Below, one piece after another: positions 1 to 64,000 of a DNA stretch of 64,000 nucleotides; the stretch's first letter is position 1, and the number at the start of each line of letters is the position of its first letter. The notes under the pieces are model-generated. The model ran no database searches. It saw only the letters and a list, made by a program, of their open reading frames with translations, and was not told where the DNA came from. Source of the DNA: Chitinophagaceae bacterium (GTDB taxonomy: Bacteria > Bacteroidota > Bacteroidia > Chitinophagales > Chitinophagaceae); contig JAOAGO010000007.1 of the NCBI GenBank assembly GCA_026415715.1, positions 1-64,000 of the forward strand. The letters are read 5' to 3'. Position numbers and translations under genes: made by a program.

Positions 1-127
1 AACTTATATTTACCATAAGAGAAATGGGTTTGGTTTTGTCACCTCTAAGGTAACTTAGATTTAATGAACCACTTCTCTCTCTCTTTTTTATTTAGGACAC
101 TATTGATGGAATTCAATAATTCAGTAA

Positions 128-1723
<1,596 letters not shown>

Positions 1724-1814
1724 TTATCATTATAGTTTCAGCAATGATTCACGGCACAATACATTCTGTGTAAATTAAAAGCCTGACGAAACATAAAAAC
1801 ATTAATTTTAATTC

Positions 1815-2078
1815 ATGCAGCTGGAAATACTAACTCCCGAAAAAAGATTATTCAGCGGCGAGGTGTACGGGGTGCAAATGCCCGGCGTTAACGGATTATT
1901 TGAAGTACTGGAAAAACATGCTCCTCTGGTAAGCGCTTTGAAAGAAGGAAAGGTAAAAATCATCAAAGATAAACAACAGCACTTCTCTTATTTCTATATT
2001 CAGGGTGGTTTCGTAGAAGTGCTAAACAATAAAGTTACCATTTTGGCCGAAGAAGCCCTACCGATGGACGATATATAA
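1815..2078 (+). CDS. atpC: F0F1 ATP synthase subunit epsilon, short form
   Basis: Epsilon subunit of the F1 central stalk, 87 aa. It opens with MQLEILTPEKRLFSGEV and covers only the N-terminal beta-sandwich domain. Epsilon is usually about 130-140 aa with a C-terminal two-helix domain that inhibits ATP hydrolysis; that part is absent, and the frame ends cleanly, so this is a short form rather than a frameshift. Short epsilon subunits are common in Bacteroidota. It is probably cotranscribed with atpD. Its end lies 5 bases from the end of the convergent DUF4197 gene. Confidence 0.95.
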   Translation: MQLEILTPEKRLFSGEVYGVQMPGVNGLFEVLEKHAPLVSALKEGKVKIIKDKQQHFSYFYIQGGFVEVLNNKVTILAEEALPMDDI

Positions 2079-2083
2079 ACCTC

Positions 2084-2815
2084 TTACCCCGATGTCTTCA
2101 TCATTTGTCTTCGCTGCAGCTCTTTTTCGGCCCAGGTAAATACTTTTCGCATCATATCCGTTTTTCTCAACTCATATCGGGTCCGGATTTGTTCTTCTTC
2201 ATTGGCAATAATCAAAAACATGCCGTCAACGGCACGGGCAGCAATAAAGTCTGTAAGGTTTTCTTCCAACGGCTTGCTGATAAAAGGTATTTTGTTATAA
2301 ACTTTTACAATATTACTCCATTCTTTATTGGCGCCCTCTGTTTTAATCGTGCTGTCCACAATAGGGCGAAAGGCGTCCATGAGGCCGGGTTTCATTTCTT
2401 TTTTAAAATACTCAGTGGCGGCATGAGGGTTATCCGTAACCAGAATATTCACAGCCTCTCTGATGCTCATGTTTTTAATGGCATCTATGAATAATGGCTT
2501 AGATACCTGTACGGCAGTGCTCATGGCTCTGTTAAATTTTGACGTAACCTGATTAATTGCTCTGTCTAATCCGATATCTCTTAATGTTTTCTCGATTTTT
2601 TCAGCCTCACCGGGAAACACAAATCGTATCAAAGGATTTCCCTCAGGATTTGCAAAGGCATCAAAACCTCTGAATAAACCTTGTTGTAAGGCATCTTTCA
2701 ATCCCATAATCATTTCCAGCTCGGTAGGAATGAGGCCTAACCCTCTTAATACCGAACAACCGGAAAACGATGTTATAATTAAACTGATAAGCGGAATTAA
2801 AATTATTTTTTTCAT
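2084..2815 (-). CDS. DUF4197 family lipoprotein
   Basis: Predicted lipoprotein of about 243 aa. The N-terminus is a hydrophobic signal ending in a lipobox-like ITSFSGC, so it should be lipid-anchored and face the periplasm. The rest matches my recollection of DUF4197: a GLKDALQQG motif near the start, then EKTLRDIGLDRAINQ, KPLFIDAIKNMSIREA and a YFKKEM...FRPIVD segment. The family's function is unknown. The start MKKIILIP was chosen because it gives a standard signal peptide; an in-frame ATG 15 bases upstream (2830) is possible. It is mostly alpha-helical by composition. It stands alone, convergent with atpC. Confidence 0.8.
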   Translation of the reverse strand: MKKIILIPLISLIITSFSGCSVLRGLGLIPTELEMIMGLKDALQQGLFRGFDAFANPEGNPLIRFVFPGEAEKIEKTLRDIGLDRAINQVTSKFNRAMSTAVQVSKPLFIDAIKNMSIREAVNILVTDNPHAATEYFKKEMKPGLMDAFRPIVDSTIKTEGANKEWSNIVKVYNKIPFISKPLEENLTDFIAARAVDGMFLIIANEEEQIRTRYELRKTDMMRKVFTWAEKELQRRQMMKTSG

Positions 2816-2940
2816 GCGGTAAAATTTCATGTTTAAAGATGAGAAAAATAGAGAACATCCTCATTTTTTTCGATAAAACACATGGTTTGCTCCTTTAAAG
2901 TATGAAATACTGAGCTTTTTAGAAAAAGACGAATCAGAAT

Positions 2941-3492
2941 TCAATTCAGTTGCGGATCAATAGGAAAATTAACCATCAGCTCGTAATCTCCGCCCAGCTC
3001 ACGAAGAGATTCTTTCCATATTTCGTGGGGGTCATTGTGAAAAACAAGTTTCTTGCTGGCTTTGGAAGTATGCCAGGTATTTTCCTTCAACTCATCTTCA
3101 AGTTGTCCGCTTGCCCAGCCGGAATAACCCACATAAAACCGTATTTTATTAGGGTCTAACAAATTATTTTTCAGCATTTGAATAACGATATCAAAATCGC
3201 CACCCCAGTAAATACCGCGGCTGATTTCCTGACTGCCGGGTATTTCATCAGCATATTGATGCAGAAAATGCAGGGTATTCAATTGAACAGGACCTCCGTA
3301 ATACACCGGCACATGACAACCTTCCAGTTCAGGTATCAGTTCTTCCAGCGTAATATCATATTTCCGGTTTATGACAAACCCCAGGCTGCCTTCTTCTTTA
3401 TGTTCACATAAAAAAACGACACTCCTTAAAAAATTCGGGTCTTTCAGAAAAGGATCTGCTATTAATAATATGCCGGGGGCTGGCTCTATCAT
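2941..3492 (-). CDS. YqgE/AlgH family protein (UPF0301)
   Basis: Cytoplasmic protein of 183 aa in the YqgE/AlgH family. The typical opening is present (PGILLIADPFLKDPNFLRSV, then VVFLCEHKEEGSLGFVINR), as are the internal YYGGPVQ and the YVGYSGWASGQLEDEL motif near the C-terminus. Length is normal for the family. The role is not settled: AlgH was linked genetically to alginate control in Pseudomonas, but no biochemical activity is firmly established. Upstream on its strand a near -7 box (TAATTTTA, one mismatch) precedes the start. Confidence 0.93.
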   Translation of the reverse strand: MIEPAPGILLIADPFLKDPNFLRSVVFLCEHKEEGSLGFVINRKYDITLEELIPELEGCHVPVYYGGPVQLNTLHFLHQYADEIPGSQEISRGIYWGGDFDIVIQMLKNNLLDPNKIRFYVGYSGWASGQLEDELKENTWHTSKASKKLVFHNDPHEIWKESLRELGGDYELMVNFPIDPQLN

Positions 3493-3620
3493 ACTCTAAA
3501 ATTAAGGGCTTTTTTGAAATAAACGATATGTTGTAAAATAACTTTAATGAAAATCCGGCGGCTAAACCTTACTGATTTACTTTTAACATTACCACATGCC
3601 GCATAAAAAAGAGGTTTTCT

Positions 3621-3628
3621 TACATTTG
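3621..3628 (+). promoter_or_regulatory. -7 box for the sensor kinase gene
   Basis: TACATTTG is an exact TAnnTTTG match, 45 bases before the kinase ATG at 3674. The -33 element is not evident. Confidence 0.55.
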
Positions 3629-3673
3629 TAGGTTCTGCAAATCAACGAATGTGAAGCCGCGAATTTTTATTTC

Positions 3674-5020
3674 ATGAAGCGCATCTTTACCATAATTACC
3701 ATTTTGATTTCACTGTCGCTGGTGGGTATTATTATCAATCAAAATTCGGCCTTACGCAACATGATATTTCTGCGCCGGGAACAAATAAAATACAACGTAG
3801 AGCTAAGTACACGGATGGTGGCCGAAGAGTTATCAAGGCATAAAGGAGATAATGTTATGTCGCTGCCCAAAATGGGTACGGTTTTCCCCGATGAGTTTTC
3901 ATTAGACCTCTTCAGGCCGGTTTCCGTTTCCGGCCGATTTACGGTGGATCAGATCAGGGCAAAGTTTATTCATGCCTTCGAGCAGAATCACCTTGAAAAT
4001 ATTCCTTTTGAATTCGGTATTACTTCTTTTGACCGCCTGGGCAATATGGTTTTTGAAAAAGCCTCGCCGGGATTTCTGCAAGCCTTTCAGGATACGGTGA
4101 ATAGTTTTATTTACAACTGCGCCTTACAGGCACAAAGCGGCACCGCGGGCGAAAATCTTACCATTGACGAAGTGTTATTTGTGGCTATTCCGAATTTGAA
4201 TAAACTGGTATTAAAATCACTTTTCTGGCGTATTACCATTTCCATTCTTTTTACGCTGATTATTTTGGCCGCGTTTTATGTAACCGTACGCACCATGCTG
4301 GCGCAGAAAAAAATAGCGGAAATTAAAAACGATTTCATCAACAACATGACGCATGAATTTAAAACACCGATCTCCACTATTTCTTTAGCCGTGGATGCAC
4401 TGCGAAACGAAAAAGTAATCCAGGACAGGGAAAAAATGAATTTTTACAGCAGTATTATCAAAGAGGAAAATGAAAGAATGAACCGCCATGTTGAAACTAT
4501 CCTTAAAGCCTCTCAGCTCGAAAAGCAGGAAATCACTTTACATCATACACCCCTTTCTGTGCATTCCGTTTTGAAAGAAGCGGCCGATAATTTTAAACTT
4601 CAGCTGGAAGAAAAGAAAGGAAACATTGAATTTCATCTGAATGCCTCAAAGGATATCATAGAAGGCGACGAAGTTCATTTTTCAAACATGATCAATAATC
4701 TTATAGATAATGCTGTAAAGTATTCAAAAGAAACAGAGCCGCCCCAAATCAAGATCACGACAGCTTCAAACGGAAAGTTTATTAAAATAAAAATTGAAGA
4801 CAACGGCATTGGTATGAGCCGGGATACACAGAAACGAATCTTTGAAAAATTTTACAGGGCGCATACGGGAAATGTGCATAATGTTAAAGGTTTCGGACTG
4901 GGATTAAGCTATGTCAAGGCTATGACGGAAGCGCATCGGGGTAAAATCAAAGTAGAGAGTTCGCCCGGAAAAGGAAGCGTGTTCACGCTTGAAATTCCCC
5001 TGATGCAGCAAACGGTTTAA
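3674..5020 (+). CDS. sensor histidine kinase, orphan
   Basis: Membrane histidine kinase of 448 aa. It has an N-terminal membrane segment (about 5-22), a periplasmic sensing region of about 160 residues with no domain I recognise, a second membrane segment (about 185-206), then HisKA and HATPase domains. The phosphoacceptor is His227 in the H-box MTHEFKTPIS; the N-box (NLIDNAVKYS) is near 342-350, G1 (DNGIGM) at about 376, then IFEKFYR and G2 GFGLGLSYVK. No response regulator lies beside it or elsewhere in the window, so its partner is unknown. Its TAA and the stop of the convergent queA share the palindrome TTAA at 5017-5020. Confidence 0.95.
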   Translation: MKRIFTIITILISLSLVGIIINQNSALRNMIFLRREQIKYNVELSTRMVAEELSRHKGDNVMSLPKMGTVFPDEFSLDLFRPVSVSGRFTVDQIRAKFIHAFEQNHLENIPFEFGITSFDRLGNMVFEKASPGFLQAFQDTVNSFIYNCALQAQSGTAGENLTIDEVLFVAIPNLNKLVLKSLFWRITISILFTLIILAAFYVTVRTMLAQKKIAEIKNDFINNMTHEFKTPISTISLAVDALRNEKVIQDREKMNFYSSIIKEENERMNRHVETILKASQLEKQEITLHHTPLSVHSVLKEAADNFKLQLEEKKGNIEFHLNASKDIIEGDEVHFSNMINNLIDNAVKYSKETEPPQIKITTASNGKFIKIKIEDNGIGMSRDTQKRIFEKFYRAHTGNVHNVKGFGLGLSYVKAMTEAHRGKIKVESSPGKGSVFTLEIPLMQQTV

Positions 5021-6246
5021 CGCCACAACAAACTGCTGTCGCCATAGCTCAGAAAACGAAACTGATTTGTTAATGCGTACTCATACACCTTCTTCCAGTC
5101 TTTCCCGATAAATGCGGCAATGAGTAAAAGCAATGTGGATTGAGGTTGGTGAAAATTGGTGATGAGCCCATGGGCTACCCGTATGGTGTATCCGGGTGCA
5201 ATCAGCAGTTCAGTTTTTGCTCTGATGGCTTCAAGTCCGTTATAACTCATGTACTCAAGCAGCGCTTCCCATGATGCTTTCAGAGAGCAATGCTCATTTT
5301 GCAAATCGTAGGCTTCCCATTGAGAGAGGCTTAAAAAAGTGTCCCGTATTTTTTTTCTCCTGCAAACAATGCCCAGCCAGTATAAACTCTCCAGTGTGCG
5401 CAATGAAGTGGTTCCCACCGAAACAACGGGCTGCTCCCTTGAAGCATGATATAATGCTTCAATAACTTCTTTTTTTACTTCAAACCATTCGGCATGCATC
5501 TGATGGTCAATCAGGTACTTTGCCTTGACGGGTTTAAAGGTGCCGGCTCCCACATGAAGTGTAAGAAATTGACATTCTATCTGTTTTTGTTTCAGGTCAT
5601 CAAATACTCTTTTCGTAAAATGAAGTCCTGCGGTAGGCGCCGCTACCGATCCTTCATATCGGGCGTATAACGTTTGATAACGATCTTTATCAGCATCTTC
5701 TTCTTTGCGACGAAGATATGGAGGAAGCGGGGTAGAGCCGGCATACTGTAAAATTTCTGCGAAGCATAAATCATCAGGTTTCCACCTGAATTCAATGGTA
5801 AACGAATCTTCTTTTTTTTGCACAAATGAGGCGCTGAGCTGAATCGGAAATGATGCGGTTTCAATTTTCTTTGTCAATACTTGTCCGTGTTTCCATTTGG
5901 AAGCCTTGCCTATCATACATTGCCATAAAACACGACCTTTCTGCAACAGCGCCTCCGAATAATCGGCGTAGCAGGTATCCGGCTCAAGACAGAATATTTC
6001 AACCGTAGCCCCGGTGGGTTTTCTGAAATAAATACGGGCAGGAATTACTTTTGTATTATTGAAAATCAATAATGCATTTTCAGGTAAATAGCGGCTCAGA
6101 TTTCTGAAAATATCTTTTTGTATGTTTCCCTCACGGTAAATTAATAACTGCGAAGAGTCCCGCTCTTCCAGAGGATAACGGGCAATGCGTTCAGGAGGTA
6201 AATTGTAATCATATTCAAGTATGTTAATCAGCCGGGGATCAGTCAT
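5017..6246 (-). CDS. queA: QueA-family S-adenosylmethionine:tRNA ribosyltransferase-isomerase, long form
   Basis: QueA moves the ribosyl part of S-adenosylmethionine onto preQ1 in tRNA to give epoxyqueuosine. Family motifs are present in order: LLIFNNTKVIPARIYF, STPLPPYLRR, VAAPTAGLHFT, VGAGTFKPV, HQMHAEWFEV, VGTTSLRTLES, LITNFHQPQSTLL and FRFLSYGDSSLL. At 409 aa it is about 55-60 residues longer than the usual enzyme of about 350; most of the extra length sits between TTSLRTLES and IAPGYTIR (about 59 residues against about 19 in E. coli). This may be a functionally divergent paralogue. No other queuosine gene is in the window. A perfect -7 box lies 9 bases upstream, so the mRNA may be nearly leaderless. 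Confidence 0.88.
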   Translation of the reverse strand: MTDPRLINILEYDYNLPPERIARYPLEERDSSQLLIYREGNIQKDIFRNLSRYLPENALLIFNNTKVIPARIYFRKPTGATVEIFCLEPDTCYADYSEALLQKGRVLWQCMIGKASKWKHGQVLTKKIETASFPIQLSASFVQKKEDSFTIEFRWKPDDLCFAEILQYAGSTPLPPYLRRKEEDADKDRYQTLYARYEGSVAAPTAGLHFTKRVFDDLKQKQIECQFLTLHVGAGTFKPVKAKYLIDHQMHAEWFEVKKEVIEALYHASREQPVVSVGTTSLRTLESLYWLGIVCRRKKIRDTFLSLSQWEAYDLQNEHCSLKASWEALLEYMSYNGLEAIRAKTELLIAPGYTIRVAHGLITNFHQPQSTLLLLIAAFIGKDWKKVYEYALTNQFRFLSYGDSSLLWR

Positions 6247-6255
6247 ATACTAATT

Positions 6256-6263
6256 CAAAGTTA
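6256..6263 (-). promoter_or_regulatory. queA promoter, -7 box
   Basis: On the minus strand TAACTTTG matches TAnnTTTG exactly and ends 9 bases before the queA ATG at 6246, implying a 5' leader of only a few bases. Confidence 0.55.
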
Positions 6264-6512
6264 CCTGAACTTAACCGATTTTTTTTTAATGGCTTCGAAA
6301 GAAGAAAAAAAAACAAAAGAATAGCATATCTTAAATTAATTTTTTTTCAACATCAATATTCAATGGTAATTCTTAAAAAAGAAAAATTTATTTATTGTTC
6401 TTTGGACTTTAGAAAAAGATCACTGTAGCAGTCATTGAAAGGGAAATACACTAAATTTTTATTGAATACAAAACTTCCCCACCTATTCATATTTCAGGTT
6501 TCTTTAAATCAA

Positions 6513-6660
6513 TAATTCACAAGTAATACACATTAATTCACACTTAAATAACAGGTTATCTACATAAAATAATAAAAAAAACCTCAAAAATGAATTTTAT
6601 AAATTGAATATCAACTATTTATAATGGTGGAAAAATTTAAAAAAGAAAAATTTGGAAATT
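6513..6660. other. AT-rich intergenic region with phased DnaA-box-like repeats
   Basis: The 473-base gap 6247-6719 between the divergent queA and mraZ genes has no credible gene. It contains four 9-mers, each one mismatch from the DnaA box TTATnCACA: TAATTCACA (6513-6521), TAATACACA (6524-6532), TAATTCACA (6534-6542) and TTATCTACA (6556-6564). Their starts are 11, 10 and 22 bases apart, close to whole helical turns. Directly after them is a stretch of about 95 bases (6565-6660) with roughly 14 G or C. The arrangement resembles an origin with an unwinding element, or an operator for a cooperative DNA-binding protein. None of the boxes is a perfect DnaA site, so the origin reading is tentative. 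Confidence 0.35.
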
Positions 6661-6690
6661 AAGTGGGAAAAAGTGTTATTTTGTGTAAAT
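6661..6690 (+). promoter_or_regulatory. candidate MraZ operator, three 10-bp repeats
   Basis: Three direct repeats start at 6661, 6671 and 6681 (AAGTGGGAAA, AAGTGTTATT, TTGTGTAAAT). The shared GTG is exactly 10 bases apart each time. MraZ of E. coli binds TGGGN repeats with 10-bp period and mycoplasma MraZ binds AAAGTG-type repeats, both upstream of their own gene, so autoregulation of the dcw operon is a good inference. A -7-like TATTTTG (6677-6683, one base short of consensus) lies inside the repeats, so a bound protein would block transcription. Confidence 0.5.
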
Positions 6691-6719
6691 AATTGTAAAA
6701 CCTTTCCAAATATTTGATA

Positions 6720-7181
6720 ATGATTGGTTTTCTTGGTGAATACGAAGCTACTTTAGATGCGAAGGGCAGATTTCTTTTGCCTGCCGCCTTCAGAAAGCAG
6801 CTTCCCGAAGAAGAGAGAAACCAATTTGTTATCAACAGAGGATTTGAAAAATGCCTGGCTCTTTATCCGATGAGTACCTGGAAGCCTTTGTTTTCAAGAA
6901 TCACCAGACTAAATGAGTTTGACCCGAGACAGAGAGAATTTAAGAGAGCTTTTTTAAACGGGGCAACCCTTGTAGAACCGGATACTGCAGGTAGAATATT
7001 GATACCTCCCAACCTTAAGGCTTATGCAGGCCTGCAAAAAGACTTAGTACTGATGGCCGCAGGCGATAAACTCGAAATCTGGGATAGTAGTAAGTACAAA
7101 GAGTTCTTTGATTCCATTTCTTCGGATGCATTAAGCGATTTGGCTAAGGAAGTACTTGGAGGTAATCTTTCGGACTCCTGA
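6720..7181 (+). CDS. mraZ: MraZ transcriptional regulator
   Basis: First gene of the division and cell wall cluster, 153 aa. MraZ is a DNA-binding protein built from two SpoVT/AbrB-like halves that assembles into rings and represses its own operon. Both half-motifs are visible: DAKGRFLLPAAFRKQL near residues 11-26 and DTAGRILIPPNLKAYAGL at about 90-107. The ATG at 6720 (MIGFLGEYEATLD) is chosen over a TTG six bases upstream. The candidate operator at 6661-6690 ends 29 bases before the start. Confidence 0.95.
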   Translation: MIGFLGEYEATLDAKGRFLLPAAFRKQLPEEERNQFVINRGFEKCLALYPMSTWKPLFSRITRLNEFDPRQREFKRAFLNGATLVEPDTAGRILIPPNLKAYAGLQKDLVLMAAGDKLEIWDSSKYKEFFDSISSDALSDLAKEVLGGNLSDS

Positions 7182-7201
7182 AAAGTGTATTTGCCCTATC
7201 C

Positions 7202-8128
7202 GTGAATGAACAGGGACACATACCGGTATTGCTTCAGGAAACTATGGATGCTCTAAACATTCAGCCAGGCGGAATTTATGTGGATTGCACTTATGGTGGC
7301 GGCGGGCATGCATCGGAAATTTTAAAAAGATTAAACCAGAACGGACGACTCTTTGCTTTTGACCAGGATGCAGAATCGGCTAAACGACTAATTCAAGATT
7401 CGCGACTCACTTTTATTCCGCAAAATTTTCGCTACGTACAGCGTTTTTTACGCCTGGAAGGTATAGGACAAGTAGATGGAATCCTCGCAGATTTGGGAAT
7501 GAGCAGTTTTCAGTTGGATAGTCTAGAAAGAGGGTTTTCCATGAGAACAGATGCGAAACTGGATATGCGTATGGACCGGCGTAAAAAACTGACGGCCGCC
7601 GATGTACTGAACACCTATCCGGAAGACCTTCTCAGAAAATTGTTTTCCGAATATGGTGAGCTGCCCAATGCAAAAAAGCTGGCAAAGCGTATTGTGGAAA
7701 TCAGACAATATGCACCTATACATACGGTAAATAATTTAAAAAATGCAATCCGTGAAATGGTACTTGGAAATCCTAACAGATATTTTGCCCGGGTATTTCA
7801 GGCTTTACGCATTGAAGTGAATGATGAACTTGGGGCCTTAAAAGAATTGTTGTTGCAGATTCCGGAGTTGCTCAAAACGGGAGGACGAGTTGCCATTATA
7901 ACTTTTCACTCACTGGAAGATAGAATTGTAAAATATTTTTTTCGATACGGATCATTTGAGATTCCGGAAATAAATTCCATATACGAAACTGCCCCTACTC
8001 CCGTTTTGAAACCCGTTACCAAAAAGCCGATACAACCCGGCGAAAATGAAATAAAAAGAAATCCCCGTTCCAGAAGCGCCCGATTGAGAGTAGCTGAAAA
8101 AACGGAAGTATCCCGGGGGCAACGCTGA
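7202..8128 (+). CDS. rsmH: 16S rRNA (cytosine(1402)-N4)-methyltransferase
   Basis: RsmH (MraW) methylates N4 of C1402 in 16S rRNA using S-adenosylmethionine. At 308 aa it is normal length. Visible motifs: HIPVLLQETMDAL at the N-terminus, the SAM-binding DCTYGGGGHAS, FAFDQD, GILADLGMSSFQLD, RGFSMR, ALRIEVNDEL, and ITFHSLEDRIVK with a C-terminal NPRSRSARLR. The start is GTG at 7202; the nearby ATG at 7206 is out of frame. The gene sits 20 bases after mraZ, the conserved order at the head of dcw operons. Confidence 0.96.
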   Translation: MNEQGHIPVLLQETMDALNIQPGGIYVDCTYGGGGHASEILKRLNQNGRLFAFDQDAESAKRLIQDSRLTFIPQNFRYVQRFLRLEGIGQVDGILADLGMSSFQLDSLERGFSMRTDAKLDMRMDRRKKLTAADVLNTYPEDLLRKLFSEYGELPNAKKLAKRIVEIRQYAPIHTVNNLKNAIREMVLGNPNRYFARVFQALRIEVNDELGALKELLLQIPELLKTGGRVAIITFHSLEDRIVKYFFRYGSFEIPEINSIYETAPTPVLKPVTKKPIQPGENEIKRNPRSRSARLRVAEKTEVSRGQR

Positions 8129-8211
8129 AGGTAAATGAGTAAAATTATTCTTTAATCCGTGCCCTGAAAACTTTTAGTTAAATCCAGGTTACTAAAATAA
8201 TAAACAGTTAA

Positions 8212-8565
8212 GTGAACCAAAACCATTTGCATATTCCACCGAAACCTATATGGAAGAGATGGCTGAATTATCCGACAGCCGTCAGACAAATTCCGTTTTT
8301 TTTATTCATTTCCCTTCTTGCTACTCTCTATATATACAACGGACATTATGCAGAAAAAACCTTACGAAAAATAAACAAACTCAGCAAGGAGGTGAAAGAA
8401 CTTCAGTATGAATATCTGGACATAAAAAGCAAATTACTGTTGAAAGCCAAGCTGAGCGAAGTAAAAAATGCAGCTGAACCTCTGGGGCTGATTGAAGCTG
8501 ATAACATAACTGTGATACTGACAGATTCGCAGACCGGAAAAACTGAAAAAGACATAAATAAATAA
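8212..8565 (+). CDS. ftsL: FtsL-like cell division protein
   Basis: Small bitopic division protein, 117 aa, placed between rsmH and ftsI where FtsL is expected. It has a cytoplasmic N-terminus of about 25 residues, one membrane segment (about 27-45), and a periplasmic helix (about 52-85, KINKLSKEVKELQYEYLDIK) likely to form the coiled coil with FtsB. Sequence conservation in this family is low, so the call rests on position, topology and the family-typical 'sevknaAeplGL' segment. Start is GTG at 8212. The 83-base gap before it shows no clear promoter. Confidence 0.8.
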   Translation: MNQNHLHIPPKPIWKRWLNYPTAVRQIPFFLFISLLATLYIYNGHYAEKTLRKINKLSKEVKELQYEYLDIKSKLLLKAKLSEVKNAAEPLGLIEADNITVILTDSQTGKTEKDINK

Positions 8566-8575
8566 GATCATGTAA

Positions 8576-10735
8576 ATGATCATGACGGTAAAAAAAGACA
8601 TATTATGGAGAGTTTATCTGAGTTTTCTTGGCATAGTCGTGCTGGGGGTTGTCATATTAGTAAAAGCCCTGTACATACAATATGCTGAGGGAGGATACTG
8701 GCGAAGCCTGAGCGATAGTATATTTACTAAATATGTAACACTTCAGGCCCAACGGGGAAGTATTTTCAGCGAAGACGGACAACTGCTCAGCGCATCCATT
8801 CCCACATTTGATATTTATATGGATTTTCAGGCCGATGGACTTACGGAAGGTCGCGGAAAACGATTTTTTGAAAACGTTGATTCTTTGGCATTTTCATTGT
8901 CTGCTTTTTTTCGGGATAAAACACAGAAAGAATATAAAAAAGAACTCTTGCAGGCTTACAGAAAAAAACTCCGTTACTATCCGTTGAAAAAGAAATTAAC
9001 GTATGAAGAATACAAAATCATCAGAGAATTTCCATTAGCTCGTTTGGGAAAAAACAAAGGCGGATTTATTGTGGAAGTAAAGACCAAAAGACTTATGCCT
9101 TATGGCATGTTGGCAGGAAGAACCATAGGATTGTCCAGAGAACATATAGCCAGCGATGGTAAAATAAAAAAACAAAATGTTGGTATAGAAAAAAGTTACG
9201 ACTCGTTGCTCAGTGGTAAAGATGGTATGCAACTGGTACGTTTTGTTGCGGGGCAAGCCGCTATTCCCGTAGATGGTACACAAACAGAACCGGAACATGG
9301 AAAAGATATTTACATCACGCTGGACGTAAATATTCAGGATATTACACAAACCGCTTTAATGCGGGCTCTAACGGCATGTCAGGGGCCCTATGGATTGGCG
9401 ATTGTTATGGAAACAAAAACCGGAAAAATTAAAGCACTCTGTAATCTGGGAAGGCAACCCGACGGGTCGTATTACGAAGACGATAATTATGCCTTACGAA
9501 CCACCGAACCCGGCTCTACGCTTAAGCTCGTTACATTATTATCTGTATTGGAAAAAGGAAAAATTCGTCCGGATGAAGAGATTGAAATAGGCACTGCCGG
9601 AAAAGCCACGGTAGCAAATAAGATAATCACGGATGCGGAAAAACCACCAAAACCACGGCTTACGATTGATGAATGTTTTGCTCATAGTTCTAATATCGGG
9701 ATGAGTAAACTGGCCTGGAAAACATTTGGTGACAGACCAGCCGAATTCAGGGAATATTTTAAACGATTTAAGCTGGATGTCCGTTCTCCCATTGATTTAT
9801 CTGATGTGCCATCACCTTACATCGCACCGTTAAATCAAAAAGGGAGTCAGGTTGGGAATTTGCTCTGGATGAGCTTCGGATACGGTATTCGTATCAGCCC
9901 GTTGCACACGTTAACGCTGTATAACGCCGTGGCCAATGGCGGGCGAATGATGAAACCTTATCTCGTTTCCCGTGTGGAAAGCGAAGGTGTCATAATCAGG
10001 CAATTTGAACCGGAAGTATTAAAAGAAGCAATTTGCAAACCTCAGATTATTCAAAAAGCCCGAAAAGCATTAGAAAAAGTGGTAAAGGAAGGAACGGCCA
10101 GAAAAGTATTTCAGGACCTTCCTTTCCCGGTTGCGGGAAAAACGGGTACAGCCCATGTGTCGGATGGACCAATAAAATATTCACATGGAGTATATCAGGC
10201 TTCTTTTGTGGGATATTTCCCCGCAAATGATCCGCAATTCACATGCATGGTTTTAATCCGTACCCGGCCACATGATCCCAATCATTTCGGAAGCACGCTG
10301 GCTGCCCCTGTTTTTAAAGAAATAGCCCAAAGGTTATATCCGCTTTATGTACGAAAAGCCAAACATCAATCTCCGGTTTTTCGTCCTGACAGTGTAAAAG
10401 AATCCATTTCCTGCGTTGGCGCTTATCATGATTTTAAAACTTTTCTGAACGAATTAAATATTACCTATAATGATTCGGCTTCAGTTCAATCCGGATGGAA
10501 TCATTTGAATATTTCCGCAAAGAAAGAAACCATATTAAAAACAGCATATGGAGTTGAAACACAGAATAACATTATGCCGGATTTGAAAGGGTTGGGACTG
10601 AAAGATGCAATTTATTTATTGGAAAAATCAGGTTTGAAAGCAGAAATCAGAGGAAAGGGAAAAGTGATTTCTCAATCCGTTTCTCCCGGAAGTCGTATAA
10701 AAGAAGGAATTACAGTAATGCTGGTATTGGAATAA
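8576..10735 (+). CDS. ftsI: penicillin-binding protein FtsI with C-terminal PASTA domain
   Basis: Septal class B transpeptidase of 719 aa that crosslinks peptidoglycan at the division site. It has an N-terminal membrane anchor (about 10-30), a dimerisation domain containing QRGSIFSEDGQLL, and a transpeptidase domain. The active-site Ser314 is in PGSTLK; SSN is in AHSSNIGMSK (about 378-387), and KTGT is near residue 523 (AGKTGTAHVSDG). A single PASTA domain fills the last 60 residues (MPDLKGLGLKDAIYLLEKSG onward), common for Bacteroidota and linked in other bacteria to binding muropeptides. The ATG at 8576 is 10 bases after ftsL; another in-frame ATG is at 8582. Confidence 0.96.
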   Translation: MIMTVKKDILWRVYLSFLGIVVLGVVILVKALYIQYAEGGYWRSLSDSIFTKYVTLQAQRGSIFSEDGQLLSASIPTFDIYMDFQADGLTEGRGKRFFENVDSLAFSLSAFFRDKTQKEYKKELLQAYRKKLRYYPLKKKLTYEEYKIIREFPLARLGKNKGGFIVEVKTKRLMPYGMLAGRTIGLSREHIASDGKIKKQNVGIEKSYDSLLSGKDGMQLVRFVAGQAAIPVDGTQTEPEHGKDIYITLDVNIQDITQTALMRALTACQGPYGLAIVMETKTGKIKALCNLGRQPDGSYYEDDNYALRTTEPGSTLKLVTLLSVLEKGKIRPDEEIEIGTAGKATVANKIITDAEKPPKPRLTIDECFAHSSNIGMSKLAWKTFGDRPAEFREYFKRFKLDVRSPIDLSDVPSPYIAPLNQKGSQVGNLLWMSFGYGIRISPLHTLTLYNAVANGGRMMKPYLVSRVESEGVIIRQFEPEVLKEAICKPQIIQKARKALEKVVKEGTARKVFQDLPFPVAGKTGTAHVSDGPIKYSHGVYQASFVGYFPANDPQFTCMVLIRTRPHDPNHFGSTLAAPVFKEIAQRLYPLYVRKAKHQSPVFRPDSVKESISCVGAYHDFKTFLNELNITYNDSASVQSGWNHLNISAKKETILKTAYGVETQNNIMPDLKGLGLKDAIYLLEKSGLKAEIRGKGKVISQSVSPGSRIKEGITVMLVLE

Positions 10736-10749
10736 AAAAAAGTGTAACA

Positions 10750-12213
10750 ATGTTGCTTAGTGAAGTATTATATAAAACCCCGGTGCGCTCAGTCATTGGA
10801 AGTACTTCCTGCGAAGTAAAGGGGGTGACTTCAGATTCGCGAAGTGTTTCCTCCGGCTTTGTATTTATAGCCGTGAAAGGAATACAAAGCGACGGGCACC
10901 ATTTTATTCATGATGCAGTAGAGAACGGAGCGGCTGCCGTTGTGTGCGAAAAGATGCCCGAAACGATCCGGGAAGGCGTGGTGTATGTTCAGGTAGAAGA
11001 CAGCGCCCGGGCAGCCGGCATCATAGCGCATAACTTTTACGGAAAGCCATCAGAAAAATTAATTCTGGTTGGTGTAACGGGAACGAACGGTAAAACCACC
11101 ATTGCAACATTATTATATAAATTGTTTTCTGAGCTGGGATACACCTGCGGACTTATCAGCACCGTAGAAAATAAAATTGCGGAACAAAGTTTGCCTTCAA
11201 CACATACCACGCCGGATGCCATAAGCTTAAACCGTCTTTTACATGAAATGATGCGGAAGGGATGTTCTCATGTTTTCATGGAAACCAGTTCTCATGCCCT
11301 GCATCAGCAACGAGTAGCCGGCCTGCAATATACCGGCGCCATATTCAGCAACATTTCGCATGATCATCTCGATTATCATAAAACTTTTGATGAATACATG
11401 AGAGTAAAAAAATCATTTTTTGACGGACTGGAAGAAAAAGCGTTTGCTCTGAGTAATGCCGATGATAAAAGAGGAGAATACATGTTGCAAAATACTAAAG
11501 CAAAAAAATATTACTACAGTTTGCGTAAGCCGGCTGATTTTAAGGGTAAAATTCTGGACAATACCCTCGATGGCCTGCAAATGATTATTGATGATAAAGA
11601 AGTGCATTTCCGTTTGTTCGGCGAATTTAATGCCAGTAATCTGATGGCAGTTTATGGGGCTGCAAGATGTTTGGGGGAAGAAAAAGATAAAGTACTGTGC
11701 AAAATGAGTAATCTGACCGGCGCGGAAGGAAGACTGGATTTCATCGTTTCTCCGGAAGAAAAAATTATGGCGATTGTGGATTATGCCCACACTCCCGATG
11801 CGTTGCATAATGTTCTTTCTACCATAAGCAGCTTAAGAAAAAATCAGGGAAAACTGATTACCGTAGTGGGTTGCGGAGGCGATAGAGATAAAACAAAGCG
11901 GCCGGTTATGGGTAAAACGGCTTGCGAACTGAGCGATGTGGCCATATTTACAAGCGACAATCCCAGAAGCGAAGCGCCTGAAAAAATTATTCAGGATATG
12001 GAAAACGGCGTAACGCCGGCTCTGAAAAAAAAACTCATTACCATCTCAGACCGGAAAGAAGCAATAAAAACGGCCGTGATGCTGGCCCGGCCCGGCGACA
12101 TTATTCTGATAGCCGGAAAAGGGCATGAAAAATATCAGGAAGTAAATGGAGTAAAATATCCTTTTGATGATAAACAGGTAGTGAGTGAAATGTTCGGTTT
12201 ATTGAAAAAATAA
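10750..12213 (+). CDS. murE: UDP-MurNAc-tripeptide synthetase (meso-DAP adding)
   Basis: Cytoplasmic Mur ligase of 487 aa that adds the third residue to the UDP-MurNAc-dipeptide. The ATP loop GVTGTNGKTT is at 108-117; TTPD, METSSHAL and NISHDHLDYH follow. DNPR at 403-406 is the signature for meso-diaminopimelate as substrate rather than lysine. GKGHEKYQ near the end belongs to the C-terminal domain. It starts 14 bases after ftsI and is followed 27 bases later by mraY. Confidence 0.97.
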   Translation: MLLSEVLYKTPVRSVIGSTSCEVKGVTSDSRSVSSGFVFIAVKGIQSDGHHFIHDAVENGAAAVVCEKMPETIREGVVYVQVEDSARAAGIIAHNFYGKPSEKLILVGVTGTNGKTTIATLLYKLFSELGYTCGLISTVENKIAEQSLPSTHTTPDAISLNRLLHEMMRKGCSHVFMETSSHALHQQRVAGLQYTGAIFSNISHDHLDYHKTFDEYMRVKKSFFDGLEEKAFALSNADDKRGEYMLQNTKAKKYYYSLRKPADFKGKILDNTLDGLQMIIDDKEVHFRLFGEFNASNLMAVYGAARCLGEEKDKVLCKMSNLTGAEGRLDFIVSPEEKIMAIVDYAHTPDALHNVLSTISSLRKNQGKLITVVGCGGDRDKTKRPVMGKTACELSDVAIFTSDNPRSEAPEKIIQDMENGVTPALKKKLITISDRKEAIKTAVMLARPGDIILIAGKGHEKYQEVNGVKYPFDDKQVVSEMFGLLKK

Positions 12214-12240
12214 AAATTCATTGAGACAAAATTGTAAAGA

Positions 12241-13518
12241 ATGCTGTATCACATTGTAGAATGGTTGCATAGCGAAGGAATACGATTTCCCGGCAGCAGG
12301 TTATTTGAATACATTACCTTCAGAGTGCTGGCGGGCGTTATTTTATCACTTTTCATTACCATTTTCTACGGCAAACGACTGATTCGCTTTCTTCAAAAAA
12401 AGCAGATAGGTGAAAGCATTCGCGATGAAGGACTTGCCGGGCAGCAAAGTAAGGCGGGAACGCCTACCATGGGAGGTATTATCATTATTCTTGCCATCAT
12501 CATTCCTACGCTTTTATTGGCCGACCTCACGAATGTATATGTTCAGGTGATGTTAATCAGCACCCTGTGGATGGGAATCATCGGTTTTATTGACGATTAT
12601 CTGAAGTTGCAGGCCAAAAAAGCTGCTCAGGAAAAAGGAGAGGAATATAAAAAATCAAATAAAGACGGATTAGCGGCGCGATTTAAAATTTTAGGACAGG
12701 TAGGGTTGGGCATACTGGTTGGAGCAACCCTTTATTTTCACCCGGAGGTAAAAATCTGGCGTGAATATGTTGGAAAAAACCCTGCCGCTGACCCGGCTGT
12801 ATTTTCGAAAGTTGTTGAAGGAAAAACCAAATATTTTGTGGAAACCAAAACGCCGATTACTACAATTCCCTTTGTTAAAAATCATGAATTTAACTATTCA
12901 AAACTGCTGCCTCCCGCTTTGCGAAAATATACCTGGCTGCTGTACATACTGATTGTCATATTTATCATCACTGCTGTTTCCAACGGAGCAAATCTTACAG
13001 ACGGACTGGACGGACTCGCAACCGGTGTTTCAGCCATCATAGGCGCATTGCTTGGCATCTTTGCCTATGCCAGCGGTAACCTGGTTTTTGCAGACTACCT
13101 GAACATAATGTACATACCCAATCTAGGCGAATTATCCATTTACATTGCTGCCCTGATAGGCGCCTGTATAGGATTTCTTTGGTACAATTCATTTCCGGCT
13201 CAGATGTTTATGGGCGATACCGGAAGCCTGATGCTGGGGGGAGTCATTGCTGCACTCTCCATTATCGTACATAAGGAGTTGCTCATACCGGTGTTTTGCG
13301 GAATATTCTTCGTTGAGTCTTTAAGTGTAATTCTTCAGGTGGGGTATTTCAAATACACCAAAAAAAAGTATGGGGCCGGAAGAAGAATATTTCTGAAAGC
13401 GCCCTTGCATCATCATTATCAGGTTAAGGGATATCATGAAGTAAAAATTGTAACAAGATTCTGGATTATCACCGTGTTGTTGGTTGTGCTGTCGGTAGTA
13501 ACACTGAAACTCAGATAG
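12241..13518 (+). CDS. mraY: phospho-MurNAc-pentapeptide transferase, long form
   Basis: Integral membrane enzyme that moves phospho-MurNAc-pentapeptide onto undecaprenyl phosphate to make lipid I. Motifs: GTPTMGGI, IGFIDDYLKL with the conserved Asp pair, NLTDGLDGLATG, FMGDTGSLMLGG and APLHHHYQ. At 425 aa it exceeds the usual 360 because of an extra segment of about 60 residues (about 175-235, containing WREYVGKNPAADP and VETKTPITTIPF), predicted to lie between membrane helices. This insert is typical of Bacteroidota MraY. The next gene follows after 176 bases, the largest gap in the cluster, which holds only a -7-like TACCCTTTG with wrong spacing. Confidence 0.96.
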   Translation: MLYHIVEWLHSEGIRFPGSRLFEYITFRVLAGVILSLFITIFYGKRLIRFLQKKQIGESIRDEGLAGQQSKAGTPTMGGIIIILAIIIPTLLLADLTNVYVQVMLISTLWMGIIGFIDDYLKLQAKKAAQEKGEEYKKSNKDGLAARFKILGQVGLGILVGATLYFHPEVKIWREYVGKNPAADPAVFSKVVEGKTKYFVETKTPITTIPFVKNHEFNYSKLLPPALRKYTWLLYILIVIFIITAVSNGANLTDGLDGLATGVSAIIGALLGIFAYASGNLVFADYLNIMYIPNLGELSIYIAALIGACIGFLWYNSFPAQMFMGDTGSLMLGGVIAALSIIVHKELLIPVFCGIFFVESLSVILQVGYFKYTKKKYGAGRRIFLKAPLHHHYQVKGYHEVKIVTRFWIITVLLVVLSVVTLKLR

Positions 13519-13694
13519 CCAAATAAATCAATACCAGAAGACAAAATGAATAGAATGAAAAACCAAATATGTACCCTTTGAAAAAGTAAATAGGCAGTAA
13601 CGAGTTGACATGCAGTTGTACTAAAATCGATGCTTATGAAAAATCTTTTCCGTACCCATGAATAAATTCTGAAGTATTTATTAAAGAAAGGCTT

Positions 13695-15050
13695 ATGCCT
13701 GAACGTATTGTCATTATTGGCGGAGGGGAAAGCGGAACGGGTGCTGCCTTACTGGCAAGCCAGAAAGGATTTGAAGTTTTTTTATCTGATGCCGGTTCTT
13801 TGAAAGAGGAATACCGTAACGAACTTTCGCATCACGGGATTGCATTTGAAGAAGGGGGTCATTCATTGGATAATATACTCAACGCCGACTACGTGGTCAA
13901 GAGCCCGGGTATATCTGATAAAACAGAGATCATCAAAGCCATCAGAGAAAAAGGAATCCGCATCATCGGCGAAGTAGAATTTGCTTTCCATTTTAAAGGA
14001 AAAGGAAGAATAGTGGCAATAACGGGTACTAACGGAAAAAGCACTACCACGGTATTAACCTACCATTTGTTTCGGAATGCGGGTTTAGATTGTGCGGCAT
14101 GCGGCAACATCGGATATTCTTTTGCCCGCCAGGTAGTTTTTAAACCCTGTGATGTGTATGTGTTGGAGATCAGTTCTTTTCAGTTAGATGATATTGTGGA
14201 TTTCCGTCCGGAAATAGCCATATTGACGAATATTACGGAAGACCATCTGGATCGTTACGATTATCAGTTTGAAAAATATATACGAAGCAAATTCCGGATT
14301 GTGATGAATCAGAAAGAAAACGATGCATTCATATATAATGCGGATGATGAAGTCATAACAAAGGCAATGAATCAGCCGGGGTTTATCGGATATGATATCA
14401 AATCAACCTTATTTCCAATCAGTATGAAAAAAGAAATACCTATGGGAGCTTTTATTAAAGACGGTGACATGTATTTACGAACCGGTAATGAATTTACCCG
14501 AATGAGCATTTTTGATTTTGCTTTAAAAGGTAAACATAATTATTATAATACCATGGCAGCTTGTGTAGCTTCATCTTTGATGGAAATCAGAAACGAAAAA
14601 ATCAGAGAAGCGTTACGAAGTTTTGAAGCTCTGGAACACCGGATGGAACCTGTAGCAACCATCCGGGGCGTAGAATTTATTAACGACAGCAAATCCACGA
14701 ATGTAAATTCTACCTGGTATGCTTTGGAAAGTATGACAAAACCCGTCATTCTGATTTTGGGGGGCCTGGACAAAGGCAATGACTATTCTTTATTAACCGA
14801 CCTGGTAAAAGAAAAAGTGAAAGCCATTGTTTGTCTTGGTAAAGATAACCGCAGAATTCATGAAGCATTTCAGAGTATTGTTCCGGTGATAATTGATACG
14901 GACAGCGCTGAAAAAGCAGTGCATGCAGCATACCGGTTGGCCGAAAAAGGAGACGTGGTTTTACTCAGTCCGGCTTGCGCCAGTTTTGATTTATTCAAAA
15001 ATTATGAAGACCGGGGTAAACAGTTTAAGAAAGCAGTAAAGGAATTATAA
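13695..15050 (+). CDS. murD: UDP-MurNAc-alanine--D-glutamate ligase
   Basis: Mur ligase of 451 aa that adds D-glutamate to UDP-MurNAc-L-alanine. The N-terminal Rossmann-like motif is IIGGGESGTGAALLA, followed by VVKSPGIS. The ATP loop ITGTNGKSTTT lies near 110-119, with EISSFQLDD, LTNITEDHLDRY, EHRMEP, FINDSKSTN and LILGGLDKG downstream, and LSPACASFDLF near the C-terminus. All catalytic motifs are intact. ftsW begins 15 bases later. Confidence 0.97.
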   Translation: MPERIVIIGGGESGTGAALLASQKGFEVFLSDAGSLKEEYRNELSHHGIAFEEGGHSLDNILNADYVVKSPGISDKTEIIKAIREKGIRIIGEVEFAFHFKGKGRIVAITGTNGKSTTTVLTYHLFRNAGLDCAACGNIGYSFARQVVFKPCDVYVLEISSFQLDDIVDFRPEIAILTNITEDHLDRYDYQFEKYIRSKFRIVMNQKENDAFIYNADDEVITKAMNQPGFIGYDIKSTLFPISMKKEIPMGAFIKDGDMYLRTGNEFTRMSIFDFALKGKHNYYNTMAACVASSLMEIRNEKIREALRSFEALEHRMEPVATIRGVEFINDSKSTNVNSTWYALESMTKPVILILGGLDKGNDYSLLTDLVKEKVKAIVCLGKDNRRIHEAFQSIVPVIIDTDSAEKAVHAAYRLAEKGDVVLLSPACASFDLFKNYEDRGKQFKKAVKEL

Positions 15051-15065
15051 AAACGTATTCAATAC

Positions 15066-16346
15066 ATGGAATATGTAAAAAACATATCACAGGACAAATT
15101 AAAACCTTTGCAGTGGAAAGATCTGCTGTGGAAAAAAGCAGGGGGTGATAAAGTCATCTGGGCGCTGGTAATTATGCTGGCGCTGATTTCCATGTTGGCT
15201 GTGTACAGCGCTACGGGTTCGCTGGCTTACAAAAACTTTCGTGGCAACACTGAAATTTATTTGTTGAAACAGTTAGCTTTTATTTTCTGCGGCATATTGA
15301 TAATTTACATAGCGCATCGCCTTCCCTATACGTTCTATTCCCGAATTGCCACAGGACTCTTTTTGATTTCTATTCCTTTATTGATATATACCTTGTTTTT
15401 CGGCGTAAAAATGAATGAAGGAAGCCGTTGGATACGTTTGCCTTTCATTCATGTAACATTGCAAACTTCCGACTTTGCCCGACTGGCCTTGTTTCTGTAT
15501 CTGGCAAGGGTACTGAGCCGAAAACAAAACGTGATCAAAGATTTCAGAAAGGGATATCTGCCGTTGTTGATACCCGTGGTGATAATTTGTTTACTGATTG
15601 CACCAGCCAACTTATCCACGGCGCTTTTGTTGGGCGGCAGTTGCCTGTTGCTTTTGTTTATCGGAAGAGCCAGCATAAAACATTTGATGCTTACGGTTCT
15701 GGTTGCGCTGATTCCTTTTTTACTTCTTGTTATGGCAGCAGTTGTTCAACATAAAAAAAGCAACGGTGAGGAAGAATATTTCAGAAACGGTAAAACCGTT
15801 TTAACCGGAAGGGTAGAAACCTGGATATCAAGAATTGAAACCTTTCTGTACGGAAAGAAAGGATATGGAGATGACGATACGTATCAAACGAATCAGGCAA
15901 AAATTGCGATTGCTAAAGGCGGATTAACGGGAAAAGGTCCGGGAAACAGCACGACCCGTGATTTTTTACCACAGGCGTATAACGATTTCATTTACGCCAT
16001 CATTATTGAAGAATACGGACTCATGGGAGGACTATTTACTATGTTCATTTATCTGGTATTCCTGTACCGAAGCATCAGAATTTATAAACGTTGCCCTTAT
16101 GCTTTTGGAGCCTTTCTGGCATTAGGGCTTAGTTTCACTTTGGTCATTCAGGCCATGGCAAACATGGCGGTTACGGTAAATCTTTTTCCCGTAACCGGTA
16201 TCACACTTCCGTTGGTCAGTATGGGTGGAAGCAGCTTTTTATTTACCTGTCTTTCTATCGGAATGATCTTAAGTGTTTCGAGAAACACGGAAAATCCGGA
16301 TCAGAATATTTCAACCGACTTAATGAACAGCGAATCTGATGAATAA
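15066..16346 (+). CDS. ftsW: FtsW, SEDS-family septal peptidoglycan polymerase
   Basis: Polytopic membrane protein of 426 aa that polymerises lipid II at the septum with FtsI. It shows about ten hydrophobic segments, the conserved GSRWIRLP after the third or fourth segment, the GKGPGNSTTRDFLPQAYNDFIYAIIIEE loop region (motif split over about 290-320) and LPLVSMGGSSFLF near the C-terminus. A cytoplasmic N-terminal extension of about 30 residues precedes the first segment. It overlaps murG by 8 bases, suggesting translational coupling. The septal assignment (FtsW not RodA) comes from the cluster context. Confidence 0.95.
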   Translation: MEYVKNISQDKLKPLQWKDLLWKKAGGDKVIWALVIMLALISMLAVYSATGSLAYKNFRGNTEIYLLKQLAFIFCGILIIYIAHRLPYTFYSRIATGLFLISIPLLIYTLFFGVKMNEGSRWIRLPFIHVTLQTSDFARLALFLYLARVLSRKQNVIKDFRKGYLPLLIPVVIICLLIAPANLSTALLLGGSCLLLLFIGRASIKHLMLTVLVALIPFLLLVMAAVVQHKKSNGEEEYFRNGKTVLTGRVETWISRIETFLYGKKGYGDDDTYQTNQAKIAIAKGGLTGKGPGNSTTRDFLPQAYNDFIYAIIIEEYGLMGGLFTMFIYLVFLYRSIRIYKRCPYAFGAFLALGLSFTLVIQAMANMAVTVNLFPVTGITLPLVSMGGSSFLFTCLSIGMILSVSRNTENPDQNISTDLMNSESDE

Positions 16347-17433
16347 AAAAATTATCATAGCAGGCGGCGGAACGGGCGGGCATATTTTTCCTGCTTTGTC
16401 CATTGCTCAGGCGTTAAAACAAATGGCACCGGGCACCGAAATTCTGTTTGTCGGCGCCAAAGGAAAAATGGAAATGGAAAAAATTCCGCAAGCCGGATTT
16501 CCTGTTGTGGGTCTGGATATTGCCGGATGGAACCGCAGCTCTTTGATAAAAAACATCAAACTCCCATTTAAGTTAATGAAAAGCTTCTGGCAGGTTCGTC
16601 AGATTTTTAAAACATTCAGACCGGATGCCGTAATCGGTGTAGGAGGATATTCCAGCTTTCCGGTTTTACGCTATGCACAGGCCAAAGGAATCAAAACCTT
16701 TATTCACGAATCAAACTCTTTTGCCGGAAAATCAAATATCTGGCTCGGAAAAAAAGCTACAAGAATTTTTACCGGTACAGAGGGAATGGAAAAATTTTTT
16801 CCGAAGGAAAAAATATGCGTTAGCGGAAACCCGGTCAGAAAAAATATCTGCCGGATTACCATCACTAAAGAAGAAGCCCTGCGTCAGTTTGGCCTGGCTT
16901 TGGGAAAGAAAACCTTTTTAGTGGTTGGAGGAAGCCAGGGTGCCCGATCTATTAACGAGGCGATTGACAAAGGGCTGGAAAAATTATTGAATGCGGGTTT
17001 GCAGGTAATATGGCAAACCGGAATTCCGTATGCCGACAAAGCCAAAACACGAAGTGATGGAAAAGAAGGTGTTTGGACGGGAGCATTTATTCAGCACATG
17101 GAAGTGGCTTATGCGGCAGCCGATCTTGTGGTTTCCAGAGCCGGCGCAATTACCGTAGCTGAATTGTGTGTGGTAAAAAAGCCCGTCATTTTTGTTCCGT
17201 ATCCCCATGCGGCAGAAGATCATCAGACTAAAAATGCTGAAAGACTGGTTAGAAAAAATGCAGCATGGATGGTAAAAGATAATGAAGCAGAGGAAAAACT
17301 CGTGCCCGCCATCATTGAATTATCCGGTAATGAGGAAAAAATGAGCGAACTGATTCAAAATATCGGAAAACTCGCCGTTACAGATGCCGACGAAAAAATA
17401 GCGATGGAAATTCTGAAATGGATTGAAAAATGA
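16339..17433 (+). CDS. murG: UDP-GlcNAc:lipid I N-acetylglucosaminyltransferase
   Basis: Peripheral membrane GT28 glycosyltransferase of 364 aa that converts lipid I to lipid II. The N-terminal GGGTGGHIFPALSIA, GVGGYSSFPVL, HESNSFAGKSN, GNPVRK, VVGGSQGARSIN and SRAGAITVAEL motifs are all present in the right order. ATG at 16339 lies within the end of ftsW. Its TGA overlaps the murC ATG in the four-base ATGA. Confidence 0.97.
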   Translation: MNKKIIIAGGGTGGHIFPALSIAQALKQMAPGTEILFVGAKGKMEMEKIPQAGFPVVGLDIAGWNRSSLIKNIKLPFKLMKSFWQVRQIFKTFRPDAVIGVGGYSSFPVLRYAQAKGIKTFIHESNSFAGKSNIWLGKKATRIFTGTEGMEKFFPKEKICVSGNPVRKNICRITITKEEALRQFGLALGKKTFLVVGGSQGARSINEAIDKGLEKLLNAGLQVIWQTGIPYADKAKTRSDGKEGVWTGAFIQHMEVAYAAADLVVSRAGAITVAELCVVKKPVIFVPYPHAAEDHQTKNAERLVRKNAAWMVKDNEAEEKLVPAIIELSGNEEKMSELIQNIGKLAVTDADEKIAMEILKWIEK

Positions 17434-18923
17434 GCCTGATGAATCATAACATAATAAAGAAATTACTCAGCGTTTCTCAGGCAGAAATGCAAGGCGGGCA
17501 CTTTACGGGCCATGAGGATCTATTGACTAAAATCAGGGATAAAAATCATTTGCTGAAATCGATATATTTTTTAGGCATTGGTGGCATTGGCATGAGTGCA
17601 CTGGCAAAATATTTTCACGAAAAGGGTGTAAAAGTAAGCGGATACGACAGGGAAAAAACTGAACTGACCCGGGAAATGGAATTGTCAGGCATTTCCATAC
17701 ATTATACGGAAGATATTTCAGCGCTGCCCGAGCAAATTGATATGGTTGTGTTTACGCCGGCTATTCCACCCGATCATCAGGAACTGGTTTATCTGAAACA
17801 AAAGGGACATCCGCTATTCAAGAGAAGCGATGTGCTGAGGTTGATAACGGAACAAACATTTAATATCTGTGTTGCCGGCACTCACGGAAAAACAACAATT
17901 ACCGCAATGGTGGCACATATTCTCAGGTCGGGCGGATATGGTTGCAACGCTTTTCTGGGTGGAATTTCAGTGAATTATCAAACAAATTACTGGAGCCATC
18001 CGAATCGGGTAGTGGTGGTTGAAGCTGACGAATATGATAAAAGCTTTCTGAAACTTTCACCGGATATTGCCGTTATCACTGCCATGGATCCCGATCATCT
18101 GGATATATACGGAACGGTTGAAGCCATGGAAGAGGCTTACATACAATTCACCGGTAAAATCCGCGACGGCGGTCTTTTGATTCATCAGTTCGGACTCAAG
18201 AGGGCAAAGAACTTTAAGGCGTCGAGAATATTAACATATAGTCTCCAAAATCCTTCTGCCGATGTATATGCTGATGAGATTCGTATGCATAACGGGAAAT
18301 ACAAATTCGACATAGTTTACAAGGGGAATCGTTGGAACGGATTTGTTTTGCAAACCGGAGGCATGTATAATGTAGAAAATGCCGTGGCAGCTGTTTCTGT
18401 TGCAGCGGAATTGAATATAGAAGAAGAAAAAATAAAAGAAGCCATCTGCTCATTTCAGGGAGTAAAACGAAGATTTGAATATAAAATCTGCACCAGGGAG
18501 ATGGTATTTATAGATGACTATGCGCACCACCCGGAAGAGTTGAAAGCCCTGATTCGCGGCGCAAATACATTGTTTCCCGGAAGAAAATGTACCGTGGTAT
18601 TTCAGCCCCATTTGTTTTCCCGAACCAAAGACCTGGCAGATGCATTTGCGGAAGCGTTGGAGTTGGCGCATGAAGTCATTTTGTTGCCCATCTATCCGGC
18701 AAGAGAACAGTCCGTTGAAGGCGTAACCAGTGAATTAATAGCCAAAAAAATAAAAAACACGAAAAAGGCCGTGATGACGAAAGATGAGTTTCTGACCTGG
18801 ATAGAACACACTTATTCAAAATCTATCAACAGGGAGTTTGGCGAAATGCTGATTATGGCAGGTGCGGGCGATATAGATAAACTGGCAGACCCGGTTCAGA
18901 AAATATTAATGAAAGCATTATGA
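17430..18923 (+). CDS. murC: UDP-MurNAc--L-alanine ligase
   Basis: First Mur ligase of the pathway (497 aa), joining L-alanine to UDP-MurNAc. The Rossmann motif FLGIGGIGMSALA is near 48-60, FTPAIP follows, the ATP loop GTHGKTT is at 150-156, then VVEADEYDKSF, DPDHLDIYG and DYAHHPEE. An N-terminal extension of about 45 residues before the Rossmann motif is longer than in most MurC. The chosen start overlaps the murG stop as ATGA; an in-frame ATG at codon 20 would give a shorter form. It overlaps ftsQ the same way. No murB or ddl lies between murC and ftsQ. Confidence 0.96.
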   Translation: MSLMNHNIIKKLLSVSQAEMQGGHFTGHEDLLTKIRDKNHLLKSIYFLGIGGIGMSALAKYFHEKGVKVSGYDREKTELTREMELSGISIHYTEDISALPEQIDMVVFTPAIPPDHQELVYLKQKGHPLFKRSDVLRLITEQTFNICVAGTHGKTTITAMVAHILRSGGYGCNAFLGGISVNYQTNYWSHPNRVVVVEADEYDKSFLKLSPDIAVITAMDPDHLDIYGTVEAMEEAYIQFTGKIRDGGLLIHQFGLKRAKNFKASRILTYSLQNPSADVYADEIRMHNGKYKFDIVYKGNRWNGFVLQTGGMYNVENAVAAVSVAAELNIEEEKIKEAICSFQGVKRRFEYKICTREMVFIDDYAHHPEELKALIRGANTLFPGRKCTVVFQPHLFSRTKDLADAFAEALELAHEVILLPIYPAREQSVEGVTSELIAKKIKNTKKAVMTKDEFLTWIEHTYSKSINREFGEMLIMAGAGDIDKLADPVQKILMKAL

Positions 18924-20065
18924 AGTTCGCGCAGTCAATACGGAAAATATTCAAAGGAATGATTGGGTTTATGGCCGGCGCCGGCATGCTGACATTACTG
19001 TTAGCTGCCATCGGAAACAAAAAAGATGAAATTTGTAAGGGAATACAGATTGTAATGGATAATGAAAATGAATTTTATTTTTTGAATGAGAAAGATGTCC
19101 GACAAATTATCGAAGAAATTTTACAGGGAAAACCGGAAGGCCGGCCGGTTGAATCATTCCGTTTGCATGAAATGGAGAAAGTGCTGGAAAAATCTCCATG
19201 GATAAGAAATGCGGAATTTTATTTTGACAATCATCATATTCTTCATGTTGTAATAAAAGAGAAAAAACCCGTTGCCCGGATTTTTACAACCGAAAGACGT
19301 TCGTTTTATCTGGATGAACAACTGGGAATATTACCCTTGTCTGTAAAAAGGGCGGTAAAAGTTCCGGTCGTAACCGGTTTTCCCGATAAAAAAATCCGAG
19401 GACGAAGCGATTCAGCGTTGCTGCGGCAGGTTAAGGAATTGGCTTTGTTTATACAGAAATCTTCTTTCTGGAATGCACAGGTTGCACAACTGCACATAAC
19501 CCCGACAAAAGAATTTGAAATGATACCCCTGGTAGGAAATCATACCGTTAAGCTGGGACAGGCTGAAGAATTGGAAAAAAAATTTTACAAATTATTGGTT
19601 TTCTACAAAGAGGTATTGACCAAAACCGGATTTAATTATTACGGCACCATTGATTTACGTTTCAAAGGGCAGGTGGTGGCAAACCGAAAAGCGGAAGTTG
19701 TAAATATAGATACCGTTACACTAAAAAAACGAGTGGAAATCCTGCTTTCCGGAAGCACAATTCAGGATGTTGAAAAAAGGCAAGAGATTGAGGAACCCGG
19801 TAAAACAAAACAAAAATCAGTTAATAGTAAAAGAAATCACGAAACGGTCGTAATCAATAATGCTCCCAAACTGTCAGCTGAAACTGAAAATAGTGGGCCG
19901 AAAGGAAAAACAGAAAATACAAATCAAACAAAGATGATAAATAAAAAAGCGAAAGAAGGAATTGAAACAGCACGTCAGGAAAAACTAAAAAACAAAGCGG
20001 ATAAAAAACCCAAAGCCGTTATGCCGTCAATGCCAATAGTTGAAAATGCAGAAGAATATTATTGA
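18920..20065 (+). CDS. ftsQ: cell division protein FtsQ with long polar tail
   Basis: Bitopic division protein, 381 aa, identified by position between murC and ftsA and by its layout: short cytoplasmic N-terminus, one membrane segment (about 14-31), a POTRA-like stretch (about 45-115, containing KSPWIRNAEFYFDN) and a beta domain (about 120-270, with FNYYGTIDLRFKGQVV). Conservation of FtsQ is low, so context matters. From about residue 275 to the end the protein becomes a lysine-, glutamate- and asparagine-rich tail of about 100 residues, which looks disordered and is unusual for the family. It ends in TTGA or ATGA-like overlap region with ftsA. Confidence 0.9.
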   Translation: MKFAQSIRKIFKGMIGFMAGAGMLTLLLAAIGNKKDEICKGIQIVMDNENEFYFLNEKDVRQIIEEILQGKPEGRPVESFRLHEMEKVLEKSPWIRNAEFYFDNHHILHVVIKEKKPVARIFTTERRSFYLDEQLGILPLSVKRAVKVPVVTGFPDKKIRGRSDSALLRQVKELALFIQKSSFWNAQVAQLHITPTKEFEMIPLVGNHTVKLGQAEELEKKFYKLLVFYKEVLTKTGFNYYGTIDLRFKGQVVANRKAEVVNIDTVTLKKRVEILLSGSTIQDVEKRQEIEEPGKTKQKSVNSKRNHETVVINNAPKLSAETENSGPKGKTENTNQTKMINKKAKEGIETARQEKLKNKADKKPKAVMPSMPIVENAEEYY

Positions 20066-20091
20066 AAAATTTTGATTTCATCACTATAAAA

Positions 20092-21501
20092 ATGATAAAT
20101 ATGAACACTGAAAATTCAATCAATATGAACAAGGAAAATCCCATCATTGTCGCTCTCGACATTGGCACTACAAAAATTGCCGTTATTGCCGGAAGGAAAA
20201 ATGAATTCGGCAAGTTGGAAATACTGGGTTTTGGCAAAGCCAGCTCAAACGGAGTAAAACACGGACAGGTGTTGAATATTGATGAAACGATAAAGGCTAT
20301 ACGAACGGCATTAGATAATTGTTTAAACTCAAATCCAAATCTCCGGATAAAAGAAGTTTATGTCGGTATTGCCGGACATCATATCAAAAGTCTTCAGACA
20401 CGGGGAGATATGGTGCGTCAAAATACCGATACAGAAATCACGCAGGAAGAAATTGATCAGCTCATTAACGATCAATATAAAACCTATATTCCCGCCGGCG
20501 ATCAGATTATTGACGTAATTCCCCAGGAATTTACGGTTGATAATTTTCAAAATATTCCAAATCCCATTGGATATGGAGGAGTAAAAATCGGCGCAAATTT
20601 TCACATCATTACCGGGGATAAAAATGCCATACGAAACATCAATCGCAGCGTGGAAAAGGCAGGGCTCATCACAAAAGACCTGGTATTGCAACCGCTGGCT
20701 TCCTCAGCTGCTGTTATGGGGCAGGAAGACCTGGAGGCCGGCGTGGCAATTGTGGACATTGGCGGAGGAACGACAGATCTTGCTGTATTTTATGAAGGTA
20801 TTTTAAGACATACGGCGGTCATTCCTTTTGCCGGAGAAAATATTACTAATGATATCAAGGTGGGGTTGGGCGTATTGCGTTCTCAGGCAGAAGCCATGAA
20901 AGTTCAGTTCGGTTGTGCCCTGGCCAGTGAAGCAAAAGCAAATGCGTTTATAACAATTCCCAGCCTCAGAGGATTACCTCCCAGAGAAATCAGTGTAAAA
21001 AATCTGGCAAATATCATTCAGGCAAGAATGAGTGAAATTCTGGAGTTTGTGAATTTTCATTTGAAGCAGGTAGGATTAGACCATAAAATGCTGAACGGCG
21101 GAATCATCCTCACCGGCGGCGGATCGCAACTAAAACACCTGATTCAACTTACGGAATTTGTAACCTGCCTGCCTGCTCGTATCGGTTATCCCAACGAACA
21201 TCTGGCCGCAGGACATATCGAAGAGCTGACCAAACCGACCTATTCAACCTGCATCGGGTTAATTCTGAAAGGCTATGACGACTTCGAACACAACCGAAAA
21301 GAATTTGAAAACACATTTGTCAATGTATCCGTTCCCGAGTCGTTACGCACTTCTGCTGAAGTAACAGAACCTGCTGAGGCAGGGGAATCGGTCAGCGAAG
21401 AACAAATAAAGAAACGAACCAGCCTTATTAATTTCTGGACAAAGTTCAAAGACAAAATCATTGAACTGTTTAACGAAGAAGAAGATAAGCAGCTTTTATA
21501 A
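20092..21501 (+). CDS. ftsA: cell division protein FtsA
   Basis: Actin-like ATPase (about 469 aa from this start) that tethers FtsZ to the membrane. Motifs: IIVALDIGTTKIAVIAG (phosphate 1), VAIVDIGGGTTDLAVF (phosphate 2), and GGIILTGGGSQLKHL (adenosine). The C-terminal amphipathic segment INFWTKFKDKIIELF is the expected membrane-targeting helix, followed by an acidic tail. The start is uncertain: a TTG at 20062 overlaps the ftsQ stop, and ATGs occur at 20092, 20101 and 20125. The last two sit in a 24-bp tandem duplication. Conservation begins only at NPIIVALDIG, so all are possible. Confidence 0.94.
   Translation: MINMNTENSINMNKENPIIVALDIGTTKIAVIAGRKNEFGKLEILGFGKASSNGVKHGQVLNIDETIKAIRTALDNCLNSNPNLRIKEVYVGIAGHHIKSLQTRGDMVRQNTDTEITQEEIDQLINDQYKTYIPAGDQIIDVIPQEFTVDNFQNIPNPIGYGGVKIGANFHIITGDKNAIRNINRSVEKAGLITKDLVLQPLASSAAVMGQEDLEAGVAIVDIGGGTTDLAVFYEGILRHTAVIPFAGENITNDIKVGLGVLRSQAEAMKVQFGCALASEAKANAFITIPSLRGLPPREISVKNLANIIQARMSEILEFVNFHLKQVGLDHKMLNGGIILTGGGSQLKHLIQLTEFVTCLPARIGYPNEHLAAGHIEELTKPTYSTCIGLILKGYDDFEHNRKEFENTFVNVSVPESLRTSAEVTEPAEAGESVSEEQIKKRTSLINFWTKFKDKIIELFNEEEDKQLL
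20098..20145 (+). repeat. 24-bp tandem duplication over the ftsA start
   Basis: Two adjacent 24-base units, 20098-20121 and 20122-20145, agree at 20 of 24 positions. They encode NMNTENSI then NMNKENPI. Each carries an ATG, so the duplication has copied the start codon and its flanks in frame. Confidence 0.75.
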
Positions 21502-21557
21502 AAAATGAATATTCATCATCATAATTTACTAACCCATAAAAATCCCTTTGGAAACAT

Positions 21558-21564
21558 AAGGAGA
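21558..21564 (+). promoter_or_regulatory. strong Shine-Dalgarno site of ftsZ
   Basis: AAGGAGA ends 5 bases before the ftsZ ATG at 21570. Such a good ribosome-binding site is rare in this window, where most genes have none, and it fixes the ftsZ start against the out-of-frame ATG at 21565. Confidence 0.7.
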
Positions 21565-21569
21565 ATGTT

Positions 21570-23603
21570 ATGATATATTTTGATATGCCAAAACAAAAAT
21601 CGTCTATTCTGAAAGTGATAGGCGTAGGCGGCGGTGGAAGCAACGCCGTGAATTACATGTATCAGCAAGGCATTGAAGGCGTTGATTTTGTAATCTGCAA
21701 TACCGACGCTCAGTCATTAAGTTATAGTAATGTGCCAAACCGGATTCAGCTTGGCCCTACATTAACGCAGGGTCTCGGCGCCGGCGCTAACCCTGATATC
21801 GGCAGACAGGCAACGGAAGAATCTCTGGAAGAAATTCGTAAAATTCTGGAAGTAAATACAAAGATGGCCTTTATCACGGCCGGAATGGGCGGAGGTACCG
21901 GAACCGGAGGCGCTCCGATCATTGCCAAATTATGTCGTGATATGGGAATTCTTACCGTTGGTATCGTTACCACTCCTTTTTCATATGAAGGCAAAAAGCG
22001 ACAGCAACAGGCAGAAGAGGGAATAAAAAATCTGAAGCAGTATGTTGATACTTTGCTTGTGATTTGCAATGATAAACTCAGATATCAATACGGAAACCTG
22101 AAAATGCGTGAAGCATTTGCCAAAGCCGATAACGTATTAGCTACCGCAGCACGGTGTATTACGGATGTCATCAACAGTACAGGACAAATTAATTTGGACT
22201 TTGCCGATGTGTGTACGGTTATGCGAAACGGAGGAGTTGCCATATTAGGACATGCTACCGCTTCAGGCGAAGGAAGAGCGCAAAAAGCCGTTGAAGAAGC
22301 TTTGAATTCACCCTTGTTAAACGACAACGACATTCGGGGTGCAAAATGGATTTTAATTAACATTACCTCTGCATCGGGCGAACATGAATTTACCGTAGAT
22401 GAAGTAGAAGTCATACAGAGCTATCTTTTATCCAGAGCGGGTGAAAATACCGATGTGATTGTGGGAATGGGTTATGATAATAATATGAGCGATGAGCTGG
22501 GAATAACCCTGATTGCAACAGGATTTGAACATAAAAATCCCTTCGAGTATGCCGCCGTATCTTCTGCCGCTTCAACAAAAGAAGAAAAAATTATTTTGGA
22601 ATTGAAAAAACCGGAAGAATCTGTTACGGTTATTTGTTTTGATGAAGAAACTAAGCAAAAACAGAAAAAAGCTCTAGAAGAAAGGGAAATGCACGTTATG
22701 GAAGAATGTTTAAAACCCGCTCATGAACCTCAAAGTTCACAGCAGGAATTTAATTTGCCGGACTATCTTGTTCCGGTTTTACATGAGATAGAAGACAATA
22801 CCGGCAAAATTCCTGAACCGGCTTCTGTGATAGACTTTTCAGATATGAAATTTGAAGAGACAGAATATTTTGAACTCTATACCGGCGATTTTCTGATTTC
22901 TGACAAACAAAACAACAAATACACCATTATCACAGCAGGTGAAATAAAAATAGATACGGGATCAGATAAAAAAGAAGAAAAAAGAATAAGTCAACCGGCT
23001 GAATTTCAGTGTGCAAAAAAAGATAATGAAAATACGGCATTCAAAAAAAATGAAATCTTCTCAAATTCTGCTTCAATGAATGCAGCATCGGGAGGGTATT
23101 TAACAAGGCCTACTAAAATCTACGAAGATTCTAAAGAGCCAGAAATTTCTTCGAAACATTCTGCAGAAGAAGCGCAAACAAAGGAATACTTTAAAGACAA
23201 GCAGCTGGATGAATATGCCGATATGGAAATGAAACTGGTAGAGAGGGAACAGACCGTCAGGGATGATATGTTGTTGAACTTTCAGATTTCTGCGGAAAAT
23301 ATTAACAAAAAAAAATCTCCAACTCCTGACGAATTATCTCAACATGATATGGATGAAGAAATGAAAAAGAAAGCAGAAGAACGATTGAAAAGGTTGCGCA
23401 ATCTGTCGTTTAATATTAATATGGCCGATCCCAATAATGAATTCGAAACGATACCGGCATACATCCGTCGCAATATGGAGTTGTACAATTTAAACACAAA
23501 TATCGAAAAATTCTATAGCCGGTATGAAATTAAAACGAATGAAAAAAACGAGACACAGATCAGTACGATTAATACGTTTCTGGACGGGAAAAAACCTGAT
23601 TAA
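21570..23603 (+). CDS. ftsZ: cell division protein FtsZ with long C-terminal linker
   Basis: Tubulin-like GTPase that forms the Z ring. The GTPase core (about 15-330) shows VIGVGGGGSNAVNYM, the tubulin signature GGGTGTG at 107-113, and TPFSYEGKKR. Total length is 677 aa against roughly 380-400 in E. coli. The excess is a variable, charged linker of about 290 residues followed by the conserved C-terminal peptide (TIPAYIRRN, residues 627-635), which binds FtsA. Unusually for the textbook arrangement, about 42 residues follow that peptide. It is the last gene of the dcw operon and ends before a strong terminator. Confidence 0.96.
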   Translation: MIYFDMPKQKSSILKVIGVGGGGSNAVNYMYQQGIEGVDFVICNTDAQSLSYSNVPNRIQLGPTLTQGLGAGANPDIGRQATEESLEEIRKILEVNTKMAFITAGMGGGTGTGGAPIIAKLCRDMGILTVGIVTTPFSYEGKKRQQQAEEGIKNLKQYVDTLLVICNDKLRYQYGNLKMREAFAKADNVLATAARCITDVINSTGQINLDFADVCTVMRNGGVAILGHATASGEGRAQKAVEEALNSPLLNDNDIRGAKWILINITSASGEHEFTVDEVEVIQSYLLSRAGENTDVIVGMGYDNNMSDELGITLIATGFEHKNPFEYAAVSSAASTKEEKIILELKKPEESVTVICFDEETKQKQKKALEEREMHVMEECLKPAHEPQSSQQEFNLPDYLVPVLHEIEDNTGKIPEPASVIDFSDMKFEETEYFELYTGDFLISDKQNNKYTIITAGEIKIDTGSDKKEEKRISQPAEFQCAKKDNENTAFKKNEIFSNSASMNAASGGYLTRPTKIYEDSKEPEISSKHSAEEAQTKEYFKDKQLDEYADMEMKLVEREQTVRDDMLLNFQISAENINKKKSPTPDELSQHDMDEEMKKKAEERLKRLRNLSFNINMADPNNEFETIPAYIRRNMELYNLNTNIEKFYSRYEIKTNEKNETQISTINTFLDGKKPD

Positions 23604-23682
23604 AAATAAAATGTATGTAAAGAAGGCATAAAATGTTATCCATTTTCTTTTGAAGTGGAACAATTTCAATCTTTTTATCAAC

Positions 23683-23709
23683 ACCCTTCGATTCTTCGGA
23701 GGGTTTTTT
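23683..23709 (+). terminator. intrinsic terminator of the dcw operon
   Basis: ACCCTTCGA (23683-23691) pairs with TCGGAGGGT (23696-23704), 8 of 9 positions plus one G-T wobble, around a TTCT loop. Six T residues follow on the plus strand. It lies about 80 bases after ftsZ. The rest of the gap to 23824 shows nothing else. Confidence 0.85.
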
Positions 23710-23824
23710 ATTTGAAGTGAATGAAGATTACCGGAAAAAATATTTTAAAATAAAAAGGAGACAGATATTTTGTTAAAGAAAATGAATTGCAAAAAATTCT
23801 GATTTATACCCCTCATTCCGGGGT

Positions 23825-25540
23825 TTAAGCGGGAACTTTTGGTATGCAGGAAATCAGATGACGTGTATAAGGGCTTTGCGGCCGTAAAAAAATTTCATCA
23901 GGAGTTCCTGTTTCCACAATTTTTCCCTTTTGCATTACCAGAATTCTGTCGCTCATATAGCGTACTACAGAAAGATCGTGAGAGATAAAAACAACCGTAA
24001 ACCCGAATTCTTCTTTGAGTTGATGGATTAGATTTAAAATATGAGCCTGAACGCTGACATCCAGTGCCGAAACCGATTCATCAAAAACAATAAAAGAAGG
24101 TTGTACCGATAAGGCCCTAGCCATTACAATACGTTGACGTTGCCCGCCGCTGAATTCATGGGGATAACGGTGTGCATGTTCTCTTTTTAATTGTACGTGT
24201 AATAATAATTCATTAACCCGTTCATTTCTGTCTTTAGGATTTTTTATGATATGATGTACGTTTAACGGTTCGGCAATAGCTTCTCTGATTCGAAGTTTTG
24301 GATTCAGCGACGAGTATGGGTCCTGAAAAACGATCTGAATTTCCTTCCGGAAACGGTTAAGCGCCGTGTTTGGAATTTTTAACAGGTTGGTTCCTTTGTA
24401 AAAAATTTCTCCTTTAGATACATTGATAAGTCGTAACAGCGCTCTTCCCAGTGTTGTTTTTCCGCATCCGCTTTCACCCACAATTCCCAGAGTTTCGCCC
24501 TTATAAATGTCAAAGTTGATGTTTTCAAGCGCATGAAGCCAGGATACCGGTTTTCCGAAAATATTTCTTTTCGTCGGATACCTTACACTGAGATTTTTTA
24601 CGGAAAGCAGAACTTCTTTTTCTGCAACCGGATTAATCAAAAAATCACTTTTTTTCGGTCGCGCTGTTTCCCTTATGATGGGGGCTTCTTCCTCTGATTT
24701 CAGAAAATGATCAATGGTAGGAAGCGGTATTCCCTTGGGATGATTTACCGGCCGGCAGGCAAGTAATGCTTTGGTGTAAGGATGATGAGGATTCCGGAAC
24801 AACATTTTTACGTCATTTTGTTCCACCAGATTCCCTTTGTATAACACCAGGGCGTTGTCGGCAATTTCAGCCACTACACCCAGATCATGGGTAATGAAAA
24901 GAACGGCTGTTTGTGTTTTTTGCTGCAGTTCCTTAATCAGTTGTATAATATTTTTCTGAACACATACATCCAATGCAGAGGTAGGCTCATCGCAAATGAG
25001 TAAAGACGGGTTGCAGCAAAGCGCCATGGCAATCATAATCCGTTGTCGCTGGCCTCCGCTCAGCTGATGAGGATATTTTTTAAAGGTGAGTGGGGGATCG
25101 GGCAACCTTACCTGTTCAAGCCAGTACAAAGCCAGTTCACGGGCTTCTTTTACAGTTAGCTTTTGGTGTGTTAAAATGCTTTCCATAAGCTGGCTTCCGC
25201 AGGAAAAAACAGGGTTCAGCGAAGTCATCGGCTCCTGAAAAATCATGGAAATTTTTTTACCCCGTATTTCTCTGATCTCATCATCATTTGTTTTCAACAG
25301 ATTGATTGTTGAATTTTCATTTTCAGAAAAAAGAATTTCTCCCTTTGTAATACGGGCTGCGGGTGGGAGCAACCTGAGGATGGATAGCGCCGTAACCGAT
25401 TTTCCGGACCCCGACTCACCAACTACTGCCGTAATCTGATTTTTAAATAAGCTGAAGGAAATATCACGAACGGCGGAAATTTTTTTTCCCTCCTGAATGA
25501 AGTCAATACATAAATCATTTACGCGGAGAACCGGATTCAT
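23825..25540 (-). CDS. oligopeptide/dipeptide ABC transporter, fused double ATPase
   Basis: Cytoplasmic ATPase of about 571 aa with two complete ABC domains, like a DppD-DppF or GsiA/YejF fusion. Domain 1: Walker A GESGSGKS at 41-48, signature LSGGQRQRI, Walker B LLICDEPTSALD, then the oligopeptide-type C-terminal segment (NPHHPYTKALL). Domain 2: Walker A GESGCGKT near 355, signature FSGGQRQRI, Walker B FIVFDESVSALD, and SPYTRHLISCIP. Both catalytic Glu residues are present. The start MNPVLRV is fixed by an ATGA overlap with the upstream gene; a longer reading frame exists but runs through that gene. No permease or binding protein is in the window. Confidence 0.95.
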   Translation of the reverse strand: MNPVLRVNDLCIDFIQEGKKISAVRDISFSLFKNQITAVVGESGSGKSVTALSILRLLPPAARITKGEILFSENENSTINLLKTNDDEIREIRGKKISMIFQEPMTSLNPVFSCGSQLMESILTHQKLTVKEARELALYWLEQVRLPDPPLTFKKYPHQLSGGQRQRIMIAMALCCNPSLLICDEPTSALDVCVQKNIIQLIKELQQKTQTAVLFITHDLGVVAEIADNALVLYKGNLVEQNDVKMLFRNPHHPYTKALLACRPVNHPKGIPLPTIDHFLKSEEEAPIIRETARPKKSDFLINPVAEKEVLLSVKNLSVRYPTKRNIFGKPVSWLHALENINFDIYKGETLGIVGESGCGKTTLGRALLRLINVSKGEIFYKGTNLLKIPNTALNRFRKEIQIVFQDPYSSLNPKLRIREAIAEPLNVHHIIKNPKDRNERVNELLLHVQLKREHAHRYPHEFSGGQRQRIVMARALSVQPSFIVFDESVSALDVSVQAHILNLIHQLKEEFGFTVVFISHDLSVVRYMSDRILVMQKGKIVETGTPDEIFLRPQSPYTRHLISCIPKVPA

Positions 25541-25941
25541 TTTCGGGGAATAACCTGAATAGATAACTGTTCTTTTGGGGTAGGGTAGTATGCCATGCAC
25601 ACATAACACTCCGTCGTATCCTTGTTCAGAACGGTAAAATAAAATTCGTCGCCTTCTTTCAGGCTTGCAGGAAACGAGCAGGGATTTCCCAAACGAAATA
25701 CATTTGTATATTTTTTACCGTTCGATTCGTCTGTCCACTCTTTTGCTATTTTCAGCGATCCGGCATCTCCTTGCAGTAGCTTAATGGTGTAATTCATACA
25801 AATTCCGGCTATTTCCAGCCTTCCTTTAAAGGTTTGAACAGGAGTATTCTGTACGTTACGTGTTTTGTTTGAATGAGTACAGTTTTTTGAACTCACTAAG
25901 GCGGAAAATATCATCATGAAAAGAAACATGCTTTTTCCCAT
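25537..25941 (-). CDS. hypothetical secreted protein, cysteine-containing
   Basis: Not recognised. 134 aa with a hydrophobic N-terminus (about 4-17) that looks like a signal peptide; ALVSSKNC is only a weak lipobox, so secretion is more certain than lipidation. The mature part has several Cys residues (two close together in ECYVCMAYY) and a predicted beta-rich composition. It ends in an ATGA overlap with the ABC ATPase, so the two are likely translated together and may be linked in function. Upstream is the AMP nucleosidase gene on the same strand, 66 bases away. Confidence 0.65.
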   Translation of the reverse strand: MGKSMFLFMMIFSALVSSKNCTHSNKTRNVQNTPVQTFKGRLEIAGICMNYTIKLLQGDAGSLKIAKEWTDESNGKKYTNVFRLGNPCSFPASLKEGDEFYFTVLNKDTTECYVCMAYYPTPKEQLSIQVIPRK

Positions 25942-26007
25942 TCTGAATACAGATATTTTTATAACACTAAATTATGTTATTTCTTTTTTATCGTATATGG
26001 TCAGGTT

Positions 26008-26778
26008 TCAAAACCTCAAATGCCTTACGGTAAGTCCGTTATTAATCAGTTGTTTCAGCGAGTCAATTCCGATTTTCAGATGGGTTTCCACGTACCGCTC
26101 GGTAACCATTTTATCGCTTTGTTCTGTTTTTACTCCTTCGGGTATCATGGGCTGATCACTAACCAGCAGCAAAGCACCGGTAGGAATTTTGTTGTAGAAC
26201 CCGGCCATGAATATGGTAGCTGTTTCCATATCAATAGCATAGGCCCTGATTTTTTTCAAATATTCTTTAAAAGGGGTATCGTGTTCCCAAACCCTTCGGT
26301 TAGTGGTATAAACCGTGCCTGTCCAGTAATCTACTCCATATTCTCTGATGGTGGTGGAAACGGCTTTTTGTAAGGCAAACGCCGGAAGCGCCGGAACTTC
26401 GGGAGGAAAATAGTCGTTAGAGGTTCCTTCGCCACGTATGGCTGCAATAGGTAAAATCAGATCGCCGATTTTATTTCTCTTTTTCAATCCGCCGCATTTT
26501 CCGAGAAAAAGAACTGCTTTGGGATTGATGGCAGTTAATAAATCCATAATCGTAGCCGCATTCGGACTACCCATTCCGAAATTGATGATGCTAATGTCAT
26601 CCGAAGTGACACAGGGCATTGGACGGTCGGTTCCTTTAATTTTTGCATTGTGCCATTGTGCAAACAGCTGAATGTACTGATTGAAATTAGTCAGCAATAT
26701 ATAGTTTCCGAAATCAGATAATGAAGCGCCGGTATATCGCGGCAGCCAGTTTTGCACAATTTCGTCTTTCGTTTTCAT
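26008..26778 (-). CDS. amn: AMP nucleosidase
   Basis: Nucleoside phosphorylase-fold enzyme of 256 aa. By family it hydrolyses AMP to adenine and ribose 5-phosphate. Seen: NFGMGSPNAATIMDLL, ALLFLGKCGGL-type segment (VLFLGKCGGLKKR), LPIAAIRGEGTS, and the MET motif AIDMETATIF, where the Glu normally binds the ribose, followed by LLVSDQPM. It lacks the N-terminal domain of the E. coli enzyme (about 480 aa) and matches the short Bacteroidota form. The assignment to AMP over other purine nucleosides rests on family resemblance. Confidence 0.85.
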   Translation of the reverse strand: MKTKDEIVQNWLPRYTGASLSDFGNYILLTNFNQYIQLFAQWHNAKIKGTDRPMPCVTSDDISIINFGMGSPNAATIMDLLTAINPKAVLFLGKCGGLKKRNKIGDLILPIAAIRGEGTSNDYFPPEVPALPAFALQKAVSTTIREYGVDYWTGTVYTTNRRVWEHDTPFKEYLKKIRAYAIDMETATIFMAGFYNKIPTGALLLVSDQPMIPEGVKTEQSDKMVTERYVETHLKIGIDSLKQLINNGLTVRHLRF

Positions 26779-26816
26779 AATCTGCTTTTAAAAATTTTAA
26801 TTTGTAAATATAACTA

Positions 26817-26824
26817 TAGTTTTG
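26817..26824 (+). promoter_or_regulatory. -7 box before the HsdR_N-like gene
   Basis: TAGTTTTG matches TAnnTTTG and ends one base before the first ATG (26826). If used, transcription starts at about 26829-26832 and the first usable start would be the ATG at 26838, giving a near-leaderless mRNA. Confidence 0.4.
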
Positions 26825-26825
26825 A

Positions 26826-27263
26826 ATGATGATCCGGATGAAATACCCGCCTCCTGATTTTCGTATTAAAAGCGACAAAAGGAAGGAATTTATTTTTGAC
26901 AGAATTCGGAAGAGGTGGGTGACTCTTACACCGGAAGAGTGGGTGAGACAACAGTTTATCGGTTATCTCATAAAAGAGAAAAATATTCCGCCATCGTTAA
27001 TCGTCGTAGAAAAGGAAATGGTACTGGGTTCGCTGAAAAAAAGGTTCGATATATTAATCTATGACAGAAATCACAAGCCCTGGATGCTGGTTGAATGTAA
27101 GGCGCCGGATATTATGCCGGATGACAAGACCCTTTTCCAGATTCTGAGATACAATATAGCAATTCCTGTACGGTATATTGTCATCACAAACGGCCCTGTT
27201 AGTTTTGCCTGGGAAAGAACGCCGGAATCGTTTTGCGCTTTAAATAATATTCCTTCGCTTTAG
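26826..27263 (+). CDS. small PD-(D/E)xK protein, HsdR N-terminal-like
   Basis: Protein of 145 aa (141 from the ATG at 26838) resembling the N-terminal nuclease domain of type I restriction subunit R (HSDR_N). The nuclease-like core is KKRFDILIYDRN followed by MLVECKAPD: the Asp and the E-x-K pair fit the PD-(D/E)xK active site. It lacks the helicase and other parts of HsdR, and no hsdM or hsdS is nearby, so it is not a restriction system here. Stand-alone versions are widespread in Bacteroidota with no known role. It is divergent from amn and convergent with gdhA. Confidence 0.8.
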   Translation: MMIRMKYPPPDFRIKSDKRKEFIFDRIRKRWVTLTPEEWVRQQFIGYLIKEKNIPPSLIVVEKEMVLGSLKKRFDILIYDRNHKPWMLVECKAPDIMPDDKTLFQILRYNIAIPVRYIVITNGPVSFAWERTPESFCALNNIPSL

Positions 27264-27333
27264 TTCAAACAAAGCTGAATAATTTGACGAAAATGATTTG
27301 TAAAAAAACGGGAAAAGAATTTAACTTTCCTTC

Positions 27334-28752
27334 TTACGGGAAAATTCCCAACTCGGCATAGGTGGTTCCCACTTTATTTATGGCTACCACGTAAGCGGCA
27401 GTTCGCATGTCCGGAATTTCGGGATTCGATTTCCACATGTTCATCACTTCATGCGTGGCCGTAATCATGGTTTCCTCCAGGCCGCTGTACACCAGGTCCA
27501 CTTCTTCAGGCCCGTGCAAAATAAATTCTCTCTCCTTATCGCCCACTCTTTTTCCGGTAAGTTTTTCAATTTGTCCCAGAATATGATTGTTCAGGTTTTC
27601 GGTAAAACGTTTTTCCATCCGTCCATACCGAACGTGGCTTAAGTTTTTGAGCCACTCAAAATAAGATACGGTTACCCCGCCGGCATTCAGATACATGTCG
27701 GGTACAACCAGTACTCCCTTTTTATTTAAAATTTCATCTGCTTCGGGGGTAAGAGGGCCGTTTGCGGCTTCGCCGATAATTTTAGCTTTTATGTTCGGGG
27801 CATTATGTTCGTCAATTACATTTTCCAGTGCGGCCGGCACCAGGATGTCGCATTCCATTTCCAGAGCATCGGTGTTTTTATTGAAGTTATTGGCGCCCGG
27901 GAAATTTAATATGCTTCCCGTTTCTTTTCGGTGTTGTATCACTTCATCAACTTTCAATCCGTTTTCATTCCAGATAGCGCCTTCATATTCGGCAATGGCA
28001 ATCACTTTGGCTCCGGCATTCTCAAAAAATTTTGCCGTATGGTATCCCACGTTTCCAAGGCCCTGAATAATGATTTTTTTCCCTTCTACGCCCACCGGAA
28101 GGCCCAGTTTTTTCATAATGTCGGGCATATTGCATACTTCCCGCAGCCCAAAAAATACACCCAGACCGGTAGCTTCCCTTCGTCCTCTTACGCCGCCCTG
28201 TGTCACGGGTTTTCCCGTTACGCAGCCCGCTCCGTCTATTTCGCCGGGATGCATGGCGATATAGGTATCTAATATCCAGGCCATCTCTCTTTCGCCGGTT
28301 CCGTAGTCCGGCGCCGGTACATCGGTTCCCGGACCTATAAAATTTTTCTTAATTAATTCAGCGGTATAACGACGGGTAATCTTTTCCAGCTCATAAGTGG
28401 AATATTTTTTGGGATTTATTTTAATACCACCTTTTGCGCCACCGAATGGAACGTTTACTATAGCGCATTTATACGTCATCAGCGCCGCCAGCGCCATTAC
28501 TTCGTCCTGATTTACTTCTGCCGCAAAGCGTATTCCTCCCTTACACGGTGTTTTATGATGAGAATGTTGAACGCGGTATGCTTCAATTACTTCAATTGAG
28601 CCGTCATCTCTTTTAACAGGAAACCTCATTTGATATACGGCATTGCAGGCTTTGATTTGTTCCAGAATTCCTTTATCCCAATTGGTAAAACGGGCAGCTT
28701 TGTCAAAACTTTTTTCAACAGCGCCAAAAAAACTGTAATTTTTTTGAGACAT
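27334..28752 (-). CDS. gdhA: glutamate dehydrogenase (Glu/Leu/Phe/Val family)
   Basis: 472 aa. Interconverts glutamate and 2-oxoglutarate plus ammonia using NAD(P). The catalytic region shows [18 protein letters not shown] with the conserved Lys, then [21 protein letters not shown] and the dinucleotide fold [15 protein letters not shown]. Late motifs include [10 protein letters not shown] and [13 protein letters not shown]. Cofactor preference cannot be read safely from sequence alone. The gene starts 30 bases after the ccmD-like gene on the same strand, with no -7 box in between, so readthrough from the ccm genes is likely. Confidence 0.95.
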
Positions 28753-28782
28753 AAAATATGTTTTTACAATCGTTAGGAATAT

Positions 28783-29019
28783 TCAATTTCTATGTTTGTT
28801 TTTTTTTGCGTCTTCCAGTTTTTTGATTTTACGGTCAAGGCGGAATAGATATAAAAACACTCCAATAAGTATCGTCAGCATAACGGCGACCAGTACATAT
28901 ATTTTACCCTCACTTCTCATGACAGATTTTATACCGCTATCGTTTTGCTGTGACAGAGCAAGTGTTGTTGTCATTAATACCAGAAAGAGGGGGAATAATA
29001 TCAATCCTGTTTTTTTCAT
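28783..29019 (-). CDS. CcmD-like small membrane protein
   Basis: 78 aa with two hydrophobic segments: an N-terminal signal-like one (about 5-22) and a second at about 38-60, followed by a charged RLDRKIKKLEDAKKNK tail. The segment RSEGKIYVLVAVMLTILIG is characteristic of the Bacteroidota CcmD family. It begins directly after the ccmC stop. By analogy it assists CcmC in heme delivery for cytochrome c maturation. Confidence 0.75.
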   Translation of the reverse strand: MKKTGLILFPLFLVLMTTTLALSQQNDSGIKSVMRSEGKIYVLVAVMLTILIGVFLYLFRLDRKIKKLEDAKKNKHRN

Positions 29020-29715
29020 CTATTCAAACATCAATTTATTTTTCAAAAAAGTCATTCTGATTTTTAATGTTGCAATCCAAACGCCTAATAACGTCCAGCC
29101 GATAACGGCGGGATAAAAAACAATTCTCATTCCCGCGCTGATATCATTTTTTACATCCAGGGCCGGATTTCCTTCTTGGCCGGGGTGAAGACTGGGAAGA
29201 ATTCTTGGAATAATCCACAGTGCAGGAAAGAGTAAGGCGTAAGCAAAAATATTATAGACCGCACTGATGCGGGCTTTTTTATCAGGATCGGTAACGGAAT
29301 CTCTTAAAATAAGGTAAGCAAAATATACAAACAAGGATATGGCTGCCCCGATTAGTTTCGGATCCCTTACTATGGTTTTGAAATTGTCAAAAAAAGAGTT
29401 ATTCGGATCGGCCCAGGTAAAAGATGCCCAAATGGCTCCCGTAGCATATCCTAATAATCCGAACAAAATTCCCGTAACGGCAAAATGCCGGGAGATTACG
29501 TCATAGCGTATGTCTAATTTTTTTAAATAAAGAACGGCATAAATTACCGAAACGGTAAACAACAGCATCATGGCAAACCACATCCCCACATGAAAGTACA
29601 AGTTGCGGATGGTTTCTTCCAATATGGGTAAATAGGGAACATCGAACAATAAGCCGGCAGTAAAAGTATAAATCAGTAAGAATATACAAATTATCTTCCA
29701 CCAGGTTTTATGCAT
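29020..29715 (-). CDS. ccmC: heme exporter/handling protein CcmC
   Basis: Polytopic membrane protein of 231 aa with six predicted membrane segments, in the CcmC/CcsA heme-handling superfamily. The tryptophan-rich heme motif is GAIWASFTWADPNN (about 92-105). An early loop His (LYFHVGMW) and a later one (PSLHPGQEG) are candidate heme ligands. It passes heme to the cytochrome c assembly apparatus on the periplasmic side. It is followed directly by the ccmD-like gene, and ccmB lies 160 bases upstream on the same strand. Confidence 0.9.
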   Translation of the reverse strand: MHKTWWKIICIFLLIYTFTAGLLFDVPYLPILEETIRNLYFHVGMWFAMMLLFTVSVIYAVLYLKKLDIRYDVISRHFAVTGILFGLLGYATGAIWASFTWADPNNSFFDNFKTIVRDPKLIGAAISLFVYFAYLILRDSVTDPDKKARISAVYNIFAYALLFPALWIIPRILPSLHPGQEGNPALDVKNDISAGMRIVFYPAVIGWTLLGVWIATLKIRMTFLKNKLMFE

Positions 29716-29772
29716 ATAAAAGAGTTCAACGTTTGGCCGGCCCGGATAAATTTTAATATCCGATCAGTGCGG

Positions 29773-29780
29773 CAAATTTA
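29773..29780 (-). promoter_or_regulatory. -7 box upstream of ccmC
   Basis: On the minus strand TAAATTTG matches TAnnTTTG. It lies in the 160-base gap between ccmB and ccmC, 57 bases before the ccmC ATG, suggesting a second promoter inside the ccm cluster. Confidence 0.45.
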
Positions 29781-29875
29781 AGGGGAATTGGAGGATTTGA
29801 AGAAAACAGAAATTTAAAATTTTATTTAATGCAGGTAAACCAGAAAAGTGTAAACCTTCGTTTTTAACTTTAATA

Positions 29876-30529
29876 TTAATCTTTCCATAAAAAGGGAAAT
29901 AAGATAACGGCCAGCAGAAAAACCAGTAAGTCAAGCGATAATAGCATGAAAAAAGGAACAAGAGGAAAACTTTTTCCGGTAGAAAGTAAACTTTCGGTTA
30001 ACTGATATATCAAAAAAAGCTGCGGAAGCAAAATCGGAAAACCGAGAATGACCAGTATGGCGGCATTTTGCTGGGCTTTGGCGGCAATAGCGGAGAGAAA
30101 GGTAAATACCATACTCAGGCTCCAGCTTCCGGTTATAACGACCAGGATAAACAATCCCGATTGTTTTATAGGAAAACCCATAAATAAGGAATACAGAAAA
30201 ATGCTCAAAAGGCTCATGATAACAATCAAAAGGGAATTAAAAATGAATTTTGCCACAATAAACTGAACCGGATGCGTTACGGAATACATATACAACATCC
30301 TTTCTTTCTTTTCATTCAGAAAACTTTTGGCAACCGCATTGATGCAAATAAACAATTGAATAACCCAAAATAATCCCGACCAAACTTGTGGCTCAGGCTC
30401 TTTAATTGAATTATACAAAACAAACACTGTGGCTAACGTGTACAATATAATGCCGTAAAAACTATATTGCTGACGTATTTCTAGCAGGATATCTTTTTTC
30501 AGGTGTGCAAAAATTATTTTAGAACTCAT
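29876..30529 (-). CDS. ccmB: heme exporter protein CcmB
   Basis: ABC-type membrane subunit of 217 aa with about six membrane segments. The N-terminal cytoplasmic stretch (HLKKDILLEIRQQYSFYGI) and the FLNEKKERMLYMYSVTHPVQFIVAKF loop, which contacts the ATPase, fit CcmB. Its ATPase partner CcmA is not nearby. It heads the minus-strand run ccmB-ccmC-ccmD-gdhA and is divergent from the DUF6263-type lipoprotein gene 38 bases away. Confidence 0.9.
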   Translation of the reverse strand: MSSKIIFAHLKKDILLEIRQQYSFYGIILYTLATVFVLYNSIKEPEPQVWSGLFWVIQLFICINAVAKSFLNEKKERMLYMYSVTHPVQFIVAKFIFNSLLIVIMSLLSIFLYSLFMGFPIKQSGLFILVVITGSWSLSMVFTFLSAIAAKAQQNAAILVILGFPILLPQLFLIYQLTESLLSTGKSFPLVPFFMLLSLDLLVFLLAVILFPFLWKD

Positions 30530-30567
30530 GAATTTGTATTTATATTAGCTTTTACAAAAATATAATC

Positions 30568-31479
30568 ATGAATTTGTTTTTAAAACTTCTTTCAGCATTT
30601 GCCGTTACAGGTATTCTGTTTTTCGGGTCTTCCTGTCAATCTACCCGTACGGGTACGGGCGCAAAGATGTTAAAATTCAATCCCGAAACAGGAAAGGGCT
30701 ATGATTATGAAGTATCGATGGATCTGACACAGAACATCATGGGCCAGGATATGAAAATGAATTCGCTGATGTACTATTCAATGGAAGTGGAAAAAGAAGA
30801 AAAAGATTTCAAGCACATCATATCCACATTTAGCCGGCTGAAAATTAAAACTTCCATAGCCGGAATTAATATTGATGTGGACACGGATATAAAGCCATCT
30901 GAAGATAGTTCGGACTACGGCCAAATGGCCTCAAATCTTATGAACAAAATTTTCAGGGGAATGGTAGGCCAGAAATTCAGCATGAAAGTGAATCAGGAAG
31001 GACAAATTCTTGAAATTACCGGTTTCGATAAAATCGGCGAGAATATAGCATCCAATCTGGGACTGGAAGGAGAGGAAAAAGAACAATTTATTGAATTAAC
31101 AAAAACCCGATTCAATTCTGAAGAAACCCGGGATAATCTGCAGCGATTCTGGTATTTTTTTCCAAACAAAGAAATTAAACCCGGCGATTCATGGGAAAAA
31201 ACATATGAATCAGGGGGACAAATGCCCGCTGTTTATCATTCCGTTTTTAAGGTAAAAGAAATTGAAGGGAATATGGTTTATCTGGATGAAGAATCAAAAG
31301 TAAAACCGCGTCAGGATTCACCGGCCAAAATTTCAGGCGATGTGAAAGGAACTTCGGTAGTAGATAGTCGCACGGGTTTAGTGGTTTCTTCAAATCAGCA
31401 GGTAAACTTTGTTGTTTCTGCTGAAGGCCGGGATATAACCGTCAATGGTAAAATTTCTTTAAAGGGAAAAGCCAGATAA
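30568..31479 (+). CDS. DUF6263-type lipoprotein
   Basis: Predicted lipoprotein of 303 aa: signal peptide and lipobox FFGSSC with Cys23. The mature protein is beta-rich, with alternating MKMNSLMYYSMEVEKEE and FKHIISTFSRLKIKT strands, and a KPGDSWEKTYESGG-like turn near 210 (IKPGDSWEKTYE). I associate this layout with DUF6263, a Bacteroidota family of unknown function. It stands between divergent ccmB and convergent tdk. Confidence 0.65.
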   Translation: MNLFLKLLSAFAVTGILFFGSSCQSTRTGTGAKMLKFNPETGKGYDYEVSMDLTQNIMGQDMKMNSLMYYSMEVEKEEKDFKHIISTFSRLKIKTSIAGINIDVDTDIKPSEDSSDYGQMASNLMNKIFRGMVGQKFSMKVNQEGQILEITGFDKIGENIASNLGLEGEEKEQFIELTKTRFNSEETRDNLQRFWYFFPNKEIKPGDSWEKTYESGGQMPAVYHSVFKVKEIEGNMVYLDEESKVKPRQDSPAKISGDVKGTSVVDSRTGLVVSSNQQVNFVVSAEGRDITVNGKISLKGKAR

Positions 31480-31520
31480 TTATTATCCGGCTGCGTCTGA
31501 TTTGCCTAGCAATAATTTTA

Positions 31521-32090
31521 TTATTTTTTCTTATTAAAACAATTCCGGCAAAGGGGCTCATACACTTCTTTAGCGCCAAGCATAACCTGTTCATCGTTGG
31601 GGATTTTCCGGTACGAATAGTTGGCAAGGTGGCCGCACTGCATACAGATGGCATGAAGCTTTGTTACAAAATCGGCTTTTGCCATTAAGTAAGGCATTTG
31701 TCCGAATGGATTGCCCAGATAATCCATATCCAGACCTGCCACAATCACCCGTATACCTTTCAGGGCCAGTTCGTCGCAGACTTCCGTTATTTGTTCGTCA
31801 AAAAACTGGGCTTCGTCAATACCAACCACATCTACATCGCCGGCCAGTAAAAGAATTTTTTGTGAGTGATCTACCGGTGTGGAATGAATGGAGCTGGCAT
31901 CGTGAGAAACAATCCGCACATCGTCGTACCGAATATCCATGGCCGGCTTAAATATCTCAACTTTCTGGTTAGCTATTTTTGCCCGCTTCAGTCGGCGGAT
32001 CAGTTCTTCGGTTTTTCCGCTGAACATAGAGCCGCAGATCACTTCAATGCTGCCTCGTCTTTCTCCGCTTACATTTGGCTCAATAAACAT
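31521..32090 (-). CDS. tdk: thymidine kinase, type II
   Basis: Salvage enzyme of 189 aa that phosphorylates thymidine. The P-loop GSMFSGKT is at 20-27, the Walker B-like GIDEAQFFD near 89-97, and the lasso-region [12 protein letters not shown] follows. Two Cys pairs (CMQCGH and CRNCF near the C-terminus) form the zinc site of this family. Normal length. It is convergent with the upstream lipoprotein gene and divergent from the unknown gene at 32199. Confidence 0.96.
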
Positions 32091-32198
32091 AATTCAACGT
32101 TTGTATGAAAAAATTTTTAATTTTCTGCCTGAATTTTTTTTGTAATTTTATAGCAGATGCGTAAATGATTTATTCAATTGTACCCCAAATGTATTACA

Positions 32199-32912
32199 AT
32201 GGATCGAATTGAATCATTGATTAATCAATTGAAAGAGCAGTATCATCAGCGGCTTGATCCGGGGGAGTTGCTACTTACAATAAAAAGCATTGAATTTGAA
32301 TTAGTGAAAAAAAACTCAAAACCTCCGGGCCATCCGTTAGGTACTTCAAGAATTGCCGTTATTTTGCCGCATGCCGGAGAATCTTCACCCCCCGTGAGTG
32401 AGGAATATAAAAAGGTAAAATCTTCCGTTCGATCAGAGGAACAGCAACAATCCTGTAAAGAAGTAAAGGAAACTTTTCTGGTTGAAGACGGTTCTGTTGC
32501 CATCGTGCAGAAAAACGGACAATTAGACATGGTATTCAATCCTGCCGAAGAAGTACCCACATTAGCCCAGCATCTCAAGCAGCAGGAAAACAAAGAATCC
32601 ACAAATCAGGAAGAATCCCTGAATGACAAACTCAAGCAAAATAAAACCGAGCTGGTCGAAGTTTTAAAAGAAACTCCGGTCAAAGATTTACGAAAAGCCA
32701 TAGGCGTGAACGACCGGTATTTATTCATAAACGAATTGTTTCGGGGCGATGAAACCATGTATGAAAGATGTATAAAAACAATTAACAATTTTAATATATA
32801 TGCAGAAGCGGAATATTGGATAAACAGAGAATTAAAAATTAAGTTAGGCTGGAACAGTGAAAGCCCGGCTGTTCAGCTGTTTGAACAGCTCGTCAAAAGG
32901 CGTTTTTCCTGA
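32199..32912 (+). CDS. conserved hypothetical protein
   Basis: Not recognised as a characterised family. About 237 aa from the ATG at 32199 (MDRIESLINQLKEQYHQ). An N-terminal helical segment (1-45) is followed by a polar, low-complexity middle (about 60-160) and a well-structured C-terminal part (about 165-237: KDLRKAIGVNDRYLFINELF, then ETMYERCIKTINNF and EYWINRELKIKLGW). I have seen this C-terminal pattern in other Bacteroidota proteins. A TTG-initiated frame 21 bases upstream is less likely. Its last 40 bases overlap the convergent waaA coding region. Confidence 0.65.
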   Translation: MDRIESLINQLKEQYHQRLDPGELLLTIKSIEFELVKKNSKPPGHPLGTSRIAVILPHAGESSPPVSEEYKKVKSSVRSEEQQQSCKEVKETFLVEDGSVAIVQKNGQLDMVFNPAEEVPTLAQHLKQQENKESTNQEESLNDKLKQNKTELVEVLKETPVKDLRKAIGVNDRYLFINELFRGDETMYERCIKTINNFNIYAEAEYWINRELKIKLGWNSESPAVQLFEQLVKRRFS

Positions 32913-34147
32913 ATATATTGCATAATTATATCCGTACTGCCCCTGCGTTGAGTGACATATTCGCCCGCCATTTTGGATGCATAATCATACAAGCGCTCAT
33001 CCTTTAAATATCTGGTCAACGCCAGTTGCAAGTCCTCGGCATTTCGGACAGATATAGCCCCTTTTTCTTTTATTAGTTCAACCGCCTCATTAAATTTTTC
33101 ATGATAGGGGCCGAAAATTACGGGTTTAGCATATACTGCGGCTTCCAGCACATTATGAATTCCGGACTTTCTGAAACCTCCGCCTATATAGTTACAGAAT
33201 CCGTAATGATATAATCGTGAAAGCAGTCCGAAACGGTCAATAATTAAACAATCACACCCGGATAGATCAGTTTTATCATTCAAGGTTGAAAAAAAACAGA
33301 CGTTCTCAAATGAATTTTTTATTTTTTTGAAAATTCCTTTTTCCGGTTCATGCGGCGCCAGAATGATTTTACCGGAATTTGATTTCCAGAAAGGGAATAC
33401 GTGCGCCAGCACTTTCACATCTTCGGGCCATACGCTTCCGGCAATGATGCACGGGTGATTTGCCGTGAATTTCTCAATCAGAGGAATTTTCTCAAATCGT
33501 TCTTTGATTTCCCAAACCCGGTCAAATCGGGTATCACCCCCAAAGGATACCCGCAAAGACAACTTATGTTCTTTCAAGGCGGTAAAGGCGTTCTGGTTTT
33601 GAAGAAAAATGTGATGAAAATAACCCAGCATTTTTTTGAGAAAGCGTCCGTAAAACGGAGAGCGTAGCATATCGTCACGAATCTGAGCCGATATCAGCAA
33701 AGAAGGTATATGTTGTTCGTGCAGGTATTTCAGATAATAATACCAGAATTCATATTTTACAAAAATGGCCAGCTTCGGTGAAACTGTTCGTATAAAACGC
33801 AAGGCATTTTTTTTACCGTCAAAAGGCAGATAAGTAATGTAATCCGCAAAAGCATAATCTTTCTGAACTTCAAACCCTGAAGGCGAAAAAAAAGTCAGCA
33901 ATATTTTATGATCGGTATATTTTTTTTTCAAGGCTTCCAATAACGGGCGGCCCTGTTCAAATTCTCCAAGGGAAGCACAGTGAAACCAAATGACCGATTC
34001 CTCTTTTTTTACATTCTTTTCCAGGTAAGAAAAGACATACCTGCGCCCCTTAAGCCATAGCTTCGCTTTTTTGCTGAATAGTGAGGCCACAGCGACGGAC
34101 AACAAATATATTTTCAGAAAAATCTGGTAAAAAAACAGTTCAGGCAT
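32873..34147 (-). CDS. waaA: 3-deoxy-D-manno-octulosonic acid (Kdo) transferase
   Basis: Inner-membrane-anchored GT30 glycosyltransferase (424 aa) that adds Kdo to lipid A precursor in LPS synthesis. An N-terminal membrane anchor (about 1-25) precedes the motif WFHCASLGEFEQGRPLLEAL, whose Glu is the family's catalytic base. Later motifs: LISAQI, FGGDTRFDR, IIAGSVWPED, ILAPHEPEKG and NYIGGGFRKSGIHNVLEAA. The ATG at 34147 is chosen since a perfect -7 box ends 17 bases upstream; a GTG at 34165 would lie in that box. It overlaps the convergent gene at 32912 by 40 bases. Confidence 0.95.
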   Translation of the reverse strand: MPELFFYQIFLKIYLLSVAVASLFSKKAKLWLKGRRYVFSYLEKNVKKEESVIWFHCASLGEFEQGRPLLEALKKKYTDHKILLTFFSPSGFEVQKDYAFADYITYLPFDGKKNALRFIRTVSPKLAIFVKYEFWYYYLKYLHEQHIPSLLISAQIRDDMLRSPFYGRFLKKMLGYFHHIFLQNQNAFTALKEHKLSLRVSFGGDTRFDRVWEIKERFEKIPLIEKFTANHPCIIAGSVWPEDVKVLAHVFPFWKSNSGKIILAPHEPEKGIFKKIKNSFENVCFFSTLNDKTDLSGCDCLIIDRFGLLSRLYHYGFCNYIGGGFRKSGIHNVLEAAVYAKPVIFGPYHEKFNEAVELIKEKGAISVRNAEDLQLALTRYLKDERLYDYASKMAGEYVTQRRGSTDIIMQYIQEKRLLTSCSNS

Positions 34148-34164
34148 GTTGAATAAATTCGTCA

Positions 34165-34172
34165 CAAATGTA
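34165..34172 (-). promoter_or_regulatory. waaA promoter, -7 box
   Basis: Minus-strand TACATTTG, an exact TAnnTTTG match, 17 bases before the waaA ATG. It faces away from the box at 34206-34213, so the 83-base gap holds two divergent promoters. Confidence 0.6.
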
Positions 34173-34205
34173 TTGGAGAGAACAATAAACTGCAGTGTTT
34201 TTCCC

Positions 34206-34213
34206 TAATTTTG
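34206..34213 (+). promoter_or_regulatory. promoter of the nucleotide-sugar operon, -7 box
   Basis: TAATTTTG, an exact TAnnTTTG match, 17 bases before the ATG at 34231. It likely drives the six-gene sugar operon through 40409. Confidence 0.6.
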
Positions 34214-34230
34214 CGCCGCCTTTTAGTTGA

Positions 34231-35367
34231 ATGCCGATGCGACCCATTCAAATGGTGGATACCTTAACCCAGTATCACAGAATAAAATCTGAGATTGATA
34301 ATGCTATTTCTGACGTACTGGAAAGCGCTGCTTACATAAACGGAAAGGCAGTAGGAGAATTTGCCGAACGGTTGTCTTCTTATCTTCATGTAAAACATGT
34401 TATTCCTTGTGCCAACGGAACCGATGCGCTTCAAATAGCCATGATGGCGCTGGATTTAAAGCCCGGAGATGAAGTGATAACTCCATCATTTACATTTATA
34501 TCTACGGCCGAGGTAATTGCTTTACTGCGATTAAAACCCGTTTTTGCGGATGTAGATCCGAAAACATTCTGCATCGATCCGGCTGATGTAAAAAAAAGAG
34601 TAACTCCGAAAACCCGTGCCATAATACCCGTTCATTTATTCGGACAAGCCGCTGCGATGCAAGAGATTCTTGACATCGCAGATCAATTCAATCTTTTTGT
34701 GATTGAAGATAATGCTCAGGCTATCGGATGCGATTATTTATTTCCGGGAGGCGAATCCCGAAAAACGGGCACTTTAGGCCACATTGGAACCACATCATTC
34801 TATCCTTCAAAAAACCTGGGAGCATTTGGCGACGGAGGTGCTGTTTTTACAAATGATGATATGTTAGCTCAAAAAATCCGGATGATTGCGAATCACGGCC
34901 AAAGCCGCCGGTATTATCATGATATTGTAGGCTGCAACAGCCGATTGGATACCATACAGGCAGCCATCCTTAACATCAAATTAAAATATCTTGAAAACTA
35001 TATTCATGCCCGCCGAACGGCAGCGGATTACTATGATGAGAGGCTGAAAGAAATTCCGGAAATACAAATCCCTTATCGTGCTCCGTATTGTCGCCACGTA
35101 TTTCATCAGTACACTTTGATTTTACAATATTCCAAGAGAGATGAATTGCAGCAATATCTGGCCGCACAGGGAATACCTTCAATGATTTACTATCCCGTAC
35201 CCTGTCACCGTCAAAAAATGTTTTTAAGCCAAAATGAAAATACAGTGAGCTTGCCGGTTACCGAACAACTGGCTGCATCAGTGATTTCTCTGCCTATACA
35301 TTCAGAGCTGGATGAAGAACAGTTAGAATATATCGTTATCCATATTAAAAACTTTTTTAAAATTTAG
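34231..35367 (+). CDS. DegT/DnrJ/EryC1/StrS family sugar aminotransferase
   Basis: PLP enzyme of 378 aa that transfers an amino group to a keto-sugar nucleotide. Conserved features: GTDALQIAMMAL, GDEVITPSFTFISTAE, VHLFGQAA, VIEDNAQAIG, and the PLP-binding Lys194 in YPSKNLGAFGDGG, followed by NSRLDTIQAAIL. It resembles WbpE-type aminotransferases acting on 3-keto-uronate sugars, which would fit the WbpA/WbpO-like dehydrogenase three genes on, but substrate cannot be assigned from sequence. First gene of the operon; 7 bases to the next. Confidence 0.92.
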   Translation: MPMRPIQMVDTLTQYHRIKSEIDNAISDVLESAAYINGKAVGEFAERLSSYLHVKHVIPCANGTDALQIAMMALDLKPGDEVITPSFTFISTAEVIALLRLKPVFADVDPKTFCIDPADVKKRVTPKTRAIIPVHLFGQAAAMQEILDIADQFNLFVIEDNAQAIGCDYLFPGGESRKTGTLGHIGTTSFYPSKNLGAFGDGGAVFTNDDMLAQKIRMIANHGQSRRYYHDIVGCNSRLDTIQAAILNIKLKYLENYIHARRTAADYYDERLKEIPEIQIPYRAPYCRHVFHQYTLILQYSKRDELQQYLAAQGIPSMIYYPVPCHRQKMFLSQNENTVSLPVTEQLAASVISLPIHSELDEEQLEYIVIHIKNFFKI

Positions 35368-35374
35368 AAGAGAT

Positions 35375-36688
35375 ATGAAAATAGCAGTAATCGGAACAGG
35401 CTATGTTGGTCTTGTTACGGGAACTTGTTTTTCCGAGACCGGAAATGATGTAACCTGTGTAGATATTGATCGGGAAAAAATTAATCGTCTTTCCAGAGGT
35501 GAAATTACTATATACGAGCCCGGGCTTGAAAAGCTTTTTTTGCGGAATCTCAGAGAAGGCCGGCTTCATTTTACGGTTTCGCTGGAAGAAGGTATTCGCG
35601 ATGCAGAAATTATTTTTCTTGCCTTACCTACTCCGCCCGGCGAAGACGGTTCGGCCGATCTGAAATATGTTTTGGAAGTAGCCGAACAAATCGGCAAACT
35701 CATAAATTCATATAAAATAATCGTAAACAAAAGTACGGTTCCTGTTGGGACAGCACAGCGGGTGAGGGAAAAAATTGCCTTACATTATAAAGGAGAATTT
35801 GACGTAGTTAGTAATCCCGAATTTCTGAGAGAAGGCGTGGCCGTAGATGACTTCATGAAACCGGACAGGGTAGTGATTGGCACCCGTTCGGAAAAAGCCG
35901 CAAAAAAAATGGGAGAGCTTTATGCTCCTTTCGTACGACAGGGAAATCCTGTCATCTATATGGACGAACCTTCTGCCGAACTTACCAAATATGCTGCCAA
36001 CGCCTTTCTGGCAACCAAAATTTCATTCATGAATGAAATAGCCAATCTTTGTGAAAGATTGGGCGCCGATGTAGATATGGTACGAAAGGGAATCGGAAGC
36101 GATGAAAGAATCGGCAAACGCTTTTTGTTTCCGGGTATTGGTTACGGCGGCAGTTGCTTTCCTAAAGACGTTCTGGCGCTTGAGAATACAGCCCGTTCCG
36201 TTAATTATGATTTTAAGATATTGAATGCCGTGATGCAGGTAAATGAAAAGCAAAAATTACATTTGTTGCCGGCCATACGGGAATATTTCAATGGAGAGTT
36301 AAAAAACAAACATTTTGCCTTGTGGGGCCTGTCTTTTAAACCAAATACGGATGACATCCGTGAGGCTCCTTCACTTTATATCATAGAAGCGCTGCTGAAA
36401 GAGGGGGCAACTGTCGCTGCCTTTGATCCCGAAGCAATGCATAATGTCAAAAAACAAATCGGCGATCGCATACATTATACCACGGATCAATACGAGGCAT
36501 TAAAAAATGCCGATGCCTTGATTATTGCAACAGAATGGAATGAATTCAGAACTCCTGATTTTAGCAGGATGGCGACGCTGCTCAGAAACAAAGCTATCTT
36601 TGATGGCCGAAACGTGTACGAAACGGCAACCATGGAAAAACTCGGTTTTTATTATAAAAGTGTTGGCAGAAAAACGGTTAAACAGTAA
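35375..36688 (+). CDS. ugd: UDP-glucose 6-dehydrogenase
   Basis: 437 aa. Oxidises UDP-glucose to UDP-glucuronate with two NAD. The N-terminal NAD fold is AVIGTGYVGLVTGTCFSE, then NKSTVPVGT and NPEFLREGVAVDDF. The catalytic Cys261 is in GYGGSCFPKD. The C-terminal domain has WGLSFKPNTDDIREAPS. The product is the substrate of the next gene, a UDP-glucuronate decarboxylase, 3 bases downstream. Confidence 0.96.
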   Translation: MKIAVIGTGYVGLVTGTCFSETGNDVTCVDIDREKINRLSRGEITIYEPGLEKLFLRNLREGRLHFTVSLEEGIRDAEIIFLALPTPPGEDGSADLKYVLEVAEQIGKLINSYKIIVNKSTVPVGTAQRVREKIALHYKGEFDVVSNPEFLREGVAVDDFMKPDRVVIGTRSEKAAKKMGELYAPFVRQGNPVIYMDEPSAELTKYAANAFLATKISFMNEIANLCERLGADVDMVRKGIGSDERIGKRFLFPGIGYGGSCFPKDVLALENTARSVNYDFKILNAVMQVNEKQKLHLLPAIREYFNGELKNKHFALWGLSFKPNTDDIREAPSLYIIEALLKEGATVAAFDPEAMHNVKKQIGDRIHYTTDQYEALKNADALIIATEWNEFRTPDFSRMATLLRNKAIFDGRNVYETATMEKLGFYYKSVGRKTVKQ

Positions 36689-36691
36689 AAA

Positions 36692-37675
36692 ATGCAAAGA
36701 AAAAGAGTTTTAATTACCGGAGCTGCTGGTTTTTTGGGTTCACACCTTTGCGACAGATTTATAAAAGAAGGATTTCATGTTATTGGTATGGATAATCTGA
36801 TTACCGGCGAGCTTCGCAACATTGAGCATTTGTTTAAACTGGAAAATTTTGAATTTTACCACCACGATGTAACCAAATTCATCCATGTTCCGGGTCATTT
36901 GGATTATATCTTACATTTTGCTTCGCCTGCCAGCCCGATTGATTATTTAAAAATCCCGATACAAACACTTAAAGTGGGAGCTATGGGCACACATAACTGT
37001 CTGGGCCTGGCAAAGGAGAAAAAAGCCAGAATACTGGTAGCCAGCACCAGCGAAGTATATGGAGACCCGCTTGTGCATCCCCAGCATGAAGATTACTGGG
37101 GAAATGTGAATCCTATTGGCCCGAGAGGTGTGTACGACGAAGCCAAAAGGTATATGGAGTCAATCACCATGGCCTATCATAATTTTCACGGTGTGAATAC
37201 AGCAATCGTCAGAATTTTTAATACTTACGGCCCGCGAATGAGGTTGAATGACGGAAGAGCTCTCCCGACTTTTATTTGTCAGGCATTACGGGGTGAAGAT
37301 TTAACCGTATTCGGCGATGGCTCTCAAACCCGCAGCTTCTGTTATGTGGATGATTTGATAGAAGGTATCTACCGTCTTCTACTCAGCGACTATCATCTTC
37401 CGGTCAATCTTGGAAATCCGGACGAAATATCGTTGAAACATTTTGCCGAAGAAATTATTGCATTATCCGGTAAAAACCTGAAAATAGTGTATAAACCCCT
37501 GCCGGTTGACGATCCGAAGCAGCGACAGCCGGACATTACAAGGGCCGGTGAAATTTTGGGATGGAAACCCGCGATCAGTCGGGCCGAAGGTCTGAAAATT
37601 ACATACAACTATTTTAAAAATCTTCCGCCGGAAGAATGGAATAAACAACCCAAAGAGTTCAAAAGCATGAAATAA
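36692..37675 (+). CDS. UDP-glucuronate decarboxylase (UDP-xylose synthase)
   Basis: Short-chain dehydrogenase-like enzyme of 327 aa that turns UDP-glucuronate into UDP-xylose. The NAD motif is [37 protein letters not shown] and the catalytic YDEAKR (Tyr-x-x-x-Lys) follow; [14 protein letters not shown] and [13 protein letters not shown] are characteristic of the UXS group. It directly follows ugd, so the pair makes UDP-xylose from UDP-glucose. Confidence 0.94.
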
Positions 37676-37685
37676 AAATTTGATT

Positions 37686-38972
37686 ATGTATCAGGAATTA
37701 TTGCAAAAAAAAGCCAGATTAGCAGTTATCGGACTGGGCTATGTAGGTCTTCCCATAGCCCTGGAATTTGCCCGTAAAATTTCTGTCATCGGGTTTGATA
37801 TCAATTCATCACGAATAGAAATGATGAAAAACAAAATTGACCCGAGCAATGAACTTTCTTCGGAAGATTTTGAAGGTTGCGATATCGTTTTCACTGATTC
37901 GGAAAAGGTGCTGCGGGAAGCCCGTTTTTTTATAGTGGCCGTTCCCACTCCCGTCGATCGGCACAATGTACCGGATTTAATGCCGGTAAAAAAAGCCTCA
38001 GAAACCATTGGCCGGGTAATTAAAAAAGGAGATTATGTGGTGTATGAATCCACCGTATATCCCGGATGTACGGAAGAAGACTGTCTTCCCATAATTGAAA
38101 ACTTGTCGGGACTCAGAGCCGGAATAGATTTTAAAATCGGCTATTCGCCGGAGCGTATTAATCCGGGCGACAAGCAACATACCTTGCCAAACATCGTAAA
38201 GGTAGTTTCGGGTTGCGACGAGGAGGCTTTGGACACCATTGCAAAAACTTATGAACTGGTAGTCAGAGCCGGAGTGTATCGGGCTTCTTCCATAAAAGTA
38301 GCCGAAGCGGCAAAAATCATTGAAAATACACAAAGAGATCTGAACATCGCCTTGATGAATGAATTGTCTGTAATTTTTAATCTGATGAACATTAATACTT
38401 ATGAAGTATTGGAGGCGGCCGGCACAAAATGGAATTTTCTGAAATTTCAGCCGGGACTTGTCGGCGGGCATTGTATAGGAGTTGATCCTTATTATCTGAC
38501 TTATAAAGCACAGCAACTCGGTTATGACCCGAGAGTGATACTGGCCGGAAGAACCATTAACGATAGTATGGCAAACTATGTAGCTGAAACCGTGGTTAAA
38601 TATCTCATTAAAAATACAAAAGACATAAAAGCGGCCAAAGTGTTGATTATGGGAGCTACTTTTAAAGAAAATGTGAGCGACATCCGCAATTCTAAAATTG
38701 CAGATGTGGTAAAAGAGCTGCAATCTTATTCAGTAAAAGTGGATGTAACAGATCCTCATGCTTCTGCCGAGGAATTACTTCATGAATACGGGTTCGGACT
38801 TACTTCATCAAACGGACTTTACGATGCCGTGATCGTTGCCGTACCTCATGATGAATATAAACAACTTGACGATACGTATTTTTGCAACATCACCCATGAG
38901 CATGGAATGATTGCTGACCTCAAAGGAATTTACAGAAATAAAATTATAAACCGAACTTACTGGAGTTTATAA
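37686..38972 (+). CDS. nucleotide sugar dehydrogenase, WbpA/WbpO/TviB type
   Basis: 428 aa. Oxidises C6 of a UDP-N-acetylhexosamine (GlcNAc or GalNAc) to the uronate with NAD. NAD fold AVIGLGYVGLPIALEFA, AVPTPVD, STVYPGCTEE, GYSPERINPGD, NTQRDLNIALMNE, and the catalytic Cys263 in VGGHCIGVDPYYL; MGATFKENVSDIRNSK is in the C-terminal domain. These motifs separate it from Ugd. ATG at 37686 is preferred to a TTG at 37680. It could provide the substrate for an aminotransferase such as the first gene of this operon. Confidence 0.93.
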   Translation: MYQELLQKKARLAVIGLGYVGLPIALEFARKISVIGFDINSSRIEMMKNKIDPSNELSSEDFEGCDIVFTDSEKVLREARFFIVAVPTPVDRHNVPDLMPVKKASETIGRVIKKGDYVVYESTVYPGCTEEDCLPIIENLSGLRAGIDFKIGYSPERINPGDKQHTLPNIVKVVSGCDEEALDTIAKTYELVVRAGVYRASSIKVAEAAKIIENTQRDLNIALMNELSVIFNLMNINTYEVLEAAGTKWNFLKFQPGLVGGHCIGVDPYYLTYKAQQLGYDPRVILAGRTINDSMANYVAETVVKYLIKNTKDIKAAKVLIMGATFKENVSDIRNSKIADVVKELQSYSVKVDVTDPHASAEELLHEYGFGLTSSNGLYDAVIVAVPHDEYKQLDDTYFCNITHEHGMIADLKGIYRNKIINRTYWSL

Positions 38973-38973
38973 T

Positions 38974-39537
38974 ATGCCCTTTTATCCTACACCATTTCAT
39001 GGACTTTGGATTTTTGAGCCACAGGTTTTTGAGGATGAAAGAGGAATTTTTTTTGAAGCATACAATCATAAAGTTTTTCTTGATCACGGAATTGATGTTA
39101 CCTGGATACAGGACAATCAGTCGGTTTCAAAATATGGAGTCATCCGCGGGCTACATTACCAACTACCCCCTCATGCCCAGGCCAAACTGATACGCGTTGT
39201 ATCGGGTGAAATTTTCGATGTAGCGCTTGATTTACGTAAAGGTTCGCCAACTTTCGGAAAATATTTCGGCATGGTACTTTCGGCCGATAACCGAAAACAA
39301 TTATTTATTCCCAAAGGATTTGCTCATGGATTTTCCGTGTTAAGCCCTCAGGCAATCGTATTGTATAAATGCGATGCCCTTTATAACCGCGACAGTGAAG
39401 CCGGAGTTCATTATTCAGATCCTGCCTTAAATATTGACTGGAAACTTCCGCATAACGTTCATATTGTATCCGAAAAAGATAAACAACTTCCGCCGCTGGC
39501 CTCATGTAAAAACACTTTTCTTTTTGACGCTTCATGA
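38974..39537 (+). CDS. rfbC: dTDP-4-dehydrorhamnose 3,5-epimerase
   Basis: Cupin-fold epimerase of 187 aa, third step of dTDP-L-rhamnose synthesis. Seen: FEDERGIFFEAYN (as VFEDERGIF), QDNQSVSKYGVIRGLHYQ with the catalytic His in the last part, DVALDLRKGSPTFGK and FIPKGFAHGF. It overlaps rfbD by ATGA. rfbA and rfbB, the first two steps, are absent from the window. Confidence 0.95.
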   Translation: MPFYPTPFHGLWIFEPQVFEDERGIFFEAYNHKVFLDHGIDVTWIQDNQSVSKYGVIRGLHYQLPPHAQAKLIRVVSGEIFDVALDLRKGSPTFGKYFGMVLSADNRKQLFIPKGFAHGFSVLSPQAIVLYKCDALYNRDSEAGVHYSDPALNIDWKLPHNVHIVSEKDKQLPPLASCKNTFLFDAS

Positions 39538-40409
39538 AAAATTTACCTCAAATACTGATAACCGGAGCAAACGGACAATTGGGGAGAGCGTTACGTGAGC
39601 TTTCGGTTCATTTTCCTCAGTTTGAATATGTTTTTTTGTCGCGTACGGATTTTCCTATTCATCATGCTGAAATGATAGATCACTTTTTTGAGATTTATCA
39701 ACCAGAATACTTAATCAACTGTGCCGCTTATACTGCTGTGGATAAAGCTGAAACAGAAAAAGAAAAAGCTTTTCTTGTGAATGCCCGTGCCGTGGGTTGG
39801 CTGGCTCTCCGATGTAAAAAATATCGTACACGATTCATCCATATTTCTACCGATTATGTTTTTAACGGAAATACTACCGTTCCGTACACTGAAGAAGACC
39901 TGCCTGATCCCATAAACGTTTACGGCGCTTCAAAATACGAAGGCGAAAAACGGGCATTACAACATCATCCCGATTCAATGATTATTCGTACATCCTGGCT
40001 TTACTCTTGCTATGGAAAGAATTTTGTAAAAACCATGCTCTCCTTAATGAAAGAAAAGGAAGAAGTGCGGGTGGTGAATGATCAGTTTGGCTCGCCCACG
40101 TACGCCGCCGATCTGGCTGAAGCAATAATGACAATTATTTCATCCGCGAAGTGGGCTTCCGGCATTTATCATTATTGTAACAGCGGGGTAATTTCCTGGT
40201 ATGATTTTGCATTAGCCATAAAAGAATTATCAGGATTATCCTGCCGCATTATACCCATTCCCACATCAGCCTATCCCACACCTGCCCGAAGACCGGCTTT
40301 TTCAGCGCTGAATATGGAAAAAATTATTTCTTCATTTCATTTAAAATGCAACGACTGGAAAACAAGTCTTGAAAAAATGCTTCTGAAGAACAAATTTTAC
40401 GATATCTGA
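39534..40409 (+). CDS. rfbD: dTDP-4-dehydrorhamnose reductase
   Basis: 291 aa; last step of dTDP-L-rhamnose synthesis, using NAD(P)H. Motifs: ITGANGQLGRALRELS, INCAAYTAVDKAE with the NAARAVGWLA-type helix, STDYVFNG, the catalytic YGASKYEGE (Tyr-x-x-x-Lys), RTSWLYS and NDQFGSPTYAADLA. It is the last gene of the operon. No clear hairpin-plus-T terminator follows. Confidence 0.95.
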   Translation: MKNLPQILITGANGQLGRALRELSVHFPQFEYVFLSRTDFPIHHAEMIDHFFEIYQPEYLINCAAYTAVDKAETEKEKAFLVNARAVGWLALRCKKYRTRFIHISTDYVFNGNTTVPYTEEDLPDPINVYGASKYEGEKRALQHHPDSMIIRTSWLYSCYGKNFVKTMLSLMKEKEEVRVVNDQFGSPTYAADLAEAIMTIISSAKWASGIYHYCNSGVISWYDFALAIKELSGLSCRIIPIPTSAYPTPARRPAFSALNMEKIISSFHLKCNDWKTSLEKMLLKNKFYDI

Positions 40410-40611
40410 AGCAATTAAAAATTTTTTTTGCAAGCTTGCTTAAATTAAGTTCGTCAGGACGGGATTATTTACAGAGCAAGAGTTCCGGCATAAACTTTTT
40501 TTCAATATCGGCCTGTTGTAAATTTCAGAATGGATGAAATCAAAAATTAATTAATAGAAGAATCCGAAATCTTCCGGAATAAATTTCAGAAAGAAGCTAT
40601 TGTGATACTTG

Positions 40612-40682
40612 TTGACCCACTAGGATTCGAACCTAGACAGACAGAACCAAAATCTGTAGTGCTACCGTTACACCATGGGTCA
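40612..40682 (-). tRNA. tRNA-Gln (anticodon TTG)
   Basis: On the minus strand the 7-bp acceptor stem is TGACCCA with TGGGTCA, the D arm contains GTAACGGTAGCAC, the anticodon stem-loop CAGATTTTGGTTCTG gives anticodon TTG (Gln), and the T arm has GGTTCGAATCC. Discriminator base is A at 40612; CCA is not encoded. The length of 71 is normal. It lies 60 bases downstream of cphA on the same strand. The gap 40410-40611 holds no other gene. Confidence 0.95.
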
Positions 40683-40742
40683 AAGAGGCTGCAAATTTAC
40701 GGCTTTTTTCCATTTCCCAAAATTCTGTCTTTATGCAACGAA

Positions 40743-43379
40743 TTACACGGAATGAGTTTCTTGTTCTTCTCTTTCTTTCAGCTCACGGATTTTATCCAAT
40801 GCTCCGGCAACCACATCACACATGATGGTATAAAGCGCACCTTTTCTGGGATGGGCATAAATATACTCCAGCGCCTCGTTTTCATTGGCAATTTTCAGAA
40901 CAGGTATGTGAGGATTAGCTTTACGTATGCCCTCTTCCAGCAAATTCATGATTTCATCGGCCGTTCGGCCACGGAGATTTTTATCACACCGGATAATTAT
41001 TTCATCAAAGTAGCGAGCAGAAATTTCTCCCAATTCTCTGATATCATTATCGCGGCGATCGCCGGTGCCGCTGATTACGCCGATTTTTACGGGGTAATCC
41101 AATTTACTGATAAAGTCACATAGCAACTGCAGCCCGTGGGGATTGTGTGCAAAGTCGGCTAATATGGTAAAGTCTTTGAAATGAAAAAAATTCAATCGTC
41201 CCGGCGTCAGCGTTTCCGAAGGCACGAAAGTTTGCAGGGCTGTGCGGATGTCTTCAATCGTTATATCACGGAATAAGTAGGCAGCCATTACGGCAGCCAG
41301 ACAGTTGCTGACATTGTGAACGGCTTTGCCGCCAAATGTGATGGGAACTTTACTGACCGGAAGCACACGGATTTTCCAGTTGCCTTTCATGATTGTGATG
41401 TATCCGTTTTCGTAAACACAACTCAATCCGTTTTCTGCAGCATGCTCTTTTATCCTGGGATTATTTTCATCCATGCTAAACAGGGCAATATTGCATTTCA
41501 GATTATACTTCATTTTATATACCAAATCATCGTCGGCATTCAGCACGGCATATCCGTGCGGAAATACGGTTTCCGGTACTACCGATTTTACCCGGGCCAT
41601 GTCTTCCAGCGTATGAATGCCGCCCAATCCCAGATGATCGGCCGCTACGTTGGTTACAATGGCTACTTCGCAGTTTTGAAATGCCAGCCCCGATCGCAAA
41701 ATACCCCCTCTGGCACACTCCAGCACCGCAAAATCTACGGTAGGGTCTTTTAAAACAAACTGCGCCGAAACAGGACCGGTACAATCACCGCGCATCATTA
41801 ACTGATTTTGTATGTACACACCATCACTGGTGGTGTAGCCTACTTTTTTACCGGCCGCTTTGGCTATATGGGCTGTGAGTCGGGTAGTGGTGGTTTTACC
41901 GTTTGTTCCGGTAATGGCAATGATAGGAATTCGTCCGGCGCTTCCTTTGGGAAACAACATATCCACCACAGGCTCAGCCACATTTCGGGGCAGCCCTTCG
42001 GCAGGATCAATGTGCATACGAAAACCCGGAGCGGCATTTACTTCCAGAATTGCTCCACCGTTTTCCGTAATCGGCGTTCTCAAATCCGGCGCCATAACAT
42101 CTATTCCGCAAATATCTAATCCGATGATACGGGCTATCCGTTCGAACATAAATATGTTGGCCGGGTGCACTTCATCGGTTACGTCTGTTGCCGTACCACC
42201 GGTTGAAAGGTTGGCGGTAGGCTTCAGAATGACCCGTTCTCCTTTGGCAGGTATGGTTTCCAGGGTATAGCCTTTGTCGCTTAACATTTTGTGTGTAAAC
42301 TGATCGACGGTGATTTGCGTCAATACTTTTTCATGACCGTATCCCCGACGCGGGTCTTTATTTACTTCATCAATCAGCCATTGTATGGTATGTTCGCCAT
42401 CTCCCACAACCGAAGCGGGAGTTCGCAACGCGGCACAAATGAATTTATAATTAATGACCAGACAACGGAAATCATATCCTTCAATAAATTTTTCAACAAT
42501 CACACTTCGGCTGTACTGTTTAGCCGCTTCAAAAGCCTTGTAAGCCTGATCCCGGGTTTTTATGTTTGTGGTGTTTCCTTTTCCATGGTTTCCGTCAATC
42601 GGTTTTATTACCAGAGGAAAGCCCAGGCGTTCGATTGCATCATCCAGTCCTTCGGGCGTTTTAACCACGGTACCTTTCGGAACCGGAATTTCCGCTGCTT
42701 CAAGTAACATTTTCGTTTCTTCTTTGTCGCAGGCAATATCTACAGCTATGCTGGATGTGGTAGAAGCAATGGTAGCCCTTATTCGTTTTTGATTTACTCC
42801 ATATCCGAGTTGTACAAGGCTTTGTTTGTTAAGCCGGATATAGGGAATGCCTCGTTTGGCTGCTTCTTCCACAATGGAAGCTGTAGAAGGCCCTAACCGC
42901 GTTTCTTCCCGGATTTCTCTGAGCCTTTGAATATCCCCGGCCAGGTTATACTCTTTTCCATCAATCAGCGCCTGAGCAATAGCCACAGAAGCTTTTGCGG
43001 CAAATACTCCGGCATCTTCTTCCATATAACTGAACACAACATAATATATTCCCTCTTTTTCGCCGGGTACGCTACGGGTGCGGCCGAATCCAACATTCAT
43101 ACCCGCCATGGTTTGAAGCTCAAGGGCAATATGTTCTATAACATGGCCCATCCAGGTCCCGTCTTCCACTCGCTTAAAAAATCCACCTCTCACACCCTCG
43201 CTGCAGCGATGCTCTATCATATCGGGAAACATTTTTTCAAGCCGCTCACGAAAACCCGGAATTTTATTGGTAGGGCGTTGCTCCAGTTCTTCCAGATCCA
43301 GTTTCATTTGTATTAGTTTCGGCCTGCGGATACTCCAGTAATTCGGGCCTTTTAAAACTTTAATTTCCAATATTTTCAT
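40743..43379 (-). CDS. cphA: cyanophycin synthetase
   Basis: 878 aa. Polymerises aspartate and arginine into cyanophycin (multi-L-arginyl-poly-L-aspartate), a nitrogen store. An N-terminal domain (1 to about 160, with GTWMGHVIEHIALELQ) precedes an ATP-grasp domain (about 215-470; VIKPIDGNHGKGNT and ILEVNAAPGFRMH) and a Mur-ligase-like domain starting with ITGTNGKTTTTRL near 492 and ending with DFAHNPHG and SGTGDRRDND. All three parts are complete. No cyanophycinase or isoaspartyl peptidase is nearby, so the degradation genes lie elsewhere or are absent. Confidence 0.95.
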   Translation of the reverse strand: MKILEIKVLKGPNYWSIRRPKLIQMKLDLEELEQRPTNKIPGFRERLEKMFPDMIEHRCSEGVRGGFFKRVEDGTWMGHVIEHIALELQTMAGMNVGFGRTRSVPGEKEGIYYVVFSYMEEDAGVFAAKASVAIAQALIDGKEYNLAGDIQRLREIREETRLGPSTASIVEEAAKRGIPYIRLNKQSLVQLGYGVNQKRIRATIASTTSSIAVDIACDKEETKMLLEAAEIPVPKGTVVKTPEGLDDAIERLGFPLVIKPIDGNHGKGNTTNIKTRDQAYKAFEAAKQYSRSVIVEKFIEGYDFRCLVINYKFICAALRTPASVVGDGEHTIQWLIDEVNKDPRRGYGHEKVLTQITVDQFTHKMLSDKGYTLETIPAKGERVILKPTANLSTGGTATDVTDEVHPANIFMFERIARIIGLDICGIDVMAPDLRTPITENGGAILEVNAAPGFRMHIDPAEGLPRNVAEPVVDMLFPKGSAGRIPIIAITGTNGKTTTTRLTAHIAKAAGKKVGYTTSDGVYIQNQLMMRGDCTGPVSAQFVLKDPTVDFAVLECARGGILRSGLAFQNCEVAIVTNVAADHLGLGGIHTLEDMARVKSVVPETVFPHGYAVLNADDDLVYKMKYNLKCNIALFSMDENNPRIKEHAAENGLSCVYENGYITIMKGNWKIRVLPVSKVPITFGGKAVHNVSNCLAAVMAAYLFRDITIEDIRTALQTFVPSETLTPGRLNFFHFKDFTILADFAHNPHGLQLLCDFISKLDYPVKIGVISGTGDRRDNDIRELGEISARYFDEIIIRCDKNLRGRTADEIMNLLEEGIRKANPHIPVLKIANENEALEYIYAHPRKGALYTIMCDVVAGALDKIRELKEREEQETHSV

Positions 43380-43626
43380 TTCTTCAAATTTTTCGGAAGA
43401 TAATTTTTTTTATGAGACAAAGCAATAAGGTAGCCTTCACCTTGGCGAAGTTTGATTTCAGTTATTTCAGCATAAATTCAGTAAATTTGAAAAAGGGGGT
43501 TAAGAATTAAAGGAAAATCACATCTGAAATCTGATTTTTTAACAATTATTTTATTTCACTGTTTACGAAAACGGGAAAATTCAGGGTTTAGCAATATTGA
43601 AAAATTCCAAAAAAGAACTTTTGGCT

Positions 43627-43634
43627 TAATTTTG
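43627..43634 (+). promoter_or_regulatory. iscS promoter, -7 box
   Basis: TAATTTTG, an exact TAnnTTTG match, 27 bases before the iscS ATG. No IscR-like operator could be identified by eye. The remainder of the gap 43380-43661 is AT-rich with nothing else recognised. Confidence 0.6.
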
Positions 43635-43661
43635 TGTTTGACATATAAAATACTCTGAATC

Positions 43662-44879
43662 ATGCTAAAACTGCCAATATATCTGGATCATAATGCAACT
43701 ACTCCCTGCGATCCCAGAGTGGTGGAAGCCATGCTTCCTTATTTCACAGAAAAATTCGGGAATGCGGCCAGCAGAAATCATCCCTTTGGTTGGGAAGCCG
43801 AAGAAGCCGTAGATTATGCCAGAGAGCAGGTAGCCCGACTTATCGGTGCAGATCCCAAAGAAATTATTTTTACTTCAGGCGCAACCGAAGCAGACAACCT
43901 GGCTATCAAAGGGGCATTTGATATGTATGCGTCTAAAGGCAATCATATCATTACCTGCAACATTGAGCATAAAGCCGTGCTGGACACCTGCAAGCGCATT
44001 GAAAAAACTGGGGGAGAAGTTACTTACGTTAAAGTGCAACCCAATGGAATCGTAAACCCGGCTGATATTGAAGCTGCCATTAAACCAAATACGATTCTGA
44101 TAGCAATCATGTACGCTAATAATGAAATCGGCACCGTTATGCCGATCAGAGAAATCAGCGCCATTGCTAAAAAGCACGGAATTCTTTTCTTCACCGATGC
44201 CACACAGGCAGTAGGTAAAATTCCGGTGGATGTGAATAAAGACGGCATTGACCTGATGGCATTCACTGCTCATAAAATGTATGGCCCGAAAGGTGTAGGC
44301 GCTTTATATGTCCGCCGTAAAAATCCTCGTGTAAAAGTTACCGCTCAGATGGATGGAGGCGGGCATGAGCGGGGAATGCGTAGCGGCACGCTGAATGTAC
44401 CCGGTATTGTGGGTTTTGGTAAAGCCTGTGAACTTTGCATGCAGGAAATGCCTGAGGAGTCTCAACGAATCAGGAAACTCAGAGATAAACTGGAAAATGC
44501 CTTGCTTCAGATAGAGGAAACACATCTGAATGGCGACAAAGAAAAACGATTACCGCATGTCTGCAACATTTCCTTCAAGTATGTGGAGGGTGAGGGCCTG
44601 CTGATGGGATTCAACAAAAACATCGCCGTTTCATCGGGCTCGGCCTGTACATCCGCTTCGCTTGAACCTTCGTATGTACTTAAAGCGCTGGGACTTGGCG
44701 ATGACCTGGCACATAGTTCCATTCGTTTCGGACTGGGAAGATATACAACCGAAGAACAAATTGATTATACCATAGAACAAGTGACACAAACTGTACAAAG
44801 ACTCAGAGATATGAGTCCGTTGTGGGAAATGTATAAAGAAGGTATTGATTTAAACACTATTGAGTGGGCTCATCATTAA
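43662..44879 (+). CDS. iscS: cysteine desulfurase IscS
   Basis: PLP enzyme of 405 aa that releases sulfur from cysteine for iron-sulfur clusters and tRNA thiolation. [14 protein letters not shown] at the N-terminus, [22 protein letters not shown], and the PLP Lys205 in [10 protein letters not shown] are clear. The catalytic Cys329 is in [17 protein letters not shown], the class I loop. Heads the iscS-iscU-iscA operon. Confidence 0.97.
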
Positions 44880-44915
44880 AACGTAAAAATTTATTCACCA
44901 TAAAAACAAAAACCT

Positions 44916-45335
44916 ATGGCATACAGCAATAAAGTCATTGATCATTATCAGAATCCGCGCAATGTGGGCACCCTGGATAAAAACAAAAAAAATGTAGGTA
45001 CCGGCCTGGTCGGTGCTCCGGAATGTGGCGACGTGATGCGCCTGCAGATTGAAGTGGATGAAGAAACCGGCATTATCAAAGACGCCAAATTCAAAACCTT
45101 TGGTTGCGGTTCGGCCATTGCTTCTTCCTCTTTAGCTACAGAATGGCTGAAAGGAAAAACAATTGATGAAGCCGTTAAAATTGATAACATGGAAATCGTG
45201 GAAGAATTGAATCTGCCGCCGGTAAAAATCCACTGTTCCGTTTTGGCTGAAGATGCCATCAAGGCTGCCGTAAATGATTACAGAAGGAAAAACGGTTTGC
45301 CCGAGCTGAAATTTGAGGACAGCGTGGTACATTAA
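44916..45335 (+). CDS. iscU: iron-sulfur cluster scaffold protein IscU
   Basis: Scaffold on which 2Fe-2S clusters are built (139 aa). Ligands Cys37 (ECGD, with Asp39), Cys64 (FGCGSAIA) and Cys107 (IHCSVLAE) are all present. The LPPVK motif just before Cys107 is the contact site for the HscA chaperone, although hscA and hscB are not in the window. It lies 36 bases after iscS; iscA begins 4 bases after its stop. Confidence 0.97.
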   Translation: MAYSNKVIDHYQNPRNVGTLDKNKKNVGTGLVGAPECGDVMRLQIEVDEETGIIKDAKFKTFGCGSAIASSSLATEWLKGKTIDEAVKIDNMEIVEELNLPPVKIHCSVLAEDAIKAAVNDYRRKNGLPELKFEDSVVH

Positions 45336-45339
45336 GGAA

Positions 45340-45735
45340 ATGACAACAGATAATCAACATATTGGCTTAACCTCAGGCTTTGCCGTTCAGGGCGAAATAC
45401 CGGCTATTTCCGTAACCGAAAAAGCAAAAGATAAAATACTCCAATTAATGAAAGATGCCGGTATTTCAGGCGATGCGGGTTATTTTCTTCGGGTAAGCGT
45501 GGTGGGTGGTGGTTGTTCCGGTTTAAGTTATAAACTGGATTTTGATAATGAATTACAATCCATGGACCAGGTTTTTGAAGATAAGGGAATAAAAATAGTA
45601 ACCGATCTGAAAAGTTTTCTTTATCTGGTAAATACCACGTTGGACTTTTCGGACGGCCTGAACGGCAAAGGTTTTCATTTTATAAATCCCAACGCCAGCC
45701 GAACCTGCGGTTGCGGAGAAAGTTTTGCAGTATAA
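45340..45735 (+). CDS. iscA: A-type iron-sulfur carrier protein
   Basis: A-type carrier of 131 aa that delivers iron-sulfur clusters or iron to target proteins. The three ligand Cys residues are Cys59 (GGGCSGLSYKL), Cys123 and Cys125 (RTCGCGESFAV). The ATG at 45340 has AAGGA five bases upstream and opens with MTTDNQH; an upstream in-frame start would overlap iscU. A 20-residue N-terminal extension precedes the conserved ISVTEKAKDKI. IscA versus SufA cannot be separated by sequence; the isc context decides. Confidence 0.93.
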   Translation: MTTDNQHIGLTSGFAVQGEIPAISVTEKAKDKILQLMKDAGISGDAGYFLRVSVVGGGCSGLSYKLDFDNELQSMDQVFEDKGIKIVTDLKSFLYLVNTTLDFSDGLNGKGFHFINPNASRTCGCGESFAV

Positions 45736-45795
45736 TTTTCCTTTCAACTTAATAAAAAGGGGTTTCTTACAATAGTTACTTTTCCGCCTTTAATT

Positions 45796-46722
45796 TTACC
45801 TTTTAGAAGCAGAATCATTAACAAACTTCAATAAAATTTCATTATACTTTTCAGGCTGATTAAGGTATGGAAAATGACCTTTACCTTTAAAAGTAAATAT
45901 ATCTGCATTGTAATATAGCTTTTTTAATTTTTCTCTGAGTGTTTGAGTTATCAAAGGGTCGTTATCCGATTCAATGATAAGTTTAGGTATAATATGGTTA
46001 GCGCTGTCAGTCTGTTTTAAAGGAAAAATTTCAGTGATAATATCAAATCGGTTTATGAAGGTTTTTTTCCGGAATGGAGCGCTGAGCAACATGGCTTTCA
46101 CTAACGGATGATTTTCGGAAGTGGGAAAAACTTTTTTTCTCAAATTTTTTTTGTATAATGAATAAACCAAACTTTTCGGAATAAAGGGCATTAGCCTTCT
46201 TTGGCTTTTCATTTCTTTTTTTATTTCATCATTAGGGGGAAAACTATTTCCGATAACGGCTTTTTCTACCCTTTCGGGGTGATGCTGTACCATATACTGT
46301 ACTATGTATCCTCCCATTGAGGTTCCTGTAAAAATACATTTCCTGATATTTTCGTTATCCAGTATAGCAATCAGCCCTTTTGAAATCTGGTTCAGGTTCT
46401 TTACGTCATCAGGAATATTACAGGATATAACCCTGAAATTTTTTTGAAAAAAAAGAATTTGCTGAAACCAGAAATCATAAGCTCCGCCCATACCATGTAT
46501 AAAAAAAAGACAGGTATTACCGTTTCCGCCTGAAAAATAAGTCCATTCCGTTTTTTCTGTTTTAATTTTTTTTAAAGGTTGACTACGAAACTGCCGCAAC
46601 TGATAAAAAATACTGTCATGAACATCAGGTATCGCTTCAATCGAAGAAACCTTAACGGGGATGAAATAAAGTATAACGAAAAGTAAAAAAACTATGAGAA
46701 AAATAATCTTTAGTCTTTTCAT
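45796..46722 (-). CDS. alpha/beta hydrolase, membrane-anchored
   Basis: 308 aa. An N-terminal membrane segment (about 5-23) anchors a soluble alpha/beta hydrolase domain. The oxyanion motif HGMGG is near 76-80, the nucleophile Ser135 is in GTSMGGY, a candidate Asp is in ESDNDPLI (about 252), and the His is in KGKGHFPYL (about 284), so the triad is complete. Substrate unknown. The gene is unusually AT-rich compared with its neighbours and stands alone, convergent with iscA. Confidence 0.85.
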   Translation of the reverse strand: MKRLKIIFLIVFLLFVILYFIPVKVSSIEAIPDVHDSIFYQLRQFRSQPLKKIKTEKTEWTYFSGGNGNTCLFFIHGMGGAYDFWFQQILFFQKNFRVISCNIPDDVKNLNQISKGLIAILDNENIRKCIFTGTSMGGYIVQYMVQHHPERVEKAVIGNSFPPNDEIKKEMKSQRRLMPFIPKSLVYSLYKKNLRKKVFPTSENHPLVKAMLLSAPFRKKTFINRFDIITEIFPLKQTDSANHIIPKLIIESDNDPLITQTLREKLKKLYYNADIFTFKGKGHFPYLNQPEKYNEILLKFVNDSASKR

Positions 46723-46830
46723 AAAATTTTTTCATTTTTTCCATTATACAAAAAGATTTCAGAATCCTTAGATTCAATTGTATTTTTTCTGTTTAAACTT
46801 TTATTTTGCAAAGTGTTTTAGAAACATTTC

Positions 46831-46853
46831 AAGCTGATGGAATTCATCAGCTT
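46831..46853. other. perfect 9-bp hairpin upstream of gldF
   Basis: AAGCTGATG (46831-46839) and CATCAGCTT (46845-46853) flank a 5-base loop. The following bases are TCTTAAAA, too few T for a good terminator. It sits in the 249-base gap between divergent hydrolase and gldF genes, 118 bases before gldF. Confidence 0.5.
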
Positions 46854-46971
46854 TCTTAAAAACTTTAAATAGTTTCTGTTTTTTGGATAAAAATACGATG
46901 ATTTCCGATTGTGTAGGTGAGTGGTCCGGCAGTAAAAAACAGGATAGAGTGAAAAAGGGAAATATTCTCTT

Positions 46972-47691
46972 ATGTGGGCTTTATGTAAAAAAGAATTAAG
47001 ACAGTTTTTCAGCAGCCTGACAGGCTATATTGCCATTTCCGTTTTTCTGATAGTTAACGGCCTGGTTTTGTTTGTATTTCCCGACAATGTGTTTGATTTC
47101 GGATATGCTACGTTGGAAAAATTTTTTCAGTTGGCGCCCTGGATACTTTTGTTGCTGATTCCGGCCGTTTGCATGAGGAGCTTTTCTGAGGAGTTCAGGA
47201 GTGGAACCTTTGAAATACTGGCCACCCGACCCCTTACCCGATGGCAAATGGTTATGGGTAAGTTTTTGGGAAATTACCTGGTGGCGTTGATTGCACTGTT
47301 GCCTACAATTGTTTACATTTTTTGTATTCAGGAGTTAGCCGCCGATCAAGGTTTGGATGTCGGAGCTACGGCCGGTGCTTATGTAGGGCTGTTTTTTTTG
47401 GCAGCCGTTTTTACTGCCATATCCACAGCTTCCAGCAGTTTTACGGCCAATCCGGTTGTGGCTTTCATTATGGCTATGGCTGCCTGCGCTTTGATTTATT
47501 ACGGACTTAATGCAATAAGCAAAATGCTGAATTTTTCAGGAGGGGCTGATTATTTAGTGGAAATGCTGGGTATTGATTTTCATTACAGAAGTATAAGTCG
47601 CGGCCTGATTGATGTAAGAGATATTTTTTATTTTCTGAGCGTAGTGGCGTTGTCTTTATTTATTACATATCGAAATTTGATGAATCGCTGA
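46972..47691 (+). CDS. gldF: gliding motility ABC transporter permease GldF
   Basis: ABC-2 type membrane protein of 239 aa with about six membrane segments. MWALCKKELRQFFSSLTGYI at the N-terminus, PAVCMRSFSEEFRSGTFEILATRPLTRWQMVMGKF (spread over about 64-98) and the helices after it are typical of GldF. With GldA and GldG it forms a transporter needed for gliding in Flavobacterium, although the transported substrate is unknown and non-gliding relatives also carry it. gldA is not adjacent. The stop shares one base with the gldG ATG. Confidence 0.9.
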   Translation: MWALCKKELRQFFSSLTGYIAISVFLIVNGLVLFVFPDNVFDFGYATLEKFFQLAPWILLLLIPAVCMRSFSEEFRSGTFEILATRPLTRWQMVMGKFLGNYLVALIALLPTIVYIFCIQELAADQGLDVGATAGAYVGLFFLAAVFTAISTASSSFTANPVVAFIMAMAACALIYYGLNAISKMLNFSGGADYLVEMLGIDFHYRSISRGLIDVRDIFYFLSVVALSLFITYRNLMNR

Positions 47692-49448
47692 TGGAAAAAA
47701 AGGTTTCTGCTCTGCTTTTGGGTCGTTACGGCTGGCTATGGCTGTTGTTGCTTTTGATACTACTGAATGTTTTGATGTACCGTTTACCGGCCCGACTGGA
47801 TCTGACCCGGGAAAAACGATATACCCTAAGTAGGGCTACCCGTGATATTGTAAAAAAATTAGACGATAAACTGAAAATACAGGTTTTTCTGAAAGGAGAT
47901 TTTCCTTCCGGATTCAGAAAATTAGCCAACAGTACAAATGATTTTCTGCTGATGCTGAAGGAACAAAACTCGGCCCGGATTCAGTACGAGTTTATCAGAC
48001 CTACGGAAAAATTTCCCGAACTGAATTTAACTTATGCCGATACTCTTATAAAGCTGGGCGCCCTGCCTATTAATCTCACTTTTCAGAAAAAGGAAAGTCA
48101 GGCCAGTAATATTATTTTTCCCGTTGCCCGAATGACTTATAATAACAGACAACTTTTAGTGCCGCTTTATACCGGTGCCAGAAGCCGCATCAGTCAGGAA
48201 GAAATTAACAGCGCCGAAGCGCTGCTGGAATATCAGTTTGTAAAAGCAATAGATAAACTGACAGATACCACAAAGCCCGGCATTGCCTACTCTGTGGGCA
48301 ATGGTGAACCAACAGATGGCCGCACTTATGATTTACGGTTTTTACTTCAGGAAAATTATCAGTTCGGCATTATTGATTTGAATCAGGTGAGATATATTCC
48401 TGATGCGGTGGACTTGCTGATGATTGTAAAGCCATCGCTTTCATTTACGGAGGAGGAAAAGCTGAAAATAGATCAGTTTGTCATGCGCGGCGGAAAACTT
48501 TTATGCTTTATTGATAACCTGTATGCGGAAAGGGATAGCCTGCAGTTTAAGCCGGAAACCATTGCCTATGACAGAAATCTGAATCTGACCGACCTGTTTT
48601 TTCGCTACGGCATAAGAATCAATACCGACCTGGTGATGGATTTAAACTGTGATGTAATACCTCTGGTTGTTGGCGGCAACTCTCAATCGCCGCAAATAGA
48701 ATTTTTACGTTGGAATTATTATCCGTTTCTGTTGCCTTCCTCATCCGGCCTAACCAAAGGCCTGGGGTATGTGGCAGCAAAGTTTGCCAATTCGATGGAT
48801 TCCATTGCAGTAAACGACATAAAAAAAACACCGCTGCTGGTTACCTCGGCTCATTCAAGAACCATTGGCACTCCGGCGCTTATCAGTTTGAATGAAAACA
48901 AAGACGAACCCGAACATGCGTTATTTAAAAAGAATGCCATTCCCGTTGCTTTTTTACTGGAGGGAAGGTTTACTTCTTTTTATAAAAACCGAATCGGAAA
49001 AGCACAAGCCGATACCTTAAAAGCAATGGGTCAGGAATTCAAAGAATTTTCTGTTCCTAATAAAATGATTATTGTAGCCGACGGCGATATGGTGTTAAAT
49101 GATTTTGTGATTCCCAAAGAACCCGGAGCATCGCCAGAACCCTTACCAATGGGCTGGAATCGTTACACATACACACAATACATAGAACAAGCGCAGGGTG
49201 GACAGTGGTTTGTTCCCGTATCGAACAGAGAATTTCTGCAAAACTGTGTGGAATACCTGGTCAGTAATCCGGCCATCAGCGAAACCAGAAACAAAGATAT
49301 CGTATTAAGGCTGCTTGATAGCCGCAAAACCGATCAACAAAAACTGAAATGGCAGCTTATCAATATAGCTGTTCCGGTATTTGTTATTATCTTTTTCGGA
49401 TGGATTTATCAGCAGTTTCGAAGGAGAAAATATACCGGATCTTTTTAA
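47691..49448 (+). CDS. gldG: gliding motility ABC transporter auxiliary protein GldG
   Basis: 585 aa. A membrane segment near 12-30, a large periplasmic region (about 40-550; RLDLTREKRYTLSRATRDIV, then VFLKGDFPSGFRKL, GNGEPTDGR, DLLMIVKPSLSFTEEEKLKID, and FVMRGGKLLCFIDN) and a C-terminal membrane segment (about 555-573, LINIAVPVFVIIFFGWIY). This is the GldG/IFT52-like domain layout. It is translationally coupled to gldF. Confidence 0.9.
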   Translation: MEKKVSALLLGRYGWLWLLLLLILLNVLMYRLPARLDLTREKRYTLSRATRDIVKKLDDKLKIQVFLKGDFPSGFRKLANSTNDFLLMLKEQNSARIQYEFIRPTEKFPELNLTYADTLIKLGALPINLTFQKKESQASNIIFPVARMTYNNRQLLVPLYTGARSRISQEEINSAEALLEYQFVKAIDKLTDTTKPGIAYSVGNGEPTDGRTYDLRFLLQENYQFGIIDLNQVRYIPDAVDLLMIVKPSLSFTEEEKLKIDQFVMRGGKLLCFIDNLYAERDSLQFKPETIAYDRNLNLTDLFFRYGIRINTDLVMDLNCDVIPLVVGGNSQSPQIEFLRWNYYPFLLPSSSGLTKGLGYVAAKFANSMDSIAVNDIKKTPLLVTSAHSRTIGTPALISLNENKDEPEHALFKKNAIPVAFLLEGRFTSFYKNRIGKAQADTLKAMGQEFKEFSVPNKMIIVADGDMVLNDFVIPKEPGASPEPLPMGWNRYTYTQYIEQAQGGQWFVPVSNREFLQNCVEYLVSNPAISETRNKDIVLRLLDSRKTDQQKLKWQLINIAVPVFVIIFFGWIYQQFRRRKYTGSF

Positions 49449-49527
49449 AAAGAGCCAGGTTACGATATACGATAAAATCCGTGAAGAATATTCATTCCTC
49501 GAAAACCGGTAGTTCAGCCCCTGGGGT

Positions 49528-49535
49528 TATCTTTG
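49528..49535 (+). promoter_or_regulatory. -7 box for the terC gene
   Basis: TATCTTTG, exact TAnnTTTG match, 21 bases before the ATG at 49557. It supports that ATG over an in-frame TTG at 49533 that lies inside the box. Confidence 0.6.
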
Positions 49536-49556
49536 CTGCTTAACCGAATATTCAAA

Positions 49557-50558
49557 ATGACAAAAGACCAGATTACCATACTTGTTTTTTTGACTGTTCT
49601 TTTAGCTTCTGTTGTGGCCGACCTGGAGTTGCTCAGCCGCAAAAGTCATAAAATCACTATTCGTCAGGCATTGTATCAGACATTTTTCTGGGTTGGGCTC
49701 GCTTTGTCTTTTTTTGTATTTATGTGGATAGAAAACGGACAAAAGCCTGCACTGGAATACCTGAGCGCCTACCTGATGGAATGGAGCCTCAGCGTGGATA
49801 ATATTTTCGTATTTATTATAATTTTCTCGGCTTTTTCGGTAAAAGAAAAACATTACGGCCGTGTGCTTCTGCTGGGAATTTTAATGGCTATTCTGTTTCG
49901 GGTAATATTTATAACAGTAGGAGTTGTACTGGTAGAGCGCTTTTCGTGGATATTATACTTGTTTGGTGTGATCTTAATTTACACGGGGTATAAAATGTAC
50001 AAAAAAACGGAAGAGGAAGAGTTTAATCCGCATCAGTCAAAGGTGTATCAGTTTCTGAAAAGATATCTCCCTTTGGTTCCTCACGATGGCGACGGACGGT
50101 ACATTATTCGGGAAAACGGAAAGCCGGCCTATACTACATTATTTGTGGTAGTGGTAATGCTGGCAGCCGTTGATCTTGTATTTGCTGTTGATTCTATTCC
50201 GGCTGTGATGGGAATTGTGGATACTCAAACCGAGTCGTACAGGCCTATGGCTCGTCTGGTTATCTACACATCTAATATTTTTGCCGTGCTGGGGTTGCGG
50301 TCATTATTTTTTCTGCTCCGGAGCGCCGTCAGCCGTTTTGATTACCTTCAGCAGGGGATCGCCATCATTCTGGTTTTTATTGGAATTAAAATGCTCACGG
50401 CACACTGGCTGGACCGATGGATTGACAAACACACACAGATTTTTATTTCGCTCGGGGTTATCCTCACCTGTATTTCAGGTTCGATTTTCTATTCCATATT
50501 TATGCAGAAAAAAGGGGCACCCCGGGATATTACCGATGAAAGCGTGAAGCCTGACTGA
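49557..50558 (+). CDS. TerC family integral membrane protein
   Basis: Polytopic membrane protein of about 333 aa with some nine hydrophobic segments. The conserved acidic TerC motifs are here: LMEWSLSVDNIFVFIIIF (about 78-95) and VDLVFAVDSIPAVMGI (about 205-220). TerC proteins are linked to tellurite resistance and to export of manganese or loading of metals onto secreted enzymes; the metal here is not known. It ends one base before the GTG start of murF-alr. Confidence 0.92.
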   Translation: MTKDQITILVFLTVLLASVVADLELLSRKSHKITIRQALYQTFFWVGLALSFFVFMWIENGQKPALEYLSAYLMEWSLSVDNIFVFIIIFSAFSVKEKHYGRVLLLGILMAILFRVIFITVGVVLVERFSWILYLFGVILIYTGYKMYKKTEEEEFNPHQSKVYQFLKRYLPLVPHDGDGRYIIRENGKPAYTTLFVVVVMLAAVDLVFAVDSIPAVMGIVDTQTESYRPMARLVIYTSNIFAVLGLRSLFFLLRSAVSRFDYLQQGIAIILVFIGIKMLTAHWLDRWIDKHTQIFISLGVILTCISGSIFYSIFMQKKGAPRDITDESVKPD

Positions 50559-50559
50559 T

Positions 50560-53034
50560 GTGATCTACTCCGTTCAACATATAGCTTCTGTGATTCAGGC
50601 GTCGGGTGGCCCGTTTAGTAACCGGCCTGTTACCCGCTTGCTGATTGACAGTCGCCGGTTGACGGATCCGAAAGAAACATTATTTTTTGCGCTGCCCGGC
50701 CATCGCCGAAACGGACACCAGTTTATTCCTGAATTGTATGATAAAGGAGTTCGCTGTTTTGTCGTGGCCGGTTCCTTTGCGATACCCTCGTTGCCTGAAG
50801 CTGAATTTCTCGTAGTATCCGATACGCTGGCCGCACTGCAACAATTAGCGGCTGCACACAGAAGTTTATTTTCCATACCGGTGGTGGGCATAGCCGGCAG
50901 TAAAGGAAAAACCATCGTTAAGGAATGGCTGTTTCAGTTGCTTCACGAAGAATTTCAGATTGTACGAAGCCCGCGAAGTTATAACTCTCAGATTGGCGTT
51001 CCCCTTAGTGTATGGCAGATGAACGAGGATCATTCACTGGCTCTTTTTGAGGCAGGTATTTCAGAACCCGGCGAAATGGAAAAACTGCAAAAAATCATAC
51101 GGCCTACGGTTGGAATCCTCACTAATATTTCCGAAGAGTTTTCGGAAAGTTTTTCCGAAAAAAATCATTTGTTTGAAGAAACCCTGAAGCTCTTCAGGCA
51201 ATGTAAAAAAATCATCGGCCGCGAAAATGAATTGTTATTTCAGCCGGAACTAGGAAATGAATTTTCCGGTGAAATCATCACCTGGGGCTTTCGTCAGCAA
51301 AACACATATGTTTTAAAATCGGTAAAACAAAAACAAAGCCAAACGGAAATCGTTTTGCAGTTTTTCGGAAAGGATTTGGTTATTGAAATTCCATTTACCG
51401 ATAATGCTTCCGTTGAAAACGCGATGCATTGTTTTTGTCTGGCGCATCAGATGGGCCTTGAGGCCTCTGTTATTGCCGCACGTATAGCTCGCCTTGAACC
51501 GGTGAACATGCGCCTGGAACTGAAAAAGGGAATTCACCACTGTGTATTGATAAATGACAGTTACAGTTCGGATTTATATTCTCTGGATACTGCCCTTGCT
51601 TTTTTTGATCAGCATGGCGGGGGATTAAAAAAAACAATCATACTGTCTGATCTGTATCATCCCCGATTATCGCAGGAAAATTTGTATGATGCCGTGGCCG
51701 AAAAGCTGAAAAATTACCGGATTTCACGCTGCATCATGATTGGTGAAAAAATTACATCTTATTTACCCGAACGACTGAATGCAGCAGGTATTTTACAGCA
51801 GGAGGCTTATCTGACTACAAATGATTTTACCGAGGCTTTTCTATCTACCCGATTTAAGGAAGAGGCTATTTTGATTAAGGGCGCCAAACGATTCGGGTTT
51901 GAGAAAATCATTCAGTTGCTGGAACAGAAAGCGCATACCACTGTACTGGAAATCAATCTTACGGCATTGGTGCAGAATTTAAGGGCATTTCAGAAGTTGC
52001 TTCGTCCGTCAACCCGTATCATGGCCATGGTGAAAGCGTTTGCTTACGGCAGCGGAAGCGCCGAGATAGCTTCCATCTTACAATATTACAATACCGATTA
52101 CTTATGCGTAGCCTACGCTGATGAAGGTGTGGAACTTCGAAAATCGGGTATTCACATACCCATTGTGGTGCTGAATCCGGATAAAAACTCTTTTGACAAA
52201 ATAACGGAATTTCAACTTGAGCCGGCGCTCTATTCCTTTTCAGTGCTTGATGCGTTTGAGCAATATTTGTTTCATGAAGGAATTTCAGACTATCCGGTTC
52301 ATATTGAAATCGAAACGGGAATGCATCGCCTGGGATTTTTGCCCGATGAAATTCCGGAACTGGCTTCTCGTTTTTTACGTTCGCAGGCTCTACGTCCTGT
52401 GTCCGTTTTTTCGCATCTTGCAGCTGCTGAAGATCCGAAAGAAGATGAATTTACCCGGCGGCAATGCGAAATTTTTCAAAAAGCTACCGATGAATTGCAG
52501 CGCCTTACCGGAAGGCTTTTTCTCAGACATCTGGCCAACTCTGCAGCAGCCATCCGCCACCCCGAACTTCAGTATGATATGGTTAGGCTGGGCATCGGCT
52601 TGTATGGAATAGATACCACCGGCAAAGACGGACCTGAGTTACAAACCGTTGCCACGTTAAAATCTTCCATAGCTCAGCTTCGATGGGTGAAAGCCGGCGA
52701 ATCAATTAGTTATAACCGGCAAACCATTTTACAACAAGACGCTTTGATTGCAACGATTCGGCTGGGTTACGGCGATGGATTTCCCCGCAGTTTGGGAAAC
52801 GGAAAAGGATATGTAATCATTCGGGGAAAAAAAGCGATTGTTGTAGGCGCAGTATGTATGGATATGTTTATGGCTGATGTATCCCATATACCCGACGTGA
52901 ATGAAGGCGATGAAGTCATTATTTTCGGAAAAGAACTGCCGGTTCAGGAACTTGCATTATTGGCCGGTACCATTCCTTATGAAATGCTGACCGGCATTTC
53001 ACAACGCGTCAGAAGAATCTACTACGAGGAGTAG
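50560..53034 (+). CDS. fused MurF ligase and alanine racemase
   Basis: 824-aa bifunctional protein. Residues 1 to about 450 are MurF, which adds D-Ala-D-Ala to the UDP-MurNAc-tripeptide; its ATP loop is GIAGSKGKT at 110-118 and INDSYSSDLYSLDTAL corresponds to the DSYNANP motif. Residues from about 457 are alanine racemase, with PLP Lys492 in MVKAFAYGSG and Tyr718 in ISYNRQ, and GYGDGFPRSLGNG. This fusion is known across Bacteroidota and pairs production of D-Ala with its use. It supplies the MurF step missing from the dcw operon 27 kb away. Start is GTG at 50560. Confidence 0.95.
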   Translation: MIYSVQHIASVIQASGGPFSNRPVTRLLIDSRRLTDPKETLFFALPGHRRNGHQFIPELYDKGVRCFVVAGSFAIPSLPEAEFLVVSDTLAALQQLAAAHRSLFSIPVVGIAGSKGKTIVKEWLFQLLHEEFQIVRSPRSYNSQIGVPLSVWQMNEDHSLALFEAGISEPGEMEKLQKIIRPTVGILTNISEEFSESFSEKNHLFEETLKLFRQCKKIIGRENELLFQPELGNEFSGEIITWGFRQQNTYVLKSVKQKQSQTEIVLQFFGKDLVIEIPFTDNASVENAMHCFCLAHQMGLEASVIAARIARLEPVNMRLELKKGIHHCVLINDSYSSDLYSLDTALAFFDQHGGGLKKTIILSDLYHPRLSQENLYDAVAEKLKNYRISRCIMIGEKITSYLPERLNAAGILQQEAYLTTNDFTEAFLSTRFKEEAILIKGAKRFGFEKIIQLLEQKAHTTVLEINLTALVQNLRAFQKLLRPSTRIMAMVKAFAYGSGSAEIASILQYYNTDYLCVAYADEGVELRKSGIHIPIVVLNPDKNSFDKITEFQLEPALYSFSVLDAFEQYLFHEGISDYPVHIEIETGMHRLGFLPDEIPELASRFLRSQALRPVSVFSHLAAAEDPKEDEFTRRQCEIFQKATDELQRLTGRLFLRHLANSAAAIRHPELQYDMVRLGIGLYGIDTTGKDGPELQTVATLKSSIAQLRWVKAGESISYNRQTILQQDALIATIRLGYGDGFPRSLGNGKGYVIIRGKKAIVVGAVCMDMFMADVSHIPDVNEGDEVIIFGKELPVQELALLAGTIPYEMLTGISQRVRRIYYEE

Positions 53035-53064
53035 CAAAACTTCTGAAAGTGGCCGATCAAATCC

Positions 53065-53072
53065 TATATTTG
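53065..53072 (+). promoter_or_regulatory. lspA promoter, -7 box
   Basis: TATATTTG, exact TAnnTTTG match, ending 8 bases before the lspA ATG. The transcript would have almost no leader. Confidence 0.55.
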
Positions 53073-53080
53073 CACATAGC

Positions 53081-53791
53081 ATGAAAACCCTCAAAGCACG
53101 TCATATTGTTTTATTGATTACGCTGATTATACTATTGGATCAGGCGCTGAAGTTTTGGGTAAAGCTGAACTATCCTCCCAACCAGGACACAGGTATAACC
53201 GGTTTATCGTGGTTCAAAATTTACTTTATAGAAAATCCGGGCATGGCCTGGGGCTGGAAATTCGGAAATGAAACCGGCAAAATGATATTGACCTTATTCC
53301 GGCTCGCTGCCGTTATTTTCGGTACATGGTATATTCATCATATTTTACAAAAAAAATATCATCGGGGATTTATCATTTGTGTTGGGTTGATTTATGCCGG
53401 CGCTTTGGGAAATCTGATTGACAGTATGTTTTACGGGGTAATTTTTGACAAAGGCCTCACTTTTGACCCCGTAACCCGCGATTATATGTCATACAGCGGC
53501 GTTGCCCGCCTCAGTACAGACGGCTATTCGTCTTTTTTACACGGCAGCGTGGTGGATATGTTGTATTTTCCCATTTTTAAAGTGCATTTACCTTCATGGT
53601 TACCTTTGGTAGGAGGTGATTCGTTTGAGTTTTTCAGTCCCATCTTTAACATTGCAGATGCCTCCATTTCTACAGGAGTGATTGCCTTACTTTTATTTCA
53701 AAAAAGATTTTTTCGTAAAAACGAAAAGCAACCTGTTTCCGGTTCCGGAGAAACCTCCGCCAAAGTAAGCGATAACGTACAGATATTATAA
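53081..53791 (+). CDS. lspA: prolipoprotein signal peptidase with insertion
   Basis: Aspartyl protease of the inner membrane (236 aa) that removes signal peptides from prolipoproteins. Four membrane segments are predicted. Catalytic residues are Asp114 (GNLIDSMFYG) and Asp193 (FNIADASI). These are 79 residues apart, against about 18-20 in E. coli and Pseudomonas LspA, because of an insertion of about 60 residues (about 120-180) facing the periplasm. Usual length is about 160-170 aa. Many lipoproteins in this window would be its substrates. Confidence 0.93.
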   Translation: MKTLKARHIVLLITLIILLDQALKFWVKLNYPPNQDTGITGLSWFKIYFIENPGMAWGWKFGNETGKMILTLFRLAAVIFGTWYIHHILQKKYHRGFIICVGLIYAGALGNLIDSMFYGVIFDKGLTFDPVTRDYMSYSGVARLSTDGYSSFLHGSVVDMLYFPIFKVHLPSWLPLVGGDSFEFFSPIFNIADASISTGVIALLLFQKRFFRKNEKQPVSGSGETSAKVSDNVQIL

Positions 53792-53883
53792 TTTTTTCCC
53801 CGTTTGCCTTTTACATTACTGATTGTTGCGGGAATAAAAGTTTATAGTCGTTCAGCAACAACTATCACGAACCCCTTATTCAA

Positions 53884-53955
53884 ATGAAACCGGAGACTAA
53901 CAAATCTGGAATGAAAGATGTAATTCAGATGCTTCGTTATTTACGCTTAAAGTAA
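53884..53955 (+). other. 23-codon open frame, doubtful
   Basis: An ATG-initiated frame encodes MKPETNKSGMKDVIQMLRYL followed by RLK and a stop. It has no recognisable ribosome-binding site. The composition is vaguely like the very start of an IS21-type transposase, which I cannot confirm. A 7-bp inverted repeat (TTGTTGC 53823-53829, GCAACAA 53855-53861) lies just upstream. The gap 53792-53974 holds nothing else. Confidence 0.2.
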
Positions 53956-53974
53956 CATGTTGAATCGGAAATAT

Positions 53975-54217
53975 TCAGCCTCTGGATTTGGGAAAGTCAA
54001 TCTTTTTATCTGCCGCGTAATTTTTATTGCTGACTTCTATATAACGTATGGCGGCTATTTTATCAGAATCCGGCTTGTACTTTTTTTTGGAAACCGATGT
54101 GGATTTTTCTGATAAAACATACCTGAGGTATGGTGATAAATAAACGGATGATTCAGGATTTTTTGATTCATTCAGCGCCAAACGTTTCTGGCCATAATCA
54201 TTTTTTTTGGTTTTCAT
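53975..54217 (-). CDS. small basic hypothetical protein
   Basis: Not recognised. 80 aa, rich in Lys and Ser, with no membrane segment or Cys. The sequence opens MKTKKNDYGQKRLALNES and holds a tyrosine-containing middle (SSVYLSPYLRYVLSEK). It stands alone between lspA and fumC. A near -7 box (TAACTTTT, one mismatch) lies upstream on its strand. It could be a real small protein or a chance frame; its clean codon use suggests the former. Confidence 0.45.
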   Translation of the reverse strand: MKTKKNDYGQKRLALNESKNPESSVYLSPYLRYVLSEKSTSVSKKKYKPDSDKIAAIRYIEVSNKNYAADKKIDFPKSRG

Positions 54218-54341
54218 AGGGAATTTATTTAAAAAAGTTAAGTTTCATCTACAAGATAATACTGAGTCATTTGATTTTTCAAACAGGTTTGCCATTCATT
54301 TTTTTAAATCTGTCTTATACAGGTTTTTTCCCCACGCATTT

Positions 54342-55745
54342 CTACGATTTGATTTCGCCAACCATTTTTTCAGGCTTTACCCATTCGTCAAATTCCTGTT
54401 CGGAGAGGTAACCCAGAGCCACTGCCGCTTCTTTCAACGTTTTCCCTTCTTTGTGAGCTTTATGGGCTATTTCGGCGGCTTTGTAGTATCCGATTTTCGG
54501 ATTCAGCGCCGTCACCAGCATCAAAGAGTTGTTCACATGTTTGCGAATATTTTCTTTTATCGGCTGTATGCCTTCTGCACATTTATCATTGAATGAAACA
54601 CATCCTTCGCCGATTAATCTGGCGCTGTGCAGAAAATTATAAATCATCATGGGCTTAAACACATTCAGCTCAAAATGGCCGGTAGCCCCGCCGATGTTAA
54701 TCGCCACGTCGTTACCCAGTACCTGTGCAGCAATCATGGTCAGCGCTTCGTTTTGGGTAGGATTTACTTTACCGGGCATAATGGATGAACCGGGTTCATT
54801 ATCCGGTATGGAAATTTCACCAATACCGCAACGCGGTCCCGAAGCCAATAACCTGATGTCGTTTGCAATTTTCATAAGGCTTACGGCAACGGTTTTTAAT
54901 GCGCCATGCGCTTCCACAATGGCATCGTGTGCGGCCAGTGATTCAAATTTATTTGGTGCAGTTATGAAAGGAAGTCCGGTTAAACGGGCTATATGTTCGG
55001 CTACTTTCTCCGCATAGCCGGGGGGTGTATTAATACCTGTGCCGACGGCAGTACCCCCGAGCGCCAGTTCGCTGAGATGGGGAAGTGTATTTTCAATGGC
55101 TTTTATTCCATGGTCCAGTTGCGACACGTAGCCGCTGAATTCTTGCCCCAGGGTAAGCGGTGTGGCATCCATCAGATGCGTACGCCCGATTTTTACAATC
55201 GCCATAAATTCCCGGCTTTTCTGGTGAAGCGTATCACGAAGTTTCCGGATACCGGGCAAGGTGACTTCAACCAACATTTTGTAGGCTGCAATATGCATGG
55301 CCGTAGGAAAGGTATCGTTGGAGGATTGGGATTTATTCACATCATCATTAGGATGCAGTACTTTTTCTTTGTCAGTCAGTTTACCGCCTTCAAGCACATG
55401 GGCCCGGTTAGCAATAACCTCATTGACATTCATGTTGGTTTGCGTGCCGCTTCCGGTTTGCCAAACTACCAGCGGAAAATAATCGTCTAATTTACCTTCA
55501 AGAATTTCGTCGCACACGCTGGCAATCAGTTCCGCTTTCTTTTGCGGTAATACCCCCAGTTCGAAGTTGGTTATGGCGGCCGCCTTTTTCAGGTAAGCAA
55601 AGGCGCGGATTACTTCTTTCGGCATTTTGTTTATATCCTGAGCGATTTTGAAATTTTCTATGCTTCGCTGCGTTTGCGCACCATAGTAGGCATCGGCGGG
55701 CACCTTTACTTCGCCCAGTGTATCTTTTTCAATTCTGTAATTCAT
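54342..55745 (-). CDS. fumC: fumarate hydratase, class II
   Basis: Iron-independent fumarase of 467 aa that interconverts fumarate and malate in the TCA cycle. Seen: [76 protein letters not shown], and the fumarase/aspartase signature [15 protein letters not shown], whose Ser is catalytic. TGINTPPGY separates it from aspartase. Single gene; perfect -7 box upstream. Confidence 0.96.
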
Positions 55746-55774
55746 AATATGAAATTTGGAAGAGCATGAATGAG

Positions 55775-55782
55775 CAAAAATA
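55775..55782 (-). promoter_or_regulatory. fumC promoter, -7 box
   Basis: Minus-strand TATTTTTG, exact TAnnTTTG match, 29 bases before the fumC ATG. Confidence 0.55.
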
Positions 55783-56004
55783 TTGAATGAGGCTCAAATG
55801 GAGTTAGGTAAGTTTCATGAGATTTTGTAAAAAAATATTTGGGAAATTTGATTGGTTCCGTTCCTCTGCCGTGCAAAAAGTTAAATTTATATCAATTCAT
55901 GATTTCATATTCATTGCTTCATGTTGCCGTTTCACAAAAGATTTTCTCACCAAATGTAGTTTGTTAAAATGGTGTCATTAAGTCAACCGACATTATAAAA
56001 AATT

Positions 56005-56115
56005 CCAAACCAGAATTGTAAACGGCAATTTATTCAAGCTTTTGAATAGCATCCTGGTCTTCGTTTTACTGCGAATCATCCGATTGCCGATGAAGTAAAG
56101 GAAATTACGGAGTAA
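56005..56115 (+). pseudogene. possible 3' gene remnant
   Basis: The 376-base gap 55746-56121 between fumC and the enoyl-CoA hydratase gene has no intact gene. Near its right end one plus-strand frame reads PNQNCKRQFIQAFE, stop (TAG 56047-56049), then HPGLRFTANHPIADEVKEIT plus one residue and a TAA at 56113-56115. The second part has a protein-like composition with no ATG start, so it may be the tail of a decayed gene. No family was recognised. Chance is a real alternative. Confidence 0.2.
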
Positions 56116-56121
56116 GGAGTT

Positions 56122-56901
56122 TTATTTTCCCGTAAAATTTGCTTTTCTTTTTTCCAAAAAGGCAGCTACACCTTCTTTACGGTCTTCAGTATCAAATACA
56201 TTTCCGAATTCCTGCGCTTCGGTTTCATATCCTTCGTTCAGAGAAGAAAATGCGGCATTTGCCGCTTTAATGCACGAAGCAATCGCCAAAGGGGCTTTTG
56301 AATTGATCAGCGTAAGTAAATTTCGGGTATATTCCATCAGCAATTCCGGCGAAGTAACATGATTTACTAATCCAAGTTCTTTGGCTTCCGCAGCATCAAT
56401 CATATGGGCCGTTAGCATAAGTTCCAGCGCTTTACCTTTTCCGATAAGACGGGTAAGGCGTTGCGTTCCGCCGTATCCGGGAATCAGGCCGAGATTCACT
56501 TCGGGCTGCCCGAATTTTGCGTTTTCGGAAGCGATGCGGAAATGACAGCTCATAGCCAATTCACACCCGCCGCCCAGGGCAAATCCGTTTACCGCAGCCA
56601 CAACGGGTTTTGGCGCATTTTCTATTCTGAAAAATGTTTGTTGCCCTCTTTTGGCCAGTGCAATAGCTTCTTCTTTGCTCAGGTGTTCAAATTCGCTGAT
56701 ATCCGCTCCGGCAACAAAAGATTTCGGGCCGGCCCCGGTGATGATAACAGACCGGATTTCCTCATTGGAATATACTTCATCCAGAGCCCTGTTTAACTCT
56801 TCAAATACCTGACGGTTCAGGGCATTTAATTTATCAGGACGGTTTATTGTAATATAGTAGATGCCATTTTCCAGAGAAGTAAGGAGTGTACTGAATTCCA
56901 T
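56122..56901 (-). CDS. enoyl-CoA hydratase/isomerase family protein
   Basis: Crotonase-fold enzyme of 259 aa that likely hydrates enoyl-CoA in fatty acid oxidation. The oxyanion-hole segments are GPKSFVAGADISEF and NGFALGGGCELAMSC. Both candidate catalytic acids are present: the Glu of CELAM and the one in the QPEVNLGLIPGYGGTQRL block. This makes a hydratase more likely than an isomerase. No other beta-oxidation gene is nearby. Confidence 0.92.
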   Translation of the reverse strand: MEFSTLLTSLENGIYYITINRPDKLNALNRQVFEELNRALDEVYSNEEIRSVIITGAGPKSFVAGADISEFEHLSKEEAIALAKRGQQTFFRIENAPKPVVAAVNGFALGGGCELAMSCHFRIASENAKFGQPEVNLGLIPGYGGTQRLTRLIGKGKALELMLTAHMIDAAEAKELGLVNHVTSPELLMEYTRNLLTLINSKAPLAIASCIKAANAAFSSLNEGYETEAQEFGNVFDTEDRKEGVAAFLEKRKANFTGK

Positions 56902-56935
56902 ATGTTAATATTTATGGGTCAAATCTGATGAAAAG

Positions 56936-56943
56936 CAAATGTA
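56936..56943 (-). promoter_or_regulatory. enoyl-CoA hydratase gene promoter, -7 box
   Basis: Minus-strand TACATTTG, exact TAnnTTTG match, 34 bases before the ATG at 56901. Confidence 0.55.
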
Positions 56944-57093
56944 AAGATTTGGCATTTTTGAGAAGGAAAAATAAGTAAACAGGAAATGGAAAGACCGTTT
57001 AGGTTTTATTCATTTCCCGTAACCGATTCATTGAAAGCAGTTATGAACTTTTTCTTTATTTGCATCATAATATAAAGAAAAAATTACATAAAC

Positions 57094-57114
57094 AACTGCA
57101 AGCATATTGCAGTT
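57094..57114. other. 8-bp perfect hairpin
   Basis: AACTGCAA (57094-57101) pairs with TTGCAGTT (57107-57114) around GCATA, in the 251-base gap between the divergent hydratase and small membrane protein genes. Only two further T residues follow, so it is a weak terminator at best, or an operator. Confidence 0.35.
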
Positions 57115-57152
57115 TTCCATAATTTGCATAAAGCACAGGAAAACCTTGCAAA

Positions 57153-57416
57153 ATGAAAAGCGAAAATAAGCTGGAAGAATATCATCAAAAGAGGCGAAGG
57201 CAGGAGTCTTGGATGCGCTCGTTCAGAGATTATCTCATGGGGGGCGCTATTCTTCTGGCCGGATTGTTTTTTATGTTTCGAACAAAGTTGGGTATAGCCT
57301 CTGTCAACGAAAGATTTGGTGAGACTGACTCAGCAGAAAAGTTCTTTGGAGGCATCTGCATAGCTTATGGGATATGGAGGATTTACAGAGGATTTAAAAA
57401 AAATTACTGGATATAA
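57153..57416 (+). CDS. small membrane protein, unknown
   Basis: Not a characterised family. 87 aa with a charged N-terminus (EEYHQKRRRQESWMRSFRDY), a membrane segment (about 28-45), a short loop and a second weaker segment (about 66-78), ending in a basic GFKKNYWI. Both termini would be cytoplasmic by the positive-inside rule. It lies 20 bases upstream of the PstS-like gene, so the two may be cotranscribed. Confidence 0.65.
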   Translation: MKSENKLEEYHQKRRRQESWMRSFRDYLMGGAILLAGLFFMFRTKLGIASVNERFGETDSAEKFFGGICIAYGIWRIYRGFKKNYWI

Positions 57417-57436
57417 AAGTCGTGTAGTTCAGAAGA

Positions 57437-58351
57437 ATGAAAAAAGGATTCTGTATTTTACTGTTTTTTCCGCTATTATTCTTCGGTTGTAAATCGTATG
57501 ACGAGCAGCGGGATGAATTGCCGGATCATAAGTACAAAGGCAGCATAAGAATAAGCGCCGATGAATCGTTTAAGCCGATTATTGACGAGCAGATTAAAGT
57601 ATATGAGTCGCAACATACCGCTACCCGCCTGCGGGCAGAATACAAACCTGAGGCGGAATGCCTCAAAGATCTGCTGAACGATTCCGTGCGTATGGTGATA
57701 GCTACCCGGTATCCCGACAAAGATGAGATAAATTTTGTGGCCGATTCATTAAAGAAAGATCTGAAGAGTATAAAGCTGGCCTTAGATGCCATAGCCGTTA
57801 TTGTACACCCGTCGGTATCGGATACCTTGCTTACGATGGAAGAGTTGAAGTCAATTTTGCAGGGAAATTTTAAGAAAAATTTAATACCAGTTTTTGATGG
57901 TGTGAAAGCAACAAGTACCGTCAGGTATATTGTAGATTCGGTTTTACGCGGCGACACACTGACTTCCAGAGCCATGGCGGCCCGTAGCAGTGTAGGAGTG
58001 ATTGATTATGTTGCTCAAAATCCGGAGGCCATCGGATTTATCGGAGTGAGTTGGATTGGTAATCCTGAAGATCCGGCGCAACTTAGTTTTTTGAAAAGAG
58101 TAAATTTGGTTTATCTTGAAAGTACGGATAAGCCCGGAGCCTATGTAGGGCCCTATCAGGCAAATATTTATCTGAGACGATATCCTTTGGTTCGGGATTT
58201 GATTTGTATGTACAAGGAAAACTACAAGGGGCTGGGCAGGGCGTTTGCCAACTTTATGAGCGGTGAAACGGGGCAATTGATTTTCCGAAGGGCTTATCTG
58301 GTACCGGCAAAAAAAAATTTTAACGTACGTCCTGTACGATTGAAGCAATAA
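57437..58351 (+). CDS. PstS-like periplasmic binding lipoprotein
   Basis: 304 aa. Signal peptide with lipobox LLFFGC (Cys18), then a phosphate-binding-protein-like fold: SIRISADESFKPIIDEQIKVYE at the start of the mature domain, DAIAVIVHP, MEELKSILQG, SRAMAARSSVGVIDYV, AIGFIGVSW and LRRYPLVRDLICMYKEN. These match PstS/SphX-type binding proteins, but the phosphate loop is not clearly conserved and no pstCAB genes are nearby, so phosphate as ligand is uncertain. Followed 47 bases later by the TPR protein. Confidence 0.75.
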   Translation: MKKGFCILLFFPLLFFGCKSYDEQRDELPDHKYKGSIRISADESFKPIIDEQIKVYESQHTATRLRAEYKPEAECLKDLLNDSVRMVIATRYPDKDEINFVADSLKKDLKSIKLALDAIAVIVHPSVSDTLLTMEELKSILQGNFKKNLIPVFDGVKATSTVRYIVDSVLRGDTLTSRAMAARSSVGVIDYVAQNPEAIGFIGVSWIGNPEDPAQLSFLKRVNLVYLESTDKPGAYVGPYQANIYLRRYPLVRDLICMYKENYKGLGRAFANFMSGETGQLIFRRAYLVPAKKNFNVRPVRLKQ

Positions 58352-58398
58352 ATAAAACTCTTTGGTTATTTTTACATAAAATATAAACAGAAAAGAAA

Positions 58399-60159
58399 AT
58401 GAAGAAAACCGCAATACTCCTGATGTACTCGATACTTTTGATGGGAGGAGTTTATGCCCAGACCATTCAGGAAGGATTAAATCATATTTATGCTCAGCGC
58501 ACCCGAAGCGCCATTCAGGTATTTGATAAAATACTTGCATCCAACCCGGCCCATGCGGAAGCCATTTACTGGAAAGGCCAGGCTGTGTTGGAGGGAGATG
58601 AAATTATGAGTGCAAGAATTGCCGAAGCGCGGAAAATTTATGAACTTGGGTTGCAGGCAACCAATAATGCCCCATTAATCAGGGTAGGTATGGGGCATGT
58701 GGAATTATTGTCGGGAAATGCGGATGCGGCACGTCAGCACTTTGAAACCGCGCTGACCATGACCCGAACTAAAAAAGGCGACGATCCGGTGATTCAAACG
58801 GCTATCGGTAGAGCGATTGCGGATGCTAAAGGGGCCGATTACAAATACGCCGTACGGCTACTGGAAGATGCGGCCAGTAAGGATCCGAAAAATACCGAAA
58901 CTCTTTTGCAACTGGGAAATGCTTACCGGAAAGCCGGCGAAGGAAGCGGCGGCGGACAGGCATTTCAGACGTACAAAAAAGCTTTGGAAGTAAATCCATC
59001 TTTTGCCGTTGCCAGTTTTCGGCTGGCTAAACTTTTTGAATCGCAAAAGAACTGGGAGTTGGTTTTACAATATCTCAACGAAGCCGTAAGCCGTGACCCG
59101 AAATTTACCGCCGGTTACTACGAATTGTTTTACTATTATTTCTATCGTACAAAATTCAATGAAGCCGAAACCTATCTTCAGAAATACATTGAGAGCAAAC
59201 TGCCCGAAACGGATATTGCTGATCAGTTTCTCTACGCTCAGCTCTGTTATGCAAAAAAGGATTATGATTGTGCCATCCGGAAAGCAGAACAGGTGATTGC
59301 CGTGCAAGGGAAGAAAACAAAGCCCAGAGTGTACCGCTTGCTGGCCTATGCTTATTTTGACAAGGGAGATTATATAAATGCCAAGAAATACAGCGACGAG
59401 TTTTTTATTCACAAAAACCCGGATGATTATATTTCCGGCGACCATAAACTGCGCGCCGACATTATATCAAAAACCGGGGGCGCTCCTGATGAAATTTTGG
59501 TTAACTACATTCAGGGCGCTGAACTGGATACGGTTTTAGCCGATAAAATAGAATTTCTGAAAAAAGGCGTTGCTTATTTCAAAGAGCGGAAAATGCGGGA
59601 TAAAGAAGCAGAACTGCTTGAAAAAATCATTTCACTCAAACCGAAGCCCACCTTAAATGATTACTTTGACCTGACTACATGCTATTACTTCAGCCAGAAA
59701 TATTCAGATTCCAGAAAAAATGCTTTGTTAATGAAGGAAAAATTTCCCGATCAGGTTTACGGCTATGAGTGGGCTTTTAATGTTTCCAGACTCGTTGATA
59801 CCGTGAAAAAAGACAGCATCGCTGTTCCCGATGCATTATCTTTATATGAATTTTCATCCCAAGACACCTCAAAATTCAAAAAACAATACATTAATTCCAC
59901 CAGTTTTCTGGCCATTTATTATGCCAATGATGCCAAAAACAGAAATAAAGCCATTGAGTTTATGAAAAAATGGCAATCGGCAGATGTAGCGAATTACAAC
60001 AATATTCAGAAAAACATTGACATTTTGATGAAAGCCCCTGCTCCCCGGCCCGCGCCTCCGCCAAAAGGGCAAGGCCGCAATCAAAGCTCAACCGGCAAAC
60101 CACCTTCCGGTTCGGACACAAAATCAGGAACTAAACCTGTTGCGAAAAGTAACCGCTAA
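58399..60159 (+). CDS. secreted tetratricopeptide repeat protein
   Basis: 586 aa with a signal peptide (cleavage probably after VYAQ) and multiple TPR motifs over about 25-350, for example AIQVFDKILASNPAHAEAIY and ALEVNPSFAVASFRLAKLFE. The C-terminus (about 560-586) is a low-complexity Pro/Gly/Ser/Lys tail. It is likely a periplasmic scaffold for protein interactions. It pairs with the PstS-like lipoprotein gene just upstream and ends before a good terminator. Confidence 0.85.
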   Translation: MKKTAILLMYSILLMGGVYAQTIQEGLNHIYAQRTRSAIQVFDKILASNPAHAEAIYWKGQAVLEGDEIMSARIAEARKIYELGLQATNNAPLIRVGMGHVELLSGNADAARQHFETALTMTRTKKGDDPVIQTAIGRAIADAKGADYKYAVRLLEDAASKDPKNTETLLQLGNAYRKAGEGSGGGQAFQTYKKALEVNPSFAVASFRLAKLFESQKNWELVLQYLNEAVSRDPKFTAGYYELFYYYFYRTKFNEAETYLQKYIESKLPETDIADQFLYAQLCYAKKDYDCAIRKAEQVIAVQGKKTKPRVYRLLAYAYFDKGDYINAKKYSDEFFIHKNPDDYISGDHKLRADIISKTGGAPDEILVNYIQGAELDTVLADKIEFLKKGVAYFKERKMRDKEAELLEKIISLKPKPTLNDYFDLTTCYYFSQKYSDSRKNALLMKEKFPDQVYGYEWAFNVSRLVDTVKKDSIAVPDALSLYEFSSQDTSKFKKQYINSTSFLAIYYANDAKNRNKAIEFMKKWQSADVANYNNIQKNIDILMKAPAPRPAPPPKGQGRNQSSTGKPPSGSDTKSGTKPVAKSNR

Positions 60160-60181
60160 GATTTTGTTCAAATTCATTTCG

Positions 60182-60209
60182 GGGCTGGTCTGAATGATCA
60201 GCCCTTTTT
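60182..60209 (+). terminator. intrinsic terminator after the TPR gene
   Basis: GGGCTGGTC (60182-60190) pairs with GATCAGCCC (60196-60204), with one G-T wobble, around TGAAT; five T residues follow. It ends the PstS-like/TPR transcript and separates it from nuoA. Confidence 0.85.
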
Positions 60210-60257
60210 ATTGTTTGTCGTTTATTTCTGTCTTAAAATAAATTCCTTTTTTCGGCG

Positions 60258-60265
60258 TATTTTTG
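60258..60265 (+). promoter_or_regulatory. nuo operon promoter, -7 box
   Basis: TATTTTTG, exact TAnnTTTG match, 16 bases before the nuoA ATG at 60282. It lies just after the upstream terminator. Confidence 0.6.
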
Positions 60266-60281
60266 CCTGAATGCAAAATGT

Positions 60282-60677
60282 ATGTTTTATCTATTGAAAA
60301 CTACGCTGAATAACGATACCACGTACTCTTATCTACCGGTTTTTTTGCAGGTTCTTTTGGCAGTCGGTTTGGTTATATTTATAGTGGTTTTAACCCATCT
60401 TCTCGGTCCGAAACGAAAAACAACGGATAAACTGCAAAATTTTGCCAGTGGTATAGAGAGCCACGGCGATGCCAGGCAACCCATGGCCATAAAATACTTT
60501 TTAACCGCCATATTGTTTGTTCTTTTTGACGTAGAGGTAATATTCTTTTATCCTTATGCCGTAAATTTTAAGGAATTAGGATGGCAAGGCTTTTGGGCCG
60601 TTATGATGTTTGTCGGGTTTTTCCTGTGCGGGTTCACTTATATCGTGATGAGAGGCGCTCTGAAATGGGAAGACTAA
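60282..60677 (+). CDS. nuoA: NADH-quinone oxidoreductase subunit A
   Basis: Membrane subunit of respiratory complex I, 131 aa with three membrane segments. The conserved FASGIESHGDARQPMAIKYFL and LFDVEVIFFYPYAV motifs (about 47-93), which contain acidic residues near the quinone site, are present. ATGs at 60271 and 60278 are out of frame. First gene of the operon. Confidence 0.96.
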   Translation: MFYLLKTTLNNDTTYSYLPVFLQVLLAVGLVIFIVVLTHLLGPKRKTTDKLQNFASGIESHGDARQPMAIKYFLTAILFVLFDVEVIFFYPYAVNFKELGWQGFWAVMMFVGFFLCGFTYIVMRGALKWED

Positions 60678-60767
60678 CTGAAATGAAATGTTTTGATAAA
60701 AGAGAATACGGAATAAACAGTCAGGCAGCAGAAAATGTTATTTTTTGAAAACGGAAAACAGAAAATT

Positions 60768-61352
60768 ATGTCACGCCCCGTAGCATATAATGTTAAAGAA
60801 AAACCGCTGGAAAAGCCCGTAACCATGGCCGAAATGCCGGAAGGGTATCAGGGAGAGGGCTTTTTTGCCACTTCGTTAAATAAAGTGATATGTTTGGCCC
60901 GGAAAAACTCCATCTGGCCGTTGCCTTTTGCCACTTCCTGCTGCGGAATTGAATTTATGGCTACCATGGGGTCGCATTATGATTTGGCTCGCTTTGGTTC
61001 GGAAAGGGTAGGGTTCAGTCCCAGACAATGCGACCTGCTGATGGTTATGGGCACGATAGCCAAAAAGATGGCGCCGGTGGTAAAGCAGGTGTATTTACAG
61101 ATGGCCGAACCGCGCTGGGTGATGGCCGTTGGCGCCTGTGCCAGCAGCGGGGGAATTTTTGATACATACAGCGTGCTGCAGGGAATTGATCAGGTAGTGC
61201 CGGTAGATGTGTATGTGCCCGGGTGCCCGCCCAGGCCGGAAGCCATTATTGACGGCATCCTGAAAATTCAGGAATTGGTAGAAAATGAAAGTATCCGGAG
61301 AAGAAATTCTCCGCAATATAAAGCGTTGCTCGAAAGTTACGGAATACAATAG
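60768..61352 (+). CDS. nuoB: NADH-quinone oxidoreductase subunit B
   Basis: Complex I subunit carrying the N2 4Fe-4S cluster, 194 aa from the ATG at 60768 (MSRPVAYNVK). Ligands are Cys58-Cys59 (ATSCCGIEFMA), Cys124 (VGACASSGG) and Cys153 (VPGCPPRPE). A start 33 bases earlier (60735) adds 11 residues and cannot be excluded. The N-terminal 30 residues before the conserved core are typical of Bacteroidota. Confidence 0.95.
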   Translation: MSRPVAYNVKEKPLEKPVTMAEMPEGYQGEGFFATSLNKVICLARKNSIWPLPFATSCCGIEFMATMGSHYDLARFGSERVGFSPRQCDLLMVMGTIAKKMAPVVKQVYLQMAEPRWVMAVGACASSGGIFDTYSVLQGIDQVVPVDVYVPGCPPRPEAIIDGILKIQELVENESIRRRNSPQYKALLESYGIQ

Positions 61353-61389
61353 CAGTAATGACCGGTTAAACTTGAATTAATTTTATAGC

Positions 61390-61908
61390 ATGGCATTGAC
61401 TAATTCCATCATCAAAGCCAGACTGCAGGAAAAGTTCGGCGATCAGGTGTACAACTTTGAAGAGCCTTACGGATTACTCACCTTTGAAGCGCCGAAAGAG
61501 CTGAACTTAAAAGTGCTGAATTTTTTATACGACGATGAGCAGCTGAAATTTCGCTTCCTTACAGACCTCACGGCTGTACATTATCCCGACTCTAAGGGGC
61601 GTGAGCTGGCGGTAGTTTATCATTTGCATAACCTGCAAGATAATATCAGGCTGCGCTTCAAGGTGTTTACCTCCGTTGAGCAGCCCGATGTATACACCGC
61701 CACCGGACTTTTTGCAGCAGCCAACTGGATGGAAAGAGAAACCTATGATTTTTTCGGAGTGAATTTTGTAGGGCATCCCAATCTGAAAAGAATTCTGAAT
61801 GTGGACGAAATGGATTATTTTCCGATGCGGAAGGAATATCCGCTCGAAGACCAGACAAGGACAGATAAAGATGATGAAATGTTTGGCAGAGGCGGTACAA
61901 TTTGGTGA
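61390..61908 (+). CDS. nuoC: NADH-quinone oxidoreductase subunit C
   Basis: Peripheral-arm subunit of complex I, 172 aa. The central LTAVHYPDSKGRELAVVYHL and the C-terminal ANWMERETYDFFGVNFVGHPNLKRIL (about 111-136) with YPLEDQ are diagnostic. It is separate from nuoD rather than fused as in E. coli. Confidence 0.96.
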   Translation: MALTNSIIKARLQEKFGDQVYNFEEPYGLLTFEAPKELNLKVLNFLYDDEQLKFRFLTDLTAVHYPDSKGRELAVVYHLHNLQDNIRLRFKVFTSVEQPDVYTATGLFAAANWMERETYDFFGVNFVGHPNLKRILNVDEMDYFPMRKEYPLEDQTRTDKDDEMFGRGGTIW

Positions 61909-61924
61909 TTAAATTGATTTCATC

Positions 61925-62146
61925 ATGATAAAGAAAAATAAATTTCCCTGGTTAACGGCAATATTCGGGTTGCTTTGTGCCATTGGTACCTTCCTGAATG
62001 CATCTGATTATATCAATGGAAATTATAAATCTGAGAAAGATAAAAAAATTAAATTACTGAGCGCTGTTATTTTTGGATTGATGACGTTCATTCAGGCTTC
62101 GGAATTTATCGGAAAGGGAAACAAAACTGATGATAAGAATTACTGA
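61925..62146 (+). CDS. small two-segment membrane protein inside the nuo operon
   Basis: Not recognised. 73 aa: a basic N-terminus (MIKKNKFPW), membrane segment 1 (about 9-27, LTAIFGLLCAIGTFLNASDY), a charged loop (KSEKDKKIK) and segment 2 (about 43-60, LLSAVIFGLMTFIQASEFIG), then a polar tail. The two halves look alike (GLLCAIGTFLNASDYING and GLMTFIQASEFIGKG), hinting at an internal repeat. It starts 16 bases after nuoC and ends 76 bases before nuoD, so it is cotranscribed. It matches no standard complex I subunit. Confidence 0.7.
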   Translation: MIKKNKFPWLTAIFGLLCAIGTFLNASDYINGNYKSEKDKKIKLLSAVIFGLMTFIQASEFIGKGNKTDDKNY

Positions 62147-62222
62147 ACGATGAACGGAGCGTCGCAACCGTCGCCCGATAGTAGCACCGGCGATGACATC
62201 ATAAAAATAAAGAATTTCGGAC

Positions 62223-63446
62223 ATGACAGAAGAGCAAATACTTTTACCCGATAGTTCAATTGAAAAAACCACTACGACTCTGAACCTGGGTCCCACGCAT
62301 CCGGCTACGCATGGGGTATTTCAGAATATTCTGGAGCTGGATGGTGAGCGGGTGGTTGCGGCAGAACAAACGGTAGGTTATATTCACCGGGCTTTTGAAA
62401 AGCTGGCTGAGCGAAGGCCGTTGATGCAGATTACTACACTGACCGACCGGCTGAATTATTGCTCATCGCCCATAAACAATATGGGCTGGCACATGACCTG
62501 TGAAAAACTGCTGGGTATCAAAACCCCGAAACGGGTGGATTACCTGCGGGTGATTATTATGGAACTGGCCCGTATTGCCGACCATCTGATTTGCAACTCC
62601 ATAGTGGGAGTGGACACCGGCGCCTATACCGGCTTTTTATATCTGATGCAATACCGCGAACTGATTTATGAAATTTATGAGGAAGTATGCGGTGCCCGGC
62701 TGACCACCAACATCGGCCGCATTGGCGGATTTGAACGTAATTTCAGTGATATCGCTTTTCAGAAGATTGAAAAATTTCTGAAAGAATATCCCAAGGCATT
62801 GAAAGAATTTGAGGCGCTGTTTCAGCGCAACCGCATTTTCATGGAACGCACCAAAGGGTCGGGGGGTATCAGCGCCAAAAGAGCATTGAATTACGGCTTT
62901 ACGGGTCCCAATCTTCGGGCGGCCGGAGTGGATTATGATGTGCGGGTTCATGAGCCCTACAGTTCGTACGAAGATTTTGATTTTAAAATTCCGGTAGGTA
63001 CAACGGGCGATAACTACGACCGCTGGCTGGTGCGGAATCAGGAAATGTGGCAAAGCCTCAGCATCATAGAACAGGCTTATCGTAAGGTGCAGGAATTTAA
63101 GGGCGCTGAAGCCGACGTATATCATGCCAATGTGCCGGAGTATTATTTACCGCCCAAAGAAGATGTATATACCAAAATGGAAGCGCTGATATGGCATTTT
63201 AAAATTGTAATGGGCGAAATGGATATTCCGGCCGGCGAAGTATATCATGCCGTGGAAGGCGCCAACGGAGAACTGGGATTTTACCTGATCAGCGACGGAG
63301 GCCGCACGCCGTACCGCTTACATTTCAGGCGGCCTTGTTTTATTTACTATCAGGCCTTTGAAGAGTTAATCAAAGGCAGCATGCTGAGCGATGCGATTAT
63401 TACCCTGAGTTCGCTGAATCTGATTGCCGGGGAAATGGATGCGTAA
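62223..63446 (+). CDS. nuoD: NADH-quinone oxidoreductase subunit D
   Basis: 407 aa, 49-kDa-type subunit that forms the quinone pocket with NuoB. LNLGPTHPATHGVFQNILEL with the conserved His residues near 22-26, GYIHRAFEKLAE, and YLRVIIMELARIADHL are present, together with the GEVYHAVEGANGELGFYLISDGG block and the C-terminal SLNLIAGEMDA ending. All are characteristic. Complete. Confidence 0.97.
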   Translation: MTEEQILLPDSSIEKTTTTLNLGPTHPATHGVFQNILELDGERVVAAEQTVGYIHRAFEKLAERRPLMQITTLTDRLNYCSSPINNMGWHMTCEKLLGIKTPKRVDYLRVIIMELARIADHLICNSIVGVDTGAYTGFLYLMQYRELIYEIYEEVCGARLTTNIGRIGGFERNFSDIAFQKIEKFLKEYPKALKEFEALFQRNRIFMERTKGSGGISAKRALNYGFTGPNLRAAGVDYDVRVHEPYSSYEDFDFKIPVGTTGDNYDRWLVRNQEMWQSLSIIEQAYRKVQEFKGAEADVYHANVPEYYLPPKEDVYTKMEALIWHFKIVMGEMDIPAGEVYHAVEGANGELGFYLISDGGRTPYRLHFRRPCFIYYQAFEELIKGSMLSDAIITLSSLNLIAGEMDA

Positions 63447-63469
63447 AAAATTTTATAACATTTAAAGCA

Positions 63470-63494
63470 AAATCTCAATTTCAAAGTGAGATTT
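63470..63494 (+). other. hairpin between nuoD and nuoE
   Basis: AAATCTCA (63470-63477) pairs perfectly with TGAGATTT (63487-63494) around a 9-base loop, 23 bases after the nuoD stop. No T-run follows, so it is more likely an mRNA stabiliser or processing signal than a terminator. Confidence 0.5.
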
Positions 63495-63495
63495 C

Positions 63496-63621
63496 ATGAA
63501 ACGGAAGGAGAGCGAAAAGAGCTTTGACAAATCAACAACTTACTTTTTCGGGTGCAGAAAAAATAAAAGGATGAAATATGGGTTGAAAAAAAGAACCGGG
63601 AAAAAGCTAAGCATTGATTGA
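63496..63621 (+). CDS. possible 41-aa highly basic peptide
   Basis: An ATG frame in the 283-base nuoD-nuoE gap encodes 41 residues, about a third Lys or Arg (opens MKRKESEKSFDKSTTYFF; ends KKRTGKKLSID). The ATG follows directly on a perfect hairpin. There is no good ribosome-binding site and no known family. It may be a chance frame in AT-rich sequence. Confidence 0.25.
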   Translation: MKRKESEKSFDKSTTYFFGCRKNKRMKYGLKKRTGKKLSID

Positions 63622-63729
63622 ATTGTGAAAAATATTTTTCAATGGCGGAAAAGGTTAAATATTGATTCCGGTTTATCAACATAATTAGTAAAGAATTTTC
63701 AGCGTTGGTTGGAAAAAAATAAAAATAAC

Positions 63730-64000
63730 ATGCGTTTTTCGGAAGAAAAATTAAAAGAAGTAGAGCAGATCATAGCGCGGTATCCTGAAGGCAAACAAAA
63801 AAGCGCTCTGATACCGGTGTTACATCTGGCGCAGGAAGAATTTGGCGGCTGGCTGAGTGTGGAAGCCATGGATTATGTGGCTTCATTACTTCATCTGAAG
63901 CCCATTGAAGTGTATGAAGTGGCCACGTTTTACACCATGTTTCACCTGAAGCCGGTGGGCAAATATGTATTTGAAGTATGTCAGACCGGGCCTTGTATGC
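63730..64000 (+). CDS. nuoE: NADH-quinone oxidoreductase subunit E, cut by window end
   Basis: The first 90 codons of the 24-kDa-type subunit, which carries the N1a 2Fe-2S cluster in the NADH-oxidising arm. The visible part has LIPVLHLAQEEFGGWLS, VYEVATFYTMFHLKPVGKY and the first cluster Cys pair in CQTGPCM at the very edge. Start is ATG 63730, where the family's conserved N-terminal helix begins. The rest of the gene and of the nuo operon lie beyond base 64000. Confidence 0.95.
   Translation, partial: MRFSEEKLKEVEQIIARYPEGKQKSALIPVLHLAQEEFGGWLSVEAMDYVASLLHLKPIEVYEVATFYTMFHLKPVGKYVFEVCQTGPCM

Follow-up and report, generated by a model that had tools for sequence, protein, structure and literature searches.

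A family-wide, helically phased array of DnaA-box-like repeats upstream of mraZ in Chitinophagaceae suggests DnaA control of the dcw operon

At the head of the dcw operon, between the divergently transcribed genes queA and mraZ, the window (the whole 64,000-nucleotide stretch of Chitinophagaceae DNA that was analysed, part of a metagenome-assembled genome) carries four 9-mers, all on the plus strand and every one of them a single mismatch away from TTATNCACA. The features of the region are as follows:

5017–6246, minus strand: queA, the divergent upstream neighbour, with no tie to the array
6513–6521, plus strand: DnaA-box-like unit 1, TAATTCACA; its array position is kept in Chitinophagaceae
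6524–6532, plus strand: DnaA-box-like unit 2, TAATACACA, 11 bp past unit 1; relatives have TTATCCACA here
6534–6542, plus strand: DnaA-box-like unit 3, TAATTCACA, 10 bp past unit 2
6556–6564, plus strand: DnaA-box-like unit 4, TTATCTACA, 22 bp past unit 3, in phase with one position skipped
6565–6660 (96 bp), no strand: AT-rich stretch, 85.4% A+T, not conserved among relatives
6626–6634, minus strand: inverted DnaA-box-like unit, TTTTCCACC, 37 bp upstream of the MraZ operator
6651–6654, plus strand: putative −33 element TTTG, inferred from a block conserved across family loci, 21 bp upstream of the −7 element
6663–6685, plus strand: MraZ operator-like repeats, GTGGGAAAAAGTGTTATTTTGTG, comprising three GTG units in steps of 10 bp, near-invariant in 77 family loci
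6676–6683, plus strand: putative −7 element TTATTTTG, inferred, conserved and lying within the MraZ operator
6720–7181, plus strand: mraZ (PF02381), first gene of the dcw operon

The steps of 11, 10 and 22 bp between boxes starting at 6513, 6524, 6534 and 6556 place all four on a single helical face, and adjoining boxes of the array are separated by gaps of 1–2 bp. A recount bore out the initial annotation on the positions of the boxes, their one-mismatch status, their common helix face and their location between divergent genes, as well as on the roughly 95 bases of about 85% A+T said to follow them, a composition that no other 96-bp segment of the 64 kb (sampled every 8 bp) matches. The four-box array is not a product of chance: scored with a position matrix for box chains that was trained on relatives alone, with the window left out, the three-box chain in the window reaches 27.9 bits, against maxima of 18.0 in 100 first-order Markov resamplings of the 64 kb and 17.6 in 2000 resamplings of the local gap. 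The runner-up site in the window scores 12.9. In the 2.63-Mb genome TAATNCACANNTAATNCACA occurs a single time, and TTATNCACA is found 131 times against 60 for the pattern read backwards, an approximately twofold excess.

Just upstream of mraZ, the direct GTG repeats at 10-bp steps have the form of an MraZ operator as known from the dcw cluster, where it consists of direct repeats (AAAGTG[T/G] in Mollicutes; PMC8475190). The DnaA-box array is a separate, additional element, located farther upstream and reading in the opposite direction. Within the operator, TTATTTTG and, 21 bp upstream of it, TTTG resemble the −7 and −33 elements of a Bacteroidota promoter.

We compared the regions upstream of mraZ in members of the genus and in 80 named loci of the family. 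Of 77 loci, 75 reached a matrix array score of at least 15, a level that no shuffled control attained; since the matrix was trained on these same loci, the independent test of conservation is a mismatch count, in which 9-mers with at most one mismatch from TTATNCACA were tallied in the zone 165–90 bp before the MraZ operator of 73 loci. This zone holds 155 boxes on the same strand and 3 on the opposite strand (control zone: 3 and 4), and the distances between successive boxes are exclusively 10, 11, 20, 21, 31 or 32 bp. Whatever the upstream gene, the distance between the array and the MraZ operator downstream of it is near-fixed; because the array is retained both with queA adjacent (35 of 37 loci) and without it (37 of 37), it belongs to mraZ. 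The units and spacing first seen in the queA–mraZ gap are thus conserved within the family, and the prospect raised in the initial annotation, that the repeats might have no counterparts in relatives, did not materialise. In 71 of 77 loci, the other strand bears TTTTCCACA, TTATCCACA, TTATCCCCA or TTTTCCCCA at exactly 37 bp upstream of the MraZ operator, a block that could be an extra MraZ unit (TGTGGAAAAA) instead of a DnaA box.

The mraZ array also stands out within single genomes: in the relative G021 it is the top array in the 400 kb scanned (30.6 versus 19.5 for the second), and a genome-wide search for perfect box pairs in four genomes (G073–G076) recovered the mraZ site, as the sole match in three of the four. 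Beyond these loci, 20 further families or genera of the order essentially lack the phased array, with one weak match on the opposite strand, although single inverted boxes do turn up again close to the MraZ operator. Several members of the genus (L005, L007 and L017) share an imperfect inverted repeat of the type AAACCCTTT-loop-AAAGGGTTT, located after the DnaA array and ahead of the inverted box; this repeat is absent in the window. Away from mraZ, an identical 18-mer, TGTGGATTTTATGTGAAT, with two DnaA-like cores 11 bp apart, is present at G061:C1:428216 and G062:C1:2034601.

Whereas the boxes of the window are all imperfect DnaA sites, perfect TTATCCACA boxes are present in many relatives, which marks the motif as that of DnaA and the three TAAT boxes of the window as a degenerate copy; their shared deviation is more plausibly a result of drift than the mark of another protein's site. 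The overall interpretation in the initial annotation therefore held in part: the family-wide units, their phase and the perfect TTATCCACA copies uphold DnaA-type boxes, and the proposed origin reading found no support (see below).

The boxes occupy a fixed place relative to the promoter, as expected of a promoter regulated by DnaA. With an origin unlikely at this site, so constant a placement with respect to promoter and operator speaks for control at the level of transcription, and we consider it probable that DnaA assembles on the phased array and, together with MraZ, controls transcription of the dcw operon. An operator for a cooperative regulator of this operon, which the initial annotation had offered as its second reading, is what survives, with DnaA as the likely regulator. 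Several DnaA molecules would bind cooperatively and head to tail along one helix face, approximately 120–180 bp upstream of the inferred start site, and the resulting oligomer would contact, or loop to, the inverted box approximately 60 bp upstream of that start. Bound DnaA would then alter the output of a promoter that is autoregulated by MraZ through the overlapping operator, and division-gene expression would track the state of DnaA in the course of the replication cycle. We lean slightly towards activation, given that the array sits on the upstream side of the promoter. Counting against DnaA control, the boxes of the window are all imperfect, the array is farther upstream than a classical activator site, and the block at −37 is similar both to an MraZ unit and to a DnaA box. 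A broader proposal, possible but advanced here only tentatively, is that throughout the family a trio-less, promoter-borne DnaA oligomer switches the dcw operon, such that the ATP/ADP state of DnaA would time the genes for division and wall synthesis, either competing or acting in concert with MraZ.

How bacteria couple the initiation of replication to division is a long-standing question. The conservation of the array suggests that a whole family may tie the expression of its division genes to DnaA, and an array of fixed geometry at the dcw promoter makes such a direct link testable in Bacteroidota through ordinary promoter mutation.

Among known systems, DnaA activates ftsZ and mipZ in Caulobacter (PMC3193534), and the promoters of these genes in Caulobacter crescentus similarly present DnaA boxes at cell-division promoters away from oriC. 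There, however, one or two boxes are found at individual genes (PMC3193534), whereas at mraZ three to four same-strand boxes in strict phase, accompanied by an inverted box, precede the whole dcw operon, next to an MraZ operator and in a different phylum. In Thermotoga, DnaA binds with the greatest cooperativity to boxes that share an orientation and are separated by 2 bp (PMC10316083), a gap close to the 1–2 bp of the mraZ array, and the closely spaced boxes of the DnaA oligomerisation region in the Thermotoga maritima oriC likewise suit head-to-tail DnaA oligomers. That region lies beside TAG trios in the unwinding element and is an origin (PMC10316083), whereas the mraZ array has neither conserved trios nor a skew switch. 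A literature search returned no report of DnaA boxes at mraZ, nor of an oriC at nadA, in this group, which is weak evidence of novelty as the search covered a minority of the subscription literature. DnaA control of division genes is already known from Caulobacter; the architecture for which we found no report is the combination of a phased same-strand array, an inverted box and an MraZ operator.

Clustered, phased DnaA boxes located away from oriC are also the typical look of sites for DnaA titration or nucleotide exchange. The array might be such a site, of the datA/DARS type of E. coli, that lies beside mraZ by chance and tunes initiation instead of transcription: it is removed from the putative oriC, and elsewhere in these genomes the boxes that lie outside oriC seldom form clusters. 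We nevertheless regard this as unlikely, since the array holds a set geometry with respect to the promoter and operator of mraZ, an arrangement for which a titration site has no need.

It is quite improbable that the array serves a different reader, be it MraZ itself or another regulator preferring TAATNCACA. The reverse complement of the array does yield GTG-containing units at 10–11 bp, and the GTG units of MraZ are likewise spaced at 10 bp; in addition, the TAAT common to three boxes of the window had been taken in the initial annotation as a possible sign of a different binding protein. However, the first half of the relatives' matrix (T 0.79, T 0.74, A 0.92, T 0.98) is that of the DnaA nine-base consensus, and this consensus in relatives makes a separate protein reading TAATNCACA unlikely. 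As for MraZ, its units (GTGGGAAAAA) are without the first-half consensus of DnaA, and the array runs in the direction opposite to the operator.

That the array is the chromosomal origin, with DnaA bound at the boxes and melting the neighbouring AT-rich stretch, is very improbable: the site is probably not oriC, since it shows no skew switch, its AT-rich stretch is not conserved, relatives have no strict trios, and a better candidate exists upstream of nadA. A conserved DnaA-box cluster, as an oriC should have, is indeed present at mraZ, and in the window the boxes adjoin AT-rich DNA, with skew near zero to the left of the site and positive to the right; in several genomes, dnaA and dnaB lie within ~100 kb of mraZ. 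However, skew is positive to the left of mraZ in 38 of 43 family loci, and hence there is no change of sign. As the window's genome is in 96 contigs, the skew switch was judged in relatives, and the skew minimum that an origin at this locus predicts lies elsewhere in both G021 and G059, an outcome that the initial annotation had named as counting against its origin reading. In G021 the cumulative-skew minimum is at 348 kb (400 kb examined), with mraZ at 173 kb; along the 2.88-Mb contig of G059, most skew samples fall below zero in the first 1.35 Mb and above it from ~1.5 Mb on, which puts the switch near 1.4–1.5 Mb, with mraZ at 0.58 Mb. GC skew in Chitinophagaceae is weak and tracks gene strand; it is weak in G060 and, in G062, a mosaic that follows gene strand, and neither of these two genomes was informative. 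Next to the boxes, relatives average 64.6% A+T, and none of 77 reaches 80%. Strict DnaA-trios (at least three TAA/TAG repeats beside a box) are found at mraZ in none of 78 relatives; the published trio rule is looser than this count, and the window's AT-rich stretch passes it trivially, as would almost any AT-rich DNA.

The probable oriC of the genus is the gap upstream of nadA, which in the window's genome is:

G000:C3:7646–8195 (L323): nadA gap, carrying TTTTTCCACAAATTCACACCCATAATAATAATAG, with a dnaN-like gene (named by eye from its sequence, without a family search) 4.5 kb away

An array scan found a match at G059:1,432,674, where nadA and its upstream neighbour diverge, and thereby within the skew transition of that contig; the exact skew minimum of the contiguous 400 kb in G059 is at 1,372,225. 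Throughout the genus (L276–L305), the nadA gap contains several boxes at similar positions; their number is typically five to ten, and both orientations occur. Origins of the basal unwinding system resemble the mraZ site in that DnaA boxes adjoin AT-rich DNA (PMC8287927), but a box followed by at least three TAA/TAG trios (TAATAATAA-type), which no relative has at mraZ, is found in the nadA gap of 20 of 27 genomes. The commonest trio layout there, two tandem boxes and then TAATAATAATA(A/G), is the basal unwinding layout described in PMC8287927. On the nadA contig of G021, skew changes only gently, from flat to slightly positive, and its minimum is 135 kb away. A probable oriC for the family in the nadA gap would be useful for building replicating plasmids and for estimating growth rates from metagenomes.

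Other candidate origins were set aside. Among 11 genomes, the region upstream of dnaA shows no consistent box cluster. Near the skew transition of G059, the top box cluster (1,477,706) has its first boxes within coding sequence, and we found no gene neighbourhood common to this cluster and the skew minimum of G021. The dnaB promoter has no box cluster in the genus, nor is it a point of skew switch in G021. Upstream of dnaB, 29 of 30 genus loci (L246–L275) have one perfectly conserved inverted TTATCCACA, which in the window's genome lies ~330 bp upstream of the gene (L272, G000:C26). This makes dnaB a likely second DnaA-controlled promoter, and the conserved box suggests that the genus may have a small DnaA regulon.

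Elsewhere in the window's genome, a 148-aa open frame (L143, G000:C11:68136–68435) matches only the C-terminal, DNA-binding part of DnaA in TIGR00362, at a score below the cut-off. Six DnaA-like boxes are clustered in a divergent dnaB–pheT gap at ~82.6 kb of G072:C1 (L240). In a sister family, ~15–20 DnaA boxes fall within less than 1 kb (L233, L235 and L236; G046:C36, ~3.2–4.0 kb), flanked by a secreted-protein gene and a HAD-hydrolase gene, and this cluster looks like the oriC of that genome, at a different locus.
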